Source: Desulfuromonas sp.
Lineage (GTDB): Bacteria; Desulfobacterota; Desulfuromonadia; Desulfuromonadales; BM501
Direction of reading: 5' to 3'
NCBI RefSeq assembly: GCF_002868845.1
Contig: NZ_PKUB01000056.1
Coordinates: 363-64,362, forward strand
DNA: 64,000 nt
The number at the start of each line of letters is the position of its first letter. Positions within the stretch are counted from its first letter, which is position 1. A program made the position numbers and the translations under genes. Under the pieces are notes generated by a model. That model had not been told where the DNA came from. It worked only from the letters and a program-made list of their open reading frames with translations, and did no database searches. Shown in pieces: positions 1 through 64,000 of the stretch.

Positions 1-179
1 TTGGCCGTTCCGAAGGGAAGACTGAGTTCCCTGCTGGCCTGAACGAACGCGGCCGGGTAGCGCTGCAGGTAGACCGCGTAGAGGATGAACAACCCGCCGA
101 ACAGCATCAACTCGGTGAACAGGAAAAGCCACATTCCCAGTTTGGCGCCGGCGTAGTCCTTGTGCATTTCCTCGCTCAC
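1..179 (-). CDS. coxC: Cytochrome c oxidase subunit III, N-terminal part (runs off the window)
   Basis: Only the first 59 residues are inside the window. They read as a short polar start followed by a membrane helix with the subunit III signature (residues about 12-34: AKLGMWLFLFTELMLFGGLF). Subunit III is an integral membrane subunit of haem-copper oxidases; it holds no redox centre and stabilises subunit I. The GTG start at 179 overlaps the TGA of coxA (GTGA), the usual sign of translational coupling, so I prefer it to the ATG 12 bases further in. It is the third gene of sco-coxA-coxC. The C-terminus cannot be checked. Confidence 0.85.
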   Translation of the reverse strand, partial: MSEEMHKDYAGAKLGMWLFLFTELMLFGGLFILYAVYLQRYPAAFVQASRELSLPFGTA

Positions 180-1807
180 AGCAGCCCCGCTCCCTTGAAG
201 TCGTAGGGGCCGTGGGTGACGGTCGGGTCCTTCTCGAAATTCTCCTTCGGGGGCGGCGACGGCACGGTCCATTCCAGGGTCGCTCCGCCCCAGGGGTTGG
301 GGCCTGCGGGGGCACCGCGGAAAACGCCGCGGAACAGGTTCACGAACATGACCGCCAGGCCCACGGCGAGAATCCAGGAGCCGACCGTGGCCAACTGGTT
401 AAGACTGGTGTACTCGGGCAGGTAGTCGTAGTAGCGCCGGGGCATCCCCTTGATCCCGACAATCTTCATCGACAGGTAAAGGACGTTGAAGCCGACGAAC
501 ATCAGGCCCCAGGAGACCGTGGCGACCCGCTTGTTGTACATGCGTCCGTAGACCTTGGGCAGCCAGTAGTGCAGGGCGGCGAAGAAGGCGAAGCCGGTCC
601 CCCCGAACATGACGTAGTGAAAGTGGCCGACCACGAAGTAAGTGTCATGGACGTGGACATCGGTGGCGGCGGCGCCGAGGATCAGGCCGGTCAGGCCGCC
701 GATGGCGAAAAGCAGGATGAAGGAAAGGGCGAAGAGCAGGGGCGGGTCGAGGGTGATGGAGCCCTTGTAGAGGGTGGCGACCCAGTTGAAGACCTTGATC
801 GCCGAGGGGATGGCGACCACGAAGGTGAGCAGGGAGAAGATCAGAACCGCGGTGTCGCTCATGCCGCTGGTGAACATATGGTGCCCCCAGACGAGGGAGC
901 CGGCGGCGGCGATGGCGATGCTGGAGACGGCGATCGCCTTGTAGCCGAAGGCCGGCTTTCGGGAGAAGACCGGGATGATGTCCGAGATGACCCCCATGCC
1001 GGGCAGGACCATGATGTAGACCGCCGGGTGAGAGTAGATCCAGAACAGGTGCTGGTACATGACCGGGTCGCCGCCCCGGGCCGGGTCGAACAGGCCGGTG
1101 CCGAGGAGGCGTTCGGCCAGGATCAGCACCATGGTGATGCCGAGGATGGGGGTGGCCAGGATCTGCACCCAGGCGGTGGCGTACAGCGACCAGATGAAGA
1201 GGGGCAGCCGCCCCCAGGTCATCCCTTCGGCTCTCAGGCGGTGGACCGTGACCACGAAGTTGAGGCCGGTGAGGATCGAGGAGAAGCCGAGGATGAAGAC
1301 GGCGAAGACCGCCAGGGAGACGTTTGTGGCGGTCTGGGTGCTGAAGGGGACGTAGAAGGTCCATCCCGTGTCCGGAGGGCCGCCGCCGGTAAAGAGGGAG
1401 ATCACGGCCAGGGCCGCTCCGCTGATGTAGAGCCACCAGGAGAAAAGATTGAGACGGGGGAAGGCCACGTCCCGGGCGCCGATCTGGATCGGCAGCATCA
1501 GGTTGCCGAAGGCCGCCGGGATGCCGGGGATGATGAAGAGGAAGATCATGATCACCCCGTGCAGGGTGAACAGGGCGTTGTAGGTCTGGGCTCTGACGAT
1601 ATCGACGCCGGGGGAGAATAGCTCCAGGCGGATGAGGAGGCCGAGGATTACCCCGATGATGAAGAAAGCGACGATGGCGTAGAGGTAGAGAAGCCCGATG
1701 CGCTTGTGGTCGGTGGAGAAAATCCACGCCATCGGGCCGCTGGGTCCGCCGCGGTTTTCCAGAAAGCCCCGATCGGCAACCGGGGTCGTGGGAAGAGAAT
1801 CTGCCAT
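176..1807 (-). CDS. coxA: Cytochrome c oxidase subunit I, A2-type haem-copper oxidase
   Basis: Catalytic subunit (543 aa, about 12 membrane helices) that reduces O2 to water at a haem/CuB centre in the inner membrane and pumps protons. His83 (LHGVIM) and His397 (VGHFHYVM) are the expected low-spin haem ligands, His395 the high-spin haem ligand, and His260, His309 and His310 the CuB ligands. Tyr264 in HPAVY is the cross-linked tyrosine. The segment at 258-264 is YSHPAVY: the D-channel glutamate of A1 oxidases (HPEVY) is absent and the YS pair that defines A2 oxidases (Thermus and Rhodothermus caa3) is present. It lies 7 bases after sco and overlaps coxC. Subunit II is not in the window. Confidence 0.96.
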   Translation of the reverse strand: MADSLPTTPVADRGFLENRGGPSGPMAWIFSTDHKRIGLLYLYAIVAFFIIGVILGLLIRLELFSPGVDIVRAQTYNALFTLHGVIMIFLFIIPGIPAAFGNLMLPIQIGARDVAFPRLNLFSWWLYISGAALAVISLFTGGGPPDTGWTFYVPFSTQTATNVSLAVFAVFILGFSSILTGLNFVVTVHRLRAEGMTWGRLPLFIWSLYATAWVQILATPILGITMVLILAERLLGTGLFDPARGGDPVMYQHLFWIYSHPAVYIMVLPGMGVISDIIPVFSRKPAFGYKAIAVSSIAIAAAGSLVWGHHMFTSGMSDTAVLIFSLLTFVVAIPSAIKVFNWVATLYKGSITLDPPLLFALSFILLFAIGGLTGLILGAAATDVHVHDTYFVVGHFHYVMFGGTGFAFFAALHYWLPKVYGRMYNKRVATVSWGLMFVGFNVLYLSMKIVGIKGMPRRYYDYLPEYTSLNQLATVGSWILAVGLAVMFVNLFRGVFRGAPAGPNPWGGATLEWTVPSPPPKENFEKDPTVTHGPYDFKGAGLL

Positions 1808-1814
1808 GGCGATA

Positions 1815-2765
1815 TCAGGTGTCCTTTTTCCTGCGACCCGTGAGCAGCAGGAAGCCCAGCAGGGTCCCGGCGGTGGCCATGACCACCGTGGCGGAAACCC
1901 GCATCAGGTTGAAGACGTAGGTCTTGTTCTCGGGGTCGTAGCTGAAACAGAAGCTGACCACCTTGCGGATCGTCGTGCCGACCCGCCCCTCGGAGGCCTC
2001 GATCAAGGCGAGAGTCAAATCCATGGGCAGGTAGCGGGTCCCGTGGAGGTAGCGAACGATCTTTCCTTCTTCGCTGACCACGAAGATCGCCACGGGATGA
2101 AGGAAGTCCGCTCCCTGGCGCATGAACCTGTACCCCGCGGCCTCGGTCAGGAGGCGGATGTTCTCGGGGCTCCCGGTCAGGAAGCGCCATGCGTCCTCCG
2201 GAAAACGGCCCTCCATGGCTTCCATGTAGATGGCTTTGCTCTTGCGGGCCAGTTCGGGGGTTTCGGTCTCGTCGAAGCTGACCGAGATGATCCGGAAGTC
2301 TTCGCCCGGGGTTCGCTTCACCTGGTTCAGCACCCGGGCCAGTCCCCCTTGCAGGAAGGTGCAGACGTTGGGGCACTTGTAGTAGACCGGGGCGATGATG
2401 GTCGGGACGGTGATCAGCTCCTTCAGGGAGATCTCCCGGCCCTGTTCGTCAAGGAAGGGAAGGTCCATGGGGATGAACTCCCCCAGCCTCTCCTCCAGTC
2501 CGACTTCCCCTGCCTGCTCGGGGGCGGCCACGGGGTGGACGTGGACATGGGGTTCGTCGTCCCCGGTTCCGTCCTGGTGCCGGGCGTTGGATGAAGGGAC
2601 AGTCGTTCCGTGCCCGGCAGGATGCACCATCGTCTCGTCCGCAGCGAGAACCCCTTCTCCCGCGAAGAGCAGGGCGCTCAACAACAGCAGGCAGAAAAGG
2701 GGGCGTGGGCGGTCCAGGATTCTTTCCCGGATCGGCAGGGACGTGGCGAAACGCAATCGATTCAT
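1815..2765 (-). CDS. sco: SCO1/SenC family copper chaperone for the oxidase
   Basis: A 316-aa membrane-anchored thioredoxin-fold protein that delivers copper to the CuA site of cytochrome oxidase and may act as a thiol reductase. The copper-binding CxxxC is visible (Cys131 and Cys135, KCPNVC) together with the distal histidine His223 (DFLHPVA). A signal or anchor segment spans about 21-41 and a second hydrophobic helix about 290-310 lies near the C-terminus. The linker at 47-78 is histidine rich (HPAGHG, HVHVHP), which could be an extra copper-binding region; that is inference. It is the first gene of the sco-coxA-coxC unit and diverges from the Se/S-carrier-like gene. Confidence 0.93.
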   Translation of the reverse strand: MNRLRFATSLPIRERILDRPRPLFCLLLLSALLFAGEGVLAADETMVHPAGHGTTVPSSNARHQDGTGDDEPHVHVHPVAAPEQAGEVGLEERLGEFIPMDLPFLDEQGREISLKELITVPTIIAPVYYKCPNVCTFLQGGLARVLNQVKRTPGEDFRIISVSFDETETPELARKSKAIYMEAMEGRFPEDAWRFLTGSPENIRLLTEAAGYRFMRQGADFLHPVAIFVVSEEGKIVRYLHGTRYLPMDLTLALIEASEGRVGTTIRKVVSFCFSYDPENKTYVFNLMRVSATVVMATAGTLLGFLLLTGRRKKDT

Positions 2766-2836
2766 CTTCAGCAGGGATGGGATAGGTCACTCCGTTGCCG
2801 TTGAGGGGGAAGGGCGAAGCTGGTAAAATATTCAAA

Positions 2837-2864
2837 ATAATACTAAAATTGTCGGGTTTTGCAA
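2837..2864 (-). promoter_or_regulatory. Probable sigma-70 promoter for sco-coxA-coxC
   Basis: On the minus strand a TTGCAA -35 (2859-2864), a 16-base spacer and a TATTAT -10 (2837-2842) lie about 70 bases upstream of sco in an AT-rich patch. Nothing else between the two divergent genes looks as good. Not verified by mapping. Confidence 0.45.
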
Positions 2865-2939
2865 TGTCTGCTTGTCTTTTGGGGCTTGTGCGGTGGGGGC
2901 AAACGTGGCATCATGCGCGCCCGCAAGGTGGAGAGGTCC

Positions 2940-3191
2940 ATGGTCCAGGAACACGACATCGTCGCCATATTCAATTCCATCCACCGGGTGATGAAGGCCG
3001 AAAAGGCCCTCAAGCTGGCCCGGGTCGAGATCCTGCTCATTCCCGTGCCGCGCCAACTCTCCTCCGACTGTGGCCTGGCCATCCGGTTCGCATCGGAAGA
3101 CCGGCGGCGGGTCGAGGAGGTCCTGACCCGCGAAGGGATCGGCCAGGCCGATTATTTCCGCCGGGAGGGGGAGGGGTTCGGCCCGGCTTGA
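2940..3191 (+). CDS. DUF3343 family protein, putative Se/S carrier-like
   Basis: An 83-aa soluble protein of the DUF3343 family, annotated in databases as putative Se/S carrier proteins. The family hallmark is the short motif around Cys44 (LSSDCGLAI) following a beta-alpha start and a PVPR turn (36-39); the cysteine would carry the chalcogen. The ATG at 2940 is chosen because GGAG lies 6-7 bases upstream; earlier in-frame ATGs would add a tail not seen in the family. A selenium role is inference, but the same window encodes SelB and a selenocysteine-containing SelD. It sits alone between sco and ffh. Confidence 0.75.
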   Translation: MVQEHDIVAIFNSIHRVMKAEKALKLARVEILLIPVPRQLSSDCGLAIRFASEDRRRVEEVLTREGIGQADYFRREGEGFGPA

Positions 3192-3218
3192 CCCTGTCCG
3201 CAGAGGTAGGCTTTTTCC

Positions 3219-3247
3219 TTGACAAAGGTAGACCCCTTCACTATAGT
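3219..3247 (+). promoter_or_regulatory. Near-consensus sigma-70 promoter for ffh operon
   Basis: TTGACA (3219-3224), a 17-base spacer and TATAGT (3242-3247), 43 bases before the ffh start. The mraZ promoter at 17503 has the same two hexamers, the same spacing and an AC preceding the -10. Confidence 0.85.
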
Positions 3248-3289
3248 CCGTACTTTGCGACTATTGGGATAGGTGCGCTTTAGCGGCAT

Positions 3290-4642
3290 ATGTTTGATAA
3301 TCTGACGGAAAAATTCGATTCGGTCTTTAAGAAGCTGCGCGGCCAGGGTAGCCTTTCCGAGGACAACATCAAGGCGGCCCTCCGCGAGGTCCGGCTGGTG
3401 CTCCTCGAGGCCGATGTTAACTTTCGGGTGGTCAAGGACTTCGTCGCCGCCGTTCGCGAGCGGGCGGTCGGGCAGGATGTCCTCAAGAGCCTTACCCCGG
3501 CCCAGCAGGTCATCAAGATCGTCCGCGATGAACTCGGACGTCTCATGGGCGAGGGGACGGACAACAGCCTCGACCTCGCTGCCCGCCCCCCCGTTCCGGT
3601 CATGCTGTGCGGCCTGCAGGGGGCCGGCAAGACCACGACCTGCGGCAAGCTGGCCCTGCGCATGCGCAGGGAGAAGCGAACCCCCCTGCTGGTTCCTGCA
3701 GACGTCTACCGGCCTGCGGCCATCGAGCAGCTCAAGACGGTCGGGCGCCAGCTCGACATACCGGTCTTCGATTCCCAGCCGGGGCAGGATCCGGTCGAGA
3801 TCTGCCGGCAGGCGCGCGACTTCGCCGAACTGAACGGTTACGACACGCTCATCCTCGATACCGCCGGGCGTCTTCACATCGACGACGAACTCATGGGAGA
3901 GCTGGCGCGGATCAAGGCCGACCTCGAGCCGCGGGAGATCCTCTTCGTCGCCGACGCCATGACCGGCCAGGACGCCGTGAACGTGGCGCAAAGCTTCGAC
4001 GAGCGGATCGACATCACCGGGGTGATCCTCACCAAGCTTGACGGTGACGCCCGGGGCGGCGCGTCCCTTTCAATTCGCGCCGTGACCGGCAAGCCGATCA
4101 AGCTGGTCGGACTCGGCGAGAAGATGGACGCCCTGGAGGTCTTCCATCCCGATCGCATGGCGCAGCGCATTCTCGGCATGGGGGACGTTCTCTCCCTGAT
4201 CGAGAAGGCCGAGGCCGTCATCGATCAGGAGCAGGCCGCCGACATGGAGAAGCGCCTCCGCAAGGAGGGCTTTACCCTGGAAACCTTTCGCGACCAACTC
4301 CAGTCGATCAAGAAAATGGGGTCCATGGAATCGCTGCTCAAGATGATTCCCGGGGCCGGCAAGGCGCTCAAGCAGGCCAAGGGCATGCAACTGCCCGACA
4401 AAGAGTTGAAGAAGGTCGAGGCGATCATCAACTCCATGACCGCCGCCGAGCGCCGCAACCACCGAATTCTCAACGGTTCCCGGCGGATGCGCATCGCCAA
4501 GGGGAGCGGCACCACGGTTCAGGATATCAACCAATTGCTCAAACGTTTTACCGAAGCGCAGAAAATGATGAAAAAGCTCCAGCAGATGGGACCCAAGGGG
4601 CTCAAGGGCATGCTGGGGCGTGGCGGTATGCCGCCTTTTTAG
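3290..4642 (+). CDS. ffh: Signal recognition particle protein Ffh (SRP54)
   Basis: GTPase of the signal recognition particle (450 aa). It binds 4.5S RNA and hydrophobic signal sequences emerging from the ribosome and hands the complex to FtsY at the membrane. Domain order is an N helical bundle (1-90), the G domain with P-loop GLQGAGKTTT (108-117), DTAGR (about 189) and TKLDGDARGG (about 246), and a methionine-rich M domain (about 295-450; KKMGSMESLLKMIPG and MMKKLQQMGPKG). Length is normal for the family. First gene of a long co-oriented run of translation genes; the Shine-Dalgarno sequence before the ATG is weak. Confidence 0.98.
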   Translation: MFDNLTEKFDSVFKKLRGQGSLSEDNIKAALREVRLVLLEADVNFRVVKDFVAAVRERAVGQDVLKSLTPAQQVIKIVRDELGRLMGEGTDNSLDLAARPPVPVMLCGLQGAGKTTTCGKLALRMRREKRTPLLVPADVYRPAAIEQLKTVGRQLDIPVFDSQPGQDPVEICRQARDFAELNGYDTLILDTAGRLHIDDELMGELARIKADLEPREILFVADAMTGQDAVNVAQSFDERIDITGVILTKLDGDARGGASLSIRAVTGKPIKLVGLGEKMDALEVFHPDRMAQRILGMGDVLSLIEKAEAVIDQEQAADMEKRLRKEGFTLETFRDQLQSIKKMGSMESLLKMIPGAGKALKQAKGMQLPDKELKKVEAIINSMTAAERRNHRILNGSRRMRIAKGSGTTVQDINQLLKRFTEAQKMMKKLQQMGPKGLKGMLGRGGMPPF

Positions 4643-4763
4643 AGACGCCTGGCGGGCCGGCGGTTGCCGGCAGGGCACACCCTTTGAAGTGTGCTAAGCT
4701 TTGGCATGATAGACCCAATCCGATAACGTAAAAACGTTCAGAAACACCCGGGAGGAAAAGTAC

Positions 4764-5033
4764 ATGTCAGTAAAAATCAGGCTGGCCCGCGGCGGCGCCA
4801 AGAAAAAGCCCTTTTACCAGGTTGTGGTTGCCGACGAACGCTTTCCGCGCGACGGCCGCTTCATCGAAAACCTCGGGCAATACGACCCGAAACAGGACCC
4901 CCCCACTGTTACTTTGAAAGAGGATCGGGCTCTTGAGTGGCTGAAGAAGGGGGCCCAGCCCACCGACACGGTGCGGCAACTGCTGCGCAAGCAAGGGGTG
5001 TGGGCAAAATTCAAGCAGCCCGAAGGGGCTTAA
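4764..5033 (+). CDS. rpsP: 30S ribosomal protein S16
   Basis: An 89-aa small-subunit ribosomal protein that helps 16S rRNA folding. The N-terminus [24 protein letters not shown] and the [10 protein letters not shown] block are typical. A good Shine-Dalgarno sequence (GGGAGG) lies 8 bases upstream. The 121-base gap after ffh contains a small hairpin (GCACAC/GTGTGC around 4674) and a poor promoter candidate (TTGAAG, 17 bases, TGATAG), so separate initiation is possible. Followed by khpA, rimM, trmD and rplS as in most bacteria. Confidence 0.98.
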
Positions 5034-5084
5034 TTCCAACCCGCTAGCAGGGGCGGCCCTCCCTGTCTCCGAAGGACGGACTCC

Positions 5085-5318
5085 ATGAAAGAACTCATCG
5101 AATTCATCGCCAAATCCCTGGTGGAAAAGCCCGAGGAGGTGACCATCTCCGAAGAGCAGGAGGAGGATGGCAGCACCCTCATCAAGCTTGCGGCGGCTCC
5201 GGAGGACATGGGCCGGATCATCGGCAAGCAAGGGCGCACCGCCAAGGCCATGCGGACCCTCCTCAATGCCAAGGCGACCAGGGAAGATAAGCGCGCCACG
5301 CTTCAGATCATGGAGTGA
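5085..5318 (+). CDS. khpA: KH-domain RNA-binding protein KhpA
   Basis: A 77-aa single-KH-domain protein (formerly YlqC). The RNA-binding GxxG loop is at 46-49 in GRIIGKQGRTAKAMR. In Firmicutes KhpA pairs with KhpB and affects cell size and RNA stability; the role in this lineage is not established. Its position between rpsP and rimM is the conserved one. The TGA overlaps the rimM start (TGATG). Confidence 0.93.
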   Translation: MKELIEFIAKSLVEKPEEVTISEEQEEDGSTLIKLAAAPEDMGRIIGKQGRTAKAMRTLLNAKATREDKRATLQIME

Positions 5319-5854
5319 TGCGCCCTGAAGATGGCGAACGGTTTGCCGTCGGCGTGGTAAGCGGAACGCACGGCCTGCGGGGTGATCTCAAGGTTCGCCC
5401 CCTTACCGACGGTTCGGGGTCGCTGCTCCAGGCCCGGCAAGTCTTTTTCGACCTCCCCGGGGAGGGCTTGATTTGCCATGCTCCGGTTCGGGCCGTGTTC
5501 CACAAAAAGATGATTCTTCTTCGCCTGAAGGGTATGGAGGACATCAATGCCGTCCAGCCTCTTGTCGGCTTCGAGGTTCTGATGGACTTTCAGGACCTGG
5601 AGGAGCTGCCGGAGGGGGAACATTACTGGCGGGAGTTGCGGGGGGTGAAGGTTCACGATCGAACCTTCGGAGACCTCGGCATCCTCGAGGATCTGCTTAC
5701 CACCGCCGCCCACGATATATACGTCGTTCGGGGCCGGTTCGGTGAGGTCCTCATTCCGGCGGTTGAAAAGTTTGTGATCGAGGTCGATCAGGAGGGGCGG
5801 AGGATGCTGGTCGATCTTCCCGAGGGCCTGGTTACGGAGTCCGATGAAGTTTGA
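5318..5854 (+). CDS. rimM: 16S rRNA processing protein RimM
   Basis: A 178-aa ribosome maturation factor that binds S19 and the 30S head. The N-terminal domain ([23 protein letters not shown]) and the C-terminal PRC-barrel (about 95-170, with [10 protein letters not shown] and [11 protein letters not shown]) are both complete. The ATG at 5318 overlaps the khpA stop; a GTG codon directly before it at 5315 is an equally possible start. The 3' end overlaps trmD by 11 bases. Confidence 0.95.
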
Positions 5855-6587
5855 TGTTCTGACTCTTTTCCCCGCCATGTTCGAGTCTCCCTTTTCCGGG
5901 AGCATTCTCGGAAAAGCGGTCGAGAAGGGGTTGATTCAGGTCGAAGCCCACAACCTGCGGGAGTGGGCCGAGGGGCGCCACCAGGTTACCGACGACGCTC
6001 CCTATGGCGGCGGCGACGGGATGGTCATTAAGCCCGAACCGGTGACCAGGGCTCTGGGGGATTTGAAGCGGAGTCGGCCCGAGGCCAAGACTCTCCTCAT
6101 GACCCCTCAGGGGATGCCGTTCCGCCAGCGCGATGCCGTTGCCCTTTCGGGGGTGTCGTCGCTGATACTGGTATGCGGCAGGTACGAAGGGTTCGACGAG
6201 CGCGTTCGCGATCTGGTCGATGCCGAATACTCTATCGGAGATTTCGTCCTGACCGGAGGCGAACTGCCAGCGATGGTGGTGATCGACGCCGTGGCCCGGT
6301 TGGTTCCGGGGGTGCTGGGCGGTTGCTGCAGCGCGGAGGCCGATTCCTTCTCCGACGGACTTTTGGAACATCCTCACTACACGCGGCCCGTGGAGTTCAA
6401 TGGGCGGCGGGTGCCGGACGTACTTCTTTCCGGAAATCACGGGGAGATTGCTCGCTGGAGGCGCCGAGAACAGTTGAGGCGCACACTGCAACGGCGGCCG
6501 GAGTTGCTTGACGCCGCGCCTCTCTCCGAGGCGGACCGGGAGATTCTCAAGGCGTTGCGGCGGGAACAGACGCAGGGCGAGTCGTGA
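5844..6587 (+). CDS. trmD: tRNA (guanine37-N1)-methyltransferase TrmD
   Basis: A 247-aa SPOUT-class methyltransferase that makes m1G37 in tRNAs reading CUN, CCN and CGG codons and so prevents frameshifting. The knotted S-adenosylmethionine site is evident ([15 protein letters not shown], then [30 protein letters not shown]), as is HPHYTRP. The gene overlaps rimM at its start and the next gene (GTGA) at its end, so the operon is tightly coupled. Confidence 0.98.
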
Positions 6588-7141
6588 ATCAGCCTTCCCT
6601 TGCGGTGGCGCTAGTACACTCCCCGGTCCTTGACCGCCGGGGGGACCGAGTGACGACGGCGGTCACCAATCTCGATCTGCACGACATTGCTCGTACCGCC
6701 CGCACTTACGGCGCGAAGCGGGTATACGTGGTGACGCCGGTCGCCGAACAGCGGGCCCTGACGGAACGACTGCTTGGGCATTGGCGCGAGGGGTTCGGGG
6801 CGTCATACAACCCCGATCGCCGCGAGGCCCTGGCCTTGGTGGAGACGGTTGCCTCCCTGGATGAGGCCATTCGGGACTGGGAATCCGTTTCGGGACAATC
6901 TGCGCGTCCGGTTCTGACCGGTGCATCGCGCAGCGACGGAATGTCCTTCGATCGTTGCCGTGAGCTGGCATCACGGGACCCGCTGTTGCTGGTTTTCGGC
7001 ACCGGGTGGGGGCTGGCGCCCGAGCTGTTCGAGCGGGGCTGGTCGGTTTTGAGCCCCATACGGGGGTGCGGAGATTACAACCACCTTCCGGTGAGGGCCG
7101 CTGCGGCGATCATCCTGGACCGGCTGGTCGGACGGAAGTGA
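6584..7141 (+). CDS. SPOUT-type RNA methyltransferase of unknown target
   Basis: A 185-aa protein resembling the SAM-dependent RNA methyltransferase family usually found directly after trmD (Methyltrn_RNA_4 type). The SPOUT-like C-terminus has a glycine-rich turn ([12 protein letters not shown], about 143-154) and [25 protein letters not shown] (about 159-183), which resembles the knot of TrmD relatives. The substrate is not known. GTG start overlapping the trmD stop. The location between trmD and rplS supports a role in rRNA or tRNA modification. Confidence 0.82.
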
Positions 7142-7244
7142 CTATAGGAATTAGCGGAACGTCGTCCCCGCCGGGGCTGCGTTGACGCTCGGACATCGGG
7201 ACCTCAAAAAAACCAAAAGATGGATCGGAATAGAGGAGGATGAC

Positions 7245-7592
7245 ATGAACATCATCGATCGCCTGGACAAGGAACAGATTAAAAAGAATATCCCGCCCTT
7301 TAAGGCCGGGGACACCCTGAAGGTGCACGTCAAGATTGTCGAAGGCGACAAGCAGCGCATCCAGCTTTTTCAGGGTGTCTGCATCAAAAGGGTGAACCGG
7401 GGCATCGGCTCGACCTTCACCGTTCGCAAGATCTCCAGCGGTTTCGGCGTGGAGAGGATCTTCTCCCTTCACTCCCCCGCTGTCGAAAAGATCGACGTGC
7501 TGACCGTGGGCCGGGTCCGCCGGGCCAAGCTGTACTACCTGCGGAACCTGCAGGGCAAGGCCGCTCGGATTCGCGAAAAGCGCCTGATCTAA
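7245..7592 (+). CDS. rplS: 50S ribosomal protein L19
   Basis: A 115-aa protein at the interface between ribosomal subunits. The start is set by a strong Shine-Dalgarno sequence (GAGGAGGA, 7233-7240) before the ATG at 7245 ([23 protein letters not shown]); an in-frame ATG 63 bases upstream would add an unrelated leader. The [29 protein letters not shown] core is typical. It is followed by a strong terminator. Confidence 0.97.
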
Positions 7593-7604
7593 AGTATCTG
7601 TTGT

Positions 7605-7640
7605 CGAAAAAAGCCCCGGCCCTGTGCCGGGGCTTTTTCC
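7605..7640 (+). terminator. Rho-independent terminator after rplS
   Basis: GC-rich hairpin AAGCCCCGGC-cctgt-GCCGGGGCTT followed by a T run, 13 bases after the rplS stop. It closes the ffh-rplS segment; rnhB follows within 50 bases. Confidence 0.93.
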
Positions 7641-7688
7641 GTTTCTAGGCCGTCTGGACAAGTTCCGACGGCCGACGGGAGGACAGCC

Positions 7689-8330
7689 TTGACCCTGTCA
7701 TTGTTTCCCGCCCCCGAGCTCTCCCCTCTTCATTTCGAGAGGGAAGCGCATCGTTCCGGCTACGGGCAGGTGGCCGGGGTGGACGAGGCGGGTCGCGGGC
7801 CCCTGGCCGGGCCCGTGGTTGCCGCCGCGGTCATTCTTCCCGATACCTTCGATCTTCCCGGGCTGAACGATTCCAAAAAACTCTCCGCAAAGACCCGTGA
7901 GAGGCTCTTCCCCCTTATCCGCTCCCAGGCAGTGGCGGTCGGGATCGGGTGCATTTCAGCGGCCGAGATCGACCGGATCAACATCCTTCAGGCGACCCTG
8001 CGGGGGATGGTGCGGGCGGTGGAGCGCATGGGTGTTTCACCCGACTACCTCCTGATCGATGGCATCACCCCGGTGCCGATGCCCCTGCCGCAGAAGACCC
8101 TCAAGAAGGGGGATTCGCGCTCTCTCTCCGTGGCGGCCGCCTCGGTCATCGCCAAGGTGGTGAGGGACCGGATCATGGTCGGCTACGATCGTCTTTATCC
8201 CGGCTACGGGTTTGCCGGCCACAAGGGATACGGCAGCGCCCGACACATGGAGGCCATTGCCCGGCTGGGTCCCTGCCCCCAGCACCGCCGCACTTTCGGC
8301 GGGGTCAGGGAACACGTGGAGGGGCCGTGA
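7689..8330 (+). CDS. rnhB: Ribonuclease HII
   Basis: A 213-aa endonuclease that cuts the RNA strand of RNA-DNA hybrids and removes single ribonucleotides from DNA. The acidic active site is visible in GVDEAGRGPLAGP (about 28-40) and in the LLIDGITPVP and KGDSRSLSVAAASVIAKVVRD segments. The TTG start at 7689 has GGGAGGA 6-7 bases upstream; no better start exists before the DEAGRG motif. It overlaps yraN by 4 bases (GTGA). Confidence 0.95.
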   Translation: MTLSLFPAPELSPLHFEREAHRSGYGQVAGVDEAGRGPLAGPVVAAAVILPDTFDLPGLNDSKKLSAKTRERLFPLIRSQAVAVGIGCISAAEIDRINILQATLRGMVRAVERMGVSPDYLLIDGITPVPMPLPQKTLKKGDSRSLSVAAASVIAKVVRDRIMVGYDRLYPGYGFAGHKGYGSARHMEAIARLGPCPQHRRTFGGVREHVEGP

Positions 8331-8692
8331 CCGAGGAGCGGCTGAGCCTTGGGCGCTGGGGCGAGGAGCAGGCATCCCGTTTCCTGCGCCGGAAGGGGAT
8401 GAAGATCCTCGATCGCAACATGCGCACCCCGGTGGGGGAGATCGACATTGTCGCCCGGCTGGGAAAGACCCTTGTGTTCGTGGAGGTCAAGACCCGCAGC
8501 AGCGATGCCTTCGGCTCCCCTCAGGAGGCGGTCGGCCCCGCCAAGCAGCGCCAGATACTGCGCACCGCCCAGTGGTATCTCGGCGCCGGCAAGGGCCGCG
8601 GGCTGCAACCGCGCTTCGACGTGGTGGCGGTGCGCCCCGGACAGGGCGGGGCGGCGTCCATCGAGCACATAGAGGACGCCTTCGGGGCCTGA
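8327..8692 (+). CDS. yraN: YraN/UPF0102 family endonuclease-like protein
   Basis: A 121-aa protein with the restriction-endonuclease-like core of the UPF0102 family: G9RWGEEQA, then VGEIDIVARLGKTLVFVEVKTR (about 36-57) carrying the D-ExK type acidic/lysine triad. The biological role of the family is not settled; nuclease activity is inferred from the fold. Starts with GTG on the rnhB stop, the standard rnhB-yraN pairing. Confidence 0.93.
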   Translation: MTEERLSLGRWGEEQASRFLRRKGMKILDRNMRTPVGEIDIVARLGKTLVFVEVKTRSSDAFGSPQEAVGPAKQRQILRTAQWYLGAGKGRGLQPRFDVVAVRPGQGGAASIEHIEDAFGA

Positions 8693-8704
8693 AGCCGTTC
8701 CGGT

Positions 8705-8733
8705 TTGCTTTTTGTGGCCACCCTCATTACAAT
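8705..8733 (+). promoter_or_regulatory. Possible sigma-70 promoter for nadE
   Basis: TTGCTT, a 17-base spacer and TACAAT (8728-8733), 53 bases before the nadE start codon. Confidence 0.45.
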
Positions 8734-8786
8734 GTTAAGACCTTTTTGCGCCCCTTCCGCAGGGCGCCGCCGCGGAGGGCTACCCC

Positions 8787-10739
8787 GTGACAGTACTCCC
8801 CAAAAACCTTTCCGACCTCGGCATGGTGCGCGTCGCTGTCGCCTCCCCCGAGGTGCGGGTCGCCGATGTGGCCTTCAACGCCGAGCGGATCGCCCGGGCC
8901 ATGGCCGAGGTCGCAGGGCAGGGCTGCACCTTGCTGCTCTGCCCTGAACTCTGCGTGACCGGCTACACCTGCGGCGACCTCTTCTATCAAGCCCGGCTCC
9001 TCGAGGGGGCCCGGGATGCCTTGCTGCAACTCGCCGCCGAGAGCGCCCGACTGGGGATCGCCCTGGTCGCCGGCACTCCCCTGGCCCAGGGGGGGCGCCT
9101 GTTCAACTGCGCCGCCTTTCTCGCCGGGGGGCGAATCGTCGGCGTGGTGCCCAAGACCTTTCTGCCCAACACCGGCGAGTTCTACGAGGAACGCTGGTTC
9201 TCCTCCGAACGGGACCGCACCGCAGACGTCCTCGAGATCGGGGGGGAGGAGGTCCCTTTCGGGGCCGATCTGCTTTTCCGGGCCGCCGGGCGGCCCAGTT
9301 GCATCGTGGGAATCGAGATCTGCGAAGACGCCTGGTCTGTCAGCCCCCCCAGCGGCGCCATGGCGATGCGCGGGGCCACTCTTCTGCTCAACCCCTCGGC
9401 CAGTCCGGAGATCCTCGGAAAAGAGGCCTACCGGCGAAGCCTTGTTCAGGCCCAGTCGGGCCGCTGCCTGGCGGCCTACGCTTACGCTTCGGCCGGACCC
9501 GGCGAATCGAGCACCGACCTTGTCTACTCGGGGCATTCCCTGATCGGCGAGAACGGCTTCGTCCTTGCGGAGACCGAGCGGTTTCGGTTCGAAACCGAGA
9601 TTGCCGTGGCTGATGTTGACATTGAACGCCTCGTCAACGAGCGGCTGAAGAACAACACCTTCGCCGCTTCCCGCGCCCCGGGAGTCTGTCGGATCGTTGA
9701 TTTCCCCCTTGGCGAAACGGCCGCCGGCAAGCTGCTGCGTCCGGTGCCTGCCGCCCCCTTCGTCCCCGTGCTTTGCGAGGAGCGCGCCTGCCGGTGCGGG
9801 GAGATCTTCGCCATCCAGACCGCCGGCCTGGCCAAGCGTCTCAAGCACACCGGCAGCGAGCGGGTGGTGATAGGCATTTCCGGCGGCCTTGATTCGACCC
9901 TGGCGCTGCTCGTAACGGTTAAGGCGTTCGACAGGCTCGGTCTCGACCGCAAGGGGATCGTCGCTGTCACCATGCCCGGCTTCGGCACCACCACGCGCAC
10001 CCGGGGCAACGCCGAAAAACTCGCCGAACTGCTCGGCGTGACCCTGAAGATCATTTCCATCGACGCGGCGGTGCGGGGGCATTTCGCCGACATCGGCCAC
10101 GACGAGGCGGTGCACGACATCACCTACGAGAACTCCCAGGCCCGGGAGCGCACCCAGATCCTCATGGATCTTGCCAACCGGCTCAGCGGCCTGGTGATCG
10201 GCACAGGCGATCTCTCGGAACTGGCCCTCGGCTGGTGCACCTACAACGGCGACCACATGTCGATGTATGCAGTCAATGCCGGGGTGCCCAAGACCCTGGT
10301 GCGCTACCTCGTCGACTGGTGCGCCGACGCCGAATTCTCCGGCGAGGCCCGGGCTGTCCTTCACGACGTCGGCGCCACCCCGGTCTCCCCCGAGCTTCTT
10401 CCCCCCGACGAGAACGGGGAGATCGGCCAGGTGACCGAGGACCACATCGGCCCCTACATGCTGCACGACTTCTTCCTGTTCCAGGTTGTGCGCCTGCAGT
10501 TCTCCCCGAAAAAGGTTCTTTATCTCGCCTGCCAGGCCTTTGATGACCAGTTTCCCGCCGAGGAGATTCTGCGCTGGCTGAAGACCTTCTACCGCCGGTT
10601 CTTCTCCCAGCAGTTCAAGCGCTCCTGTCTTCCCGACGGGCCGAAAGTCGGCTCCGTGGTCCTCTCCCCGCGGGGCGACTGGCGCATGCCGAGCGACGCC
10701 TGCGCCGAGCTCTGGCTTCGCGAACTCGAGGAGCTGTAA
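8787..10739 (+). CDS. nadE: Glutamine-dependent NAD+ synthetase
   Basis: A 650-aa two-domain enzyme for the last step of NAD+ synthesis: amidation of nicotinate adenine dinucleotide using ATP and ammonia taken from glutamine. The N-terminal nitrilase-type glutaminase (about 12-300) has the complete Glu-Lys-Cys triad: Glu54 (CPELCVTGY), Lys123 (VPKTFLPN) and Cys179 (GIEICEDAW). The synthetase domain carries the PP-loop SGGLDST (about 366-372). The size matches the long bacterial form. Starts with GTG; transcribed alone or with rsmI. Confidence 0.97.
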
Positions 10740-10781
10740 GCTTAAGGTTTGAAGGCCGGGCGGAAAACCGGCCTGTTCCCC

Positions 10782-10802
10782 TGTCACTTGTCACGCATCA
10801 CG
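10782..10802 (+). repeat. Heptanucleotide tandem repeat (3 units)
   Basis: Three consecutive 7-base units TGTCACT, TGTCACG, CATCACG in the nadE-rsmI gap, 24 bases before the rsmI start. The unit is related to the four-unit array at 54228. Confidence 0.6.
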
Positions 10803-10825
10803 ATTTTTTCCCATCACGGACTCTC

Positions 10826-11665
10826 ATGCCCGGCACCCTTTATCTCGTCGCGACCCCCATCGGCAACCTCGAGGACTTTACCTTTCGCGCTCTGCGGATC
10901 CTCAAGGAGGTCGGCCTGGTCGCCGCCGAGGATACCCGCCACAGTCGCAAGCTCTTCAGTCACTACGGCATCGACACTCCCCTGACCCCGTTCCACGAGC
11001 ACAACGAGCGGCAGAAGGGGGAGCGGCTGCTTGTACGCCTTCAGGCCGGTGAAGACGTCGCTCTGATCTCCGACGCCGGCACCCCCCTCGTTGCCGATCC
11101 CGGTTTCGACCTGGTGCGCCGCTGTTGCGCCGAGGGGATTGCCGTGACCGCTATTCCCGGACCTGTTGCGGCGGTGGTCGCCCTGTCTCTCTCCGGCCTG
11201 CCGAGCGACCGCTTCGCCTTCGAAAACTTCCTCCCGGCCAAGGCCGGGGCCCGCATGCGATGCATTGAAGAGCTGAAGGGCGAGAGGCGCACCCTGGTCT
11301 TCTACGAGGCTCCCCATCGCCTCGCCGTCACCCTGCGCGACCTCGCCTCCGTTTTCGGCTCCGAGCGCGAGGCTGCCGTCGCCCGGGAGCTGACCAAGCT
11401 ACATGAGGAACTTGCCCGTGCATCCCTCGGTGAACTGGCCGAGCGTTACGCCGCAGAGAAGCCCCGGGGCGAGATCGTTCTGGTCGTCGCTGGGGCGCCC
11501 GAAACCCCGCCTGCCGACGAGTCCGAGGTGCGTTCCGTGCTGCGGGAGCTGCTCGCCGGGGGGATGAAGCCCCGCCAAGCGGTCAAGGACGTGGCAAAGC
11601 GCTATGGCCTGCCGGGGGACGAGGTATACCGGATGGCGCTGGAGATGAAGGGGGAGTCGGGCTGA
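10826..11665 (+). CDS. rsmI: 16S rRNA (cytidine1402-2'-O)-methyltransferase RsmI
   Basis: A 279-aa enzyme of the tetrapyrrole-methylase fold that 2'-O-methylates C1402 in the 30S decoding centre. The N-terminal signature is complete (YLVATPIGNLEDFTFRALRILKEVGLVAAEDTRHSRKLFSHYGI), followed by ALISDAGTPLVADPG and IPGPVAAVVALSLSGLPSDRF. No clear Shine-Dalgarno sequence precedes the ATG. Confidence 0.96.
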   Translation: MPGTLYLVATPIGNLEDFTFRALRILKEVGLVAAEDTRHSRKLFSHYGIDTPLTPFHEHNERQKGERLLVRLQAGEDVALISDAGTPLVADPGFDLVRRCCAEGIAVTAIPGPVAAVVALSLSGLPSDRFAFENFLPAKAGARMRCIEELKGERRTLVFYEAPHRLAVTLRDLASVFGSEREAAVARELTKLHEELARASLGELAERYAAEKPRGEIVLVVAGAPETPPADESEVRSVLRELLAGGMKPRQAVKDVAKRYGLPGDEVYRMALEMKGESG

Positions 11666-11692
11666 GTTTCCTGGGGGTGGCGTGTTATTTGA

Positions 11693-11824
11693 ATGTTCAC
11701 AGGGCCAGTGAGGGAAGGTGTCAAAGTCGTGGCCATTCTGGCAGACGGCGGCACCGCTGAGTTCAGGCGCCTGCCGACACCCTTGAAGGAATCTCAACAC
11801 CATCTTGCCGAGGGCTCCCCATGA
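11693..11824 (+). CDS. Possible small ORF coupled to the lipoprotein gene
   Basis: A 43-codon ORF (starts MFTGPVREGV, ends HHLAEGSP) whose TGA overlaps the ATG of the next gene (ATGA), as in coupled genes. It fills most of the 155-base gap. Only a poor Shine-Dalgarno sequence is present and I recognise no family, so it may be chance. A translated leader that couples expression of the lipoprotein is the alternative. Confidence 0.25.
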   Translation: MFTGPVREGVKVVAILADGGTAEFRRLPTPLKESQHHLAEGSP

Positions 11825-13542
11825 AGCTGTTCAGACTGTCGCCTCTGCTCCTGTTCTTTTTCCTCCTGGTCGCCGGCTGCGGAGGGGGAAACGACTCCCG
11901 CCAGGGTTCCGCCGGGAACGACGACCCGGAAGCCGGGGGCATCGGCCAGGTCCTCTGGGACTTCGAAACCGAGGGTGTCCCCAAGTTCCTCAAGACCAAT
12001 CACCTTGATCTGCGGCATGTTCAGAGGATTTCCCGGTTCCGTTCCTCTGCCGGCCACGACTATTCGGACCATTTCGAGTGCGAGCGGTCGATGAAGCACT
12101 ATTTCCACCCGCGGGAAGAGACCGACGAATTCCAGTGGCCCGACATCGAGATCGTCGCCCCGGTCACCGGCACCATTGTCGAGGTCATGGACGAGTGGGG
12201 CGGCGGCATCGGCGGCTGCCAGCTTTGGATCGAACCGGACGACTACCCTGCCTTTCACGTCATCATCTTCCACGTCGGCCTGGCCCAGCCCCTGGAGCGG
12301 GGCGACCGCGTCGAGGAGGGCCAGGTCCTCGGTCACCACGCCACCGGCTCCACCTGGAACGACCTGGCCGTGGCAGTGTGGACAGAATGCCCCCCCGAGG
12401 GACGCGACTGCGCGCCCACCGGCCACCACTTCGACACCTGCACCGACTACGCGGTCAGGAACATCTCGGTCTTCGACATCATGACCGACGAGCTGTTCGA
12501 GAGCTACAGGGCCTTTCCCGGGATCGATTCCCGGGACGATCTCGTCATCCCCCGCCAGGAGCGCGATCTTTACCCGGATTTTCACGGCTACCCGGAGGAG
12601 CTGTCTTGGGCCACTCTGGTGGAGCCGCCTGCGAACGACCCGGGCGATTTTACCCCGGCGGTCGGCGCTGATCCTTCCCAGGCCGGCGACGGCCCCTGGA
12701 GCCGGCGGCTGCGCCTCGCGACCAGCCCGGACGGCACCGACTGGACCCGGACCGGGCTGACCCTGGCCGACCAGGGCGACGTGCCGTCTGTCATCGTCAA
12801 GGACGGCACCCTTTGGGCCTTCTACGTAATGTGGAAGGACGCCGACGACACCGAAGAGCTGCGCAACACCACGGTCGCGGCGACCTCGGAGGACCTGGTG
12901 AACTGGACCTACCGGGAACTGAACTTTTCCGGCCTGCCCGCCGGGCGGACCCCGAACCCGGTCGACCCGGCGGTGGTTGCTTCCGGGGGGGGCGGCTACC
13001 GCATGTACTTCACCCTCGGCGATCTCTCCGGCGGCCCGGCCCAGACCTACTCGGCGGTTTCGGCGAACCTGCTCGACTGGACCGTGGAGGGTGGGCCGCG
13101 TTATCCCGCCGCCGGCAGCGACGTCCTCGATCCGAACCTGCTCTGGGTCGGGGACCATTTCGAGTTTTTCGCCGGTGGCGCGCCGGGCGCCAACCATCAT
13201 GCCGCCTCCACCGGGGGGGCGCAGCAGCATAGCCACGGTCTGGCCTTTAAGCCCCTGGCCGACTTCGTTCCCGACCCCTTCGTCGTCATGGCCAACGGCC
13301 TGAAGATCGGCGGGGAGTACCGCTACTACGGCTTCACTCAGGAGCCAGGCAGTTCCGAAGAGACGATCCGCTCCTTCACCTACGCCGGGGACGGCCAGTG
13401 GACCCTCGACCCCGGCATCCGCCTGGCCGTGGACGAGGCCGGCGGCGAGGAACGGGCCTTCGTGGCCGATCCTGCCGTGGCGCCGCATCCCGCGGGGAGC
13501 GACCGGGGCTACGTCATGGTCTACGTCACCGAGGTTCCTTGA
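11821..13542 (+). CDS. Lipoprotein with LytM-like domain and C-terminal beta-propeller-like domain
   Basis: A 573-aa predicted lipoprotein: signal peptide with lipobox LVAGC (Cys20) and then a glycine/serine linker. Residues about 75-190 resemble the LytM/M23 beta-sandwich (IEIVAPVTGTIVEVMDEWGGGIGG, HVIIFHVGLAQPLERGDRVEEGQVLGHH), although the classical HxxxD and HxH zinc motifs are not clearly conserved, so peptidase activity is doubtful. Residues about 280-573 contain repeated ATSPDGTDWTRT, ATSEDLVNWTY and AVSANLLDWTVEG motifs, typical of the five-bladed GH43/GH32-like propeller superfamily. Envelope or surface carbohydrate binding is inference. Flanked by terminators and on its own. Confidence 0.65.
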   Translation: MKLFRLSPLLLFFFLLVAGCGGGNDSRQGSAGNDDPEAGGIGQVLWDFETEGVPKFLKTNHLDLRHVQRISRFRSSAGHDYSDHFECERSMKHYFHPREETDEFQWPDIEIVAPVTGTIVEVMDEWGGGIGGCQLWIEPDDYPAFHVIIFHVGLAQPLERGDRVEEGQVLGHHATGSTWNDLAVAVWTECPPEGRDCAPTGHHFDTCTDYAVRNISVFDIMTDELFESYRAFPGIDSRDDLVIPRQERDLYPDFHGYPEELSWATLVEPPANDPGDFTPAVGADPSQAGDGPWSRRLRLATSPDGTDWTRTGLTLADQGDVPSVIVKDGTLWAFYVMWKDADDTEELRNTTVAATSEDLVNWTYRELNFSGLPAGRTPNPVDPAVVASGGGGYRMYFTLGDLSGGPAQTYSAVSANLLDWTVEGGPRYPAAGSDVLDPNLLWVGDHFEFFAGGAPGANHHAASTGGAQQHSHGLAFKPLADFVPDPFVVMANGLKIGGEYRYYGFTQEPGSSEETIRSFTYAGDGQWTLDPGIRLAVDEAGGEERAFVADPAVAPHPAGSDRGYVMVYVTEVP

Positions 13543-13562
13543 TCCGCCAGGCTTGCGACACC

Positions 13563-13603
13563 GAAAAAAAGCCGGTCTCCAGACATTGGAGACCGGCTTT
13601 TAC
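13563..13603. terminator. Bidirectional terminator between the lipoprotein gene and acyP
   Basis: Perfect hairpin AAAGCCGGTCTCCA-gacat-TGGAGACCGGCTTTT with A and T tracts on the two sides. It can end the plus-strand lipoprotein transcript and the minus-strand ligA-acyP transcript. Confidence 0.9.
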
Positions 13604-13726
13604 CGATTCTTTCCCCCCGCTCCCCGATGGACACGGGTTATTTACCGCGAATTCAGAACGCTTGCCCAAAAAAGGGCAGGCCGACGATCGAAAGCGTCCC
13701 CGAACCCAGGAAGAAAGCCCCCGTCT

Positions 13727-16127
<2,401 letters not shown>

Positions 16128-16155
16128 GCGAGCCAAATTTTCAGGAGACCTGGCC

Positions 16156-17409
16156 GTGGACGACCAATATATGCGCCTTGCCCTGCTCGGGGTGCTGTTC
16201 CTGCTCTCCGCCTTCTTCAGCGGGTCGGAGACGGCGTTGATGTCCATCGACCGGCTGCGGGTGAAGTACCTTGTGCAGAAGAAACGCCCCAAGGCCAAAA
16301 GGCTGGAGGCGCTGATCGAGAACCCCGACCGCCTGCTCGGGACCATCCTCGTCGGCAACAACCTGGTCAACATCGCCATCTCGGTCTTCGCCACCGGCTT
16401 TTTCGTCCACCTCTACGGCGAGCGGGGCGAACTGGTCACCATCCTCGTGCTGACCCCCCTGCTCCTTCTCTTCGCCGAGGTCAGCCCCAAGTCCTACGCC
16501 GCCAGGTACCCGGAGCGGACCTCATTTTTCGTCCTGCGCCCGATCCGGGTCTCCATGCTGCTGCTCGCCCCGGTGAGCCTCTTCGTTACCGCCTTCTCCC
16601 GCTTTTTTACCCGCCTGATTTCCGGCAAGGAGGAGGCGCGCCCGGTCATCTCCGAGGACGAGCTGCGCACCCTGATCACCGTCGGTGAGCAGACCGGGGT
16701 GGTTCCCAAGGAGCAGCGGCGCATGCTTCACGGGGTTTTCGAACTCTCCCAGACCCGGGTGCGCGACGTCATGATTCCCCGCACGGAACTGGTCGGCATC
16801 GAGGTCGACGCCCCCTTCGAGAAGGTGCTGGTCCTGGCCCAGCAGGCCCGCCATTCCCGTTTTCCCGTCTACGAGGGGGATCTCGACAGCGTCGTCGGGA
16901 TCATCCATTCCAAGGACATCCTCAACTACGTGGACCGGCCGAAGGAATTCGCCATCCGCGAGGTCGCCCGCCCTCCCTACTTCGTCCCCGAATCGAAGCG
17001 CATCGAGACCCTCCTGCAGTCCTTTCGCAAAAAGCGCCTGCACCTGGCCGTCGTGGTCGACGAGTACGGCGGGGTGGAGGGGATCGTCACCCTGGAGGAC
17101 ATCTTCGAGGAGGTCTTCGGCGAGATCCAGGACGAGTACGACGTAGAGGAGGTGCTGATCCGGGAGATCGCCCCGGGGCGCTTCCTGATCGACGGCAGCG
17201 CCTCGTTGCGCACCATCAACCGCCGCTTCAATCTCCAGCTCTCCGAGGAGCACGCCAACACCCTGGCCGGCTTCCTGCTCCGGGTCATCGGGGCCATTCC
17301 CCAGGAAGGGGCCCGATGCGAGGCGGAAGGCATCGTCCTTGTCGCCCGCAAGGTCGTCGATCGCCGGGTCGAGGAAATCGAGATGATCCTGGAGGAAAAT
17401 CCCTCCTGA
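16156..17409 (+). CDS. HlyC/CorC family transporter (CNNM domain + CBS pair + CorC_HlyC)
   Basis: A 417-aa membrane protein. Residues 1-140 form the CNNM transmembrane domain (starting LLGVLFLLSAFFSGSETALMSIDRLR), 180-330 a tandem CBS module (RDVMIPRTELVGIE and HLAVVVDEYGGVEGIVTLEDIFEEVFGEI), and 335-410 the CorC_HlyC domain. Related proteins export Mg2+ or Co2+; the substrate here cannot be read from sequence. The GTG start has AGGAGA 8 bases upstream. Single gene with its own terminator, ahead of the dcw cluster. Confidence 0.9.
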   Translation: MDDQYMRLALLGVLFLLSAFFSGSETALMSIDRLRVKYLVQKKRPKAKRLEALIENPDRLLGTILVGNNLVNIAISVFATGFFVHLYGERGELVTILVLTPLLLLFAEVSPKSYAARYPERTSFFVLRPIRVSMLLLAPVSLFVTAFSRFFTRLISGKEEARPVISEDELRTLITVGEQTGVVPKEQRRMLHGVFELSQTRVRDVMIPRTELVGIEVDAPFEKVLVLAQQARHSRFPVYEGDLDSVVGIIHSKDILNYVDRPKEFAIREVARPPYFVPESKRIETLLQSFRKKRLHLAVVVDEYGGVEGIVTLEDIFEEVFGEIQDEYDVEEVLIREIAPGRFLIDGSASLRTINRRFNLQLSEEHANTLAGFLLRVIGAIPQEGARCEAEGIVLVARKVVDRRVEEIEMILEENPS

Positions 17410-17425
17410 GGCTTTTCCCCTTCGT

Positions 17426-17456
17426 CCCGCCGCCTCCTTTCGGCGGGTGGTTTTTG
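17426..17456 (+). terminator. Terminator after the CorC-type gene
   Basis: Hairpin CCCGCCG-cctccttt-CGGCGGG followed after three bases by a T run. Confidence 0.8.
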
Positions 17457-17502
17457 CCCCTCCTTCATTAATCTAAACCCCTGAAAAATTGGAAATTTCT
17501 CC

Positions 17503-17531
17503 TTGACAAGGTCGTTGCCTGTGACTATAGT
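17503..17531 (+). promoter_or_regulatory. Near-consensus sigma-70 promoter of the dcw cluster
   Basis: TTGACA (17503-17508), a 17-base spacer and TATAGT (17526-17531), 47 bases upstream of mraZ. Same hexamers, spacing and flanks (CC before the -35, AC before the -10) as the ffh promoter. Confidence 0.88.
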
Positions 17532-17540
17532 TCCCAAAAG

Positions 17541-17576
17541 GTGGGATTTAGTGTCAAATTAGGCCAAAAGGGGCCA
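17541..17576 (+). promoter_or_regulatory. Candidate MraZ operator (degenerate 10-base-spaced repeats)
   Basis: Just after the promoter lie GTGGGA, GTGTCA, AGGCCA and GGGCCA at exact 10-base steps. MraZ is known to bind three or so G-rich direct repeats at 10-base spacing upstream of its own gene. Only the first unit matches the published GTGGGA-like box well, so this is tentative. Confidence 0.35.
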
Positions 17577-17578
17577 GG

Positions 17579-18025
17579 ATGAATTTTCAGGGGGAGTTCC
17601 ACAACACCATCGACGCCAAGGGGCGGGCGAGCATTCCGGCGAAGTTCCGGGAAGTACTCGCCGAAACCCAGGGTGACGAGCGCGTCGTGGTGACCAAGAA
17701 CCTCGAGGGCGGCCTGACCGCCTATCCCCTTTCCCACTGGAGCCAGATCCTGGAGAACGTCCAGGGACTGCCCAACGGCCCTCAGAAGGCCGCGGCGATC
17801 CGGTTGATGGTCGCTCCTGCCGCCGAGTGCGCTTTCGACAAGCAGGGGCGAATCCAGATCCCCCAGGCCCTGCGCAGCGACGCCGGCCTGAAAAAGGAGA
17901 TCGTCGTTGTCGGGCTCTTTGAGAAGATCGAAATCTACAGCCAGCTTCAGTACGCCGCCGTGACCAGCAAGTCCGAGGAGTTGCTCCAGAGCGACTCCCA
18001 GGCTGTGGCGGACATGGGTTTCTGA
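17579..18025 (+). CDS. mraZ: Transcriptional regulator MraZ
   Basis: A 148-aa protein made of two SpoVT-AbrB-like halves (1-50 and 78-125; FHNTIDAKGRASIPAKFRE and CAFDKQGRIQIPQALRSDAGL). MraZ binds DNA as a ring-shaped oligomer and represses its own dcw promoter. First gene of the cluster, behind a strong promoter and possible operator repeats. Confidence 0.96.
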   Translation: MNFQGEFHNTIDAKGRASIPAKFREVLAETQGDERVVVTKNLEGGLTAYPLSHWSQILENVQGLPNGPQKAAAIRLMVAPAAECAFDKQGRIQIPQALRSDAGLKKEIVVVGLFEKIEIYSQLQYAAVTSKSEELLQSDSQAVADMGF

Positions 18026-18028
18026 GGG

Positions 18029-18976
18029 GTGCCGGCGGAGATCTTCGCCCACCTCTCGGTCATGCCCGAAGAGGTTGTGGAATATCTGCGGCCCCGGCCC
18101 GGAGGCGTCTACCTCGACGGGACGGTCGGCGGCGGCGGTCATGCCGGGCTCCTTCTGGAGGCCTCGGCGCCGGACGGGCGGCTGATCGGCCTCGACCGCG
18201 ACCCGGCGGCCCTGCGCAAGGCCGCAGAAGTGCTGGCCCCCTGCGCCGACCGGGCTCTGCTGCGGCACGCCAATTTTTCCGAGGCGGACGAGGTCCTGGC
18301 CGAACTCGGGATCGACGGGCTGGACGGCATGCTGCTCGACCTGGGGGTCTCCTCCCATCAGCTGGACACGCCCGAGCGGGGCTTCTCCTTCCGCGAGGAC
18401 GCTCCCCTCGACATGAGGATGGATCCCGGGGCGGGGGAGACGGCGGCCGATGTGGTCAACGAAGCCGACGGGCGGGAGTTGGCCCGGATCTTTTTCGAAT
18501 ACGGCGAGGAGCGCTGGGCTCGGCGCATCGCACGGCGCATCGTGGACGAGCGGGAACGCCGTCCGCTGGCCACCACTGCGGAGCTGGCCGAACTGGTCCG
18601 TGCGGCGGTTCCCGGCGGGATGATTCCCTCACGGGTTCACCCGGCGACCCGGGTGTTTCAGGCCCTGCGGATCCACGTCAACCGGGAGCTGGAGCATGTC
18701 GCCCGGGGGGTTGCCGGAGGGATTGATCTTTTAAAGCCTGGAGGGAGGCTGGCGGTAATCAGCTTCCATTCTTTGGAGGATCGCATCGTCAAGCGGATCT
18801 TCCGGCAGGAGGCCAAAGCCTGCATCTGTCCGCCGCGGCTTCCGCTCTGCGCCTGCGGGAAAGTTCCGCGGGTGGAGCTGGTCACGCGCAAGGCGGTGCG
18901 CCCGTCTCCGGCGGAGGTCGATGCCAACCCCAGGGCACGAAGTGCGATCCTGCGCGTTGCGGAACGCTGTAGCTGA
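18029..18976 (+). CDS. rsmH: 16S rRNA (cytosine1402-N4)-methyltransferase RsmH
   Basis: A 315-aa SAM-dependent enzyme that N4-methylates C1402, the same base that RsmI (also in this window) methylates on the ribose. The motif I loop is [13 protein letters not shown] (about 32-44); [11 protein letters not shown] and the [13 protein letters not shown] cysteine segment are family features. The GTG at 18029, three bases after the mraZ stop, gives the canonical [15 protein letters not shown] start. Confidence 0.97.
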
Positions 18977-19022
18977 AGAGAGTTTCCCGTCTCGGGAAGA
19001 TGTTTTTTTTCTGGAGGGTGTC

Positions 19023-19340
19023 ATGTCCGATACCATTGTCCGTCCCATCCCCAAGGTCAACGTACTGGTGCTGCGCCGGCCCCGGCTCTTTCCCCTGCTC
19101 GGGTTCGTCGCGATTCTGCTCGCCGTCTCCCTGTTCTTCGTCTGGTCCCGGCTTCAGGTGATCAACCTGGAATACGAGATTTCGAGCCTCGAGGGGCGCC
19201 TGCGCGGCCTGCAGCAGGATTCCCGCCAGCTCCGCCTGGAGGAGGCGAGCCTGCGCAGCCCGGCCCGGATTGAACAGGTCGCCTTGAACAAGCTCGGGTT
19301 GCGGATGCCCAACCCCTCGCAGGTCATCACCGTGGACTGA
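19023..19340 (+). CDS. ftsL: Cell division protein FtsL
   Basis: A 105-aa bitopic protein of the FtsQLB complex: cytoplasmic tail 1-20, one membrane helix (about 21-42), periplasmic heptad/coiled-coil segment (about 44-75), and the C-terminal RIEQVALNKLGLRMPNPSQVI typical of FtsL. The ATG at 19023 has GGAGGG 6 bases upstream. Its stop overlaps the ftsI start by one base. Identification rests on topology plus position. Confidence 0.88.
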   Translation: MSDTIVRPIPKVNVLVLRRPRLFPLLGFVAILLAVSLFFVWSRLQVINLEYEISSLEGRLRGLQQDSRQLRLEEASLRSPARIEQVALNKLGLRMPNPSQVITVD

Positions 19341-21319
19341 TGGATAAGACCGAGGGGTGGGTCCGCATTCGAATCCGGCTGGTCGGCGTGCTCTTCGTGG
19401 TGGCCTTTCTCCTGGTCGCCACAAGGGCGTACTATATCCAGGTGCACTGTCGGGATGACTGGCAGAAAAAGGCCGAACGGCAACATCAGAAGGTGATCCC
19501 GCTCACCCCGCAGCGGGGCACCATTTTCGACCGCAATAGTGAGGTGATGGCCTTGAGCGTTGAGGCGGACTCCATCTACCTGGAACCCAGCAAGGCCAGG
19601 GCCGGCAAGGTGAAGGCCCGGGATCTGGCTGCGGCACTCTCCCTCCCGCACAAGGCGGTGGCGGCCAAGCTCAAATCGGAAAAGCGTTTTCTCTGGCTCA
19701 AGCGCCAGGTCCCCCCCCGGGTAAGTGAAAAGGTCAGGGCCTTGAAGCTTCCGGGGGTGAATTTTATCAAGGAACACAAACGGTATTATCCCAACTCCAA
19801 GATCGGGGCCCAGGTCGTCGGCTTTACCGGGATCGATCCCGAGGGGCTGGAGGGTGTAGAGCTCAAATACGACTCGGTCATTCTCGGGCAGGGCGGCTAC
19901 CTGGTGACCGAAAGGGATGCCCTGGGCCGGGGCATCGGCTCCGGAGAGCCGGAGATCAAGGGGGGCAGCCGCGGCGACGACCTCTACCTGACCCTCGACA
20001 AAAACCTGCAGTACATCGCCGAGAAGGAACTGGCCGCGGGGGTCCGCAAAGCGAACGCCAAAGCCGGGACGGTGGTAGTCCTCGAGCCGCGTACCGGCAA
20101 GGTCCTGGCCATGGCCAGCCAGCCCGACTTCAATCCCAACGCATTCAACAAGTACCGTCCCAGGCAGTGGCGCAACCGGGCCCTGATCGACACTTTCGAG
20201 CCCGGCTCTACCATGAAGATCTTCCTCCTTGCGGCCGCCCTTAACGAGGGAGCGGTTCGGCCAGAAGAGCTTATCGACTGCGAAAAAGGCGAGTTCCGGG
20301 TCGGCGGCAAGGTCATCCACGACCACCATCCCTATGAACAGCTCTCCGTCGCCGACATCCTCAAAGTCAGCTCCAACATCGGTTCAGCCAAGATCGGAAA
20401 AATTCTGGAACGGGACCGCCTCTACTCCTACCTCACCGGTTTCGGCTTTGGTGCGCCCAGCGGGGTCGATCTCCCGGGAGAGACCTCGGGCCTTTTGCGC
20501 AAGCCGTCTCGTTGGTTTGAGGTTGATCTTGCGGCGATTTCCTTCGGCCAGGCGATCACGGTGACCCCTCTGCAACTGGCGCTGGCGACCGCCGCCATCG
20601 CCAACGGGGGCACCCTCATGGAGCCCTATGTGGTCGAACGGGTCGTGGACAGCTACGGCGAGGTCGTCGATCGTCGCAAGCCCCGCGCGGTGCGCAGGGT
20701 GGTCAACGAGAAGGTGGCACGTATCGTTCGCGAGATGATGGTTCGTGTCACCGAGGAGGGAGGGACGGGGACCAGGGGCGCCGTGACCGGCTACCGCGTC
20801 GCCGGCAAGACCGGGACCGCCCAGAAGGTGGATCCGGTGACCCGGGGCTACTCTGTGGATAAGCGCGTTTCCTCCTTTGTCGGGATGGTGCCGGCCGAAG
20901 ATCCTGAACTGGTGGTGCTGGTCGTGATCGACGAGCCCGAGGGACAGACCTACGGCGGGGTGGTGGCGGCCCCGGTTTTCTCCCGCATTGCAGAGCAGGC
21001 GCTGCGGCACTTGAAAGTCGCTCCGAACCAGCCCGGCCAGGAGGACTTCCTTCCTCCCCTTCCCCCGGTTACCCTGGCCTCCAGAGAGACGCCCCCTGTC
21101 AGGATTGAGGGGCAGGGCGGGGAGATTGAGGGCGAAGGGACGCTGAACATGCCCGATTGCATCGGAATGAGCTACCGCCAGGTGCTTCAGGCGATGGAGC
21201 GCACCGGGCTGAATATAAGACTGAACGGTTCGGGGCGGGTGGTGGAGCAACTCCCGGCTCCCGGTGGCCAAATCCGCTACGGAAAAGAGGTCTGGGTGCG
21301 GCTCCAGCCCCCGGCCTGA
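19340..21319 (+). CDS. ftsI: Septal peptidoglycan transpeptidase FtsI (PBP3), PASTA-containing
   Basis: A 659-aa class B penicillin-binding protein that cross-links septal peptidoglycan. One N-terminal membrane helix (about 12-32), a dimerisation domain, and a transpeptidase domain with STMK (about 290), SSN (about 344) and KTGT (about 489). A single C-terminal PASTA domain (about 590-658) follows, as in division PBPs of Gram-positives and some Deltaproteobacteria; Escherichia FtsI lacks it. ATG overlaps the ftsL stop. Confidence 0.95.
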   Translation: MDKTEGWVRIRIRLVGVLFVVAFLLVATRAYYIQVHCRDDWQKKAERQHQKVIPLTPQRGTIFDRNSEVMALSVEADSIYLEPSKARAGKVKARDLAAALSLPHKAVAAKLKSEKRFLWLKRQVPPRVSEKVRALKLPGVNFIKEHKRYYPNSKIGAQVVGFTGIDPEGLEGVELKYDSVILGQGGYLVTERDALGRGIGSGEPEIKGGSRGDDLYLTLDKNLQYIAEKELAAGVRKANAKAGTVVVLEPRTGKVLAMASQPDFNPNAFNKYRPRQWRNRALIDTFEPGSTMKIFLLAAALNEGAVRPEELIDCEKGEFRVGGKVIHDHHPYEQLSVADILKVSSNIGSAKIGKILERDRLYSYLTGFGFGAPSGVDLPGETSGLLRKPSRWFEVDLAAISFGQAITVTPLQLALATAAIANGGTLMEPYVVERVVDSYGEVVDRRKPRAVRRVVNEKVARIVREMMVRVTEEGGTGTRGAVTGYRVAGKTGTAQKVDPVTRGYSVDKRVSSFVGMVPAEDPELVVLVVIDEPEGQTYGGVVAAPVFSRIAEQALRHLKVAPNQPGQEDFLPPLPPVTLASRETPPVRIEGQGGEIEGEGTLNMPDCIGMSYRQVLQAMERTGLNIRLNGSGRVVEQLPAPGGQIRYGKEVWVRLQPPA

Positions 21320-21354
21320 AATACCCTTTGACATTTGTCGAAGAGGGTAAGAAA

Positions 21355-22875
21355 ATGCCTGATTCTATGAAGATTTCCGCTCTGATTAAAAGGCTTTCTC
21401 CGCGCCGGATTGAGGGGTCCCAGGACACCGAAATCAGTGGACTTTTCTACGACTCGCGCAAGGTCGTGGAGCAGGGGGCCTTCTTCGCCCTGCGCGGAGT
21501 TGCCGCAGACGGACATCGCTTTATCGACCAGGCACTGCGTGCGGGGGCCAGCGCTGTTTTCACCGAGGAGCATGTCTCCCTTCCCGAGGGGGTCACCGGG
21601 GTGCTGGTGGACGACACCCGCCTGGCCCTGGCTTTGGCCGCGGCATCGTTCTACGGAGAGCCTGCGGCGGACATCCCCGTGGTCGGGGTCACCGGGACCA
21701 ACGGCAAGACGACCGTGACCTACCTGGTGGAGTCAATCCTGGAGGTCGCCGGGAAAAGGCCGGCCGTTCTCGGCACGGTCAATTACCGCTTTGGAGAGCA
21801 CTGTCTGCCGGCAGCGCACACCACCCCCGAATCGGCGGATCTGTTGCGGATCCTCGCAGACTTCCGCAAAGAAGGCTGCGACGCACTGGCCATGGAAGTC
21901 TCCTCCCATGCCCTGGACCAGCACCGCGTGGCCGGGGTTCATTTCGACGTCGGCGTCTTCACCAACCTGACCCGGGAGCATCTCGACTACCACGGAAAGA
22001 TGGAGGCCTATTTCGCCAGCAAGGCGCGGCTTTTCGATCAAGTCGCCTCCGGCGGGGGAAGGGTGGTGCTGAACATTGACGACCCCTACGGGGTCCGGCT
22101 GGCCGACCGGTTTCCCTCCGCCCTGACCTGCGGGGTTTCCGACCGGGCGCAGGTGCGGCCTCGCGAGGTGCGGCTCTCCCTCGGCGGGATCGAGGCGCTG
22201 ATCGATACTCCCCGGGGGGCTTTCGCTTTGCGCTCGGCCCTGCTCGGCAGGTTCAACCTGCAGAATCTGCTTTGCGCCGCGGCCGCGGCCCTGGCTCTGG
22301 AGATTCCCCTGGAGGCCGTGGCCGAGGGGCTGGAGAAGGCCCGGGCGGTTCCGGGGCGCATGGAGTCCATCGACAACCGGCTGGGGGCTCAGATCCTTGT
22401 CGATTACGCCCATACCGGAGACGCTCTGGAAAAAGCCCTGTCTACCATGAAGGATCTTTCTCCCCGGCGCATCGTGGTGGTCTTTGGCTGCGGCGGGGAT
22501 CGGGACCGCAGCAAGCGCCCGCTCATGGGAGAGATCGGGGCACGCCTGGCCGATTTGAGCGTGCTGACCTCGGACAACCCCCGCTCCGAGGACCCCATGT
22601 CCATTCTCGCCGAAGTCCGGGAGGGGGCGCGCCGGGTCATCCCGGAGGAATGGTCCCCCGAGGAGGCCCGGAAGGCCGAGGGCCGAGGGTTCGTTTCGAT
22701 CTGCGACCGGGCCGAGGCCATTGAATTCGCCGTCTCCCTGCTTGGCCCCGGCGACCTGCTGCTGGTGGCGGGCAAGGGGCACGAGGATTATCAGATCGTG
22801 GGGCGGCAGCGGCTTCATTTCGACGATCGCGAAGAGTTGCGCCGGGCCCTGGCCCGGCTGGAGACTTCGGCATGA
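21355..22875 (+). CDS. murE: UDP-MurNAc-Ala-Glu:meso-diaminopimelate ligase MurE
   Basis: A 506-aa cytoplasmic Mur ligase adding the third amino acid to the peptidoglycan stem. ATP loop GVTGTNGKTTVTYL (about 109-122). The DNPR motif in LTSDNPRSEDP (about 402-412) marks the meso-diaminopimelate-specific type rather than lysine. The ATG at 21355 has AGAGGG 8 bases upstream; a longer in-frame reading overlapping ftsI has no matching N-terminus. Overlaps murF by four bases. Confidence 0.97.
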   Translation: MPDSMKISALIKRLSPRRIEGSQDTEISGLFYDSRKVVEQGAFFALRGVAADGHRFIDQALRAGASAVFTEEHVSLPEGVTGVLVDDTRLALALAAASFYGEPAADIPVVGVTGTNGKTTVTYLVESILEVAGKRPAVLGTVNYRFGEHCLPAAHTTPESADLLRILADFRKEGCDALAMEVSSHALDQHRVAGVHFDVGVFTNLTREHLDYHGKMEAYFASKARLFDQVASGGGRVVLNIDDPYGVRLADRFPSALTCGVSDRAQVRPREVRLSLGGIEALIDTPRGAFALRSALLGRFNLQNLLCAAAAALALEIPLEAVAEGLEKARAVPGRMESIDNRLGAQILVDYAHTGDALEKALSTMKDLSPRRIVVVFGCGGDRDRSKRPLMGEIGARLADLSVLTSDNPRSEDPMSILAEVREGARRVIPEEWSPEEARKAEGRGFVSICDRAEAIEFAVSLLGPGDLLLVAGKGHEDYQIVGRQRLHFDDREELRRALARLETSA

Positions 22876-24266
22876 ACCTGGACCTTCAGCGCATCGCCCG
22901 GCTGACCCGAGGACGGATTTCTCCCGCCGATGCCTCGGGGCCGGTGGCGGGCATTTCCACCGACAGCCGCACCCTGCGGCCCGGGGAGCTGTTTATCCCC
23001 CTGCGGGGTCCCAACTTCGACGGCCACGATTTCCTGGTCAGGGCGCTGCGCAACGGCGCGGCCGCCTGCCTCAGCGAAGATGTGATCGCCGGCCTCCCGG
23101 TTCCGGTGATCCAGGTGGACGACACCCTGGCCGCCCTCGGGGATTTGGCCGGCGGCTTGCGCGGTGACTTCTCCGGCCCCGTGGTGGGGGTGACCGGCTC
23201 GGCCGGCAAGACCACGACCAAGGAGATGCTCGCGGAGATCCTGTCTCTGACCGGCCCCGGCCTGAAGACCGAGGGCAATTTCAACAACCTGATCGGGCTT
23301 CCCCTGACCCTGCTGCGCCTGGAGCCGGAGCACCGCTGGGCGGTCCTGGAGATGGGCATGAGCGTCCGTGGTGAGATCGCCCGCCTGGCGGAGATCGCCA
23401 CGCCCGCTGTGGGGGTGGTCACCAACGTGGGGCCGGTGCACCTGGAGTCCCTGCACAGCCTGGACGGGGTGGCTCGGGCCAAGGGAGAGCTTTTCGCGGC
23501 CCTGCAGCCGGGGGGCACCGCGGTCATCAACGCTGACGACGATCGGGTCCGCCAGCTTCCGGTGGCCAACGGGGTGCGCCGCCTGCTGTTCGGGCAGACG
23601 AGCGAAGCCGAAGTGCGGGCCGAGGATGTTGTCGCCTCTTCGGGCAAAATCTCCTTCCGGCTGGTTCTGCCCGGGGGAGAGTGGCCCGTCGCGATCTCCG
23701 GTGCCGGGCGTTTCAATGTCCAAAACGCCCTGGCCGCAGCGGCCGCCGCCGTTGCCCTTGAGATCGACGGAGCGACCATCGCGAAGGGCCTGGAGAGGTT
23801 CCAGACCCTTCGCGGAAGGATGGAGCTGATCCGGCTGGACGGCGATGTGCTCCTTCTGGAAGATAGCTACAACGCAAATCCCCTGGCCGTGGAAGCGGCC
23901 CTGACGACCCTCCAGGAGCTGGGAGGCGAAGGGCGGCGCATCGCGGTGCTGGGGGACATGCTTGAACTGGGCGAGGATGCTCCTTCCCTGCATCGCGAGG
24001 TGGGCCGGGCCGCGGCCCGCCTGGTCGATCGCCTGGTGCTGCTCGGGCCTCTCGGGGCTGAAGTCGGCGCCGGTGCGCGAGAGGCCGGGATGCCCGGCGA
24101 CAGGGTTCGTGTGACTGCCTCCCACGGGGAGGCGGCCGTTTACCTGCAAGGGCTCCTTCGGCCCGGCGACCGGATCTTGGTCAAGGGGTCCCGTGGCATG
24201 CAGATGGAAAAGATTTCGACGGCCCTGCAAGAGGCCGTGGCTGCCCGCGCTATGGGCCATTCATAG
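22872..24266 (+). CDS. murF: UDP-MurNAc-tripeptide:D-Ala-D-Ala ligase MurF
   Basis: A 464-aa Mur ligase adding D-Ala-D-Ala to complete the UDP-MurNAc-pentapeptide. ATP loop [14 protein letters not shown] (about 107-120), [14 protein letters not shown] (substrate segment, about 137-150), and [16 protein letters not shown] (about 330-345) are typical. Starts on the murE stop (ATGA). Confidence 0.97.
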
Positions 24267-24276
24267 GAATCGGTGG

Positions 24277-25353
24277 ATGCTTTATCACTTTTTATATCCC
24301 CTGCATACAGAGTTTTCGGTCCTGTACGTCTTCAGGTTCATCACCTTCCGGGCCATCTACGCCACGATCACGGCCCTGCTGATCTCCTTCATCCTGGGGC
24401 CGTGGCTCATCGACAAACTCTCCAGGCTGCAGATCGGGCAGAGCATCCGCAAGGTCGGCCCCGAGTCTCATTTCAAGAAGGAGGGGACGCCGACCATGGG
24501 CGGCACCCTGATTCTTTTCGCCATTGTCCTGCCGACCCTGCTCTGGGCCGACCTCGGCAATACCTATGTCTGGGTGACACTGCTGGTGACCGTCGGTTTC
24601 GGAGCCGTCGGCTTCGTGGATGATTTCCGCAAGGTCAAAAGCAAGAGCAGCGACGGGCTCTCGGCCCGGCAGAAGATGTTCTGGCTCCTTCTCATCTCCC
24701 TGGCGGCGGGCTTGTCCCTTTATGTCTTTCCCTCTTTCCAGACGACTCTGGCAGTCCCTTTTTTCAAAGGGGTGCGGCCCGACCTCGGGATCTTCTATAT
24801 CCCCTTCGCCATGCTGGTCATCGTCGGGGCGGGTAACGCGGTGAACCTGACCGACGGTCTGGATGGCCTGGCCATCGGTCCGATGATCATCGCCACCGGG
24901 ACCTACCTCCTCTTCGCTTACCTGGCGGGCAATGCCCGCCTTTCCGAGTACCTGCAGATCAGCAGCGTCCAGGGGGCCGGCGAGCTGGCGGTGCTGTGCG
25001 GGGCGATGGTCGGGGCGGGGCTCGGTTTTCTGTGGTTCAACACCTACCCGGCCCAGGTCTTCATGGGGGATGTGGGCAGCCTCTCTCTGGGCGGGGCACT
25101 CGGGACCATTGCGGTGATCACCAAGCAGGAGATCGTTCTGGTCATCGTCGGCGGAATCTTCGTCGTCGAGGCCCTGTCCGTGATCTTCCAGGTTGTCTCC
25201 TTCCGGCTCTGGGGCAAGCGGATCTTCCGCATGGCTCCCATTCATCATCATTTCGAACTGAAGGGGTGGCCCGAGCCGAAGATCATCGTGCGCTTCTGGA
25301 TCATCAGTATCATCCTGGCCCTCGTGGGTCTGTCGACGCTGAAACTGCGATAG
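24277..25353 (+). CDS. mraY: Phospho-MurNAc-pentapeptide transferase MraY
   Basis: A 358-aa, ten-helix membrane enzyme that makes lipid I by transferring phospho-MurNAc-pentapeptide to undecaprenyl phosphate. Diagnostic blocks: [18 protein letters not shown] (aspartate pair), [10 protein letters not shown] and the [14 protein letters not shown] histidine cluster. The ATG at 24277 (MLYHFLYPL) is the usual start; upstream in-frame sequence overlaps murF and is not MraY-like. Confidence 0.97.
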
Positions 25354-25357
25354 AGAC

Positions 25358-25465
25358 AGCTGAAAGCTTTAAGCCGGAAGCTGTAAGTAAAATCAAAATG
25401 ACCCAAACAGGAAAAAGAGCAGAAAAAACGAGGTTTTTCTTTCAGCTTAAAGCTGATAGCTAACG
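25358..25465 (+). repeat. Heptanucleotide-repeat element in the mraY-murD gap
   Basis: The only sizeable gap inside the dcw cluster (122 bases). It opens with four 7-base units AGCTGAA, AGCTTTA, AGCCGGA, AGCTGTA (25358-25385) and closes with three related units in the opposite sense, CAGCTTA, AAGCTGA, TAGCTAA (25443-25463). The ten bases at 25365-25374 and 25445-25454 are exact inverted copies, so transcribed RNA could fold into a stem. The AT-rich middle is not coding. Confidence 0.6.
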
Positions 25466-25475
25466 ACTGATTTTT

Positions 25476-26834
25476 ATGACTCCTGATTTGCGCAATAAAA
25501 AGATCGTAGTCGTCGGCGCCGGGCGCACCGGGTTGGCCCTGGCTGGCTACTTTCATGAGCGGGGGGCCGAGGTCATTCTGTCGGACCGGCGCCCCGCGGC
25601 GCGCATTGCGGGACTGGAACCGCTGCGGCAAGCGGGGGTCGCTCTCGATTTGGGCGGTCATACCGCGGCCTATTTCGGCGCCGCGGACCTGGTGGCGATC
25701 AGCCCCGGGGTTCCCCTTTCGGTGCCTGCGGTTGCCGGGGCCATCCGTCTGGGCGTGCCGGTGCTGGGAGAGGTCGAGGTCGCTTTCCGGGAGCTCTCCG
25801 CCCCGATGGTGGCGATTACCGGGACCAACGGCAAGTCGACGACCACGACCCTGGCGGGGGAGATCTTCCAGGCCTGGGGACGGGCCGTCTTCGTCGGCGG
25901 CAACCTCGGGACGCCCCTCGTCGAGGCGGTGGGCGGGGCCTGGGACTGGATCGTGGCCGAGCTTTCCTCCTTTCAGCTCGAGGGGATCGAGTCCTTCCGG
26001 CCCCGCTACGCCATGCTGCTCAATATCAGCGATGATCATCTTGACCGCTACCCCGACATGGCCGCTTACGTCGCCGCCAAGATGCGGATTTTTGAGAACA
26101 TGACCGACTCGGACGTGGCGGTCCTCAACGCCGACGACCCCCTGGTGCAGGAGGCCGCCGCCGCGATCCGGGCCCGGCGCGTGGAATTCTCCTCCCGGCG
26201 GCTGCTGCCGGCGGGAATGGGCTTTGAGGGGGGCGAGATCGTCTGGCGCTGGGGGGGGGAGGAACACCGTTTCCCGGCGCGGGAACTGCGCCTCAGGGGT
26301 GCGCACAATCTGGAGAACGTCATGGCCGCCCTGATTCCCCCTCTGCTCGAGGGTTGCCCGGCGCAACTCGCCTGGCGGGCCGCATGCAGCTGTGCCGGCC
26401 TGCCGCACCGGATGGAACTCGTTCGCGAGCTTGACGGAGTGGCCTGGTACAACGATTCCAAGGGGACCAACGTGGGCAGCGTGGTCAAGAGCCTCGCAGG
26501 TCTTGCTGCCCCGGTGACCCTGATCGCCGGCGGCAAGGACAAGGGAAGCGATTACGGCCCCCTGGCCGGCCCTCTCCGGGAGAAGGTCGCCCATCTGGTA
26601 CTCATCGGCCAGGCAGCCGAGCGCATGGCCCGGGACCTGGCCGGGCACACCGACACGGTGCGGGTCGAAACCCTCGATGACGCCGTGCAAAGGGCCCGGG
26701 AACTGACGCCTTCGGGGGGCTCGGTCCTGCTCTCCCCGGCCTGCTCCAGTTTCGACATGTTCGCCAATTTCGAGGAGCGCGGCGATGCATTCTGCCGGGC
26801 TGTGAACGCCCTGCCCCAACGAGAGGCGGTCTAG
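25476..26834 (+). CDS. murD: UDP-MurNAc-L-alanine:D-glutamate ligase MurD
   Basis: A 452-aa Mur ligase adding D-Glu. The N-terminal Rossmann start KIVVVGAGRTGLALAGYF, the ATP loop AITGTNGKSTTTTL (about 112-125) and C-terminal NDSKGTNVGSVVKSL (about 326-340) are conserved. It follows the repeat-bearing gap, so it is the only gene of the region not tightly packed against its predecessor. Confidence 0.97.
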   Translation: MTPDLRNKKIVVVGAGRTGLALAGYFHERGAEVILSDRRPAARIAGLEPLRQAGVALDLGGHTAAYFGAADLVAISPGVPLSVPAVAGAIRLGVPVLGEVEVAFRELSAPMVAITGTNGKSTTTTLAGEIFQAWGRAVFVGGNLGTPLVEAVGGAWDWIVAELSSFQLEGIESFRPRYAMLLNISDDHLDRYPDMAAYVAAKMRIFENMTDSDVAVLNADDPLVQEAAAAIRARRVEFSSRRLLPAGMGFEGGEIVWRWGGEEHRFPARELRLRGAHNLENVMAALIPPLLEGCPAQLAWRAACSCAGLPHRMELVRELDGVAWYNDSKGTNVGSVVKSLAGLAAPVTLIAGGKDKGSDYGPLAGPLREKVAHLVLIGQAAERMARDLAGHTDTVRVETLDDAVQRARELTPSGGSVLLSPACSSFDMFANFEERGDAFCRAVNALPQREAV

Positions 26835-26836
26835 CC

Positions 26837-27943
26837 ATGGATGCGAGAAAAGGTTTCGACTCCACGATCCTCCTGCTGGCGGTGGTGCTGACCTGCTTCG
26901 GGGTGGTCATGGTCTATTCCTCCTCCTCCATCATGGCGGCCAAGAAATTCTCCGACGGGTTCTACTTTCTCAAGAAACAGGGGGTCTTTGCCCTGGCCGG
27001 CTTCATGATCATGGCCGCGGTCATGCACATCGACTACCACCTGCTGCGCCGGTTAGCGGTCCCTTTCCTGCTGCTGTGCGCGGCCTTGTTGGTCGCCGTG
27101 CTGATCCCCGGCGTGGGAACCCACGCCGGAGGAGCCTGCCGCTGGATCCGCCTCGGTCCCGTCAACGTTCAGCCCTCGGAGCTGGCCAAGCTGGCAATGA
27201 TCCTGTACATGGCCCACTCTCTGGCCAAAAAAGGAGAGAAGATAAAAACCTTCAAGCTCGGCTTCATCCCTTACATGGTGGTCCTCGCCCTTCTCCTGAT
27301 GCTGCTGCTGATGCAGCCGGACCTCGGCAGCGCCCTGACCCTGGCCGGGGTGGCCATGGTGATGCTGCTGGTGGCGGGGACCCGGCTGAGTTACCTGTTC
27401 TCCCTATTGGTGCTGGCCCTGCCTTTTCTGTACTTCGCGGTGATGAACGTCGATTACCGGCGCAAACGGATTTTGGCCTTTCTCAACCCCTGGGATGATC
27501 CGACCAACTCGGGCTTCCAGATCATTCAGAGCTGGATCGCCTTCGGCTCGGGCGGGCTGTTCGGAAAGGGGCTGGGCGAGGGCAAGCAGAAGCTCTTCTA
27601 CCTGCCGGAGGCGCACACAGATTTTATCTTCTCGGTCGTCGGGGAGGAACTCGGATTCGCCGGGGTGGTCGTAGTGGCGGCCATGTTCCTGGTGCTCGTC
27701 ATGCGAGGGGTGCGCGCGGCCGTCGGGGCGCCCGATGATTTCGGGCGTTACCTGGCTTTCGGCCTGACCCTGCTGCTGGGCCTGGAGGCCTTTGTCAATT
27801 TCGCCGTCGTCATGGTAATGGTGCCGACCAAGGGTCTGGCCCTGCCTTTTCTTTCCTACGGAGGCACCAGCCTTGTGACGACCCTGTTTGCGGTGGGAAT
27901 CCTGCTCAACGTTTCCAGTCAGGGAACGGGGGAGGCGCGATGA
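26837..27943 (+). CDS. ftsW: Septal peptidoglycan polymerase FtsW (SEDS family)
   Basis: A 368-aa protein with about ten membrane helices that polymerises lipid II at the septum with FtsI. The SEDS signature is clear: PSELAKLAMILYMAHSLAKK, QPDLGSALTL, QSWIAFGSGGLFGKGLGEGKQKLFYLPEAHTDFIFSVVGEELG and PFLSYGGTSLVTTL. Overlaps murG by four bases. Confidence 0.96.
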   Translation: MDARKGFDSTILLLAVVLTCFGVVMVYSSSSIMAAKKFSDGFYFLKKQGVFALAGFMIMAAVMHIDYHLLRRLAVPFLLLCAALLVAVLIPGVGTHAGGACRWIRLGPVNVQPSELAKLAMILYMAHSLAKKGEKIKTFKLGFIPYMVVLALLLMLLLMQPDLGSALTLAGVAMVMLLVAGTRLSYLFSLLVLALPFLYFAVMNVDYRRKRILAFLNPWDDPTNSGFQIIQSWIAFGSGGLFGKGLGEGKQKLFYLPEAHTDFIFSVVGEELGFAGVVVVAAMFLVLVMRGVRAAVGAPDDFGRYLAFGLTLLLGLEAFVNFAVVMVMVPTKGLALPFLSYGGTSLVTTLFAVGILLNVSSQGTGEAR

Positions 27944-29076
27944 AACTGCTGCTGGCCGGAGGGGGGACCGGTGGACATCTTTTCCCCGCGGTGGCGCTGG
28001 CCCAAAGGCTGATCGAGACAGAGGAAGACTCCGAGGTGCTCTTCGTCGGGACCAAGCGGGGGATCGAGGCGCGGGTCATCCCCGAACTCGGACTTCCCCT
28101 CGAGACGATCGACATTTCCGGATTCGTCGGCAAGGGCTGGGCCGGCAAGCTCACCTTCGGCCCGCGCCTGGCCATAAGCGTGCGCCAATCCCTGGCCATC
28201 CTCGAACGATTCCGGCCCGACGTTGTGGTCGGTGTGGGCGGCTACGCCTCTGCCCCGGTTCTGGCCGCGGCCAAAATGCGGGGATACCCCGTATTGATCC
28301 ACGAGCAGAACGCCTGGCCGGGCCTGACCAACCGGTGTTTCGCCCGCTGGGCCGACCGGGTTTGTGTCTCTTTCGCCGACGCCGACCGGGCCTTTCACCA
28401 CGGACGCACCGTGGTGACCGGCAATCCCCTGCGCCAGGGAATGGACGAGTGCCCGCCCATCCCCCGGGAAAACCCGCTTCTGCTGGTCTTCGGTGGCAGC
28501 CTCGGGGCCCGGGCGATCAACGAGGCGATGGTGGAAACCCTGCCCCTGCTCGAGCCTCTGAAGGGGGAGTTGACCATCCTTCACCAAAGCGGCCCCAAGG
28601 AACTGGAGCGGGTCCGGGAGGGATACCGCAACGCCGGCTGGGACCCGGAAGGGGTGGTCCCCTTTATCGAGGACATGGCACAGGCCTACGCCCGGTCCCA
28701 CCTCGTGGTGTGCCGGGCCGGTGCGACCACCGTCGCCGAGCTGACCTCCTGCGGACGCCCGGCGATCATGATCCCCTATCCTCACGCCGCAGGGGACCAC
28801 CAGACCACCAACGCCAACGCACTGGCCAGGCGCGGGGCTGCCCTGCTCCTGCCTCAGGCAGACCTGACGGCCGAACTGCTGGTCCGCCTCGTCTCCGACC
28901 TGTTCCGAGACCGGGAGCGCCTCCTGGCCATGGCCGGGGTGGCACGCTCCCTCGGGCGCAAGGGAGCCGTGGACCTGGTCCTGAAGGAATGCCGGATCAT
29001 CGCCCGGCCCCGGCGTCAGGGCGGCTCGGCCGGTAACGACAAAAGCAAAAACAACCCGCCCCTTCGGGCAATATAA
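27940..29076 (+). CDS. murG: Lipid II synthase MurG (UDP-GlcNAc transferase)
   Basis: A 378-aa GT-B glycosyltransferase attached to the inner membrane that adds GlcNAc to lipid I. Glycine loop [16 protein letters not shown] at the N-terminus, GGYASAPVL and [13 protein letters not shown], and the second loop [13 protein letters not shown] with [11 protein letters not shown] near the UDP-GlcNAc site. The last 25 residues are a basic, asparagine-rich tail beyond the usual end. Confidence 0.96.
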
Positions 29077-29086
29077 GACGGACGAT

Positions 29087-30484
29087 ATGTACGGACGGAT
29101 TCGGAAAATACATTTTATCGGCATCGGCGGTATCGGCATGAGCGGCATCGCCGAGGTGCTGCTCAACCTCGGCTACCAGGTTTCCGGCTCTGATCTGCGC
29201 GAGTCGGAGACCACCCGCCGCCTCGAGGAACTCGGCGGTGAAATCACCTACGGCCACCGGGAGGCGAACCTGCAGGGGGCCGACGTGGTCGTCACGTCGA
29301 CCGCGGTGAAGGCCGACAACCCCGAGGTCCAGGAGGCCCACCGTCACCTCGTCCCGGTGATTCCCCGGGCTGAGATGCTGGCGGAGCTGATGCGCATGAA
29401 GTACGGCATCGCGGTGGCCGGAACCCACGGCAAGACAACGACCACGAGCATGGTGGCGACGGTCCTGGTGCACGGCGGGATTGATCCCACCGCGGTCATC
29501 GGAGGCCGCCTGGACTCCCTCGGCTCCAACGCCAAGCTCGGGCAGGGCAAGTTCCTGGTGGCCGAGGCCGACGAGTCGGACGGCTCCTTCCTGCGCCTCT
29601 CCCCGACCATTGCGGTGGTTACCAACATCGATGCTGACCATCTCGACTACTACCGCGATCTCGAGCAGATCAAGGACACCTTTGTCGATTTCATCAACAA
29701 GGTGCCCTTTTACGGACTTGCGGTGCTGTGCCTCGACGATCCCAACATCCAGGACATCATCCCCCGGGTGAAGAAGCGTTTCGCCACCTACGGCATGACC
29801 AGCCAAGCCGATTTTCAGGCCACCCGCATCGAGCACCGCGAGGGGAGCACCTCCTTTACCGTTCACTGCCGGGGCGAGGAGCTGGGACGGCTCTCCATCA
29901 ACATGCCGGGCCGCCACAACGTCCTCAATGCCCTGGCCGCGGTCGCGGTTGCGATAGAGCTGGACATTCCCTTCGCGACGGTGGCCGAGGGGTTCGGCGG
30001 GTTCGGCGGGGTGGATCGACGCTTCCAGATCAAGTACGACGAACGGGGGATCATGGTGGTGGACGACTACGGCCATCACCCGGCCGAGATCGTCGCTACC
30101 CTGGCCGCGGCCCGCGCCGGCTGGGACCGGCGTATTGTCGCGGTCTTCCAGCCCCATCGCTACAGCCGCACCCAGGCGCTTTTTGACGAGTTCGTGACCG
30201 CCTTCTACCAGGCCGACCACCTCGTGGTGATGGACATCTACGCGGCCGGTGAGGACCCCCTGCCGGGAGTGGAGGCGAAGGATCTTGTCAAGGGGATTTG
30301 CGGCCACGGGCACAAGGGCGCCCATTACATCGGCGATCAGCATGGGGTGGTCTCTCATCTCATGTCCGAGCTTCGGGAGGGGGATATCGTCATAACTCTC
30401 GGTGCCGGCAACGTCTGGCAGGTAGGGGATTCCCTGGCCCGCCGCCTGCGCGAAGGGGGGGCGGGTGTCCCCGGAGATCTTTGA
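29087..30484 (+). CDS. murC: UDP-MurNAc:L-alanine ligase MurC
   Basis: A 465-aa enzyme adding the first stem amino acid. N-terminal [20 protein letters not shown] loop [14 protein letters not shown] (about 109-122), [10 protein letters not shown], and [12 protein letters not shown] (about 322-333). The 3' end overlaps murB by 20 bases. Confidence 0.97.
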
Positions 30485-31370
30485 TAAGTTGAGCGCCGCC
30501 CTGCGGGGTCGCGTCCTGGTCCGGGAACCCCTGTCCCGCCATACAACGTGGCGGGTGGGCGGACCGGCCGACCTGTTCCTGGTTCCGGTCGATCGTTCCG
30601 ACCTGCTCGCCGCTCTGGGCCTGTGCCATGAAGCCGGCCTGCCCTGGATGGTTCTCGGTGCGGGGAGCAACCTGCTGGTCAGGGACGGTGGCATCCGCGG
30701 GGCGGTGATCCACACCGGGGGCTTAAAGGAGCTTGTTTTCGAAGAGGAAGGTTTGGCCCGTGCCGGTGGTGGACTTCCCCTGATGACCCTCATCCGCGAA
30801 ACCGTCCGGAGGGGCCTCGCCGGGCTGGAGGCACTGGCGGGCATTCCCGGCACGGTCGGGGGCGGTGTGACCATGAATGCCGGCGCGGGGGGCCAGGACC
30901 TGGCAGGGGTGGTTCGGGCCGTGACTCTGGCCTCGCCGGAGGGCGAGGAGATCTGGGAAGCACCGAGGCTTCACTTCGGCTATCGCGGTTCCTCTCTTCC
31001 CCGGGACAGGGTAGTCGTAGAGGTTCTGCTCGCCTTTGAACGCAAAGACCCGGCTGCCCTGGAACAGACCATTCGCGAACATCTGGCCCGGCGGCGAAGC
31101 AGCCAGGGGGTACGCGGTCCAAGCGCCGGTTCGGTGTTCAAGAATCCTACCGGCACCCCGGCTTGGCGCCTCATCGATGAGGCCGGTCTGCGGGGCGCCA
31201 GCGTGGGGGGGGCCCAAGTTTCAACGGTCCACACCAATTTTATCGTCAACACCGGAGGCGCCACCGCACGGGACGTTATGGAATTGATCGAGTATGTCAG
31301 GAAGACGGTCTGCAGCAGGAGTGGGGTGACACTAGAACCAGAGGTCCGTATCGCCGGGGAGGATGGATAA
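30465..31370 (+). CDS. murB: UDP-N-acetylenolpyruvoylglucosamine reductase MurB
   Basis: A 301-aa FAD enzyme reducing enolpyruvyl-UDP-GlcNAc to UDP-MurNAc. FAD-binding segment [40 protein letters not shown]; active-site serine in GSVFKNP and glutamate in VTLEPEVRI. Size and the YRGSSLP segment fit the compact form without the extra loop of Escherichia MurB. GTG start inside the murC 3' end. Confidence 0.95.
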
Positions 31371-31440
31371 GGCCGATTTTTCCCGATGGCCAGACGAAGG
31401 GTAGAGAGTTCTGGCATTCCGTGAGCTATTAGGATATTTT

Positions 31441-32367
31441 ATGACTCGACAGGAACTGAAAACCAAAAAAATCGCCGTTCTGATGGGGGGCCTCTCCGCG
31501 GAGAGGGAAGTGTCCCTGCGCACCGGCGAGGCGGTGCTCGGCGCCCTGCAGAGGCGCGGCTACCGGGCCGTCGCTATCGACGCCGGACGGGATCTGGCCA
31601 CCCGCCTCAGCACAGAAGGGGTCGAGGTCGCGTTTGTCGCCCTGCACGGTCGCTACGGCGAAGACGGAACGGTCCAGGGGCTGCTTGAACTATTGGGCAT
31701 TCCCTACACGGGGAGCGGGGTTCTGGCCTCGGCCCTGGCCATGGACAAGGTGGCCGCCAAGAAAGTCCTCCTGTTTCACGAGATTTCCACGCCCTCTTTC
31801 GAGGCGTACCGCCGGGGCGACGATTTACAGGAACTCCTGGCCCGCTGCCGCCACTTTCCCCTTGTGGTCAAGCCGGCCCGGGAGGGGTCGACCATCGGGG
31901 TGAGCATCGCGGAGAGCCTTTCCGCTTTGAGGGAGGGGCTGGGCGAGGCGCTCAAAAGCGACGATCTGGTGCTGATCGAGGACTGCATCCGCGGCGAGGA
32001 GGTGACAGTCGGGGTCCTCAACGGACGGGCCCTGCCGATCATCCAGGTTGTGCCCAAGGGAGGATTCTACGACTTCAAGGCGAAGTATACGGCCGGACAG
32101 ACCGAGTATCTTCTGCCGGCTCCCCTGGAGGGGGCCCTCTACGAGCGGATCCAGCAGGACGCGGTCGAGGCCTGCCGCGCCCTGGGCTGCGCCGGAGCCG
32201 CGCGGGTCGATTTCATGGTGAGGGGACGCGAGTTTTTCTGTCTGGAAGTCAACACTATTCCCGGTATGACCGAGACCAGCCTTCTGCCGAAGGCGGCTCG
32301 GGAGGCGGGACTGACTTTCGAGGAACTGGTGGAGCAGATCCTCGAGGGGGCGTCGGTCGGCAAGTAG
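31441..32367 (+). CDS. ddl: D-alanine--D-alanine ligase
   Basis: A 308-aa ATP-grasp enzyme making D-Ala-D-Ala for MurF. The N-terminal KIAVLMGGLSAEREVSLRTG, the KPAREGSTIGVS ATP-binding part, and the magnesium site EVNTIPGMTETSLLP near the C-terminus are all present. Separated from murB by 70 bases with no evident terminator. Confidence 0.97.
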   Translation: MTRQELKTKKIAVLMGGLSAEREVSLRTGEAVLGALQRRGYRAVAIDAGRDLATRLSTEGVEVAFVALHGRYGEDGTVQGLLELLGIPYTGSGVLASALAMDKVAAKKVLLFHEISTPSFEAYRRGDDLQELLARCRHFPLVVKPAREGSTIGVSIAESLSALREGLGEALKSDDLVLIEDCIRGEEVTVGVLNGRALPIIQVVPKGGFYDFKAKYTAGQTEYLLPAPLEGALYERIQQDAVEACRALGCAGAARVDFMVRGREFFCLEVNTIPGMTETSLLPKAAREAGLTFEELVEQILEGASVGK

Positions 32368-32435
32368 CGCGCGAATGACGATGAAGAGGCAGGGGCTTTT
32401 TCCCCGATAGCACCGAAGCACGGAAGCAGGATGGC

Positions 32436-33278
32436 ATGACGGACCTCAAAGCCCAGAAGCGTAGCCGAGTCAAGGCCAACCGCCGCAAGCGGGAGAGCCA
32501 GCCGCGGGAGTGGAAGAAACACTTTCAGCGTCTGCTGCGGCTCACCGTCTTGGCTACAAGCTGTTCCCTGGTGGTCTGCGGCGGGGTTCTGGCCTGCCGC
32601 CTGCTGTGCGATTCGGGGTACTTCCGCGTTGACCAGGTGCGGGTGGAGAATCACCGCCGGGTCAGCCAGGAGGAAGTCCTGGCTCTCTCCGACATACAGA
32701 TGGGAACCGCGATTTTCGATCTGGACCTGGAGATGATCGGCCGCAAGATCGAGGAAAACCCCTGGGTGGCCGCCGTCCAGGTGGAGAGGGTTTTCCCCCG
32801 GGGAGTGGTCATTCGGGTTGCCGAGCGCGAGCCCAAGGCGGTGGTCAACCTGGGGTATCTCTACTATGTGGACGTAACGGGGGAGATATTCAAGACGCTG
32901 GAGCCCAAGGACAGCCTCGACTTTCCGGTGGTGACGGGGATCGACAGGCAGTTCCTTCTGCAGAATTCGAAAGCCGCCCGGAGTCTTCTGGTCGATGCCG
33001 TGGCCCTGATCGGCGAATTGGCCAGTCGCAGCCACTTCAACCTTCGGGACGTGTCCGAGGTCCACATCGACCAGGCCGAGGGGTTCAATCTCTACACCTA
33101 TGTGGGGGGGATTCCGGTGCGGATGGGATACGGCAATTTCGCCGCCAAACTGGACCGACTTGAAAAAATTTACCAGGACCTGGAACCGCGCCTGCTGGGT
33201 CTTAAGTCCATCGATCTCAACGTCAACGACCGGGTGGTGGTCAAGATCGACCGCGGGACGGCCACCGGCCGGGGGTAG
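32436..33278 (+). CDS. ftsQ: Cell division protein FtsQ
   Basis: A 280-aa bitopic membrane protein: basic cytoplasmic tail (1-30), membrane helix (about 35-58), POTRA domain (about 64-135, FRVDQVRVENHRRVSQEEVLALSDIQMGTAIFDLD) and the FtsQ beta domain to about 260. It recruits FtsL and FtsB to the divisome. Position between ddl and ftsA is the conserved one. Confidence 0.94.
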   Translation: MTDLKAQKRSRVKANRRKRESQPREWKKHFQRLLRLTVLATSCSLVVCGGVLACRLLCDSGYFRVDQVRVENHRRVSQEEVLALSDIQMGTAIFDLDLEMIGRKIEENPWVAAVQVERVFPRGVVIRVAEREPKAVVNLGYLYYVDVTGEIFKTLEPKDSLDFPVVTGIDRQFLLQNSKAARSLLVDAVALIGELASRSHFNLRDVSEVHIDQAEGFNLYTYVGGIPVRMGYGNFAAKLDRLEKIYQDLEPRLLGLKSIDLNVNDRVVVKIDRGTATGRG

Positions 33279-33384
33279 CCCGCACTCGCGCTGTGGGCAC
33301 ATTCCAGAGCGGGCCCGGATGGGGCCGGTCCGGCCTGGATCATGAGTTGGCAGAACATATCGTTTTAGGGGGAAGGGAAAGAAG

Positions 33385-34614
33385 ATGAGCAACAAAAGGG
33401 ACAATCTGGTCGTCGGCCTGGACATCGGCACCACAAAGATCTGCGCCATCGTGGGCAACCTTACCGACGAGGGGCTGGACATTGTCGGAATCGGGACCAG
33501 CCCCTCGCAGGGGCTGCGCAAAGGGGTTGTCATCAACATCGAGAGCACCGTGGAGGCGGTCCGCAAGGCCCTCCGTGAGGCCGAGTTGATGGCAGGCTGT
33601 GAAATCAAGTCGGTCTTCGCAGGGATCGCCGGCGGCCACATCAAGGGCTTCAACTCCCAGGGCGTGATCGCCATCAAGAACCGCGAGGTCGCCAACGACG
33701 ACATCCGGCGGGTCATCGATGCCGCCAAGGCCATCGCCATTCCCATGGACCGCGAGGTGGTTCATATCCTTCCCCAGGAATTCATCATCGACGACCAGGA
33801 CGGCATCAAGGAGCCGCTCGGGATGAGCGGCGTACGTCTGGAGGCCAAGGTGCACATCGTCACCGGGGCCGTGGCGAGCGCCCAGAACATCATCAAGAGC
33901 TGCAACCGCGCCGGCGTCGATGTCGCCGATATCGTTCTCGAACAGCTCGCCTCCTCCAAGGCGGTCCTGTCTTCCGACGAGAAGGAGCTGGGCGTTGCCA
34001 TGGTCGACATCGGCGGGGGGACGACGGACATCGCCATCTTCGTCGATGGCGCCATCAAGCACACCTCGGTCCTTTCCCTGGGGGGCAGCCACCTCACCAA
34101 CGACATCGGGGTCGGGCTGAGAACTCCCATGGCCGAAGCCGAGAAGATCAAGCAGCAATACGGCTGCTGCCTGACCTCCATGGTCGGCAAGGACGAGACC
34201 ATTGAGGTCCCCTCGGTCGGGGGGCGCGAGCCCCGGGTCCTCTCCCGGCAGCTGCTGGCGGAAATCCTGGAGCCGAGGGTGGAGGAGATCTTCTCCCTGG
34301 TGAACCGGGAGATCGTCAAGAGCGGCTTCGAGGACCTCATCGCCTCCGGGGTGGTGCTCACCGGGGGGTCCTGCATCCTGCCAGGGATGCCGGAGCTCGC
34401 CGAGCAGGTCTTCAACCTGCCCGTGCGCAGGGGAGTGCCCCGGGACATCGGCGGGCTGACCGACGTGGTCAACTCGCCGATCTACGCCACCGGGGTCGGC
34501 CTGGTCAAGTACGGCAGTAAGAACATGCAGACCAGCAACTTTTCCATCGGTCAGGAAAACGTGTTCGAGAAGGTCGTGCGCCGCATGAAGGAGTGGTTCG
34601 GCGAGTTTTTCTGA
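33385..34614 (+). CDS. ftsA: Cell division protein FtsA
   Basis: A 409-aa actin-like ATPase that tethers FtsZ filaments to the membrane. N-terminal GLDIGTTKICAIVG, MVDIGGGTTDIAIF and VVLTGGSCILPGM are the actin-fold phosphate loops. The C-terminal amphipathic membrane-targeting helix is visible (FEKVVRRMKEWFGEFF). RBS AGGGGGAAGGG upstream. Confidence 0.97.
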   Translation: MSNKRDNLVVGLDIGTTKICAIVGNLTDEGLDIVGIGTSPSQGLRKGVVINIESTVEAVRKALREAELMAGCEIKSVFAGIAGGHIKGFNSQGVIAIKNREVANDDIRRVIDAAKAIAIPMDREVVHILPQEFIIDDQDGIKEPLGMSGVRLEAKVHIVTGAVASAQNIIKSCNRAGVDVADIVLEQLASSKAVLSSDEKELGVAMVDIGGGTTDIAIFVDGAIKHTSVLSLGGSHLTNDIGVGLRTPMAEAEKIKQQYGCCLTSMVGKDETIEVPSVGGREPRVLSRQLLAEILEPRVEEIFSLVNREIVKSGFEDLIASGVVLTGGSCILPGMPELAEQVFNLPVRRGVPRDIGGLTDVVNSPIYATGVGLVKYGSKNMQTSNFSIGQENVFEKVVRRMKEWFGEFF

Positions 34615-34710
34615 ACGATGTCAGGAGGATCGCTCCCGGCTGCTTGAGGGGCGGGCGGGACATGGATTAACCAACGGAGAGTTTCAAACCAAAAGGAGAA
34701 CGGGGGAGTC

Positions 34711-35862
34711 ATGTTTGAATTGGAGGAAAGTTTGGACCAGATGGCCAAGATCAAGGTCATCGGCGTCGGCGGGGGCGGCAGCAACGCGGTAAACACGATG
34801 ATCGTCTCCAACGTCGAGGGGGTCGATTTCTTTGTGGCGAACACCGACGCTCAGGCCCTTCGGTCGAGCCGCGCCCAGGTCAGACTTCAGCTCGGCAACA
34901 AGCTGACCAAGGGGCTCGGGGCCGGAGCCAATCCCGAGATCGGCCGCGAGGCGGCCCTTGAGGATCGGGCGCGCCTGGCGCAAACCCTCGAGGGCGCCGA
35001 CATGGTTTTCATCGCCGCTGGCCTCGGCGGGGGGACCGGCACCGGCGCTGCGCCGATTATCGCCGAGGTGGCCAGGGAGGTCGGCGCCCTGACCGTGGGG
35101 GTGGTGACCAAGCCCTTCTCCCGCGAGGGCAAACAGCGCATGGTCAAGGCCGATGAAGGGGTTGAGAGGCTCAAGGAGGTCGTCGACTCCCTGCTCGTCA
35201 TTCCCAACGACCGGCTGCTCGGCCTGGCCGGCAAGAACATGAGCATCCTTGACGCCTTCAAGCCCTCCGACGACGTTCTGCGCCAGGCGGTCCAGGGGAT
35301 TTCCGATCTCATCACGACCAGCGGCCTCATCAACGTCGACTTCGCCGACGTCAAGGCCATCATGAGCGAGCGGGGCATGGCGATGATGGGGATCGGCCTG
35401 GCCGATGGCGAAAAGCGCTCCGCCGAGGCCGCCCAGCAGGCCATCAGCAGTCCCCTGCTCGAGGAGATCGACATCTCGGGTGCCAAGGGGGTCCTGGTCA
35501 ACATTTCCGGGTCGTCCAACATGACCATGGAAGAGTTCGACGAGGCATCCCGGATTATTCACGAAAAGGTCCATGAAGATGCCAATATCATCATCGGCCT
35601 GGTGATCAACGAGGACCTTGGAGACCAGATCAAGATCACCGCCATCGCCACCGGTTTCGGCGGCGCCTTCGACAAGGAGCAGCGCGAGGTCGAGGAGGTC
35701 AAGAGCCGCGTGGCCCAGGCGCCCACCGTCGACGGCATCGACCGGGACCTGCCGACCTTCCTGCGCGACCGCCAGAAGCGCAGCGGCAGCAGCTATGACC
35801 GCGTCATGGACGAGGAGGATCAGTACGAAATCCCCACCTTCCTGCGCCGCAGGGTGGACTAG
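34711..35862 (+). CDS. ftsZ: Cell division protein FtsZ
   Basis: A 383-aa tubulin homologue that forms the Z ring. The GTP-binding G-box is GLGGGTGTGAAPIIAEVAR (about 105-123), and the T7 loop NVDFADVKAIM lies at about 208-218. The acidic, variable tail ends in the FtsA-binding peptide YEIPTFLRRRVD. A second similar motif, DRDLPTFLRDR, lies about 30 residues earlier. Last gene of the cluster, followed by a terminator. Confidence 0.98.
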   Translation: MFELEESLDQMAKIKVIGVGGGGSNAVNTMIVSNVEGVDFFVANTDAQALRSSRAQVRLQLGNKLTKGLGAGANPEIGREAALEDRARLAQTLEGADMVFIAAGLGGGTGTGAAPIIAEVAREVGALTVGVVTKPFSREGKQRMVKADEGVERLKEVVDSLLVIPNDRLLGLAGKNMSILDAFKPSDDVLRQAVQGISDLITTSGLINVDFADVKAIMSERGMAMMGIGLADGEKRSAEAAQQAISSPLLEEIDISGAKGVLVNISGSSNMTMEEFDEASRIIHEKVHEDANIIIGLVINEDLGDQIKITAIATGFGGAFDKEQREVEEVKSRVAQAPTVDGIDRDLPTFLRDRQKRSGSSYDRVMDEEDQYEIPTFLRRRVD

Positions 35863-36256
35863 GGCCGACCAACCAACGCCCGAAGGGGTCCCCGGCAGAG
35901 TCTCTTTTCGTCGCTCCCGGGCCGGTTCTCCGTCCGGCCCGAACGGTGACGGCGTGTTTTTTGCTCTTGTTGTTATGACTCCCTCTTCAGCGGGGACCGC
36001 ATGGTGCGGTCCCCTTTTTTTCGAACCGCGCAACAATTGGGGTTTCCGGGCCGTGGGGCCGTGGGGCCGCGGGGACTTTGAAAACCGCGGCGGAGCCAGG
36101 CCGACCCACGACCCTTTCGGCGCTGTCATCGCAGATCCGATTTACAGAAGCCCCGGTCTCCTGTTCAGGTGTCCGTCTCTTCCCGGGCCGTAGGCGTTCC
36201 CGGCTTTGCGCTCGGGAGGGATGGATGCGACAATAAACAGGTGGAGTCATCGAATC
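35863..36256. other. Non-coding gap between ftsZ and the radical SAM gene
   Basis: About 390 bases without a convincing gene. It holds the ftsZ terminator and, at 36048-36071, three tandem copies of an octamer (GGGCCGTG, GGGCCGTG, GGGCCGCG). No promoter stands out. Confidence 0.6.
35992..36020 (+). terminator. Terminator of the dcw cluster
   Basis: GGGGACCGCA-tg-GTGCGGTCCCC followed by seven Ts, 130 bases after ftsZ. Confidence 0.93.
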
Positions 36257-37981
36257 ATGTCCCGTAAGCTGCTCGAGAAGGCCCGCCGCCGCATGCAGGA
36301 GGAAACCGGCTGCCGATCCAACCCCTGGGGAGGACGGCTCAGCGTGGCCCTGGTCTATCCCAACACCTACCATCAGGCCATGAGCAACCTCGGGTTCCTC
36401 TCCGTTTACCACCTTGTCAACAGCCGCGAAGGCGCCCTGTGCGAGCGTTTTTTTCTTCCCGACCCGGAGGACATTGCCGAACACCGCAAGACCGGCACAC
36501 CCCTCTTCTCCCTGGAGTCGGGCCGGCCCCTCGCCGACTTCGACCTGATCGCTTTTTCAATCTCCTTCGAGAATGATTACCTCCACCTGCCGGTCCTCTT
36601 CGACTTGGCCCGCATTCCCCTCTTGGCCGCCGATCGGGGTGCGCGTTTTCCCCTGGTCCTTTGCGGCGGGGTCTGCGCTTTTCTGAATCCCGAGCCCCTC
36701 GCCGGGATCATGGACCTCTTTGCGGTTGGGGAGGGGGAGGCCCTGCTGCCCGGCCTTCTCGACACTCTCGGAGAGGCCGATCAGGAACGCTCCCCTCTGT
36801 TTCAGCGGCTGGCCGCCCTGCCCGGAATCTACGTTCCCTCCCTGTACGAGGTTGCCTACCGACAGGACGGCACCGTCTGCTCCTGCAGTCCCGGCGAGGG
36901 CGCCCCGGCGCGGGTGCGGCGCCAGTGGCTGGCCGATCTCGACGCCGCCCCGACCCGCTCCTTCGTCCAGGCCGGAGAGACCGAATTCGGCGACATGGCC
37001 CTGGTGGAGATCTCCCGCGGCTGCTCCCGCGGCTGCCGCTTCTGCGCCGCCGGCTTTATTTATCTCCCCCCACGGGAACGCTCCCTGGAGCATCTCTCCG
37101 AGCAGGTGGAGGAGGGGCTCTGTCACCGGAACAAGGTGGGGCTGGTGGGGGCGGCCGTCTCCGACTATTCCCGCATCGAGGAGCTGAACCAGGCTATTCT
37201 TCAGCGAGGCGGCCGGGTCTCGGTTGCGAGCCTGCGCATCGACTCGCTGACCGCCGAGGAGGTCGCCGCCCTCAAGGAGTCGGGACACAAGACGGTCTCC
37301 CTCGCCCCCGAGGCGGGGAGCCAGCGGATGCGGGACCTGATCAACAAGGGGCTCGACGAGGCCCAGATTCTGCACGCCGTGCGATTTTTGGCCGAAGGCG
37401 GCATCCCCAACCTCAAGCTCTATTTCCTCATCGGCCTGCCGGGGGAGAAAGAGGAGGACATCGAGGAAATGCTCGGCCTGGTCACCCGCATCCGCGAGGT
37501 CTGGGTCGCCGAGGGAAAGCGCCTGGGGCGGCTGGGCCAAATAACCCTTTCGGTGAACCCCTTCATCCCCAAGCCCTTCACTCCACTGCAGTGGGCCCCC
37601 ATGGAGCAGGAGAAGAGCCTGCGCAAAAAAGTACGTCGCATCCGCTCTTTCTCGGCCAGGCAGGCCAACGTCGAAGCGACTTTCGAGTCCCTGCGCGGGG
37701 CCGCGCTGCAGGCCTTTCTCTCCCGGGGGGACCGGAGGGTCGGGAGCGTACTGCCGGCTCTGGCCGCGGGGGAGAACCTGCGGGCCGCCTGCCGCGAGGC
37801 CGGCCTCGACCCCGCGTTCTACCTGTACCGGACGCGGGGCGAGAACGAGACCTTCCCCTGGGACGTGATCGACAACGGGGTGCGCCGGGACTACCTGTGG
37901 CAGGAATACGAGCGCGCCCTGGAGGGACGGGCAACTCCCCGCTGCACGCCCGGTTGCCGGCGCTGCGGGGTATGCGGGTGA
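36257..37981 (+). CDS. B12-binding-type radical SAM protein, function unknown
   Basis: A 574-aa protein of the family that pairs an N-terminal cobalamin-binding-like Rossmann region (about 20-150, with VALVYPNTYHQAMSNLGFLSVYHLVN and a VGEGEALLPGLL segment) with a radical SAM barrel. The cluster motif is CSRGCRFC (about 256-263, CxxxCxxC), preceded by EISRG, and SLAPEAGSQRMRDLINKG follows in the barrel. The C-terminus is cysteine rich (CTPGCRRCGVCG), a possible extra metal site. Relatives are often near ribosome or RNA-modification genes, but no substrate is known. I use the ATG at 36257, with GGAG 10 bases upstream; earlier in-frame starts exist. Confidence 0.8.
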   Translation: MSRKLLEKARRRMQEETGCRSNPWGGRLSVALVYPNTYHQAMSNLGFLSVYHLVNSREGALCERFFLPDPEDIAEHRKTGTPLFSLESGRPLADFDLIAFSISFENDYLHLPVLFDLARIPLLAADRGARFPLVLCGGVCAFLNPEPLAGIMDLFAVGEGEALLPGLLDTLGEADQERSPLFQRLAALPGIYVPSLYEVAYRQDGTVCSCSPGEGAPARVRRQWLADLDAAPTRSFVQAGETEFGDMALVEISRGCSRGCRFCAAGFIYLPPRERSLEHLSEQVEEGLCHRNKVGLVGAAVSDYSRIEELNQAILQRGGRVSVASLRIDSLTAEEVAALKESGHKTVSLAPEAGSQRMRDLINKGLDEAQILHAVRFLAEGGIPNLKLYFLIGLPGEKEEDIEEMLGLVTRIREVWVAEGKRLGRLGQITLSVNPFIPKPFTPLQWAPMEQEKSLRKKVRRIRSFSARQANVEATFESLRGAALQAFLSRGDRRVGSVLPALAAGENLRAACREAGLDPAFYLYRTRGENETFPWDVIDNGVRRDYLWQEYERALEGRATPRCTPGCRRCGVCG

Positions 37982-38085
37982 AAGGCCGTGAAACGTGGAA
38001 AGTTGCCCGGGGGGGATGAGTGAAAAATTGGGATGACAACACGGTACTCCCGAGGCATAATCTTCTTCGGGAGGAGGTCGCCGCC

Positions 38086-38302
38086 GTGGCCGACCGGACC
38101 CGTTGGACCAACGACCTCGAGTGGAGGGAGGTCGAGACTCTTGCCGGCTGCCTCGAATCCTGCCTGGTGCCCCGCGGAGCGGTCACCTTTCGCGGTTGGA
38201 GATGGAGCACCCCCTCTGTGGGGAAAGGTGCAGCTCAAGATCTCCAGCCTTCTCAGCCAGCGCGTGCGGAGCACCGGCGGCTGGCTGGCCGATTGTCTCT
38301 GA
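38086..38302 (+). pseudogene. Remnant of a cyclic-nucleotide-binding (CRP-like) domain gene
   Basis: GTG at 38086 with GGGAGGAGG 7-8 bases upstream opens a reading frame MADRTRWTNDLEWREVETLAGCLESCLVPRGAVTFR, which resembles the first strands of a cNMP-binding domain. At about 38193 the recognisable protein jumps frame and continues as PPLWGKVQLKISSLLSQRVRSTGGWLADCL to a TGA at 38300-38302, which is the terminal helix of the same type of domain. The beta-roll in between (roughly 80 residues) is missing, so the gene has suffered an internal deletion with a frameshift. It lies between the radical SAM and the P460 genes. Confidence 0.65.
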
Positions 38303-38374
38303 TCGGTCTCCGGTGTCGGCCCGGGTTCTTCCGCCTTTGCTAACTGCCCGACTTGACTCACAAGAAAAGTCTGC

Positions 38375-38402
38375 TTGACTAAAGGAAAGACGTTCCTAGA
38401 AC
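38375..38402 (+). promoter_or_regulatory. Possible promoter of the P460-like cytochrome gene
   Basis: TTGACT (38375-38380), 16 bases, TAGAAC. A second TTGACT lies 22 bases upstream (38353). Weak -10. Confidence 0.35.
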
Positions 38403-38440
38403 CTTACTGTCGGCTGATATTTCCTTGCAAGGAGAGTGTC

Positions 38441-38968
38441 ATGAAGCGATTTTCCCGCCTGTCCCTTGTTCTGATCGTCCTGATGTCCGTCGCCTTCCTC
38501 GGTGCCTGCGCCTCCGGCAGCTCAAGCGGTCCGGGAACCGGAGGTGAGGGGGCTTATTGCCCCGCCCCGGCCGGGCAGGCCGTTATGGACTACATTACCA
38601 AGGAAAACCCCTACCAGAACTGGGACCTGTGGCCTGGCAAGGGCAAGCTGTACAAGGGGCAGCATCCCCATGGTTCCTATCTGACCACCTACGTCTCCCC
38701 GCTGGCCCACGGCGCCATCGAGGACAAGGCCGGGGAGATCCCCGACACCGCCTTTATCGTCAAGGAAAACTATACCTCGCGCAAGGTGTTGGCCGCGGTC
38801 ACGGTAATGTACAAGAAGACGGGCTACAACGCGGCGGCCGGCGACTGGTTCTGGCTCAAGTACACTCCTGACGGCAAGATCGAAGCAGAGGGCAAGGTGG
38901 CCGGGTGTATCGGGTGCCACATCGCGGTCAAGAGCAACGACTGGCTCTTTACCGGGCCCACCAAGTGA
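38441..38968 (+). CDS. Cytochrome P460 family lipoprotein
   Basis: A 175-aa predicted lipoprotein (lipobox LGAC, Cys23) with the cytochrome P460 domain from about 60 to 172. Family features are the HPHGSYLTTYV segment, FIVKENYTSRK (Lys108, a candidate for the haem cross-linking lysine) and the C-terminal haem c site CIGCH (156-160). Characterised P460 proteins oxidise hydroxylamine or NO; many deltaproteobacterial members have unknown roles, and electron transfer or NO detoxification is inference. Strong Shine-Dalgarno sequence (AAGGAGAG) and a terminator make it a single-gene unit. Confidence 0.85.
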   Translation: MKRFSRLSLVLIVLMSVAFLGACASGSSSGPGTGGEGAYCPAPAGQAVMDYITKENPYQNWDLWPGKGKLYKGQHPHGSYLTTYVSPLAHGAIEDKAGEIPDTAFIVKENYTSRKVLAAVTVMYKKTGYNAAAGDWFWLKYTPDGKIEAEGKVAGCIGCHIAVKSNDWLFTGPTK

Positions 38969-39007
38969 TATTGTAAAATAAGATAGGGTTAAGGACCAAT
39001 CATCTCG

Positions 39008-39044
39008 AGGCCGTCTCGCTGTTATAGCGGGGCGGCCTTTTTAA
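39008..39044 (+). terminator. Terminator after the P460-like gene
   Basis: GGCCGTCTCGCT-gttat-AGCGGGGCGGCC (12 pairs counting two G-T pairs) followed by a T run. Confidence 0.85.
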
Positions 39045-39342
39045 TTGTTTTAACAGAGGACTTGGGGGGGCGTCCCGTTCCTGTTCAAGTCCCTGCGGGG
39101 ACGCCCCAAGGCCTTGCCCGCCATCGCCGAGGCGATAGTGGGTTCCTTTCGCTTCGCTGGGTATCTGGCGCGAAGGAAAACTTGGTTTCGGCTTCGGACA
39201 TTCGGTTGGTTTTTTCAAACAGGCCCGCTTCGCTCCGGCCTCGGCCGCCGGGGGGAGGGCAAATGATTAATAGTTTGCGGAGAGGGGAAAGTCAGGCGAA
39301 CCACGATCCGATTTTGTTCAGAACCTTTCGACCGCTCCATGA
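39045..39342. other. Non-coding gap with unexplained inverted repeats
   Basis: No convincing gene. A strong imperfect hairpin lies at about 39061-39110 (CTTGGGG plus three extra Gs plus CGTCCC pairing with GGGACGCCCCAAG); its loop contains GTTCAAGTCC, reminiscent of a tRNA T-loop, but no tRNA can be built around it. A second one (CCTTTCGC/GCGCGAAGG) lies at about 39142-39176. Confidence 0.5.
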
Positions 39343-39373
39343 AAAAGGGGCCGGCCCGTTGCAGGCCGGCCCC
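39343..39373 (-). terminator. Terminator of the first ten-haem cytochrome gene
   Basis: On the minus strand GGGGCCGGCC-tgcaac-GGGCCGGCCCC followed by TTTTTC. It lies beyond the distal stop codon (39420), which supports the longer reading of that gene as the ancestral one. Confidence 0.9.
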
Positions 39374-39419
39374 GATAGCATTTCATCCAAGGCGGGATAT
39401 TCGTCAGGGCCCCTGAGGG

Positions 39420-39506
39420 CTAGTTGCAGACATCGCTGTGGTCGTAGGGAGTGGTGTCGACAAACTCGCTCACGCAGGCCGGGTCGCAGGGCGAGCAGAG
39501 GCCGCG
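39420..39506 (-). other. In-frame C-terminal extension of the cytochrome gene beyond an amber codon
   Basis: Directly after the TAG at 39507-39509 the same frame stays open for 28 codons (beginning RGLCSPCDPACVSEF and ending DHSDVCN) to a second TAG. The two paralogues end in RGGIGPCDANASDFVD...ECN and RGLTTPCDPEASNYVD...QCN, so this is the missing native tail. Confidence 0.85.
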
Positions 39507-41357
39507 CTAGGGGCGCTCGAAGCTGTGGCAGAAACCGCAGCCGATGCCGGAACCCTTTTGCAGGTGGCCGTGCATCCGGTCCTGGGTGCGGGGCAGTTTC
39601 TTGTCGCTGTGGCACTGGTTGCAGACTTGCGCTTTCGGGCCCTTCAACTTGTAGCCGAGCAGGTCGAGCTTGTTGTCGCTACCTACGCTGAAGTCGCTGT
39701 GGCACTGGGCGCAGTCGATTGTAGCCGCCTGGGGGATGCCGTGGTTGAGCAGGGCGTAGGTCTCGGTGGTGATCAACTCATAGGGCTCGTTAGCGGGATA
39801 GCCCATGTTGACCAGGCCGGACTGAACAGCGGTGTCAAGATCGCCGGTCACCTTGAGGAAGTCGAAGGTGTCGACGGAAATGATCACATCGTCAGCGACG
39901 GTTTTCGGCTGGTAAGCGGTCTTGTACTTGAAGGGGTACAACTTGCCGTCGTTGATGTCGCCGTTCGGACGGGAGGTAGGATAGGTGCCGGTCACAGGGT
40001 CGAGAACAGCAGTTTCGTAGAGCAGCGCGTTGTGGCTGGTCCGGTTCCAGAATTTGAGGACCGGAGTCAGGTTGGCAGCCATCTCAGAATAGGGATGCCC
40101 AGGGCCGGAGACGCCGTCAGCCGGCTCACCGTCATGGTGGAATTCCCAGTCCCGGTGGATTTCGGTGGGCACCTTTCCGTATTCGTCGATATGGCAGGCT
40201 TGGCAGGCGACTCGAGCGATATGACGGTCGGCATCGGTGCGGTTCAGGCCAGCGTCGGTGTGGCCGGTCCCACTATCCATGCCAGCGTGGCAGCTGGTGC
40301 ATTGAACTTCAGCAGCATGATCGGTGGCACGCAGGTCGGACCCTTTGCCGGTGACCTTGTGGTTGATGAAGGCGTGGCAGTCCTGGCAGGCCACGTTGGC
40401 GCCGCCCATGTTCATGTGGACATCAAAGTCGGGATCGGTGTTGGTGATGTCAGACATGGAGATGTCGCCACGCTTGATGCCGTCGCCACCGCCAGCATTG
40501 GCATGGCACTTCAAGCAGTTTTGGCGGGTCGGTGCAGCAATGTTCTGCAGGTAGCCGTTGAGAACCGCCGTATCAGTACTGGAGGGGCCCATGCTGCCGT
40601 CGGGCAGACGGACGCGAGCCATGGCATAGTCAGCATTATGGCACATCAGACAATCGATGTTGCTGTTGTCGGCCTGGGCATCATCGGGGCGCAGGCCGCG
40701 GCCGACGTGACAGGAACCGCAGACCGGCCAGTCGCCGAGGATGTTGATGCAGTAGCTGTTCAAGGCGTTGGTCAATTTGCCTTGCTGGGTGCCGGGCTGG
40801 TTGGTCATGTCGGGAGCATCGCCGACCCAGGTGTAGTGCAGGGCGTCGGCCATTTCATTGAACTGGGTGTTGTGGCAGGCCATGCAGTTGTTCGGATAGT
40901 CCTGATAGAGGAGACCGGAGTGCGGGCTGCTGCAGGCAGGGTCGCCGGAGCAGTCGCTGTCGGCGCAGTCGACGGCGTCGTCGCAGTCGTTGTCGACACC
41001 ATCGGTGCAGTTTTCGGGGATCGGGTTGCAGGTGCTGCAGGCCGGGTCGGCAGTGCAGTTGCTGTCGGCGCAGTCGATAGCGTCATCACAGTCGTCGTCG
41101 ATACCGTTGTCACAGATCTCGGAAACCGGGGTGCAACCGCCGCATCCTTCGTCAATCACGTCATCGCAGTTGTTGTCAACGCCGTCACAGATTTCTGTGG
41201 CACCGGGGTTGATCGTGGCATCTCTGTCGTCGCAATCGACGGTTGAAAGATAGCCATCTCCATCACGGTCACTTGCAGGTTTTCCCGCAAAGACCGTGGC
41301 GCTGCTGAATGTCAGCAGCAGAAATAGAACGCTGATGGTTGCTAGGACCTTCTTCAT
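39507..41357 (-). CDS. Secreted ten-haem cytochrome c with MopE-like repeats, truncated by an amber codon
   Basis: As read, 616 aa: signal peptide (1-24, ending VFAGKP), one full MopE-like metal-binding repeat (about 28-72, DRDGDGY then DCDDRD, INPGATEICDGVDNNCDD) and two partial ones, then a cytochrome domain with ten CxxCH motifs (CMACH, CGSCH, CLMCH, CLKCH, CQDCH, CTSCH, CQACH, CAQCH, CNQCH, CGFCH). The domain is closely similar to the next gene. An extracellular or periplasmic electron-transfer role is inferred from haem number and secretion. The TAG replaces the glutamate of RPERG in the plus-strand paralogue, one base from GAG; the lost tail holds no haem motif, so the truncated protein could still work. 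Confidence 0.85.
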   Translation of the reverse strand: MKKVLATISVLFLLLTFSSATVFAGKPASDRDGDGYLSTVDCDDRDATINPGATEICDGVDNNCDDVIDEGCGGCTPVSEICDNGIDDDCDDAIDCADSNCTADPACSTCNPIPENCTDGVDNDCDDAVDCADSDCSGDPACSSPHSGLLYQDYPNNCMACHNTQFNEMADALHYTWVGDAPDMTNQPGTQQGKLTNALNSYCINILGDWPVCGSCHVGRGLRPDDAQADNSNIDCLMCHNADYAMARVRLPDGSMGPSSTDTAVLNGYLQNIAAPTRQNCLKCHANAGGGDGIKRGDISMSDITNTDPDFDVHMNMGGANVACQDCHAFINHKVTGKGSDLRATDHAAEVQCTSCHAGMDSGTGHTDAGLNRTDADRHIARVACQACHIDEYGKVPTEIHRDWEFHHDGEPADGVSGPGHPYSEMAANLTPVLKFWNRTSHNALLYETAVLDPVTGTYPTSRPNGDINDGKLYPFKYKTAYQPKTVADDVIISVDTFDFLKVTGDLDTAVQSGLVNMGYPANEPYELITTETYALLNHGIPQAATIDCAQCHSDFSVGSDNKLDLLGYKLKGPKAQVCNQCHSDKKLPRTQDRMHGHLQKGSGIGCGFCHSFERP

Positions 41358-41429
41358 GGTGTTCTCTCCCTCGTCTCTAGATTGGATTGGTCAAATACGA
41401 AAAGCGGCCGGCGGGTGATTTCCCCCAGT

Positions 41430-41442
41430 CACCTCCTTTCTC
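41430..41442 (-). promoter_or_regulatory. Extended Shine-Dalgarno-like leader element, cytochrome gene 1
   Basis: The mRNA strand reads AGAAAGGAGGTGA, 13 bases fully complementary to the 16S rRNA 3' tail, but 73 bases upstream of the start codon and without a start codon at usable distance. The normal RBS of the gene is separate (GAGGGAG before the ATG at 41357). Confidence 0.6.
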
Positions 41443-41475
41443 GCCGCGCAAAATGTAAGACGGGGATAATTGGGC

Positions 41476-41491
41476 TGCAACAATGGTGCCT
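41476..41491 (-). promoter_or_regulatory. Sigma-54-type -24/-12 promoter, cytochrome gene 1
   Basis: Minus strand AGGCACCATTGTTGCA: GG, exactly 10 bases, GC, with GGCAC and TTGCA matching the consensus TGGCAC-N5-TTGC at all but the first base. About 120 bases upstream of the start codon. Confidence 0.7.
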
Positions 41492-41529
41492 GCATTAAAA
41501 TTGTCTATCCGAGTGAACGATTCCGGGAA

Positions 41530-41587
41530 TTAAGCAAGTTGTAATTTATATGATTAGTGCGATGGGTTTAACGGTTTGGGGGAAATG
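41530..41587 (-). promoter_or_regulatory. Conserved upstream block, cytochrome gene 1 (possible activator site)
   Basis: Words CATTTCCCCC, GTTAAA, ACTAAT and ACAAC on the minus strand recur in the same order upstream of the second cytochrome gene. In both genes the block begins about 39 bases upstream of the -24 element and extends to about -95 from it, where enhancer-binding proteins usually bind. Confidence 0.5.
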
Positions 41588-41660
41588 GCTCAGGATGCGG
41601 TGGGTGATATGCCCCAGGGTGGCGCTTGGGTTTATGGGTGGGATGGAGGAAAAAGTGTCA

Positions 41661-41694
41661 AAAAAAGAGGGATGCCCTGGCGGACATCCCTCTT
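41661..41694 (-). terminator. Terminator of the second ten-haem cytochrome gene
   Basis: Minus strand AGAGGGATG-tccgccaggg-CATCCCTCT followed by seven Ts. Confidence 0.9.
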
Positions 41695-41729
41695 CGATTT
41701 CATTCAACCGTTACGGTCGATGGTGATGC

Positions 41730-43874
41730 TTAGTTGCACTCGGGGTGCGCGAACGGAATGTTGTCAACAAAATCGCTGGCGTTCGCATCGCAGGGGCCGA
41801 TGCCGCCGCGCTCGGACTGGCGGGTGAAGCTGTGGCAGAAGAGGCAGTCCATGCCGGCGCCTTTGTTGATGTGGTTGTGCATCTGGAAGTGGTCACGCTT
41901 CAGGTTCTTCTCGGCGTGGCACTGGGAGCAGATGTCCGCCTTGGCGCCCTTGAGTTTGTAACCGAGCAGGTCGAGCTCGTTGTCGGTGTCGATGCCCCAG
42001 TTGGTGTGGCACTGGGCGCAGTCGACGTTGGCCGCGGGACCCATGCCGTGGTTGAGGAGCTGGTAGGTGTCGGTGGTGACCCACTCGTAAGGCTCGCTGG
42101 CCGGGAAGCCCGAGTTGACCAGGCCCGACTCGATGGCCTCGACCACGTCGCCGGTCTGGCCGATGTAGACCAGGGTGTCGAGGGCGAGCAGTTCGCCGGT
42201 AGCGGTGATCATCGGCTGGTCGGCGGTCTTGTACTTGAAGGGGTAGAGCTTGCCGTCGTCCATGCTTCCGAGGGGGCGGGAGGTCGGGTAGAAGCCGGTG
42301 GCCGGATCGATGACGGCGGTGTCGCCGAGCAGGTAGTTGTCGCTGGTGCGGTTCCAGAACTTGTAGACCGGGGTCAGGTTGGCATCGGTGTAGACGTGGG
42401 GGTGGCCGGGGCCGGAAACGCCGTCGGCCGGGCTGCAGTCGTGGTGGAAGCGCCAGTCGCGGTGGGTCTCGGTGGCGACCTTGGCGTACTCTTCGACGTG
42501 GCAGGCCTGGCAGGCGACGTGGGGCACGTGGCTGTCGGCGTCGACGCGGTTGGCGCCGGCGTCGGTGTGACCGGTGCCGCTGTCCATGCCGATGTGGCAG
42601 GTGATGCACTGGACGTCGCTGCCGCGGGCGGTGTCATCGGTGGGGCGCAGGTCGGAGCCGCGGCCGATGGTCTTGTGGTTCTGGAAGACGTGGCAGGCCT
42701 GGCACTGCAGGTCGCCTTCGACCGGGTCGCCGTTGACGTTCATGTGGACGTCGAAGTTGGCGCTGGAGTTAGAGATGGTCGCCATGGAGAGGTCGCCACG
42801 CTTGACCGCGTCGCCGCCGCCGGCGTTGGCGTGGCACTTGAGGCAGTTGGCGCGGGTCGGGGGGGCGATGTTCTGCACGTAGCCGTCGAGAACCGCCTGG
42901 GCGGTGCCGGTCGGGGGACCCATGGTGCCGTCGGCGAGGCGGGTGCGGGTCATGGCGTAGTCGGCGTTGTGGCAGGCCAGGCAGTCGATGTTGCTGTTGT
43001 CGGCGGCGGGATCGTCGGGACGCAGGCCGCGGCCGGCGTGGCACTTGCCGCAGATCTTCCAGTCGCCGAGGATGTTGATGCAGTAGCTGTTGACGGCGTT
43101 GGTCAGCTTGCCCTGCTGAGTGCCGTTCTGGTTGGCCATCTCGGTGGTGTCGCCGACCCACTTGTAATGGGTGGAGTTGGCCATCTCGTTGTACTGGGTG
43201 CCGTGGCAGCCGAGGCAGGCGGTGGGGTAGTCGGCCCAGGTCAGGCTGGAATGGTTGTCGCCGCAGGGCAGGTCGGCGCCGCTGCAGTCCTGGTCGATGC
43301 CGTCGCCGCAGATCTCGGTGGCGCCGGGGTTGATCGCCGGGTCGGTGTCGTCGCAGTCGACGGTGGTGTCGTAGCCGTCGCCGTCTGCGTCGACCGGGCC
43401 GGCCAGATCCTGGCAGGAGCCGTTTTTCTTGGTGCCGATCCACTCGCAGGCCGGATCGTTATTGCACTCGTTCATGCTGGTGATGTCGGCGCAGATCGAG
43501 CCGCCGCAGGGCAGGTCGGCGCCGCTGCAGTCCTGGTCGATGCCGTCGCCGCAGATCTCGGTTGCGCCGGGATTGATCGCCGGGTCGGTGTCGTCGCAGT
43601 CGACGGTGCTGTCGTAGCCGTCGCCGTCCACATCGACCGGGGGCTCGCCGCAGGTCGGGTCGGCGCCGTCGATGAAGCCGTCGCAGTTGTTGTCGATGCT
43701 GTCGTCGCAGATTTCAGGAGCGCCGGGGTTGATGGCGGGATCGCTGTCGTTGCAGTCGACGTTGTTTTTGTAGCCGTCGCCGTCGTTGTCGACGGGCTTT
43801 CCGGCGAGGGCGCCGGTGGTGCTGAGGGCCAGGGCCAGCAGCAGAACGCTCAGGATAGCAAATACCTTCTTCAT
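41730..43874 (-). CDS. Secreted ten-haem cytochrome c with three MopE-like repeats
   Basis: A 714-aa protein from the ATG at 43874 (an ATG six bases upstream is too close to the GAGAGAGG ribosome site). Signal peptide ends near residue 25 (GALAGKP). Three MopE-like repeats follow (about 28-70, 76-120, 160-205; DNDGDGY, DCNDSD, INPGAPEICDDSIDNNCDG and copies), with an extra cysteine-rich insert between the second and third. Ten CxxCH haem sites come next. Such repeats bind copper in MopE of Methylococcus and calcium in other proteins. Paralogue of both neighbours; the C-terminus ECN is intact. Probably an outer-surface or periplasmic conduit for respiratory electrons. Confidence 0.9.
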   Translation of the reverse strand: MKKVFAILSVLLLALALSTTGALAGKPVDNDGDGYKNNVDCNDSDPAINPGAPEICDDSIDNNCDGFIDGADPTCGEPPVDVDGDGYDSTVDCDDTDPAINPGATEICGDGIDQDCSGADLPCGGSICADITSMNECNNDPACEWIGTKKNGSCQDLAGPVDADGDGYDTTVDCDDTDPAINPGATEICGDGIDQDCSGADLPCGDNHSSLTWADYPTACLGCHGTQYNEMANSTHYKWVGDTTEMANQNGTQQGKLTNAVNSYCINILGDWKICGKCHAGRGLRPDDPAADNSNIDCLACHNADYAMTRTRLADGTMGPPTGTAQAVLDGYVQNIAPPTRANCLKCHANAGGGDAVKRGDLSMATISNSSANFDVHMNVNGDPVEGDLQCQACHVFQNHKTIGRGSDLRPTDDTARGSDVQCITCHIGMDSGTGHTDAGANRVDADSHVPHVACQACHVEEYAKVATETHRDWRFHHDCSPADGVSGPGHPHVYTDANLTPVYKFWNRTSDNYLLGDTAVIDPATGFYPTSRPLGSMDDGKLYPFKYKTADQPMITATGELLALDTLVYIGQTGDVVEAIESGLVNSGFPASEPYEWVTTDTYQLLNHGMGPAANVDCAQCHTNWGIDTDNELDLLGYKLKGAKADICSQCHAEKNLKRDHFQMHNHINKGAGMDCLFCHSFTRQSERGGIGPCDANASDFVDNIPFAHPECN

Positions 43875-43982
43875 GTTCATCCTCTCTCTTTGGTTTGGGC
43901 TTGCGGAAAAGACCCCTCTCGGCGGCTGCCCCCCTGGCCTTCTCCATGATTACGAAAACGGTTGCCTGTTGCCTTTTCCGGG

Positions 43983-43993
43983 TCACCTCCTTT
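43983..43993 (-). promoter_or_regulatory. Extended Shine-Dalgarno-like leader element, cytochrome gene 2
   Basis: mRNA strand AAAGGAGGTGA, 109 bases upstream of the start codon, in a segment (GCCCGACAAAGGAGG) resembling the leader of gene 1. Confidence 0.6.
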
Positions 43994-44037
43994 GTCGGGC
44001 AATTTAACCCCTTGTCGTGCGGAATATTGACACAGTT

Positions 44038-44053
44038 TGCAACAACAATGCCG
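44038..44053 (-). promoter_or_regulatory. Sigma-54-type -24/-12 promoter, cytochrome gene 2
   Basis: Minus strand CGGCATTGTTGTTGCA: GG, exactly 10 bases, GC; the TTGTTGCA half is identical to that of gene 1. Confidence 0.65.
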
Positions 44054-44091
44054 CAAACTGAATGGAAAAAGTAGGTTAATGTTTACGCTGT

Positions 44092-44149
44092 TTAAGCGGG
44101 TTGTTGAATATATTAGTTTTGTGAATTTAACTTAAAATTGGGGGAAATG
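44092..44149 (-). promoter_or_regulatory. Conserved upstream block, cytochrome gene 2 (possible activator site)
   Basis: Same words and order as the block at 41530-41587 (GGGGGAAATG, TTTAAC, ATTAGT and GTTGT on the plus strand), at the same distance from the -24 element. Confidence 0.5.
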
Positions 44150-45133
44150 ATCGGGTATCTGGGGGAGATGCCGCAATTTGTTGTGGCAGTCCAGTAGAGT
44201 AGAGAAGGTCAATTATTAATTATTCATCTATTCGATTGCTCGGTGAAGCAACCGCGAGGAATATGGACGGACACGAAGGTTCGTTTCAGGTCATGGGTGA
44301 CTTGCACTCAGGGGGAAAGGGGCAATGGGCGACAAGATCACCGTTTTATGGCCCGAAGGGGCTGATGCCCTCGCGGTCGAATTCACGGATGAAGTCGTGG
44401 CCATGCCTTGGCCCTTTCTCAACAGGGCTGAGGATCTGGAAGCGGTACGCGCCTTGGGCACTTTTCGCGGTGGCGTTGAGTGCAGGAGCCCGGCCTGGAC
44501 CTCGTGTGCCGGTGCCCGAGCGCGGAGGGGCCACTGATCGTTTCATTGTCCATCTACGCCTTGACGCGGCGCTCCTCGCCAGGAGCGGAAAGGGACGGTC
44601 GGCTTTGGCTCCGGCGCAGGGCGAACGGGAAGTCAGAAGGAGTCGGTAGCCGGGCTGCTCACGGCAGCCTGAATGGAGAGCTCTCGGGCAATGGAGGACG
44701 CCGTAGGCAGGATTGGGGTAGCGCAGTGAGAGCCCGTTTGGCTGGCCTTGGGGCAATCTTGGCGTCCCCGCCGTCTTGGATTGGTTCGGCAATACCCATA
44801 AATGCCGCAACCGGGGGAGATGGCCCTGTTGCCCGCCATCTTTCCATGACGGCGCAAAAGACCTATCGCTTCGGGGAAAAAGGGGGGCACTTGCCCTCGT
44901 TTGGTGTGAAGAAGAAAGGTCGTGGTGGCAGGGGGGGGAAGAATGGGGGGCGGCCAAGCCTGGGCTTCTCAAAACAATATTCAGTTTCACGTCGGGAATT
45001 GAATGCGGTGTGGATCTCGGAAAAAGACAAGTTGGGAGATAATGAAAGCCACATGAGTGTTGAGCAATATTTTACAATGTTAATGGGGCAATTGGCCCAC
45101 GGTGTGTCTTATGCCCCACCAAGGAGGTCAAGA
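44150..45133. other. Long divergent gap between cytochrome genes 2 and 3
   Basis: About 1 kb with no gene I can support. A 70-codon reading frame at 44325-44537 (starting MGDKITVLWPEGADALAVEF) has a purine-rich stretch upstream and protein-like composition for its first 45 residues, but then degenerates; it could be the stump of a lost gene. The rest shifts from GC-rich to AT-rich and shows no promoter, repeat or RNA that I recognise. Confidence 0.45.
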
Positions 45134-45277
45134 ATGTCTGGTGAGAACACCCCACCAAAGGCATGGGTCAAGATACCTAGCGTAGATAAAGTGAGCTGTG
45201 TTTTCAGTTGCTTGCGAGCGAGTGTTTCGGACCATCCCCGAATTGGCACGATTGGTGGAGTATGGAAAGACGAATAA
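45134..45277 (+). CDS. Candidate small protein upstream of cytochrome gene 3
   Basis: A 47-codon ORF (starting MSGENTPPKAWVKI, ending TIGGVWKDE, two cysteines in the middle) whose ATG is preceded by AAGGAGGT with a 5-base gap, an ideal ribosome site that is hard to explain otherwise. GC content is lower than in neighbouring genes. No family recognised. The following 16 bases lead into the third cytochrome leader, so it could be a leader peptide or an independent small protein. Confidence 0.4.
   Translation: MSGENTPPKAWVKIPSVDKVSCVFSCLRASVSDHPRIGTIGGVWKDE
45244..45259 (+). promoter_or_regulatory. Sigma-54-like element, cytochrome gene 3 (weak)
   Basis: TGGCACGATTGGTGGA has a perfect -24 half, but the -12 half reads GTGGA in place of TTGCA, losing the key GC. 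It lies at the same distance (about 34-48 bases) from the leader element as in genes 1 and 2. It overlaps the small ORF. Confidence 0.25.
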
Positions 45278-45292
45278 TTAATGTTCGCCCTT

Positions 45293-45302
45293 GAAAGGAG
45301 GT
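45293..45302 (+). promoter_or_regulatory. Extended Shine-Dalgarno-like leader element, cytochrome gene 3
   Basis: GAAAGGAGGT, 134 bases upstream of the start codon. A following ATG abuts it with no spacing, so normal initiation there is unlikely. Confidence 0.5.
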
Positions 45303-45436
45303 ATGGAAAGGCAAAGGCGGACGTCACATCATTGGGGGTGGGGAAGATTGGCCGGGCAGGGATCGGAAACCGAGTCGATGTCAGGTGTCGGCCCCACAAA
45401 TCGGACCAAGGAAAACAAGAAAAGGAGAAGATGGAA

Positions 45437-47434
45437 ATGAAGAAGGTTTTCGTGTTCCTCAGCATAATCTGTCTGGTATTTGCCTTTACCAGCACCTCTG
45501 CTTTTGCAGGCAAGCCCGTCGACAACGACGGCGACGGCTACAAGTCCAACGTCGACTGCAACGACAACGACCCCGCCATCAACCCCGGCGCAGCCGAAAT
45601 CTGCACCGACGGCATCGATAACAACTGCGACGGATTCACCGACGGGGCCGACCCGACCTGCGGCGGCGGCCCTGTCGACGCCGACGGCGACGGCTACGAC
45701 GACACTGTCGACTGCGACGACAGCGACCCCGCCGTGAATCCCGGTGCAACCGAGATCTGCAACGGCATCGATGACAACTGCGACAGCGTGGTGGACGAAG
45801 GCTGCGGTGGCGGCGGCACCCATGACGGCATCACCGGGACCTTCGACACCCCGGCCCAGGTGACCGCCAAGTGTCTCGAGTGTCACTCCCTGGAAGGCTC
45901 CCACATCGCCAACGCTCTGCACGGCCTGAAGCCGATCGCGACCCCGGACGTCGTTAACAACCTGGACGACAGCAACAAGTACCGTGAAATCAACACCTTC
46001 TGCAGCTATCCTGGTCCGGAACAGGCGGGAGCCGCCTGCATGGGCTGCCACCCGACCCTCGGCAAGTACGAGAACCTCGGCGCCGCGGACATCGACTGTC
46101 TGCGCTGCCACAACGACCAGTACAAGCGCAAGTTCACCGCGGAAGACGATCCGGCCAATTTCTACAACGTGGTCGACTGGCAGGGGACCCCGAAGACCTA
46201 CATTCCCTCCAAGAAGGACGCCCAGGGCAACTTCATGGTCGAGTTCAACTGGGGCGCCATGCCCGGCCTGACCGCGACCGACCTGATCGCCGGCGTGCAT
46301 CGCCCGACCACCTCGACCTGCCTCTCCTGCCACGCGAAAGCTGGCGGCGGCGACTGGACCAAGCGTGGTGATATCGGTCTGAACACCGCGACCGCGACGG
46401 CGGCCGAAGACGTCCACCTCGCCTCGGCGGCAAGCGGCGGCGCGGGGCTCTCCTGCTCCGACTGCCACGTCTCCTCCAATCACAAGATCCCCGGCCGCGG
46501 CATCGACCTGCGCCCGACGGAACAAGGTGTCGCCGTCAAGGCCTGCGTCGAGTGCCATACCGGCTTTGAAACCGGCAACGGTCACGCCGCCGCCGGCGCC
46601 AACCGCAGCGAAGGCGACCGCCACGTCTACCGCGTTGCCTGCCAGTCCTGCCACATCGCCGAGTTCGCCAAGGGCGGCGCCACCGAAATGCACCGCGACT
46701 GGACCAGCCCGCACTGGAACCAGGCCCTGTGCAACGGCCAGGGCGCCTGGGCCGGCCACGAGGTCAAGGAAGCCAACGTGGCTCCCGATCACGTCTTCTT
46801 CAACGGCACCTCTTACATCGCCAACCTCGGCGAAACCGTTGACCAGGTCGACCCGGCCAGCGGCTACCTCACCGTGGCGGACGCCAACGGCGACCTGAAC
46901 GACGGCATGCTGGTGCCGATCAAGCGTCATCAGTCGAACATGGCCGTGATGGACAACACCGGCGAGCTGGTCCCCTACGACATCGTCTGGCAGTTCATGA
47001 CCGGCAAGAATGACGAAGCGGCCGAGCGCGGCAAAGCCAACGCCGGCCTGAACGGCACCCACAGCTGGCAGTGGGTGGAAGCCGAGATGGCGATCAACCA
47101 CGGTGTCGCCCCGGCCACCGACGTAGCTGACTGCTCCGCATGTCACGGCAGCGGTTCTATTGACCTGGGTTCCACCTCCAAGCTGGACGCCATGGGCTAT
47201 GCTCTCAAGGACACCAAGGCTCTGATCTGCTCGCAGTGCCACGCCGAGAAGAAGCTCCCGAGAACCTGGGACCGGATGCACAACCACATCAACAAGACCG
47301 CCGGCGGCTCCGCCGGGATCGACTGCCTGTTCTGCCACGACTTCACGCGTCCCGAGCGTGGGCTGACCACTCCGTGCGACCCTGAAGCCTCCAACTACGT
47401 GGATACCAATCCTTACCCGCATCAGTGCAACTAG
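45437..47434 (+). CDS. Secreted ten-haem cytochrome c with two MopE-like repeats
   Basis: A 665-aa protein from the ATG at 45437, nine bases after GGAG; an ATG at 45431 is too close to it. Signal peptide 1-23 (SAFAGKP), two full MopE-like repeats (about 26-68 and 74-116), then ten CxxCH sites (CLECH, CMGCH, CLRCH, CLSCH, CSDCH, CVECH, CQSCH, CSACH, CSQCH, CLFCH). It shares the tail RPERG...CN and the haem spacing of the two minus-strand paralogues but is clearly more divergent. Transcribed alone, in the opposite direction. Secreted electron-transfer function is inference. Confidence 0.9.
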   Translation: MKKVFVFLSIICLVFAFTSTSAFAGKPVDNDGDGYKSNVDCNDNDPAINPGAAEICTDGIDNNCDGFTDGADPTCGGGPVDADGDGYDDTVDCDDSDPAVNPGATEICNGIDDNCDSVVDEGCGGGGTHDGITGTFDTPAQVTAKCLECHSLEGSHIANALHGLKPIATPDVVNNLDDSNKYREINTFCSYPGPEQAGAACMGCHPTLGKYENLGAADIDCLRCHNDQYKRKFTAEDDPANFYNVVDWQGTPKTYIPSKKDAQGNFMVEFNWGAMPGLTATDLIAGVHRPTTSTCLSCHAKAGGGDWTKRGDIGLNTATATAAEDVHLASAASGGAGLSCSDCHVSSNHKIPGRGIDLRPTEQGVAVKACVECHTGFETGNGHAAAGANRSEGDRHVYRVACQSCHIAEFAKGGATEMHRDWTSPHWNQALCNGQGAWAGHEVKEANVAPDHVFFNGTSYIANLGETVDQVDPASGYLTVADANGDLNDGMLVPIKRHQSNMAVMDNTGELVPYDIVWQFMTGKNDEAAERGKANAGLNGTHSWQWVEAEMAINHGVAPATDVADCSACHGSGSIDLGSTSKLDAMGYALKDTKALICSQCHAEKKLPRTWDRMHNHINKTAGGSAGIDCLFCHDFTRPERGLTTPCDPEASNYVDTNPYPHQCN

Positions 47435-47474
47435 AGATGCACAGCTAAGGAAGGGAACACTTCCTTCCTGATAC

Positions 47475-47512
47475 AAAAAAGCCTGGGGGAGAGTTCCCCC
47501 AGGCTTTTTTTC
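47475..47512 (+). terminator. Terminator of the third cytochrome gene
   Basis: AAAAAAGCCTGGGGGA-gag-TTCCCCCAGGCTTTTTTT, 40 bases after the stop. Confidence 0.95.
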
Positions 47513-47589
47513 GTTGTGCGCCAGGAATGGCGCGTGGCGCGCAAGCGCCAGCTGGTTGGACGTAATGGGAACAAGGTAGGCTGAAGCAC

Positions 47590-47681
47590 AAAAAGTGAGA
47601 CGCGCTGCATCTCCCCACAGAGTCAGCGCGTCTCAGGTCTTGAACGAAAAGGAGAGGTAGCTTTTTACTACCGTTCGTTCA
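47590..47681 (-). ncRNA. Candidate small RNA (about 92 nt) with its own promoter and terminator
   Basis: On the minus strand, a start near 47681 would give an RNA with two domains. The first stem pairs TTGAACGAA with TTCGTTCAA (47640-47648 with 47674-47682) and encloses a smaller GGTAG/CTACC hairpin and a pyrimidine-rich CTCTCCTTTT. The second is a perfect 12-bp hairpin (TGAGACGCGCTG, 47596-47607 with 47624-47635) followed by CTTTTTG, a textbook terminator. A near-consensus promoter lies directly upstream. I recognise no Rfam family (not 6S, SRP, tmRNA or RNase P). No protein is encoded here on either strand. Confidence 0.7.
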
Positions 47682-47686
47682 AGGAA

Positions 47687-47715
47687 AGTATACTTCCCTG
47701 GCGGGCCTCAGTCAA
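47687..47715 (-). promoter_or_regulatory. Sigma-70 promoter of the candidate sRNA
   Basis: Minus strand TTGACT (47710-47715), 17 bases, TATACT (47687-47692). Transcription would begin 6-7 bases further on, at the base of the first stem. Confidence 0.75.
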
Positions 47716-48016
47716 GCAATTCTTTACCAAAAGGCTTAACTTAAGCCCGGGGCAGGGGGGCATTAAGTTGACTGGTGTTTCCTGGAGGTCGTGAAGGGTT
47801 TCCGCACCAGTGGGGGCACAGGTACAAGGACTCCAGATTTTTGCCGAATGAAGAAGAAAAAAATCCTATTAATGCCCTGGAGAATTGCTGGCGGGGTATC
47901 GGGGAAATGTTTGGCACGGCTCGTTTCGGTGGTAGATGACCACTTAGGGGAAGAAAAAAGCCCCTGATTGAGTCTCTGGCCCGAGGAACGGTTTTAAGGG
48001 TTTCCCGGCGATGGCC
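47716..48016. other. Non-coding stretch upstream of tpx
   Basis: About 300 bases with no supported feature. A 39-codon frame from 47848 (MKKKKILLMPWRIAGG) lacks a ribosome site. Confidence 0.5.
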
Positions 48017-48044
48017 TTGACAGGGGGTAATACGCGGCTAGAAT
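48017..48044 (+). promoter_or_regulatory. Sigma-70 promoter of tpx
   Basis: TTGACA (48017-48022), 16 bases, TAGAAT (48039-48044), 43 bases before the start codon. Confidence 0.75.
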
Positions 48045-48087
48045 TAGAACCGTTTCGATTGCTTATTTATAGGGAGGACAAGAATTC

Positions 48088-48606
48088 ATGGTACAGGAAA
48101 GAACCGACGTGATTACCTTCAAAGGCAACCCCATGACCCTGCTCGGCCCCGACGTCGCGGTCGGTTCCCCGGCTCCCGATTTTCGGGTCGTGGACAACGC
48201 ACTGCAGCCCGTGACCCTGACCGACTCGACGGGGAAGGTGCGGATCATCACCGTCGTCCCCTCCCTCGACACCCCGGTGTGCGACACCATGACCCGCAGG
48301 TTCAACGAGGACGCGGCCAAGCTGCCCGAAGACGTGGTCGTCTACACCGTCAGCCTCGACCTGCCCTTCGCCCAGAAGCGCTGGTGCGGAAACGCCGGCA
48401 TCGAAAAGGTCGTGACCCTCTCCGACTACCAGGACCGCTCCTTCGGGCTGAACTGGGGGATGCTCATCAAGGAGCTGAAGCTCCTGGCGCGCGCCGTCTT
48501 CGTCGTCGACCGCTCCGGCAAGGTCGCCTACCGGGATGTCGTGTCCGAGGTCACGGCCGAGCCTGACTACAATGCTGCCCTGGAGGCGGCCCGCAAGCTT
48601 CTCTGA
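48088..48606 (+). CDS. tpx: Thiol peroxidase (Tpx-type peroxiredoxin)
   Basis: A 172-aa atypical two-cysteine peroxiredoxin reducing lipid and other hydroperoxides at the expense of thioredoxin. Peroxidatic Cys65 is in SLDTPVCDTMTRRF and resolving Cys100 in KRWCG, the Tpx arrangement. The conserved N-terminal FKGNPMTLLG and GSPAPDF are present. RBS GGGAGGA. Monocistronic, with promoter and terminator; a role in oxygen tolerance of an anaerobe fits the neighbouring bat operon and oxidase. Confidence 0.97.
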   Translation: MVQERTDVITFKGNPMTLLGPDVAVGSPAPDFRVVDNALQPVTLTDSTGKVRIITVVPSLDTPVCDTMTRRFNEDAAKLPEDVVVYTVSLDLPFAQKRWCGNAGIEKVVTLSDYQDRSFGLNWGMLIKELKLLARAVFVVDRSGKVAYRDVVSEVTAEPDYNAALEAARKLL

Positions 48607-48630
48607 AATGTTCTCCCATCCTGGAAACAG

Positions 48631-48668
48631 AAAGGCCCCGGTCGTTTGACCGGGGCCTTCGCTTTTCT
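48631..48668. terminator. Terminator between tpx and the outer-membrane protein gene
   Basis: AAGGCCCCGGTC-gttt-GACCGGGGCCTT with a short interrupted T tract on the plus side. Confidence 0.75.
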
Positions 48669-48733
48669 GGTGCCAGTGAAGCTCTTTGCGGCTGAGGTGA
48701 TTCAGGCCACGGATCAGGAGTGCCGACGATTAC

Positions 48734-51625
48734 TCAAAACCGGGCCCACAGAGAGAGATACCCCTGGTCCTCTCCCCCCTCGTCATGACCCCGGGCGAGA
48801 ACCAGGCGCAGGGTGATCGGTAACACGTACCCCAAATCCAGATCGAGCCTGGCCTCCATCCCGGAGGAGGTGCGGATGTCCTCGCTGCGGAGCCCGCCGC
48901 TGTCGAAGGCGTTCGCTCCCTCGGCGAAGACCGCCCCGTGAATGCGGCGGAAGAAGAAGGGGCCGTTGCCGGGGCCGCGCTCCAGGTTGACGACCGGAAA
49001 GCGGTACTCGAGGCTGGCGAGGACCGCCCGCTGGCCGCGGAACTCGTTGATCCCGTAGCCGCGCAGGGGAAGGGACTCGCCGTCGAGCCCCTGGAGGATG
49101 TCTCCGGGCGGATCTCCTCCGACCCGGAAGGCCCGCTGGTCGAGGGTCTCGCCGTCGGCCAGCCCCCCGAAGAGGCGCCCGGCCAGGACGTGGTGGCGCC
49201 ACCAGGGCATGTCGAGGAATTCGCGCCAGTCGAGGGTGTACTTGGTGAGCCGGAAGTCGCTGCCCAGCCCGGGGCTGTTGTGCTGCACCGCCAATGACAC
49301 CCTGCGGCCGTCCTCGGCGCTGATCGAACGGGGCGGGCGGACGGTGTTGTCGAAGAGGTAGCTGAGTCGCACCCCGGAGAGCTGGCCCTTGTCGGGCCGG
49401 GGCGCTCCCGGCGGCGGTGCGGTCAGGCCGTGAAACTCCTCGAAGCGGTATCCCGGGATCAGGTAGTGGCGGGACCAGGTCCCGGGGAAGGGGATCCGGA
49501 TGTCGAGCCCCGCGCTCTGGCGCCGCTCCCAGAAGTCGAGTTCCGGGCCGCCGGGAGTGCCGAAGGCGTAGTCGGCCAGGGCCTCGGCACGGTCCGAGGC
49601 GAAGAACTGCAGGGTCGGGTAGAGGCCGTCGTAGGCGTAGAGAAGGCTGTAGGAGGTTCGCCCGCTGTCGGGGCCGTAGAGGAGGGTGGCCGCCCAGCTG
49701 TGGCGCTCCAGGGCGTCCAGACCCGAGGTTATGGCGCCGTACTGGGTCCCTTCCTCGTCGACGCCGAACCAGGGGAACCAGTAGCGCGGCAGCAGGGAGG
49801 GGAAGGGGGAATAGGGGCGCTCGGGCATTTCCGTCTGGAGAGCATTTTCGGCGGTCCGATTGGCGGCGGGGGGGGCGGGGGCCGGGTTGCCCTCGGGAGG
49901 CTCGACCGTCGTCCAATTCGCCTCGTCGAGGGGGAGGGAGGCCAGGTCGAATCCGCCGCCGCCGTAGCTGGCGAGGACCAGGGTGGCGCCGTCCGGGGAG
50001 GCCGCCGGAGAGAAGGCGCCGCCGAGCAGGTTGGTGACCCGGAAGAGGGTTTTCTCCTCCGGTCGCCAGGCGTAGATATTGAAGATGCCGCTGCGGTCGG
50101 AAGTGAAGAAGACGGTCCTGCCGTCGGGGGCCCAGGCCGGGCCGGCGGCGATGGCGCCGCCGGGCAGCTGATGCAGAAGGCGGCCCTTGCCGTCGAGGAC
50201 CTGGATAGCGAAGCGCCCGGCCCGGTCCTTGGTCCCCACGGTGATCCGCGACCCGTCCGGCGACCAGCGGGGGCCGGCGTAGTCGAAGGGGGAGTCTGTA
50301 CCGGTCAGGTGGCGGATGCCCTCTCCGCCGGGGCCGGCGACGGCCAGGCGGGTGCGTCCCCCGGAACCGGTGACGAAGAGGAGGCTGTCGGTGGCTTTCG
50401 ATACGTCGGGCGACTGGGCCCTCGCTCCCCGGGTCAGGCGGGTCTCCCGCTTCCGGTCGAGGTCGTAGCGGAACAGGTCGTAGAACAGGTTGTCGCTCCC
50501 GTCCCGCTCAAGCTTGGCGTAGACCAGGGCCCGGCCGTCGGCGCTCCAGGAGAGACCGGCCCCGGCGGGGACGGCGAGGCGGCGGACCAGGCGCTCTTTG
50601 CCGGTGCCGTCGGAGCGCATCAGCCAGAGCGCCGCCGAGTTGTCGGCCGTGGCCGAAGACCAGGCCAGGGTGTCGCCGGCCGGTGAGAAGACCGGGGAGG
50701 CATTTCGGTACCCCTCCCGCGTCAGGGGAGCGAGGGGAGTCAGACCTTCGGCCTCCAGGTCCCGGCGCCGCTCCCCGTAGTGCTCGGCGAGGGAGCTCTG
50801 CCACCGGCGCCACTCTTCCTTGTAGGTCGAGCCGAATGCCCGGCGCGCCGAGGAATCGACCATGAAGGGCAGGGGGCGGCCGGCGTAGATGTTATTGACC
50901 TTTTTCGCCAGGCCGGGGCCGTGAGCGGCTTCGAGGTATTCGAAGAATTTCGCGCCGAAGAGGTATGGGGCCTGCCCCGCCGGCCAGCCGTCCGGAACCG
51001 TCGCGGCCTGGGCGATGCTCGGGAAACGGCCCTCGAGGATCGCCATGCGCAGCACCATGTCGGTGAAAGAGGCCCGGCCCCGGCCGCCTTCCGTGGCCGC
51101 CGTCTCCTGGTAGGTGCCGAGACCCTCGATCACCCAGTTGGGCTGGTAGGCGTTGGGAAAGTAGAGGCGGCCGAAAATCTTCCGCAGCACCTTTGGGAGG
51201 CGGCGCACCGTGTCGAGGTGCAGGATGTGGGTATATTCGTGGGTGATGACGATGCGCAGCCAGTCTTCCCGGTCGGTCAGGGAATAGGGCTCGTCGAGGG
51301 GGGGGGCCAGGTAGATGATCATCCGGTTGACCGGAAAGGGGGTGGCCATTCCGTTGCTGGCGTCGGAGACGTCGGCGAAGACCAGGTGGGTTTTGGCCGC
51401 AGGCTCCCAGCCGAGTTCGCCGATGAGGCGCTCGTGGACCTCTTCGGCAATTGCCGCTCCGCGCTGTGCGACCTCTCGCGCCTCGGGATGGAAGTGGACA
51501 AGGAAATGGCCGGTCTCCCGGGTGCGCCAATCGAGACCCGGGTCGAGCCGGGCGAAGGCGGCGGGAGGGGGCAGCATCAGGGCGGCCAGGGCGATCAGGG
51601 CGAGGCAGAGGAAGGGCTTATTCAC
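48734..51625 (-). CDS. Outer-membrane protein: gluzincin-like protease domain, TolB-type propeller, Omp85-like barrel
   Basis: A 963-aa secreted protein. Signal peptide 1-25; residues about 30-250 form a peptidase-MA-like domain with the zinc motif HEYTH (129-133) and a downstream WVIEGLGTYQE glutamate (about 166), so an active gluzincin is plausible. Residues about 290-590 contain WD40-like/PD40 repeats (SPAGDTLAWSS, SADGRALVYAK, SPDGSRITVGT, APDGRTVFFTS). Residues about 610-963 resemble the Omp85/BamA barrel, ending in the aromatic SLWARF. The GTG start has AGGAGGA 5 bases upstream. The substrate is unknown. Divergent from the AAA+ gene. Confidence 0.8.
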   Translation of the reverse strand: MNKPFLCLALIALAALMLPPPAAFARLDPGLDWRTRETGHFLVHFHPEAREVAQRGAAIAEEVHERLIGELGWEPAAKTHLVFADVSDASNGMATPFPVNRMIIYLAPPLDEPYSLTDREDWLRIVITHEYTHILHLDTVRRLPKVLRKIFGRLYFPNAYQPNWVIEGLGTYQETAATEGGRGRASFTDMVLRMAILEGRFPSIAQAATVPDGWPAGQAPYLFGAKFFEYLEAAHGPGLAKKVNNIYAGRPLPFMVDSSARRAFGSTYKEEWRRWQSSLAEHYGERRRDLEAEGLTPLAPLTREGYRNASPVFSPAGDTLAWSSATADNSAALWLMRSDGTGKERLVRRLAVPAGAGLSWSADGRALVYAKLERDGSDNLFYDLFRYDLDRKRETRLTRGARAQSPDVSKATDSLLFVTGSGGRTRLAVAGPGGEGIRHLTGTDSPFDYAGPRWSPDGSRITVGTKDRAGRFAIQVLDGKGRLLHQLPGGAIAAGPAWAPDGRTVFFTSDRSGIFNIYAWRPEEKTLFRVTNLLGGAFSPAASPDGATLVLASYGGGGFDLASLPLDEANWTTVEPPEGNPAPAPPAANRTAENALQTEMPERPYSPFPSLLPRYWFPWFGVDEEGTQYGAITSGLDALERHSWAATLLYGPDSGRTSYSLLYAYDGLYPTLQFFASDRAEALADYAFGTPGGPELDFWERRQSAGLDIRIPFPGTWSRHYLIPGYRFEEFHGLTAPPPGAPRPDKGQLSGVRLSYLFDNTVRPPRSISAEDGRRVSLAVQHNSPGLGSDFRLTKYTLDWREFLDMPWWRHHVLAGRLFGGLADGETLDQRAFRVGGDPPGDILQGLDGESLPLRGYGINEFRGQRAVLASLEYRFPVVNLERGPGNGPFFFRRIHGAVFAEGANAFDSGGLRSEDIRTSSGMEARLDLDLGYVLPITLRLVLARGHDEGGEDQGYLSLWARF

Positions 51626-51804
51626 GGGTCCTCCTGGAATGGAAGAGGAAAATGCATTGCAGGGTGGAATGTTCGTTAGTGTGCGTCAATTCGCTGTTCG
51701 GAGGCAACCGTTTTTCAACGCTCCGGCCTGCGAGGGATGGACTTTCGTTGACTTTCCGGGGTATTCTAGGACCTTAATCTGTCCTGCGGAAGGATGATCG
51801 GGCC

Positions 51805-52866
51805 ATGAACGTTGAACAGATGAAGGACGTGCTTCGCGAAATACTGGTCAAGACCGACCTGACTCCCTGCGTTGTCGGGCACCGGGGAGTGGGCAAGACC
51901 GCCGGCATCATCCAGGCCTGCAGGGAACTGGGGCGCAGGCACGTTTCTCTGCGTCTCGGGCAGATGGAGGTCGGCGACCTGGTGGGAATCCCCTACCGGG
52001 ATGGGGAGACCATGCTCTGGTCCCGCCCCTCCTGGTGGCCCGGCGAGGACGACCCGGAGACGGTCGTCCACTGCGACGAACTCAACCGCGCCCAGCAGGA
52101 GGACACCCTGCAGGCCATTTTCCAGTTCGTGGAGCCGCCGGCCGACGGGATGCGCCGCGCCCTTCACACCCACACCCTGCACCCCCGGCACAAGGTGGTC
52201 GTCTCCATCAACCCGCCCGATGGAACCTACCAGGTGGCGACCCTCGACCGGGCGCTCCTCGATCGGATGGTGATGCTCTACGTGGAGACCGACTACCGGT
52301 GCTGGGCCCGCTACGCACGCAGTCACGACTTCGATCCCGAGGTTCAGCGCTTTCTCGCCGGCAACCAGGGGCTGCTGGCCCGCCAGGGGAGCGCCCTCGA
52401 CATGCAGGTGGAACCGACAGAGCGGGCCTGGGAGATGATCAGCACCCTGCGCCGCTCCTGCCGCCTTCCCAAGGACCTGGAGATGGAGGTCTACGCCGGG
52501 ATCGTCGGCCAGGAAGCCGCGGTGGCCTTCCTGCGCTGGTGCAGCGAGCAGAGAGAGCGGCCGGTGACCGCCCTGGAGGTTCTCGACCGCTGGGACGAGG
52601 TGGCGCCGCGCGTCAAGGAGCAGCGCCACGACCTGCAGGCGACGACCATGAGCGAACTCGTCACGGTCCTGGAGGTCGAATCGGCCCTTGACGAGGCCCG
52701 GGAGGCGGGGCTGATCGGCTACATCGGGGCGCTGCCCCGGGACATGCGCTTCGGTCTCGTCAAGGCGCTGGTCAAGATCCCGCAGGTCGCCGAGGTGCTG
52801 GTTCAGGACAAGTACGACGCTGTCGTCTTCGAGGCCATTTCCGAAATCAGCCGAGAGGCCTCCTGA
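51805..52866 (+). CDS. MoxR-type AAA+ ATPase paired with a VWA-like protein
   Basis: A 353-aa AAA+ protein. Walker A GHRGVGKT (25-32), a Walker B/acidic segment VVHCDELNRAQQEDTLQA (about 88-105) and sensor-1 VVSINPPDG. It belongs with the MoxR/CbbQ-like chaperone ATPases that remodel or insert metals into partners together with a VWA-domain protein. The following gene, 10 bases on, is such a partner. The client is unknown. Confidence 0.82.
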   Translation: MNVEQMKDVLREILVKTDLTPCVVGHRGVGKTAGIIQACRELGRRHVSLRLGQMEVGDLVGIPYRDGETMLWSRPSWWPGEDDPETVVHCDELNRAQQEDTLQAIFQFVEPPADGMRRALHTHTLHPRHKVVVSINPPDGTYQVATLDRALLDRMVMLYVETDYRCWARYARSHDFDPEVQRFLAGNQGLLARQGSALDMQVEPTERAWEMISTLRRSCRLPKDLEMEVYAGIVGQEAAVAFLRWCSEQRERPVTALEVLDRWDEVAPRVKEQRHDLQATTMSELVTVLEVESALDEAREAGLIGYIGALPRDMRFGLVKALVKIPQVAEVLVQDKYDAVVFEAISEISREAS

Positions 52867-52876
52867 AGCCTGGTCG

Positions 52877-54067
52877 ATGAGAAACCTCCAGAACGCCATC
52901 GTGCGCCTGCTCAAGGCCCGCCCCTTCTACGGGCATTTTCTCCTCGGCTTCCGGCGGCTCGAGCGGAGCGGTCCGGCACCTCTCGGCGTGACCCTGCAGG
53001 GCGGCACCCCGACCCTGCGGGTCTGTCCCGAACGGTTCGCCGCACACTCCGGCATCGAGCAGTCGGCCCTCCTTGAACACATCATCAAGCATATTCTCCA
53101 TCTCCATCCGGTCCGGCGCGAGGGGCGTCACCCCCTCGTCTGGGACCTGGCCTGCGACCTGGCCGTCAATCCCTCCATCGAGGGCCTGCCCGCGGCCGCA
53201 GCGCTCCCTGAACCGCTGGCTCTGGAGGCCGGACTGGCCGCCGAGGATTACTACGGACAGCTCTGCCGGAGCTTCGACATCGGCAACCTGGACGGCCCCG
53301 GGATCGGCGACGCCGGGCAGGATGACGGCCGGCAGGCGGGTCGGGGGCGGGAGGAGTCCGAGGCGGCGCTGAAGAAGGAGGCCCGGCACCGGGAGCGTTT
53401 CGACGACCACCGGGAGTGGGAACAGGCCGACAGCACCCCGGTGCGCCTGGCCGAGGAAGTCGTGCGGCAGATGGTCCGCGAGGCTTGGCAGCGAAGCGAC
53501 GGCGAGGTGCCTGGCGATGTGCGGCCCCTGGTGGAGGGACTGCTGGCCCCGTCCCCGGTCCCCTGGATGCAGGTGCTGCGCCAGTTCGTCGCCACCGCTG
53601 GCCGGGTCGGGCGGCAGGGCACATGGATGCGGCAGCACCGCCGCTTCGCCCATGACACTCCGGGTATCCGCAAGCGCCGCCGGCTGAACCTGCTGGTCGG
53701 GATCGACGTCAGTGACTCCACCGACGTGCGCGAGCTGCGCGAGGCCTTTGCCCGCGACCTCCTCCGCATCGCCCGCGGGCGGGACAGCCAGATCACGGTC
53801 CTCTACGCCGGCAGCCGGATCCAGCGGGTGGAAAGCTTCAAGGGCCGTTCGGCCGTGTCCGAAGTCTACGAGGGTGGCGGTTTTACAGACCTGCGCCCTG
53901 TCTTCGATCATGCCAGGGGAATGAATCCCCCGCCGGCCGCCGTCATCTATCTTACCGACGGCTACGGCGAGGCGCCGGAGAGGATGGAGTTCCCCACCCT
54001 CTGGGTTCTGACCGGGGACGGCCGCATGCCTGCCGACTGGGGGGTGGAACTGCGGCTCGATGTTTAG
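52877..54067 (+). CDS. DUF2201-type VWA-like/putative metallopeptidase-like protein
   Basis: A 396-aa protein. The N-terminal part (1-110) resembles the putative metallopeptidase domain of DUF2201 proteins, but the expected HExxH reads HIIKH (EHIIKHILHLHP, about 69-80), lacking the catalytic glutamate. The C-terminal part (about 270-396) is a VWA-like domain with the MIDAS-type GIDVSDSTDVRELREAF and a later TDLRPVFD. The middle is charged and variable. Partner of the AAA+ gene immediately upstream; the pair resembles RavA-ViaA and CbbQ-CbbO arrangements. Confidence 0.75.
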   Translation: MRNLQNAIVRLLKARPFYGHFLLGFRRLERSGPAPLGVTLQGGTPTLRVCPERFAAHSGIEQSALLEHIIKHILHLHPVRREGRHPLVWDLACDLAVNPSIEGLPAAAALPEPLALEAGLAAEDYYGQLCRSFDIGNLDGPGIGDAGQDDGRQAGRGREESEAALKKEARHRERFDDHREWEQADSTPVRLAEEVVRQMVREAWQRSDGEVPGDVRPLVEGLLAPSPVPWMQVLRQFVATAGRVGRQGTWMRQHRRFAHDTPGIRKRRRLNLLVGIDVSDSTDVRELREAFARDLLRIARGRDSQITVLYAGSRIQRVESFKGRSAVSEVYEGGGFTDLRPVFDHARGMNPPPAAVIYLTDGYGEAPERMEFPTLWVLTGDGRMPADWGVELRLDV

Positions 54068-54227
54068 TCTTTTTTTGGTATGCACTTCGTTCAACTCGAA
54101 TGCGGATTGGCTTCAGAACCTTGCCGTCTGGCAACGCAACAAGGGCGATTGAAATCAAAACCGGCCTCTCGCCCGTTCACTGTCGCTATCTCAAGCCGCA
54201 AAGCAATAGCCAAAAGATCGTTTTTCT

Positions 54228-54255
54228 CGTCACGCGTTACGCGTCACTCGTCACG
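54228..54255 (+). repeat. Heptanucleotide tandem repeat (4 units)
   Basis: CGTCACG, CGTTACG, CGTCACT, CGTCACG in direct tandem, ending 10 bases before the next start codon. Related in unit to the array at 10782. Confidence 0.7.
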
Positions 54256-54265
54256 AGGTGAAATT

Positions 54266-54670
54266 ATGGACCAAACCAAGCCGATGACCGAGGAGTCGGT
54301 CAAAGAGATTCTGGAAAACGCCGGCGCCCGGGTCATGTCCCGGGGCGGTCGCACCGAGAGCTACGGCTCCCCTCGGGAGTTCTCCTTCGAGGTCAAGGGG
54401 GCTTTCGCCAACGGTCTTACCCTGCACGTGCTCGCCCGCCAGTACACCTACCGCGACCCCTGGGAGGCCGAGGGGCGGGTCAACGACGTGGTCGATGTCG
54501 CCCTGCTGCGGGAGGGAAGCTACGCCGTCCTGCCCAAGGGGAACCCCTGGTTCCAGGGGGTGGACGAGGAGACCGGGGTGGACGAGGAGGGGCTGAGGGA
54601 GATCGTCGCCATCGTGCGGGAGATCAACCCGAAGATCTTCGAACTTCAGAAGCTGACCGGCGATCTGTAG
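54266..54670 (+). CDS. Hypothetical protein, 134 aa
   Basis: A soluble, acidic 134-aa protein starting at an ATG preceded by GAGGTG. Predicted mixed alpha/beta; the segment MSRGGRTESYGSPREFSFEVKGAFANGLTLHVLARQYTYRDPWEAEGRVNDVVDVALL (about 23-80) looks like a continuous beta-rich domain. No signal peptide, membrane segment or known catalytic motif; I do not recognise a family. It lies between the two AAA+/VWA systems and could belong to either. Confidence 0.6.
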   Translation: MDQTKPMTEESVKEILENAGARVMSRGGRTESYGSPREFSFEVKGAFANGLTLHVLARQYTYRDPWEAEGRVNDVVDVALLREGSYAVLPKGNPWFQGVDEETGVDEEGLREIVAIVREINPKIFELQKLTGDL

Positions 54671-55048
54671 CCGAGACTGGTTCCCTGGCAAAGGTGCCTG
54701 TCCCGATTCCCTCCTTCGCACGTCGGTTCCCTCTGTTCTGTCGCGGCGTTGGCCCGGAGTCGGATCAACCTGATCGCTTCCGAGAATTTCAAGCTCATCC
54801 CCTTTTTTCCCGTCGTCATTACGCCTGCCCCGTCCCCTTCCGGTGCGCCGCCTCGTCGGGCAGGCCCTGGCTCGGCGCGACCCTTCTCCGGCATGCCGTG
54901 ACCCTTTGCCGCAGGCTATTCGGCGACCGAGAGAAGCCGGGCGACCTTGACAGGAATGAAGAGAGTGATTATTTTCCTGCTGGCTTTAATTTCGGTCATA
55001 GTCGCGCAAGACCTTTCCCTGAATCCATAGCGCAAAGGGTCATTTTTC
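54671..55048. other. Non-coding gap with a possible glyA fragment
   Basis: About 380 bases before moxR. The plus-strand frame at 54746-54793 reads AALARSRINLIASENFK; LIASENF is the invariant N-terminal motif of serine hydroxymethyltransferase, and the surrounding sequence then becomes unrelated. Either a tiny gene fragment or coincidence. No promoter is obvious. Confidence 0.4.
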
Positions 55049-56017
55049 ATGTCGAATCAGGAAGCTCTTCTTCAGCTCAGGAGTTATATCAACCGTCTCA
55101 TCATCGGCCAGGAGAAGCTGGTCGAGCGTCTGCTCATCGCACTGCTCGCCGACGGCCACCTGCTTGTCGAGGGGGCGCCAGGGCTGGCCAAGACGAGGGC
55201 CATCCGGGTGCTGGGCGAGGGGGTCGAGGCTGATTTCCACCGTGTCCAGTTCACTCCCGACCTGCTCCCCGCCGATCTCACAGGCACCGAGATCTTTCGC
55301 CAGCAGACCGGCGAGTTCGAGTTCCGCCAGGGGCCGCTGTTTCACAATCTGGTCCTCGCCGACGAGATCAACCGTGCGCCGGCCAAGGTGCAGTCGGCTC
55401 TGCTCGAGGCGATGGCCGAGCGGCAGATCACCATCGGTCGGGTGACCTATCCCCTGCCGCCGCTCTTCCTGGTCATGGCGACCCAGAATCCCATCGAGCA
55501 GGACGGCACCTATCCCCTGCCGGAAGCCCAGCTCGACCGCTTCCTGCTCCACCTGCGCATCGATTACCCCGGCGCCGGGGACGAGCGGAACATCCTGCGC
55601 CTGGCCCGGAGCGAGGCCTTCGGCCAGGCAGAGGGCACGGTCCCTGCGCCGCCGAAAATAAGCCAGTCGACACTCTTCGCCGCGCGGGAAGAGGTCCTCT
55701 CCCTATATATGGCCGAGAACCTCGAAGAGTACCTGGTGCAGTTGATCCTGGCGACCCGCAACCCCGGCGCCTACGGCGAGGATCTCGCCCATTGCGTCCG
55801 TTACGGCGCCAGTCCCAGGGCGACCATCGCCCTGGACCGCTGCGCCCGCGCCCACGCCTGGCTCGCCGGCCGCGATTACGTCGCCCCCGAGGACATCCAG
55901 GCGATGGCCCCGGACGTGCTGCGCCACCGCGTGCTGCTGAGCTACGAGGCGGAGGTGGAGGGGATGACGGTCGATCGCTTCACCTCGGAACTGATGGCGC
56001 GGGTGGCGGTTCCATGA
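55049..56017 (+). CDS. moxR: MoxR family AAA+ ATPase of the Bat operon
   Basis: A 322-aa AAA+ protein: Walker A EGAPGLAKTR (about 37-46), Walker B VLADEINRAPAKVQSALLEAMAE (about 105-127), sensor-1 VMATQNPIEQDGTYPLPEAQLDRF (about 140-163), C-terminal lid with R-finger region. MoxR proteins act with VWA partners as chaperones. It heads a run of six tightly overlapping genes (moxR, DUF58, DUF4381, two VWA genes, batD). Confidence 0.95.
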   Translation: MSNQEALLQLRSYINRLIIGQEKLVERLLIALLADGHLLVEGAPGLAKTRAIRVLGEGVEADFHRVQFTPDLLPADLTGTEIFRQQTGEFEFRQGPLFHNLVLADEINRAPAKVQSALLEAMAERQITIGRVTYPLPPLFLVMATQNPIEQDGTYPLPEAQLDRFLLHLRIDYPGAGDERNILRLARSEAFGQAEGTVPAPPKISQSTLFAAREEVLSLYMAENLEEYLVQLILATRNPGAYGEDLAHCVRYGASPRATIALDRCARAHAWLAGRDYVAPEDIQAMAPDVLRHRVLLSYEAEVEGMTVDRFTSELMARVAVP

Positions 56018-56949
56018 ACCTTTTCGGATCCAAGCCCGACCGACAGGGCGAGGGGGTGCGCGTCAGCGCCGGTGAACTCGTGGAGCTTCGCCGGGCGGCC
56101 CGCGGCCTGCCGCTGCGTTCGGCCCAGGTGCGCGCCCAGCAAGGGGGAACCTACCTCTCGGCCTTCAAGGGGCGGGGCATGGAGTTCGAAGAAGTTCGCT
56201 CCTACCAGCCGGGGGACGACATCCGCAACCTCGACTGGCGGGTCACCGCCCGGACCTGCAAGCCGCACACCAAGCTTTTCCGCGAGGAGAGGGAGCGGCC
56301 GGTGCTGCTGTGGGTCGACGTCCGTGCACCGATGTTTTTCGGCACCCGGGGGGTCTTCAAGGCGGTACAGGCTTCCCGCGCCGCCGCTCTGCTGGCCTGG
56401 AGCGCCGTCGGCCAGGGCGACCGCCTGGGCGGGCTGGTCTTCTCCGAAACGCAGCACCGGGAAATGCGCCCGCGCCAGGGGCGGGACGCCGCCCTGCAGT
56501 TCATCCGCCTGATCAGCGGCCACCCGGCCTGGGACAAGGGCGAGCGCCAGGCCTCCGACGCCCCATGGACTCTGCGCCGCCTGCGGAGGGTGGCCCGTCC
56601 CGGGAGCCTGGTCTTCCTCTTCAGCGATTTCCGCCACCTCGGTCCCGAAGCCGAGGCCAATCTGCGCAGCCTCTCCCGCCACTGCGACCTGGTGCTGGTC
56701 TTCGTCCACGACCCCCTGGAGCGGGAACTCCCTCCGTCCGGGCGCTACCGGGTCAGCGACGGCGCCGGCGAGGCCCTTTTCGACAGCGGCGACGATCGCG
56801 TCCGTCATAGCCATCGGAATCGCTTCGAGGCCCACATGGAGCGACTGCGGACCCTCTGCAGCCGCCACGGCATGTTCCTGCTCCCCCTGGCCACCGACGA
56901 CGACCCGGCCGGCCGCCTGCGTCAGGGACTGATGCTGAGGTCGCCATGA
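56014..56949 (+). CDS. DUF58 domain protein of the Bat operon
   Basis: A 311-aa cytoplasmic protein with the DUF58 signature GRGMEFEEVRSYQPGDDIRNLDWRVTARTCKPHTKLFREERERPVLLWVD (about 52-101), followed by a degenerate VWA-like fold. It usually stands directly after moxR. The ATG overlaps the moxR stop (ATGA). Function not established. Confidence 0.93.
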   Translation: MNLFGSKPDRQGEGVRVSAGELVELRRAARGLPLRSAQVRAQQGGTYLSAFKGRGMEFEEVRSYQPGDDIRNLDWRVTARTCKPHTKLFREERERPVLLWVDVRAPMFFGTRGVFKAVQASRAAALLAWSAVGQGDRLGGLVFSETQHREMRPRQGRDAALQFIRLISGHPAWDKGERQASDAPWTLRRLRRVARPGSLVFLFSDFRHLGPEAEANLRSLSRHCDLVLVFVHDPLERELPPSGRYRVSDGAGEALFDSGDDRVRHSHRNRFEAHMERLRTLCSRHGMFLLPLATDDDPAGRLRQGLMLRSP

Positions 56950-57431
56950 ACCCCGGCCAGCTTCCCCTGCGCGATATTCATCTGCCCGAACCGATCTCCT
57001 GGTGGCCGCCGGCTCCAGGCTGGTGGCTTCTTGCGGGTCTTTTCGCACTGGCCGCCCTGGCCCTCCGGATGTGGCTGGTTCGCCGCAGGCAACTGGCCTG
57101 GCGACGCACCGCCCTGGCCGAACTGGAGCGCCTGGGCCGGGCTTACGCCGAGCACGGCGACGGCCGGCGCCTGGCGACCGAGGTTTCGGTGCTGCTGCGT
57201 CGCGCCTGCCTCTGCCGTGCGCCGCGGGCGGAGGCGGCGGCCCTGACCGGGGTCGCCTGGCTCGACTACCTCGATGCCGCCCTCGGCGACGGACGGTTCC
57301 GCCAGGGGCCCGGGGCGGCCCTGGCCAGCGCCCCTTACCGGCCGATCGCGAAGATCGATGCCGAGGGCCTGTTGCAGCTGTGCCGCGACTGGCTGCGGTC
57401 CCGACCTTCCCGCCGGGGGAGGAGGGCATGA
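56946..57431 (+). CDS. DUF4381 membrane protein of the Bat operon
   Basis: A 161-aa protein with a short periplasmic N-terminus rich in Trp and Pro (LPEPISWWPPAPGWWLL), one membrane helix (about 26-46) and a cytoplasmic helical domain. The N-terminal DIHLPEPISWWPPAPGWW pattern is the family signature. Four-base overlaps on both sides. Confidence 0.9.
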   Translation: MNPGQLPLRDIHLPEPISWWPPAPGWWLLAGLFALAALALRMWLVRRRQLAWRRTALAELERLGRAYAEHGDGRRLATEVSVLLRRACLCRAPRAEAAALTGVAWLDYLDAALGDGRFRQGPGAALASAPYRPIAKIDAEGLLQLCRDWLRSRPSRRGRRA

Positions 57432-58426
57432 TCCACGTCGCCTGGCCCTGGGTCTTTCTGGCCCTGCCCCTTCCCTGGTTGTTGCGGCTGCTGCTGCCTG
57501 CGGCCGAGGCGAATCGGGGAGCGGCCCTGCGGGTGCCGCAGGCGGGAGACTTCGCCTATGGGGCGGCCTCCCCGGGGAAAATCCGACGCCGGTGGTCCCT
57601 CCTGCTGGCGGCTCTGGCCTGGCTTTGCCTGGTGGGCGCCGCGGCCCGGCCCCAGTGGCTCGGCGACCCGGTGGAACTGCCCGTCAGCGGTCGCGACCTG
57701 ATGCTGGCCGTCGATCTTTCCGGCAGCATGGAGGCGGAGGATTTCAGCCTGGGCGGGCGCACCGTCGACCGCCTGACCGCCACCAAGGCCGTTGCGGGAG
57801 AATTTATCGAGCGGCGGGTCGGCGACCGCTTCGGCCTCGTTCTCTTCGGCCGCAACGCCTACCTGCAGACCCCCCTGACCTTCGACCGCCAGACGGTGCA
57901 CCGCCTCCTGTTGGAGTCGGCCATCGGCCTGGCCGGCAAGGAGACGGCCATCGGCAACGCCATCGGCCTGGCGGTAAAGCGCCTGCGCGGCCAGGAATCT
58001 ACCGACCGGGTCCTGATCCTGCTCACCGACGGCGCCAACACCGCCGGGGAGGTCGAACCGCTCAAGGCGGCTGAACTGGCCGCCGCCGAGGGGCTGAAGA
58101 TCTACGCCATCGGCATCGGCGCCGACGAGATGGTGCTGGCCTCCTTCTTCGGAACCCGTAGCATCAATCCCTCGGCCGACCTCGATGAAGAGACCCTGAA
58201 AGGGATCGCCGAGACGACGGGCGGGCGCTACTTCCGCGCCCGGGATACCGCCGAGTTGGAGCAGATATATTCGGAAATCGACCGACTGGAGCCGGCCGAG
58301 CGGGAGAAGGAAACCTTCCGCCCGATGAGCGCCCTCTACCCCTGGCCCCTGGGCGCGTCCTTGACGCTGGCGGCCCTGGTGCTGATCCAGCGGCTGCGCA
58401 GGGGAGTTTTACCATGGATTACCTGA
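57428..58426 (+). CDS. batA: VWA domain membrane protein BatA
   Basis: A 332-aa protein: two N-terminal helices (about 5-24 and 56-74), a periplasmic VWA domain with an intact MIDAS (LAVDLSGSMEAEDF, about 91-104, and TDGANTAGE), and a C-terminal membrane helix (about 305-322). Bat proteins are linked to oxygen tolerance in Bacteroides and to envelope integrity in others. Overlaps the next gene by 13 bases. Confidence 0.93.
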   Translation: MIHVAWPWVFLALPLPWLLRLLLPAAEANRGAALRVPQAGDFAYGAASPGKIRRRWSLLLAALAWLCLVGAAARPQWLGDPVELPVSGRDLMLAVDLSGSMEAEDFSLGGRTVDRLTATKAVAGEFIERRVGDRFGLVLFGRNAYLQTPLTFDRQTVHRLLLESAIGLAGKETAIGNAIGLAVKRLRGQESTDRVLILLTDGANTAGEVEPLKAAELAAAEGLKIYAIGIGADEMVLASFFGTRSINPSADLDEETLKGIAETTGGRYFRARDTAELEQIYSEIDRLEPAEREKETFRPMSALYPWPLGASLTLAALVLIQRLRRGVLPWIT

Positions 58427-59838
58427 CCCCATTCGCCCAATTCCACTTCCTGCGCCCGGCCTGGCTCCTGGCCCTGCTCCCCCTGGGGCTGCTGCTGTGG
58501 TGGGGCTGGCGCCGGCGCTCCGGCGGAGGGAACTGGGAGGCGGTCTGCGAGGCGCACCTGCTGCCGCACCTGCTGATCGGCGGGCCCGGCGGCGGTCGTC
58601 GGAAAAGCCTGGCGGCGCTGGCCGCCGGCGGGCTGCTGGCCATCGTCGCCCTGGCCGGACCGGCCTGGGAAAAACTGCCTCGCCCGGTGCTGCGCGACCA
58701 GTCGGCCCTGGTCATCGCCCTCGACCTCTCGCGCTCCATGGACGCCGCCGACCTCAAGCCGAGCCGCCTCGAGCGCGCCCGCTACAAGGTGGCCGACATC
58801 CTGCGCCAGCGCCGGGAGGGGCAGACCGGTCTCGTCGTCTACGCCGGCGAGGCTTTCGTCCTCTCCCCCCTGACCCCCGACACCGAAACAATCGCCGCCC
58901 ACCTGTCGAGCCTGGAGACGGCCCTGATGCCGGCCCAGGGCAGCCGCGCCGATCTGGCCCTGGAGCGGGCCGGGGAACTGCTGCGGCAGGCCGGGGTGGC
59001 GCGCGGCGGGGTGCTGCTGGTCACCGACGGCATCCGGGGCGACCGGGTTTTCGACGCGGCCGCCGACTTTGCCGCCGAGGGCCACCGGCTGGCGGTCCTC
59101 GGCGTCGGAACCCCGGAAGGGGCGCCGATCCCCGCGCAGGGGGGCTTTCTCAAGGATGCCGCCGGCTCCATCGTCCTGCCCCGCCTCGAGGCCGACACCC
59201 TTCGAAAGCTGACCGTCGCGGGGGGCGGGGTTTACCGAACCATCACCCCCGACGACGGGGACCTGGAGGCTCTTCTTCCCCTTTTCGCCCCCGGTCGCCT
59301 GGGAGGAAATGTAGAAGAGACGGTCCTCAAGGCCGACGCCTGGCGCGAGGCAGGCCCCTGGCTGCTCCTGCCCCTGCTGCCCCTGGCCGCGCTAGCCTTC
59401 CGGCGCGGAGTCCTGACCATCCTCCCCTTGGCCCTGATGCCCCTGACCCTGCTGCCCCTTCCGGCGCAGGCCATTGATCTGTCCGGCCTCTGGCTGCGCC
59501 AGGATCAGCAGGCGGCCCGCGCCCTGGAGAAGGGCGAGGCGAGCGCGGCGGCGGAAGGGTTCACCGACCCCGCATGGAAGGGGGCCGCCCACTACCGGGC
59601 CGGGGAGTACCAGGAGGCCGAGCAGGCCCTCCAGGGGCTCGCCGCCGCCGATGCCCTCTACAACCGTGGCAACGCCCTGGCCCGCCTCGGGCGTTACCCC
59701 CAGGCCCTGGAAGCCTACGAAAAGGCCCTGGAGAAGGATCCCGACCACGCAGACGCCGCCCACAACCGCGACCTGGTGCGCAAGGAGCTGGAAAACCAGC
59801 AGCAACCGTCTTCTTCCGACGAGCAGGGGGAGGGTTAA
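58414..59838 (+). CDS. batB: VWA + TPR protein BatB/BatC, interrupted by an in-frame TAA
   Basis: As read, 474 aa: N-terminal helices, a VWA domain with MIDAS (IALDLSRSMDAADL, about 102-115, and VTDGIRGDRV), C-terminal helices (about 315-355), and TPR repeats (about 360-460, ALYNRGNALARLGRYPQALEAYEKALEKDPDHADAAHNRDLV). The reading stops at TAA 59836-59838 inside the low-complexity linker that normally leads to the conserved end of the protein. The same frame continues beyond it. Either a genuine nonsense mutation or a sequence error; the membrane, VWA and TPR parts are intact. Confidence 0.88.
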   Translation: MDYLTPFAQFHFLRPAWLLALLPLGLLLWWGWRRRSGGGNWEAVCEAHLLPHLLIGGPGGGRRKSLAALAAGGLLAIVALAGPAWEKLPRPVLRDQSALVIALDLSRSMDAADLKPSRLERARYKVADILRQRREGQTGLVVYAGEAFVLSPLTPDTETIAAHLSSLETALMPAQGSRADLALERAGELLRQAGVARGGVLLVTDGIRGDRVFDAAADFAAEGHRLAVLGVGTPEGAPIPAQGGFLKDAAGSIVLPRLEADTLRKLTVAGGGVYRTITPDDGDLEALLPLFAPGRLGGNVEETVLKADAWREAGPWLLLPLLPLAALAFRRGVLTILPLALMPLTLLPLPAQAIDLSGLWLRQDQQAARALEKGEASAAAEGFTDPAWKGAAHYRAGEYQEAEQALQGLAAADALYNRGNALARLGRYPQALEAYEKALEKDPDHADAAHNRDLVRKELENQQQPSSSDEQGEG

Positions 59839-60243
59839 CAGAGCGAAGGACAGGGGAACAAAGAAGAGCGGGATTCACCCCGGTCTCCCGGAGAACAGTC
59901 CCAGAACGGGGACGGGTCCGAAGGGAAAGAGGGACCGCAGGCCGAGGAGGATTCCGCCGGAGATCGCGCCCAGGACTCTGCCTCCAGCACCCAGAACTCC
60001 GAAGAATCCGCCGATGCGCAGCCGCTCAAGCCGGACGGGGAGGGACGAGGTGAGCAAGAGCAACAACCTTCGCCTTCCAGCGAAGAAGTGAAGGAAGATC
60101 CCACTCAGAACTCTGAGTTGAACTCCCAATCCGCCGAGCAGTGGCTGCGCCGCATTCCCGACGACCCGGGCGGACTCTGGCGGCGCAAGTTTCAATATCA
60201 GTACCGGCGCCGGGAACCGTCCGCCGAGGAGCAGCCATGGTAA
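59839..60243 (+). other. In-frame C-terminal remainder of batB after the TAA
   Basis: 134 codons without a stop, Gln/Glu/Ser-rich at first, ending in SAEQWLRRIPDDPGGLWRRKFQYQYRRRE, the conserved terminus of BatB/BatC-type proteins, and a TAA at 60241-60243. It overlaps the batD start by seven bases, as expected for the original stop. Confidence 0.85.
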
Positions 60244-61949
60244 CGTTGCGCAGAACTTCCCTGATCCTTTTTGCCTTGCTGGTGACCCTTCTGTCTTCCG
60301 CAGGGATCTCCTGGGCCGGCCATGTTCGGGCCTGGGTCGACCGCAACCCGGTGGGGCTCGACGAGTCCTTTCGCCTGATTCTCGAGGCCGACGGGTCGAT
60401 GGACGCTGCCCCCGACTTCGCCCCCCTGGAGAGGGACTTCGAAATCCTCGGCCAGAACCAGAGCAGCAGCTTTTCCTTTGTCAACGGCAGCGCCAGCAGC
60501 AAGAAGACCTGGACCCTGACCCTCATGGCCAAGGCCGCCGGCGATTTCCGGATACCCTCCATTCCTTTCGGCAGCGACCCCTCGCCCGCCTTGTCCCTTT
60601 CCGTCAATGCGACGCCAAGGAGCGCACAGGCCCAGAGACAGGCCGACCTGTTCCTCGAGGTGGAGGCGGAGCCGAAGACAGCCCGCGTTCAGCAGCAGAT
60701 CCTCTACGTCGTGCGCCTGCTGCGGGCCGTCGATCTCGGCGAGGCCACTCTGAGCGAGCCAGCGGTGGGGGGGATGGAGGCGGTGGTCGAAAAGCTGGGA
60801 GAGGACCGCAGTTACGAGACGATGCGGGACGGTCGGAGATTCCTGGTCATCGAGCGGCGCTACGCCCTCTTTCCGCAACAGAGCGGTACGCTGAGCGTGG
60901 AGCCGATCCTGTTCGAGGGGCGAATCGCTTCCCGGCGCCGTTCTATGCTCGACCCCTTCGCGGCGGGAGGCCCGGTGCGGCGCCTGCGCTCTGAGGGGGT
61001 AAGCGTCGAGGTCCAGCCGGTTCCGGCCGGGGCTCCGGGCGGGCTCTGGCTGCCGGCGAAAAAAATCACCTTGGCGGAGGAGTGGCCCCAGGACCCGCCC
61101 GCCTTCAAGGCCGGGGAGCCGGTCACCCGAACCCTGACCCTGGTCGCCGAGGGGCTCACGGCCGCCCAGGTTCCGGATCTCGCTATGACGGAGGTTGCGG
61201 GAATCAAGCAATACCCCGACCGGCCGACCCTGGAGAACAGGGAGGGCGTCTCCGGCATTGTCGGGGTGCGCCAGGAAAAGATCGCCCTGGTGCCGACGGG
61301 CCCGGGGCGATTCGTCCTGCCGGCGGTGGAGGTCCCCTGGTGGAACGTCGACTCCGACCGCCTGGAGACGGCCCGTCTGCCCGAGCGGGCCATCGAGGTG
61401 GCGGCGGCCTCCGCCGTTGCGAAACCTCCGGCCATCACTCCCGAAACGCCGACGGCGGCAGCGACCCAGGCGAGCGAGCCCCCTTCGACCCAGGTCTCTG
61501 TCCCTTCGGCGGACCCCTTCTGGAAGATCCTCTGTCTGATCCTCGGTTTCGGCTGGGCGGGGACGGCGCTGGCCTGGATCCTCTTCCGACGGCGGGGACG
61601 CAAGCCTGCGGTGGAGCGAGAAAGTCCTGTTCCGAGAGCCGGAAGACACAGGGGGCGCCTCAAGGAGGCCTGTCGCCGCGCCGACCCGGCCATGGCCAAG
61701 GAGACCCTGCTGGCATGGGGCCTCGCCCGTTTTCCGGGGGCGCCGCCCACCAGCCTCGGGCAGCTCTCCGGCCTTTGCCCCTCGCCCCTCAAGGAGGAGA
61801 TCGAGAGCCTGAACGCCGCCCTTTACGGTCGCGGCGGGGAGCGGTGGGAGGGGCAGGGCCTCTGGGAGGCCTTCAGCAAGGACAAGACGGAGAAGGGGAA
61901 GGCCAGGAGGGGCCGGGGAAGCGCCCTGGAACCGCTCTACCGGGATTGA
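60237..61949 (+). CDS. batD: BatD-family protein
   Basis: A 570-aa exported protein: signal peptide (1-27, LLSSAGISWAG), several Ig-like beta domains typical of BatD (starting ARVRAWVDRNPVGLDESFRLILEADGSMDAAPDF-like, about 30-420), a proline/threonine linker, a membrane helix (about 455-475) and a cytoplasmic tail. The ATG at 60237 overlaps the distal batB stop. Last gene of the operon, followed by a bidirectional terminator. Confidence 0.9.
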   Translation: MVTLRRTSLILFALLVTLLSSAGISWAGHVRAWVDRNPVGLDESFRLILEADGSMDAAPDFAPLERDFEILGQNQSSSFSFVNGSASSKKTWTLTLMAKAAGDFRIPSIPFGSDPSPALSLSVNATPRSAQAQRQADLFLEVEAEPKTARVQQQILYVVRLLRAVDLGEATLSEPAVGGMEAVVEKLGEDRSYETMRDGRRFLVIERRYALFPQQSGTLSVEPILFEGRIASRRRSMLDPFAAGGPVRRLRSEGVSVEVQPVPAGAPGGLWLPAKKITLAEEWPQDPPAFKAGEPVTRTLTLVAEGLTAAQVPDLAMTEVAGIKQYPDRPTLENREGVSGIVGVRQEKIALVPTGPGRFVLPAVEVPWWNVDSDRLETARLPERAIEVAAASAVAKPPAITPETPTAAATQASEPPSTQVSVPSADPFWKILCLILGFGWAGTALAWILFRRRGRKPAVERESPVPRAGRHRGRLKEACRRADPAMAKETLLAWGLARFPGAPPTSLGQLSGLCPSPLKEEIESLNAALYGRGGERWEGQGLWEAFSKDKTEKGKARRGRGSALEPLYRD

Positions 61950-62049
61950 GCCGCCCGCTGTTCGATCGCATCGAGGGAAGGAAGGGCAGTTGCCCCGGGT
62001 TGCGGCGGGAGCCGGTCTTCAGGACCCGGTTGTTGTGAAGGTCAAAAAG

Positions 62050-62082
62050 TAAAAAGGCGATCCGGTCGGATCGCCTTTTTTT
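62050..62082. terminator. Bidirectional terminator between batD and selD
   Basis: AAAAAGGCGATCC-ggtc-GGATCGCCTTTTTTT. It serves both convergent operons. Confidence 0.92.
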
Positions 62083-62099
62083 GTCGCTGTCGGGGCCGC

Positions 62100-63140
62100 T
62101 TAAACGATCTTCAGCTTGCCGGCCGGCCCTTCCTCGACCTGTCCGACGATCCAGCAGGGAACATTCTCGCCCTGCAGTCGGGTCATCAGGGCTTCGGTCT
62201 TGGCTTCGGCCACGGCCATGAGCAGGCCCCCGGAGGTCTGGGGGTCGGCGAGGATGTCGAGCCGCTCGGGAGCCAGTTTCTCCCCGTCGACCACCTTGGG
62301 GAGGTAGTGCTCGCGGTTGTTGTAGCTGCCGGCGGGAATCAGGGCCATGGTGAGCATCTCCTCGACTCGCGGGTAGAGGGGCAGCGCCGCGAAGTCGATC
62401 GCCAGGCAGACGTCGCTCGCCTCGGCCATCTCCTGGGCGTGGCCGAGCAGGCCGAAGCCGGTGATGTCGGTGCAACAGGAGACGCCGACCTCCATCATGA
62501 TCTCGGCGGCCGCCTTGTTGAGGGTCGCCATCCCGGCGATGGCCTCCTGCAGGTCGCTTTCCTCGATGACCCCGCCTTTGAAGGCGGTGGCCAGGATGCC
62601 GGTGCCAAGGGGCTTGGTCAGCACCAGGCGGTCGCCCGGCCGGGCGCCGACGGTGGTGACCATTTGGGCCGGATCGACCAGGCCGGTCACGGCCAGGCCG
62701 AACTTCGGCTCCTCGTCGTCGACGGTGTGCCCCCCGACGACCACGGCCCCGGCCTCGAGCACCTTTTCCGCGCCGCCGATCAGGATTCCGGTCAGCACCT
62801 CCCGGTCGAGGCAGGGCGGAAAGCCGACCAGGTTGAGGGCGGTGACCGGCCTGGCGCCGACGGCGTAGATGTCCGAAAGGGAGTTGGCTGCCGCGATGCG
62901 TCCGTAGGCGATCGGGTCGTCGACGATCGGGGTGAAGAAATCGACCGACTGCACCATGGCCAGGTCGTCACTGATCCGGTAGATGCCCGAATCGGCGAAG
63001 GGGATGTCGGCCGAGAGGAGGTTCGGATCGTCGTATTTGGGTAGCCGGCACAGCACCTGTGCCAATGGCCCGGGGGCCATTTTGGCTGCTCACCCCGAAG
63101 ATCGGGACAGGCTGGTCAGGCGGATTCGCTCTTCGGCCAC
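62100..63140 (-). CDS. selD: Selenophosphate synthetase SelD, itself a selenoprotein (UGA = Sec17)
   Basis: Makes selenophosphate, the selenium donor for selenocysteine, from selenide and ATP. Reading from the GTG at 63140 (AAGGAG 7 bases upstream), the protein is 346 aa and starts MAEERIRLTSLSRSSG-Sec-AAKMAPGPLAQVL. The TGA at 63090-63092 falls exactly at the catalytic Sec/Cys position of SelD, three residues before the essential Lys20, and the frame is open on both sides. A simple ORF call would begin at the ATG 63080, inside the active site, and lose it. Downstream motifs (DDLAMVQSVDFFTPIVDDP, GGHTVDDEEPKFG, DITGFGLLGHA) are typical. Directly downstream of selB. Confidence 0.95.
63062..63092 (-). 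promoter_or_regulatory. Candidate bacterial SECIS element of selD
   Basis: Beginning 4 bases after the UGA, the mRNA can fold CCAA-(AA)-TGGCC..GGCCA-TTGG, a stem within the coding sequence with its apex about 15-20 bases from the UGA, as required for SelB recognition. Confidence 0.7.
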
Positions 63141-63176
63141 GGGGATCTCCTTCAAGTTGTTGGGTCGGCGGGCGCG

Positions 63177-64000
63177 TTACTTCCCGGGATCCTCTTTGGG
63201 CAGTTTCCAGGCGACCCGCTCGTCGCCGCGGCGCATGGTGTACTTGAGACCGTCGAAGTGCTCGAGGATCCCCTGGGTCTGCTTGCGGGCGCTGCCGATC
63301 ATGTCCCGGTAGTCGGGCAGGATAAGGGTGTCGTGCTTTGCGAAATGGTCGATGAGGACCTGCAGGGCCCGGTCGTAGGTCTCCTTGTGGAAAAAACTTT
63401 CGTCGTTGAGCTTGACCAGTCTTCCCATGCCGAAGAGGTAGGCGAAGTAGGGGTCGGCCTTGGAGGACGGCATGCCGAGTTGGGCGAGGGTCTCGTTCTT
63501 GTTCTTGGCCATCGCCCCGGCCTTGCGGTAGGCTCCCTCGAGGCGTTCCAGGTCGAGGGTCTGCTCTTCGGTCGGCTCCGGCGTGAAGCCGGGAATGCAA
63601 AGCCCTTCGCCCCGCTGCTGGAGGAATCCCTCGGCGACCACCTGGCCGAGGAGCTTTTCGTAGGCCTTCGGCGAGACCTTGCGGGGCAGCGCTCCCTTGA
63701 GGGTGGCGTGGGGGATGCCGGGGATCAGGGGATTCTCGGCGTGGAAGCGCTCCGTCTCTTCGAGGAGGCGGTGGCGCCAGGCGACGAGGGCCTGGCCGAC
63801 GACCCACTGATCGACCATCTGGACGATCTTCTTTTCCCCCTCCAGCTCCTTGAGGTTGGCGGTGATTTTCTCCTTGCCCATCCCGGAGACCGTTTCGAGT
63901 TCCTTGGCGGTGATGCACTGCTTGTCGAGGATCTTCTGCAGCAAAAAGGCCTTCTCCCCCGACTCCATCTCGATCAGCGACTCCATGATCTCCTTGCGGA
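63177..64000 (-). CDS. selB: Selenocysteine-specific elongation factor SelB, C-terminal part
   Basis: The 3' part of the gene (274 codons visible); the GTPase domains lie beyond the window edge. The visible sequence is the chain of winged-helix domains that bind the SECIS hairpin (QKILDKQCITAKELETVSGMGKEKITANLKELEGEKKIVQ, GIPHATLKGALPRKVSPKAYEKLL, and the end HDTLILPDYRDMIGSARKQTQGILEHFDGLKYTMRRGDERVAW). An in-frame ATG at 63986 is internal. 36 bases upstream of selD, hence an operon. Confidence 0.93.
   Translation of the reverse strand, partial: RKEIMESLIEMESGEKAFLLQKILDKQCITAKELETVSGMGKEKITANLKELEGEKKIVQMVDQWVVGQALVAWRHRLLEETERFHAENPLIPGIPHATLKGALPRKVSPKAYEKLLGQVVAEGFLQQRGEGLCIPGFTPEPTEEQTLDLERLEGAYRKAGAMAKNKNETLAQLGMPSSKADPYFAYLFGMGRLVKLNDESFFHKETYDRALQVLIDHFAKHDTLILPDYRDMIGSARKQTQGILEHFDGLKYTMRRGDERVAWKLPKEDPGK

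Follow-up and report, generated by a model that had tools for sequence, protein, structure and literature searches.

Between the last of three decahaem cytochrome genes and tpx lies a gap in which an original prediction placed an unannotated small RNA (sRNA) gene, convergent to the cytochrome gene; the question is whether such a gene is there and, if so, how its RNA might act. The window, by which we mean the whole 64-kb stretch of DNA that was analysed, lies on contig C56 of a 3.7 Mb genome assembly (56 contigs, 99.8% completeness), and this genome is the sole representative of its own genus and family among the genomes searched. Along the window the three cytochrome genes are followed by the sRNA gap and then by tpx, as follows.

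39507–41357, minus strand: MopE-repeat decahaem cytochrome gene 1
41730–43880, minus strand: MopE-repeat decahaem cytochrome gene 2
45437–47434, plus strand: MopE-repeat decahaem c-type cytochrome gene 3, convergent to the candidate sRNA
47478–47512, both strands: two-way terminator at the 3′ end of cytochrome gene 3, parting the two convergent transcripts
48088–48606, plus strand: tpx, thiol peroxidase (NF001808 match)

The start of cytochrome gene 3 is the ATG at 45437, picked by its Shine-Dalgarno (SD) sequence, the longest open reading frame (ORF) running from 45281. The three adjacent decahaem cytochromes (39507–47434) carry N-terminal MopE-type metal-binding repeats, and the haem part of the two products tested (41730–43880 and 45281–47434) resembles the octahaem tetrathionate reductase family TIGR04315, below the cut-off. 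On the other side of the gap tpx has its own promoter (48017–48044), and its best relatives come from Desulfuromonadales.

Within the gap we recognise the following elements.

47687–47715, minus strand: sigma-70-type promoter, TTGACT-17-TATACT, with 10 of 12 consensus matches
47682–47699, no strand assigned: imperfect 18-bp palindrome AGGAAAGTATACTTCCCT over the −10 box (8 of 9 pairs), a possible operator
47592–47681, minus strand: predicted small RNA of about 90 nt (fold z −6.2), without an ORF of at least 60 aa and without an Rfam match
47639–47683, minus strand: hairpin 1, a 10-bp stem with an inner hairpin and the 7-nt bulge UCUCCUU (z −4.2 by itself)
47647–47656, minus strand: CUCUCCUUUU, proposed anti-SD seed for putative SD pairing, of which UCUCCUU (47655–47649) is unpaired
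47590–47635, minus strand: intrinsic terminator, a perfect 12-bp stem (47596–47635) followed by CUUUUU (hairpin alone z −5.7)

Folding of the 90-nt RNA gives −40.8 kcal/mol, compared with −22.5 ± 2.9 kcal/mol for shuffled sequences. The stem of hairpin 1 (CTTGAACGAA/TTCGTTCAAG, 10 bp) has its foot at the expected transcription start and encloses an inner hairpin of 5–6 bp (GGUAGUAAAAAGCUACC, read on the minus strand as GGTAGTAAAAAGCTACC). In the predicted nested fold the UCUCCUU bulge is unpaired with a probability of about 1.0, and apart from this bulge and the A5 loop hairpin 1 is paired at nearly all of its bases. The terminator stem, TGAGACGCGCTG/CAGCGCGTCTCA, is a perfect 12 bp with CTTTTT directly after it; the RNA tail CUUUUUGUG has five U only, which makes it a weak tail, and the two-way terminator of the cytochrome, situated approximately 80 nt further on, could act as a back-up. 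The plus strand of the same segment also folds well (z −5.2), because any inverted repeat must fold on both strands; only the minus strand has a promoter before the structure and a T run after it. As no ORF of at least 60 aa is present in 47477–48062, the locus has the three marks of a stand-alone sRNA gene, namely its own promoter, no ORF and its own Rho-independent terminator. The individual features of the original prediction were thus all recovered: the promoter, a start at the foot of a 9–10-bp stem, the perfect terminator hairpin with its CTTTTT, the lack of coding capacity, and the arrangement of promoter, stem and terminator in the right order and spacing on the minus strand. Sigma-70 RNA polymerase would initiate near 47681 on this strand, where we place the RNA 5′ end, and transcription would stop at the 12-bp terminator.

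The joint promoter and terminator signal is rare. In a first scan of both strands of the 64 kb, the sRNA locus was the sole promoter plus terminator unit, and at the threshold of that scan only one of 1500 dinucleotide shuffles of the gap yielded such a unit. A second scan with other settings, covering 755 kb of the same genome, returned five units, of which three lie outside called genes; here the sRNA promoter was joined to the two-way terminator at 47478–47512, so that the RNA may also be made in a longer, read-through form of about 200 nt. Two further intergenic units of a promoter and a strong terminator are found in the same genome, at L157 15220–15445 (minus strand) and L161 13650–13788 (plus strand), and these may be sRNA genes or short leaders.

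Searches for relatives and known families were consistently negative. No Rfam family reached its gathering threshold anywhere in the window, and when matches with E up to 10 were admitted the low-scoring ones all fell outside 47590–47715, in line with the original prediction, in which no known family was recognised. When 277 genomes of the class were searched at the DNA level, the window itself alone was recovered, and a covariance model built from the single sequence with its two hairpins recovered from the same genomes the window together with matches at the level of chance. Of the latter, a weak match in the source genome itself (L118) is a hairpin rich in repeats that does not share the sequence, and another in the class genomes (L210) is apparently coding. 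Among 136 genomes of the order the DNA search gave weak, short matches (L090–L095), mostly in coding sequence and none with the fold of the query. Searches with blastn and nhmmer over 80 tpx loci likewise gave short chance matches only, the best of which (L027) sits in a reading frame that, judged by eye, resembles a Nudix hydrolase, and no counterpart of the sRNA was present in the surroundings of tpx at about 35 loci of the order. In G135, which has a cytochrome 77% identical to that considered here, the downstream gap is unrelated and no tpx was found in the 1.5 kb beyond.

With no homologue in the 277 class genomes, the sRNA gene has no evolutionary support; the genomes searched, however, include no other member of its genus or family, so the lack of relatives neither proves nor refutes it. 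This leaves two readings: a young gene, or one with relatives that have diverged too far or have not been sampled. The central claim, an unannotated sRNA convergent to the cytochrome, is upheld as the best explanation of the sequence; the conservation looked for in relatives was not seen.

The same results bear on what else the segment could be. The complete lack of relatives speaks for a spurious or decayed unit without selected function, such as a remnant or a transcription barrier guarding the 3′ end of the cytochrome gene; against this, the joint promoter and terminator signal is rare, both hairpins are intact with perfect outer stems, and the two-way terminator already guards the cytochrome, and we consider this explanation unlikely. 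Two inverted repeats side by side might also suggest an element acting at the level of DNA, either a transposon remnant or a member of a repeat family. The locus is present in single copy in its own genome and matched nothing in the phage and plasmid records searched, which argues that it is no repeat element, and the asymmetry of promoter and T run suits the minus strand alone, so that such an origin appears highly improbable. A structured RNA with a terminator at its end could in principle be a riboswitch or attenuator leader, but the next 3.5 kb are taken up by the cytochrome gene, on the other strand, and by its gap, and as there is no minus-strand gene downstream to lead, this explanation can for practical purposes be dismissed. 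An antisense role against the cytochrome was rejected for the short form of the RNA, since the two-way terminator separates the two convergent transcripts. We propose that the locus is probably a real, stand-alone and lineage-specific sRNA gene of about 90 nt, whose transcription we infer from its signals. It has no detectable relative in the genomes searched and is therefore in all likelihood a further lineage-specific sRNA.

How such a gene might be regulated is suggested by the palindrome over its −10 box. Palindromes as good as AGGAAAGTATACTTCCCT number 21 in the 64-kb window, which puts the chance of one covering the −10 box at roughly 0.6%. The palindrome may serve as an operator, yet it defines no regulon: no second copy with fewer than three mismatches is present in the genome, and it was rejected as a regulon operator on that ground.

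As to the mode of action, the complement of the unpaired UCUCCUU, AAGGAGA, is the core of the Shine-Dalgarno sequence, so that the RNA has the unpaired segment complementary to SD sequences that is expected of an anti-SD sRNA. In a plausible scheme the single-stranded bulge would pair in trans with the SD of a few mRNAs and block their translation, perhaps assisted by the Hfq of the source genome, in which hfq is present. Hfq-bound RNAs carry tails rich in U, some seven residues long or longer; the five U of the candidate fall short of this. We advance anti-SD pairing, with its putative seed, tentatively and as the most likely single mechanism, and its targets are a conjecture. Candidates for these would be cytochrome mRNAs, including the neighbouring convergent one.

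Target prediction covered 566 genes, called with a simple home-made gene caller in 755 kb that were partly chosen for cytochromes. The strongest SD pairing among them, formed by the bulge together with its flanks, extends over 11 nt (AAAAGGAGAGG, −22.5 kcal/mol) and falls on the SD in front of a contig C4 reading frame with which a multihaem cytochrome begins. For the convergent cytochrome the pairing is 9 nt long (AAAAGGAGA) and ranks about 21st of the 566 called genes; a small cytochrome encoded on C27 comes close to a match, with CXXCH repeats at the same place. When 24 cytochromes are compared with 541 other genes, the difference in SD pairing is not significant (p 0.21 for energy, 0.06 for match length and 0.48 for the core match), and the target claim is thus a hypothesis; the SDs of cytochromes are marginally stronger in general among the called genes (p 0.054), and any C/U-rich bulge will match SDs. 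A multihaem cytochrome on C4 (about 62.1–65.7 kb; L193 12145–15667, minus strand) appears to be split by a frame change into a first part of 136 aa and a second of 1018 aa, and an N near the junction makes an assembly error likely. A dense cluster of multihaem cytochromes, with Paired_CXXCH_1 matches and up to 20 haem motifs per protein, is situated at G000:C4:68500–84200.

The lack of significant cytochrome enrichment is also a point in favour of a stand-alone sRNA that does not pair with SDs at all and instead binds a protein, serves as a sponge or acts via its terminator loop GUGGGGAGAU. Pairing of the GGGGAGA of this loop with UCUCCUU within one and the same molecule is moreover possible and would hide the seed. 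However, the bulge is predicted to be open in the nested fold, and the single GGA in a loop does not make a CsrB-type sponge; we regard this alternative as possible, if doubtful. Starting again from anti-SD pairing, the fullest form of the idea would be a lineage-specific sRNA, its gene standing tail to tail with one for a multihaem cytochrome, that coordinates the translation of multihaem cytochromes by SD masking in a cytochrome-rich bacterium of the Desulfuromonadales type and is perhaps itself controlled by a redox-sensing repressor bound at the palindromic −10 box. In its entirety this seems very unlikely.

Comparison with known sRNAs helps to place the candidate. Sponges of the CsrB/RsmZ type are defined by many repeated GGA motifs; the candidate shares with them a stem-loop structure and a GGA in a loop, but this GGA, in GUGGGGAGAU, is the only one, where multiple motifs define the class. 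The alphaproteobacterial ar14 sRNAs (RF02344) have C-rich, anti-SD-like loops, and like them the candidate is predicted to end at a Rho-independent terminator and to have pyrimidine-rich stretches, single-stranded and able in principle to bind SDs; the sub-threshold Rfam match in the gap, on the other hand, falls on the cytochrome terminator (47474–47574) and off the candidate RNA. In the C-rich sRNAs of Firmicutes, such as RsaA (PMC3961350) and RoxS (PMC10433868), ribosome binding sites are the pairing partner of an unpaired stretch rich in C, which resembles the mode of action proposed here, although the corresponding segment of the candidate is CUCUCC, without a C run, and no relationship in sequence or structure to either RNA was found. 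Closer in lineage are the sRNAs of Geobacter, which, set beside the candidate by description and not by sequence, differ from it in that it has no homologue among the genomes searched. RNA-seq of G. soli gave 30 differentially expressed intergenic sRNAs (PMC6013743), and the candidate is likewise intergenic, short and from a related cytochrome-rich group; as many intergenic sRNAs of Geobacter are already published, it would be a further orphan of that kind. For now it is one further orphan sRNA candidate beside the many in most bacterial genomes. If it is transcribed and acts on cytochrome mRNAs, it would offer a tractable case of sRNAs controlling extracellular electron transfer genes, as RNA-seq work in Geobacter has suggested (PMC6013743).

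Follow-up and report, generated by a model that had tools for sequence, protein, structure and literature searches.

Selenocysteine (Sec) in SelD is well documented. Sec-SelDs of Geobacter sulfurreducens, G. metallireducens and Desulfuromonas acetoxidans were listed in 2006, and in the same work remnant SECIS-like structures that persist after a Sec-to-Cys change were described (PMC1794560). In one survey Sec was found in 19% of SelDs, always at the position considered here, and bacterial SECIS elements (bSECIS) were found for them (PMC4561486). Sec-SelD is the second largest prokaryotic selenoprotein family, and both the decoding of UGA by SelB and a SECIS and the dependence of SelD on itself are established for this system (PMC13188914). 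According to the bSECIS model, the loop has 3-9 nt with G in the first two positions, the stem has 4-16 bp, the element lies 16-37 nt from the UGA and its energy is at most -7.5 kcal/mol (PMC13188914). Mis-annotation affects such selenoprotein genes generally, as has already been published (PMC4561486, PMC13188914).

The window, i.e. the whole stretch of 64,000 nucleotides analysed here, contains a selD gene on the minus strand in which GTG (63140-63138) is followed by 16 codons, TGA (63092-63090), the residues AAK and, finally, a stop codon at 62102-62100. With the TGA read through, the translation is uninterrupted. The features discussed below are the following:

62100..63140, minus strand: selD coding sequence with GTG start, 346 aa, predicted Sec at position 17 (TIGR00476, E 1.9e-108 over residues 7-314; closest solved SelD 2yye, E 1.3e-72)
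63147..63152, minus strand: ribosome-binding site AAGGAG, 6 nt before the GTG
63090..63092, minus strand: in-frame UGA, predicted Sec codon 17, on the active-site column in alignments to solved SelDs and relatives
63078..63080, minus strand: internal ATG (Met21), the start in standard ORF calling, with loss of Sec17 and Lys20 (mechanical ORF list)
63046..63064, minus strand: bacterial SECIS hairpin with 8 pairs, one of them a closing U-G; its apical loop, GUG, is at 63056-63054 and lies 33 nt downstream of the UGA (fold, covariation, RNAalifold, bSECIS model)
63064..63081, minus strand: hairpin closer to the UGA, AAUGGCC-CCCG-GGCCAUU, not taken as the SECIS (loop and distance outside the model; absent from the RNAalifold consensus)
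63177..64000, minus strand: 3' part of selB, the gene running to about 65105, outside the window (TIGR00475, 390.7 bits, cut-off 242)
62051..62080, minus strand: terminator-like hairpin with T tail at the end of the selA-selB-selD operon (13 pairs; such sites also occur in shuffles)
2859..3191, plus strand: ORF with a Se/S-carrier (DUF3343) domain, next to ffh (TIGR00959) and far from the sel operon (PF11823, E 3.7e-21)

The alignments, gene content and RNA comparisons make it almost certain that this gene encodes a selenophosphate synthetase (selenide, water dikinase) with Sec at residue 17 and that the UGA is decoded as Sec. Against TIGR00476 (cut-off 125) the 346-aa reading reaches 362.4 bits and covers profile positions 1-310 of 311, whereas the reading of 326 aa scores 340.5 bits and enters the profile only at position 16. 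In the best solved-structure match, 2yye, LVRSSGCAAK is aligned with LSRSSGUAAK, and in 3u0o the corresponding segment is YSHGAGCGCK; GUAAK thus stands against GCAAK and GCGCK, and the predicted Sec lies three residues before the conserved N-terminal Lys, as Sec or Cys does in SelDs. As the UGA is aligned with the Cys of both solved SelDs, it falls on the Sec/Cys column. The sequence-only reading, which had proposed a selenoprotein with its start hidden behind an in-frame UGA, was to be abandoned if the UGA missed that column; in the alignment of the 346-aa reading it stands at the Cys of the solved SelDs and of the Cys-type relatives.

Codons 1-16 are coding: relatives with 55-70% overall identity have the block L-T-x-L-S-R-S-S-G-[U/C]-A-A-K, and their start codons lie at the column of the selD GTG or within a few residues of it. 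The GGAG core of the ribosome site is at 63150-63147. The good ribosome site and the GTG-16 codons-TGA-AAK arrangement are thus as previously read, and so is the expected automated call, since the mechanical ORF list has selD from ATG 63080 only.

The machinery for Sec decoding is complete. The gene order is selA-selB-selD in one operon of which selD is the last gene, with SelA at 65536-66633 of the same contig, C56 (E 5.2e-158). The tRNA-Sec gene selC, with anticodon TCA, is at 70593-70684 (Rfam 75.7 bits; ARAGORN) and is adjoined on the same strand by yedF (TIGR03527), the two lying 7 kb from the sel operon; selA, selB, selC and yedF are all on the contig and strand of selD. The genome therefore has selA, selB, selC and selD together with an in-frame UGA aligned with Cys in homologues, which are among the features by which a bacterial selenoprotein is recognized. 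That Sec decoding exists had been deduced from SelB and a DUF3343 Se/S-carrier-like protein in the window. The latter is present, 60 kb from selD and outside the sel operon; SelB is correctly identified, but only the C-terminal part of its 642 aa lies within the window. Absence of selA or selC, which had been named as counting against the proposal, is not what the genome shows. A second predicted selenoprotein was found when the genome was searched for further selenoproteins, in the molybdopterin family only:

Locus L071, contig C40, 9147-10547: formate dehydrogenase alpha subunit (FdhA), whose only in-frame TGA lies at the established Sec site, ARI-U-HSATVAGL

Within the window, no selenoprotein other than selD was found among all in-frame TGA codons; the remaining frames were judged by eye not to be real genes, so that one may be missed.

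The UGA is shared across the order. Among 118 genomes of the same order, the window's own included, 113 have a match to SelD or a related protein, and in about 98 of the 118 one in-frame TGA, and no other, falls on the Sec position of selD; the residue table gives G-U-A-[AG]-K for those UGA-SelDs that were read. Because the same TGA column recurs in about 98 genomes, chance is, as judged from these sequences, excluded as the origin of the UGA. At 80 loci of the genome collection the Sec/Cys column holds Sec in 58 and Cys in 18. SelA is present in 96 of the 98 genomes with UGA-SelD; in the other two, G060 and G064, the assembly is fragmented (about 400 and 200 contigs), and therefore their SelA is probably missing sequence. 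SelA is absent in all four genomes whose SelD is of the Cys type only (G021, G035, G078 and G082). Of these, G021 is the sharpest control:

Locus L047, 9-1040, minus strand: Cys-SelD of G021, a member of a genus otherwise with Sec-SelD; selA and selC are gone, and the SECIS hairpin survives as a relic

Here TGT, a Cys codon, stands in place of the UGA while the rest of the frame matches, the hairpin is weakened (-6.8 kcal/mol), and neither SelA nor tRNA-Sec is found, there being only a 48-bit tRNA match that is seen in congeners too. Two congeners have UGA-SelD, SelA and a tRNA-Sec at 74.6 bits.

Some genomes of the order carry more than one SelD gene. Two different UGA-containing SelD genes lie about 4 kb apart in G026 (locus L056, 837-1916 and 6156-7214, plus strand), and G004 and G046 each have two on separate contigs. 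At L049 (426-1817, plus strand) a Se/S-carrier domain (DUF3343, PF11823; Pfam) is fused to a Cys-type SelD (GGCSAK), and the same fusion is indicated by similar upstream sequence at L048, L050, L051 and L052, all in one family of the order. It occurs beside UGA-SelD in G044 and G066, and alone in the SelA-less G035, G078 and G082. In PMC5322559 DUF3343 is suggested to be a selenium carrier, with which such a fusion would fit; the fusion itself was not found in the passages of the paper that were consulted.

The hairpin downstream of the UGA agrees with the bSECIS model at every point. Its sequence is GGCACAG-GUG-CUGUGCC at 63063-63047, extended to 63064-63046 by the closing U-G, giving 7-8 pairs with an energy of -9.8 to -11.7 kcal/mol and pair probabilities of 0.95-1.0; the loop of 3 nt is the minimum of the model. 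The stretch 63062-63092, earlier proposed for bSECISearch, misses nearly all of this element. RNAalifold on 74 aligned sequences of the order returned this hairpin and no other, and at least 5 of the 7 core pairs are formed in the sequence's own fold in 73 of the 74. The fold of the 51-nt region is not unusually stable compared with shuffles (z -0.98), and therefore single-sequence energy alone would not have revealed the SECIS. With Rfam at gathering thresholds no match was obtained in the window. The hairpin at 63081-63064 was weighed as an alternative SECIS and discarded: it is stable, but its CCCG loop has no G in the first two positions and begins only 15 nt after the UGA, and it is not part of the consensus structure.

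Covariation is seen at the variable pair 32-42 (offsets from the UGA), in which the third base of a codon is paired with the first base of a codon four positions further on. Among 65 distinct sequences of the order the pair is G-C in 32, U-A in 12, A-U in 10, C-G in 8, C-A in 2 and G-U in 1, i.e. Watson-Crick in 62 against 21.8 expected by shuffling, with none of 20000 shuffles reaching 62 when the bases are dealt anew and relatedness is ignored. Traced on a tree built with the hairpin left out, the pair shows about 10 changes of type. The pair is Watson-Crick in 31 of 37 distant Sec-SelDs and in 4 of 7 Cys genes. In the protein, Arg, Cys, Ser and Gly at residue 31 correspond to G, A, U and C as the wobble base of the codon that precedes it by four residues (that of Ala27 in this SelD). 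It is about as likely as not that the SECIS helix, not the enzyme, decides residue 31, which would then be a protein residue drifting under an RNA-pairing constraint alone; its neutrality is putative. No statement that residue 31 follows SECIS pairing was found in a non-exhaustive search of the literature.

These data bear on other explanations of the UGA. It could be a true stop, with SelD being the shorter protein of 326 aa started at ATG 63080 and devoid of the Sec/Cys residue. This frame is what a standard caller returns and both AIRS domains are intact without the extension; nevertheless, such a protein would lack Sec17 and Lys20, and the internal ATG is not general, many relatives having Leu, Ile or Val there. 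Moreover, the codons before the UGA are kept as protein across families, L047 has Cys for the UGA codon, and the covariation of the hairpin has no reason if the UGA terminates. We therefore consider termination very improbable.

An amino acid other than Sec, or a near-cognate tRNA, could also serve in reading through the UGA, for which SPS1-UGA of hymenopterans is a precedent (PMC4561486). With selA, selB and selC complete, with a SECIS that fits the model, and with relatives lacking the Sec machinery having Cys and no other residue at this column, we hold such readthrough to be exceedingly improbable. The present genome is a single assembly of 56 contigs, in which a sequencing error or a pseudogene could be imagined; the recurrence of the same TGA in about 98 separate, independently assembled genomes and a selD frame that is intact throughout reduce this to a vanishingly small probability. 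Decoding of the UGA as Sec is the reading that we favor.

For the present genome we infer the following scheme from its genes and alignments. Translation of SelD would start at GTG 63140, and SelB carrying Sec-tRNA-Sec, attached to the 63064-63046 hairpin of this mRNA, would insert Sec at the UGA instead of allowing termination. Sec17, predicted to lie with Lys20 on a flexible N-terminal loop, would act in making selenophosphate, which would be used by SelA for Sec-tRNA-Sec. As SelA needs selenophosphate for this step, the synthesis of SelD would depend on SelD's own product.

With regard to annotation, standard gene calling removes the catalytic residue from this SelD and probably does so in many relatives. 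Within a single order, naturally occurring Sec and Cys forms go with retained or lost machinery; with the SECIS located as well, they illustrate cleanly how Sec decoding operates and how it disappears. General knowledge of selenoproteins is unchanged by the present SelD. This Sec-SelD is correct but ordinary, because the family, the Sec position and the bSECIS are already published, including for Geobacter and Desulfuromonas, and this group of bacteria has for years been known to have such genes. Compared with published Sec-containing SelDs (TIGR00476; Geobacter, Desulfuromonas), the Sec position, the fold, the machinery and the bSECIS downstream of the UGA are as here and nothing essential differs, the start here being GTG; the SECIS loop, 33 nt after the UGA, is near the far end of the published range of 16-37 nt. 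In E. coli fdhF the loop is nearer to the UGA. The FdhA bSECIS system similarly has a UGA recoded by SelB with a hairpin just downstream, but the enzyme differs. Finally, Cys-type SelDs (3u0o; L047) share the whole domain structure, and L047 also the hairpin as a relic, but they have a Cys codon where the UGA stands here, and the genome of L047 is without selA and selC.
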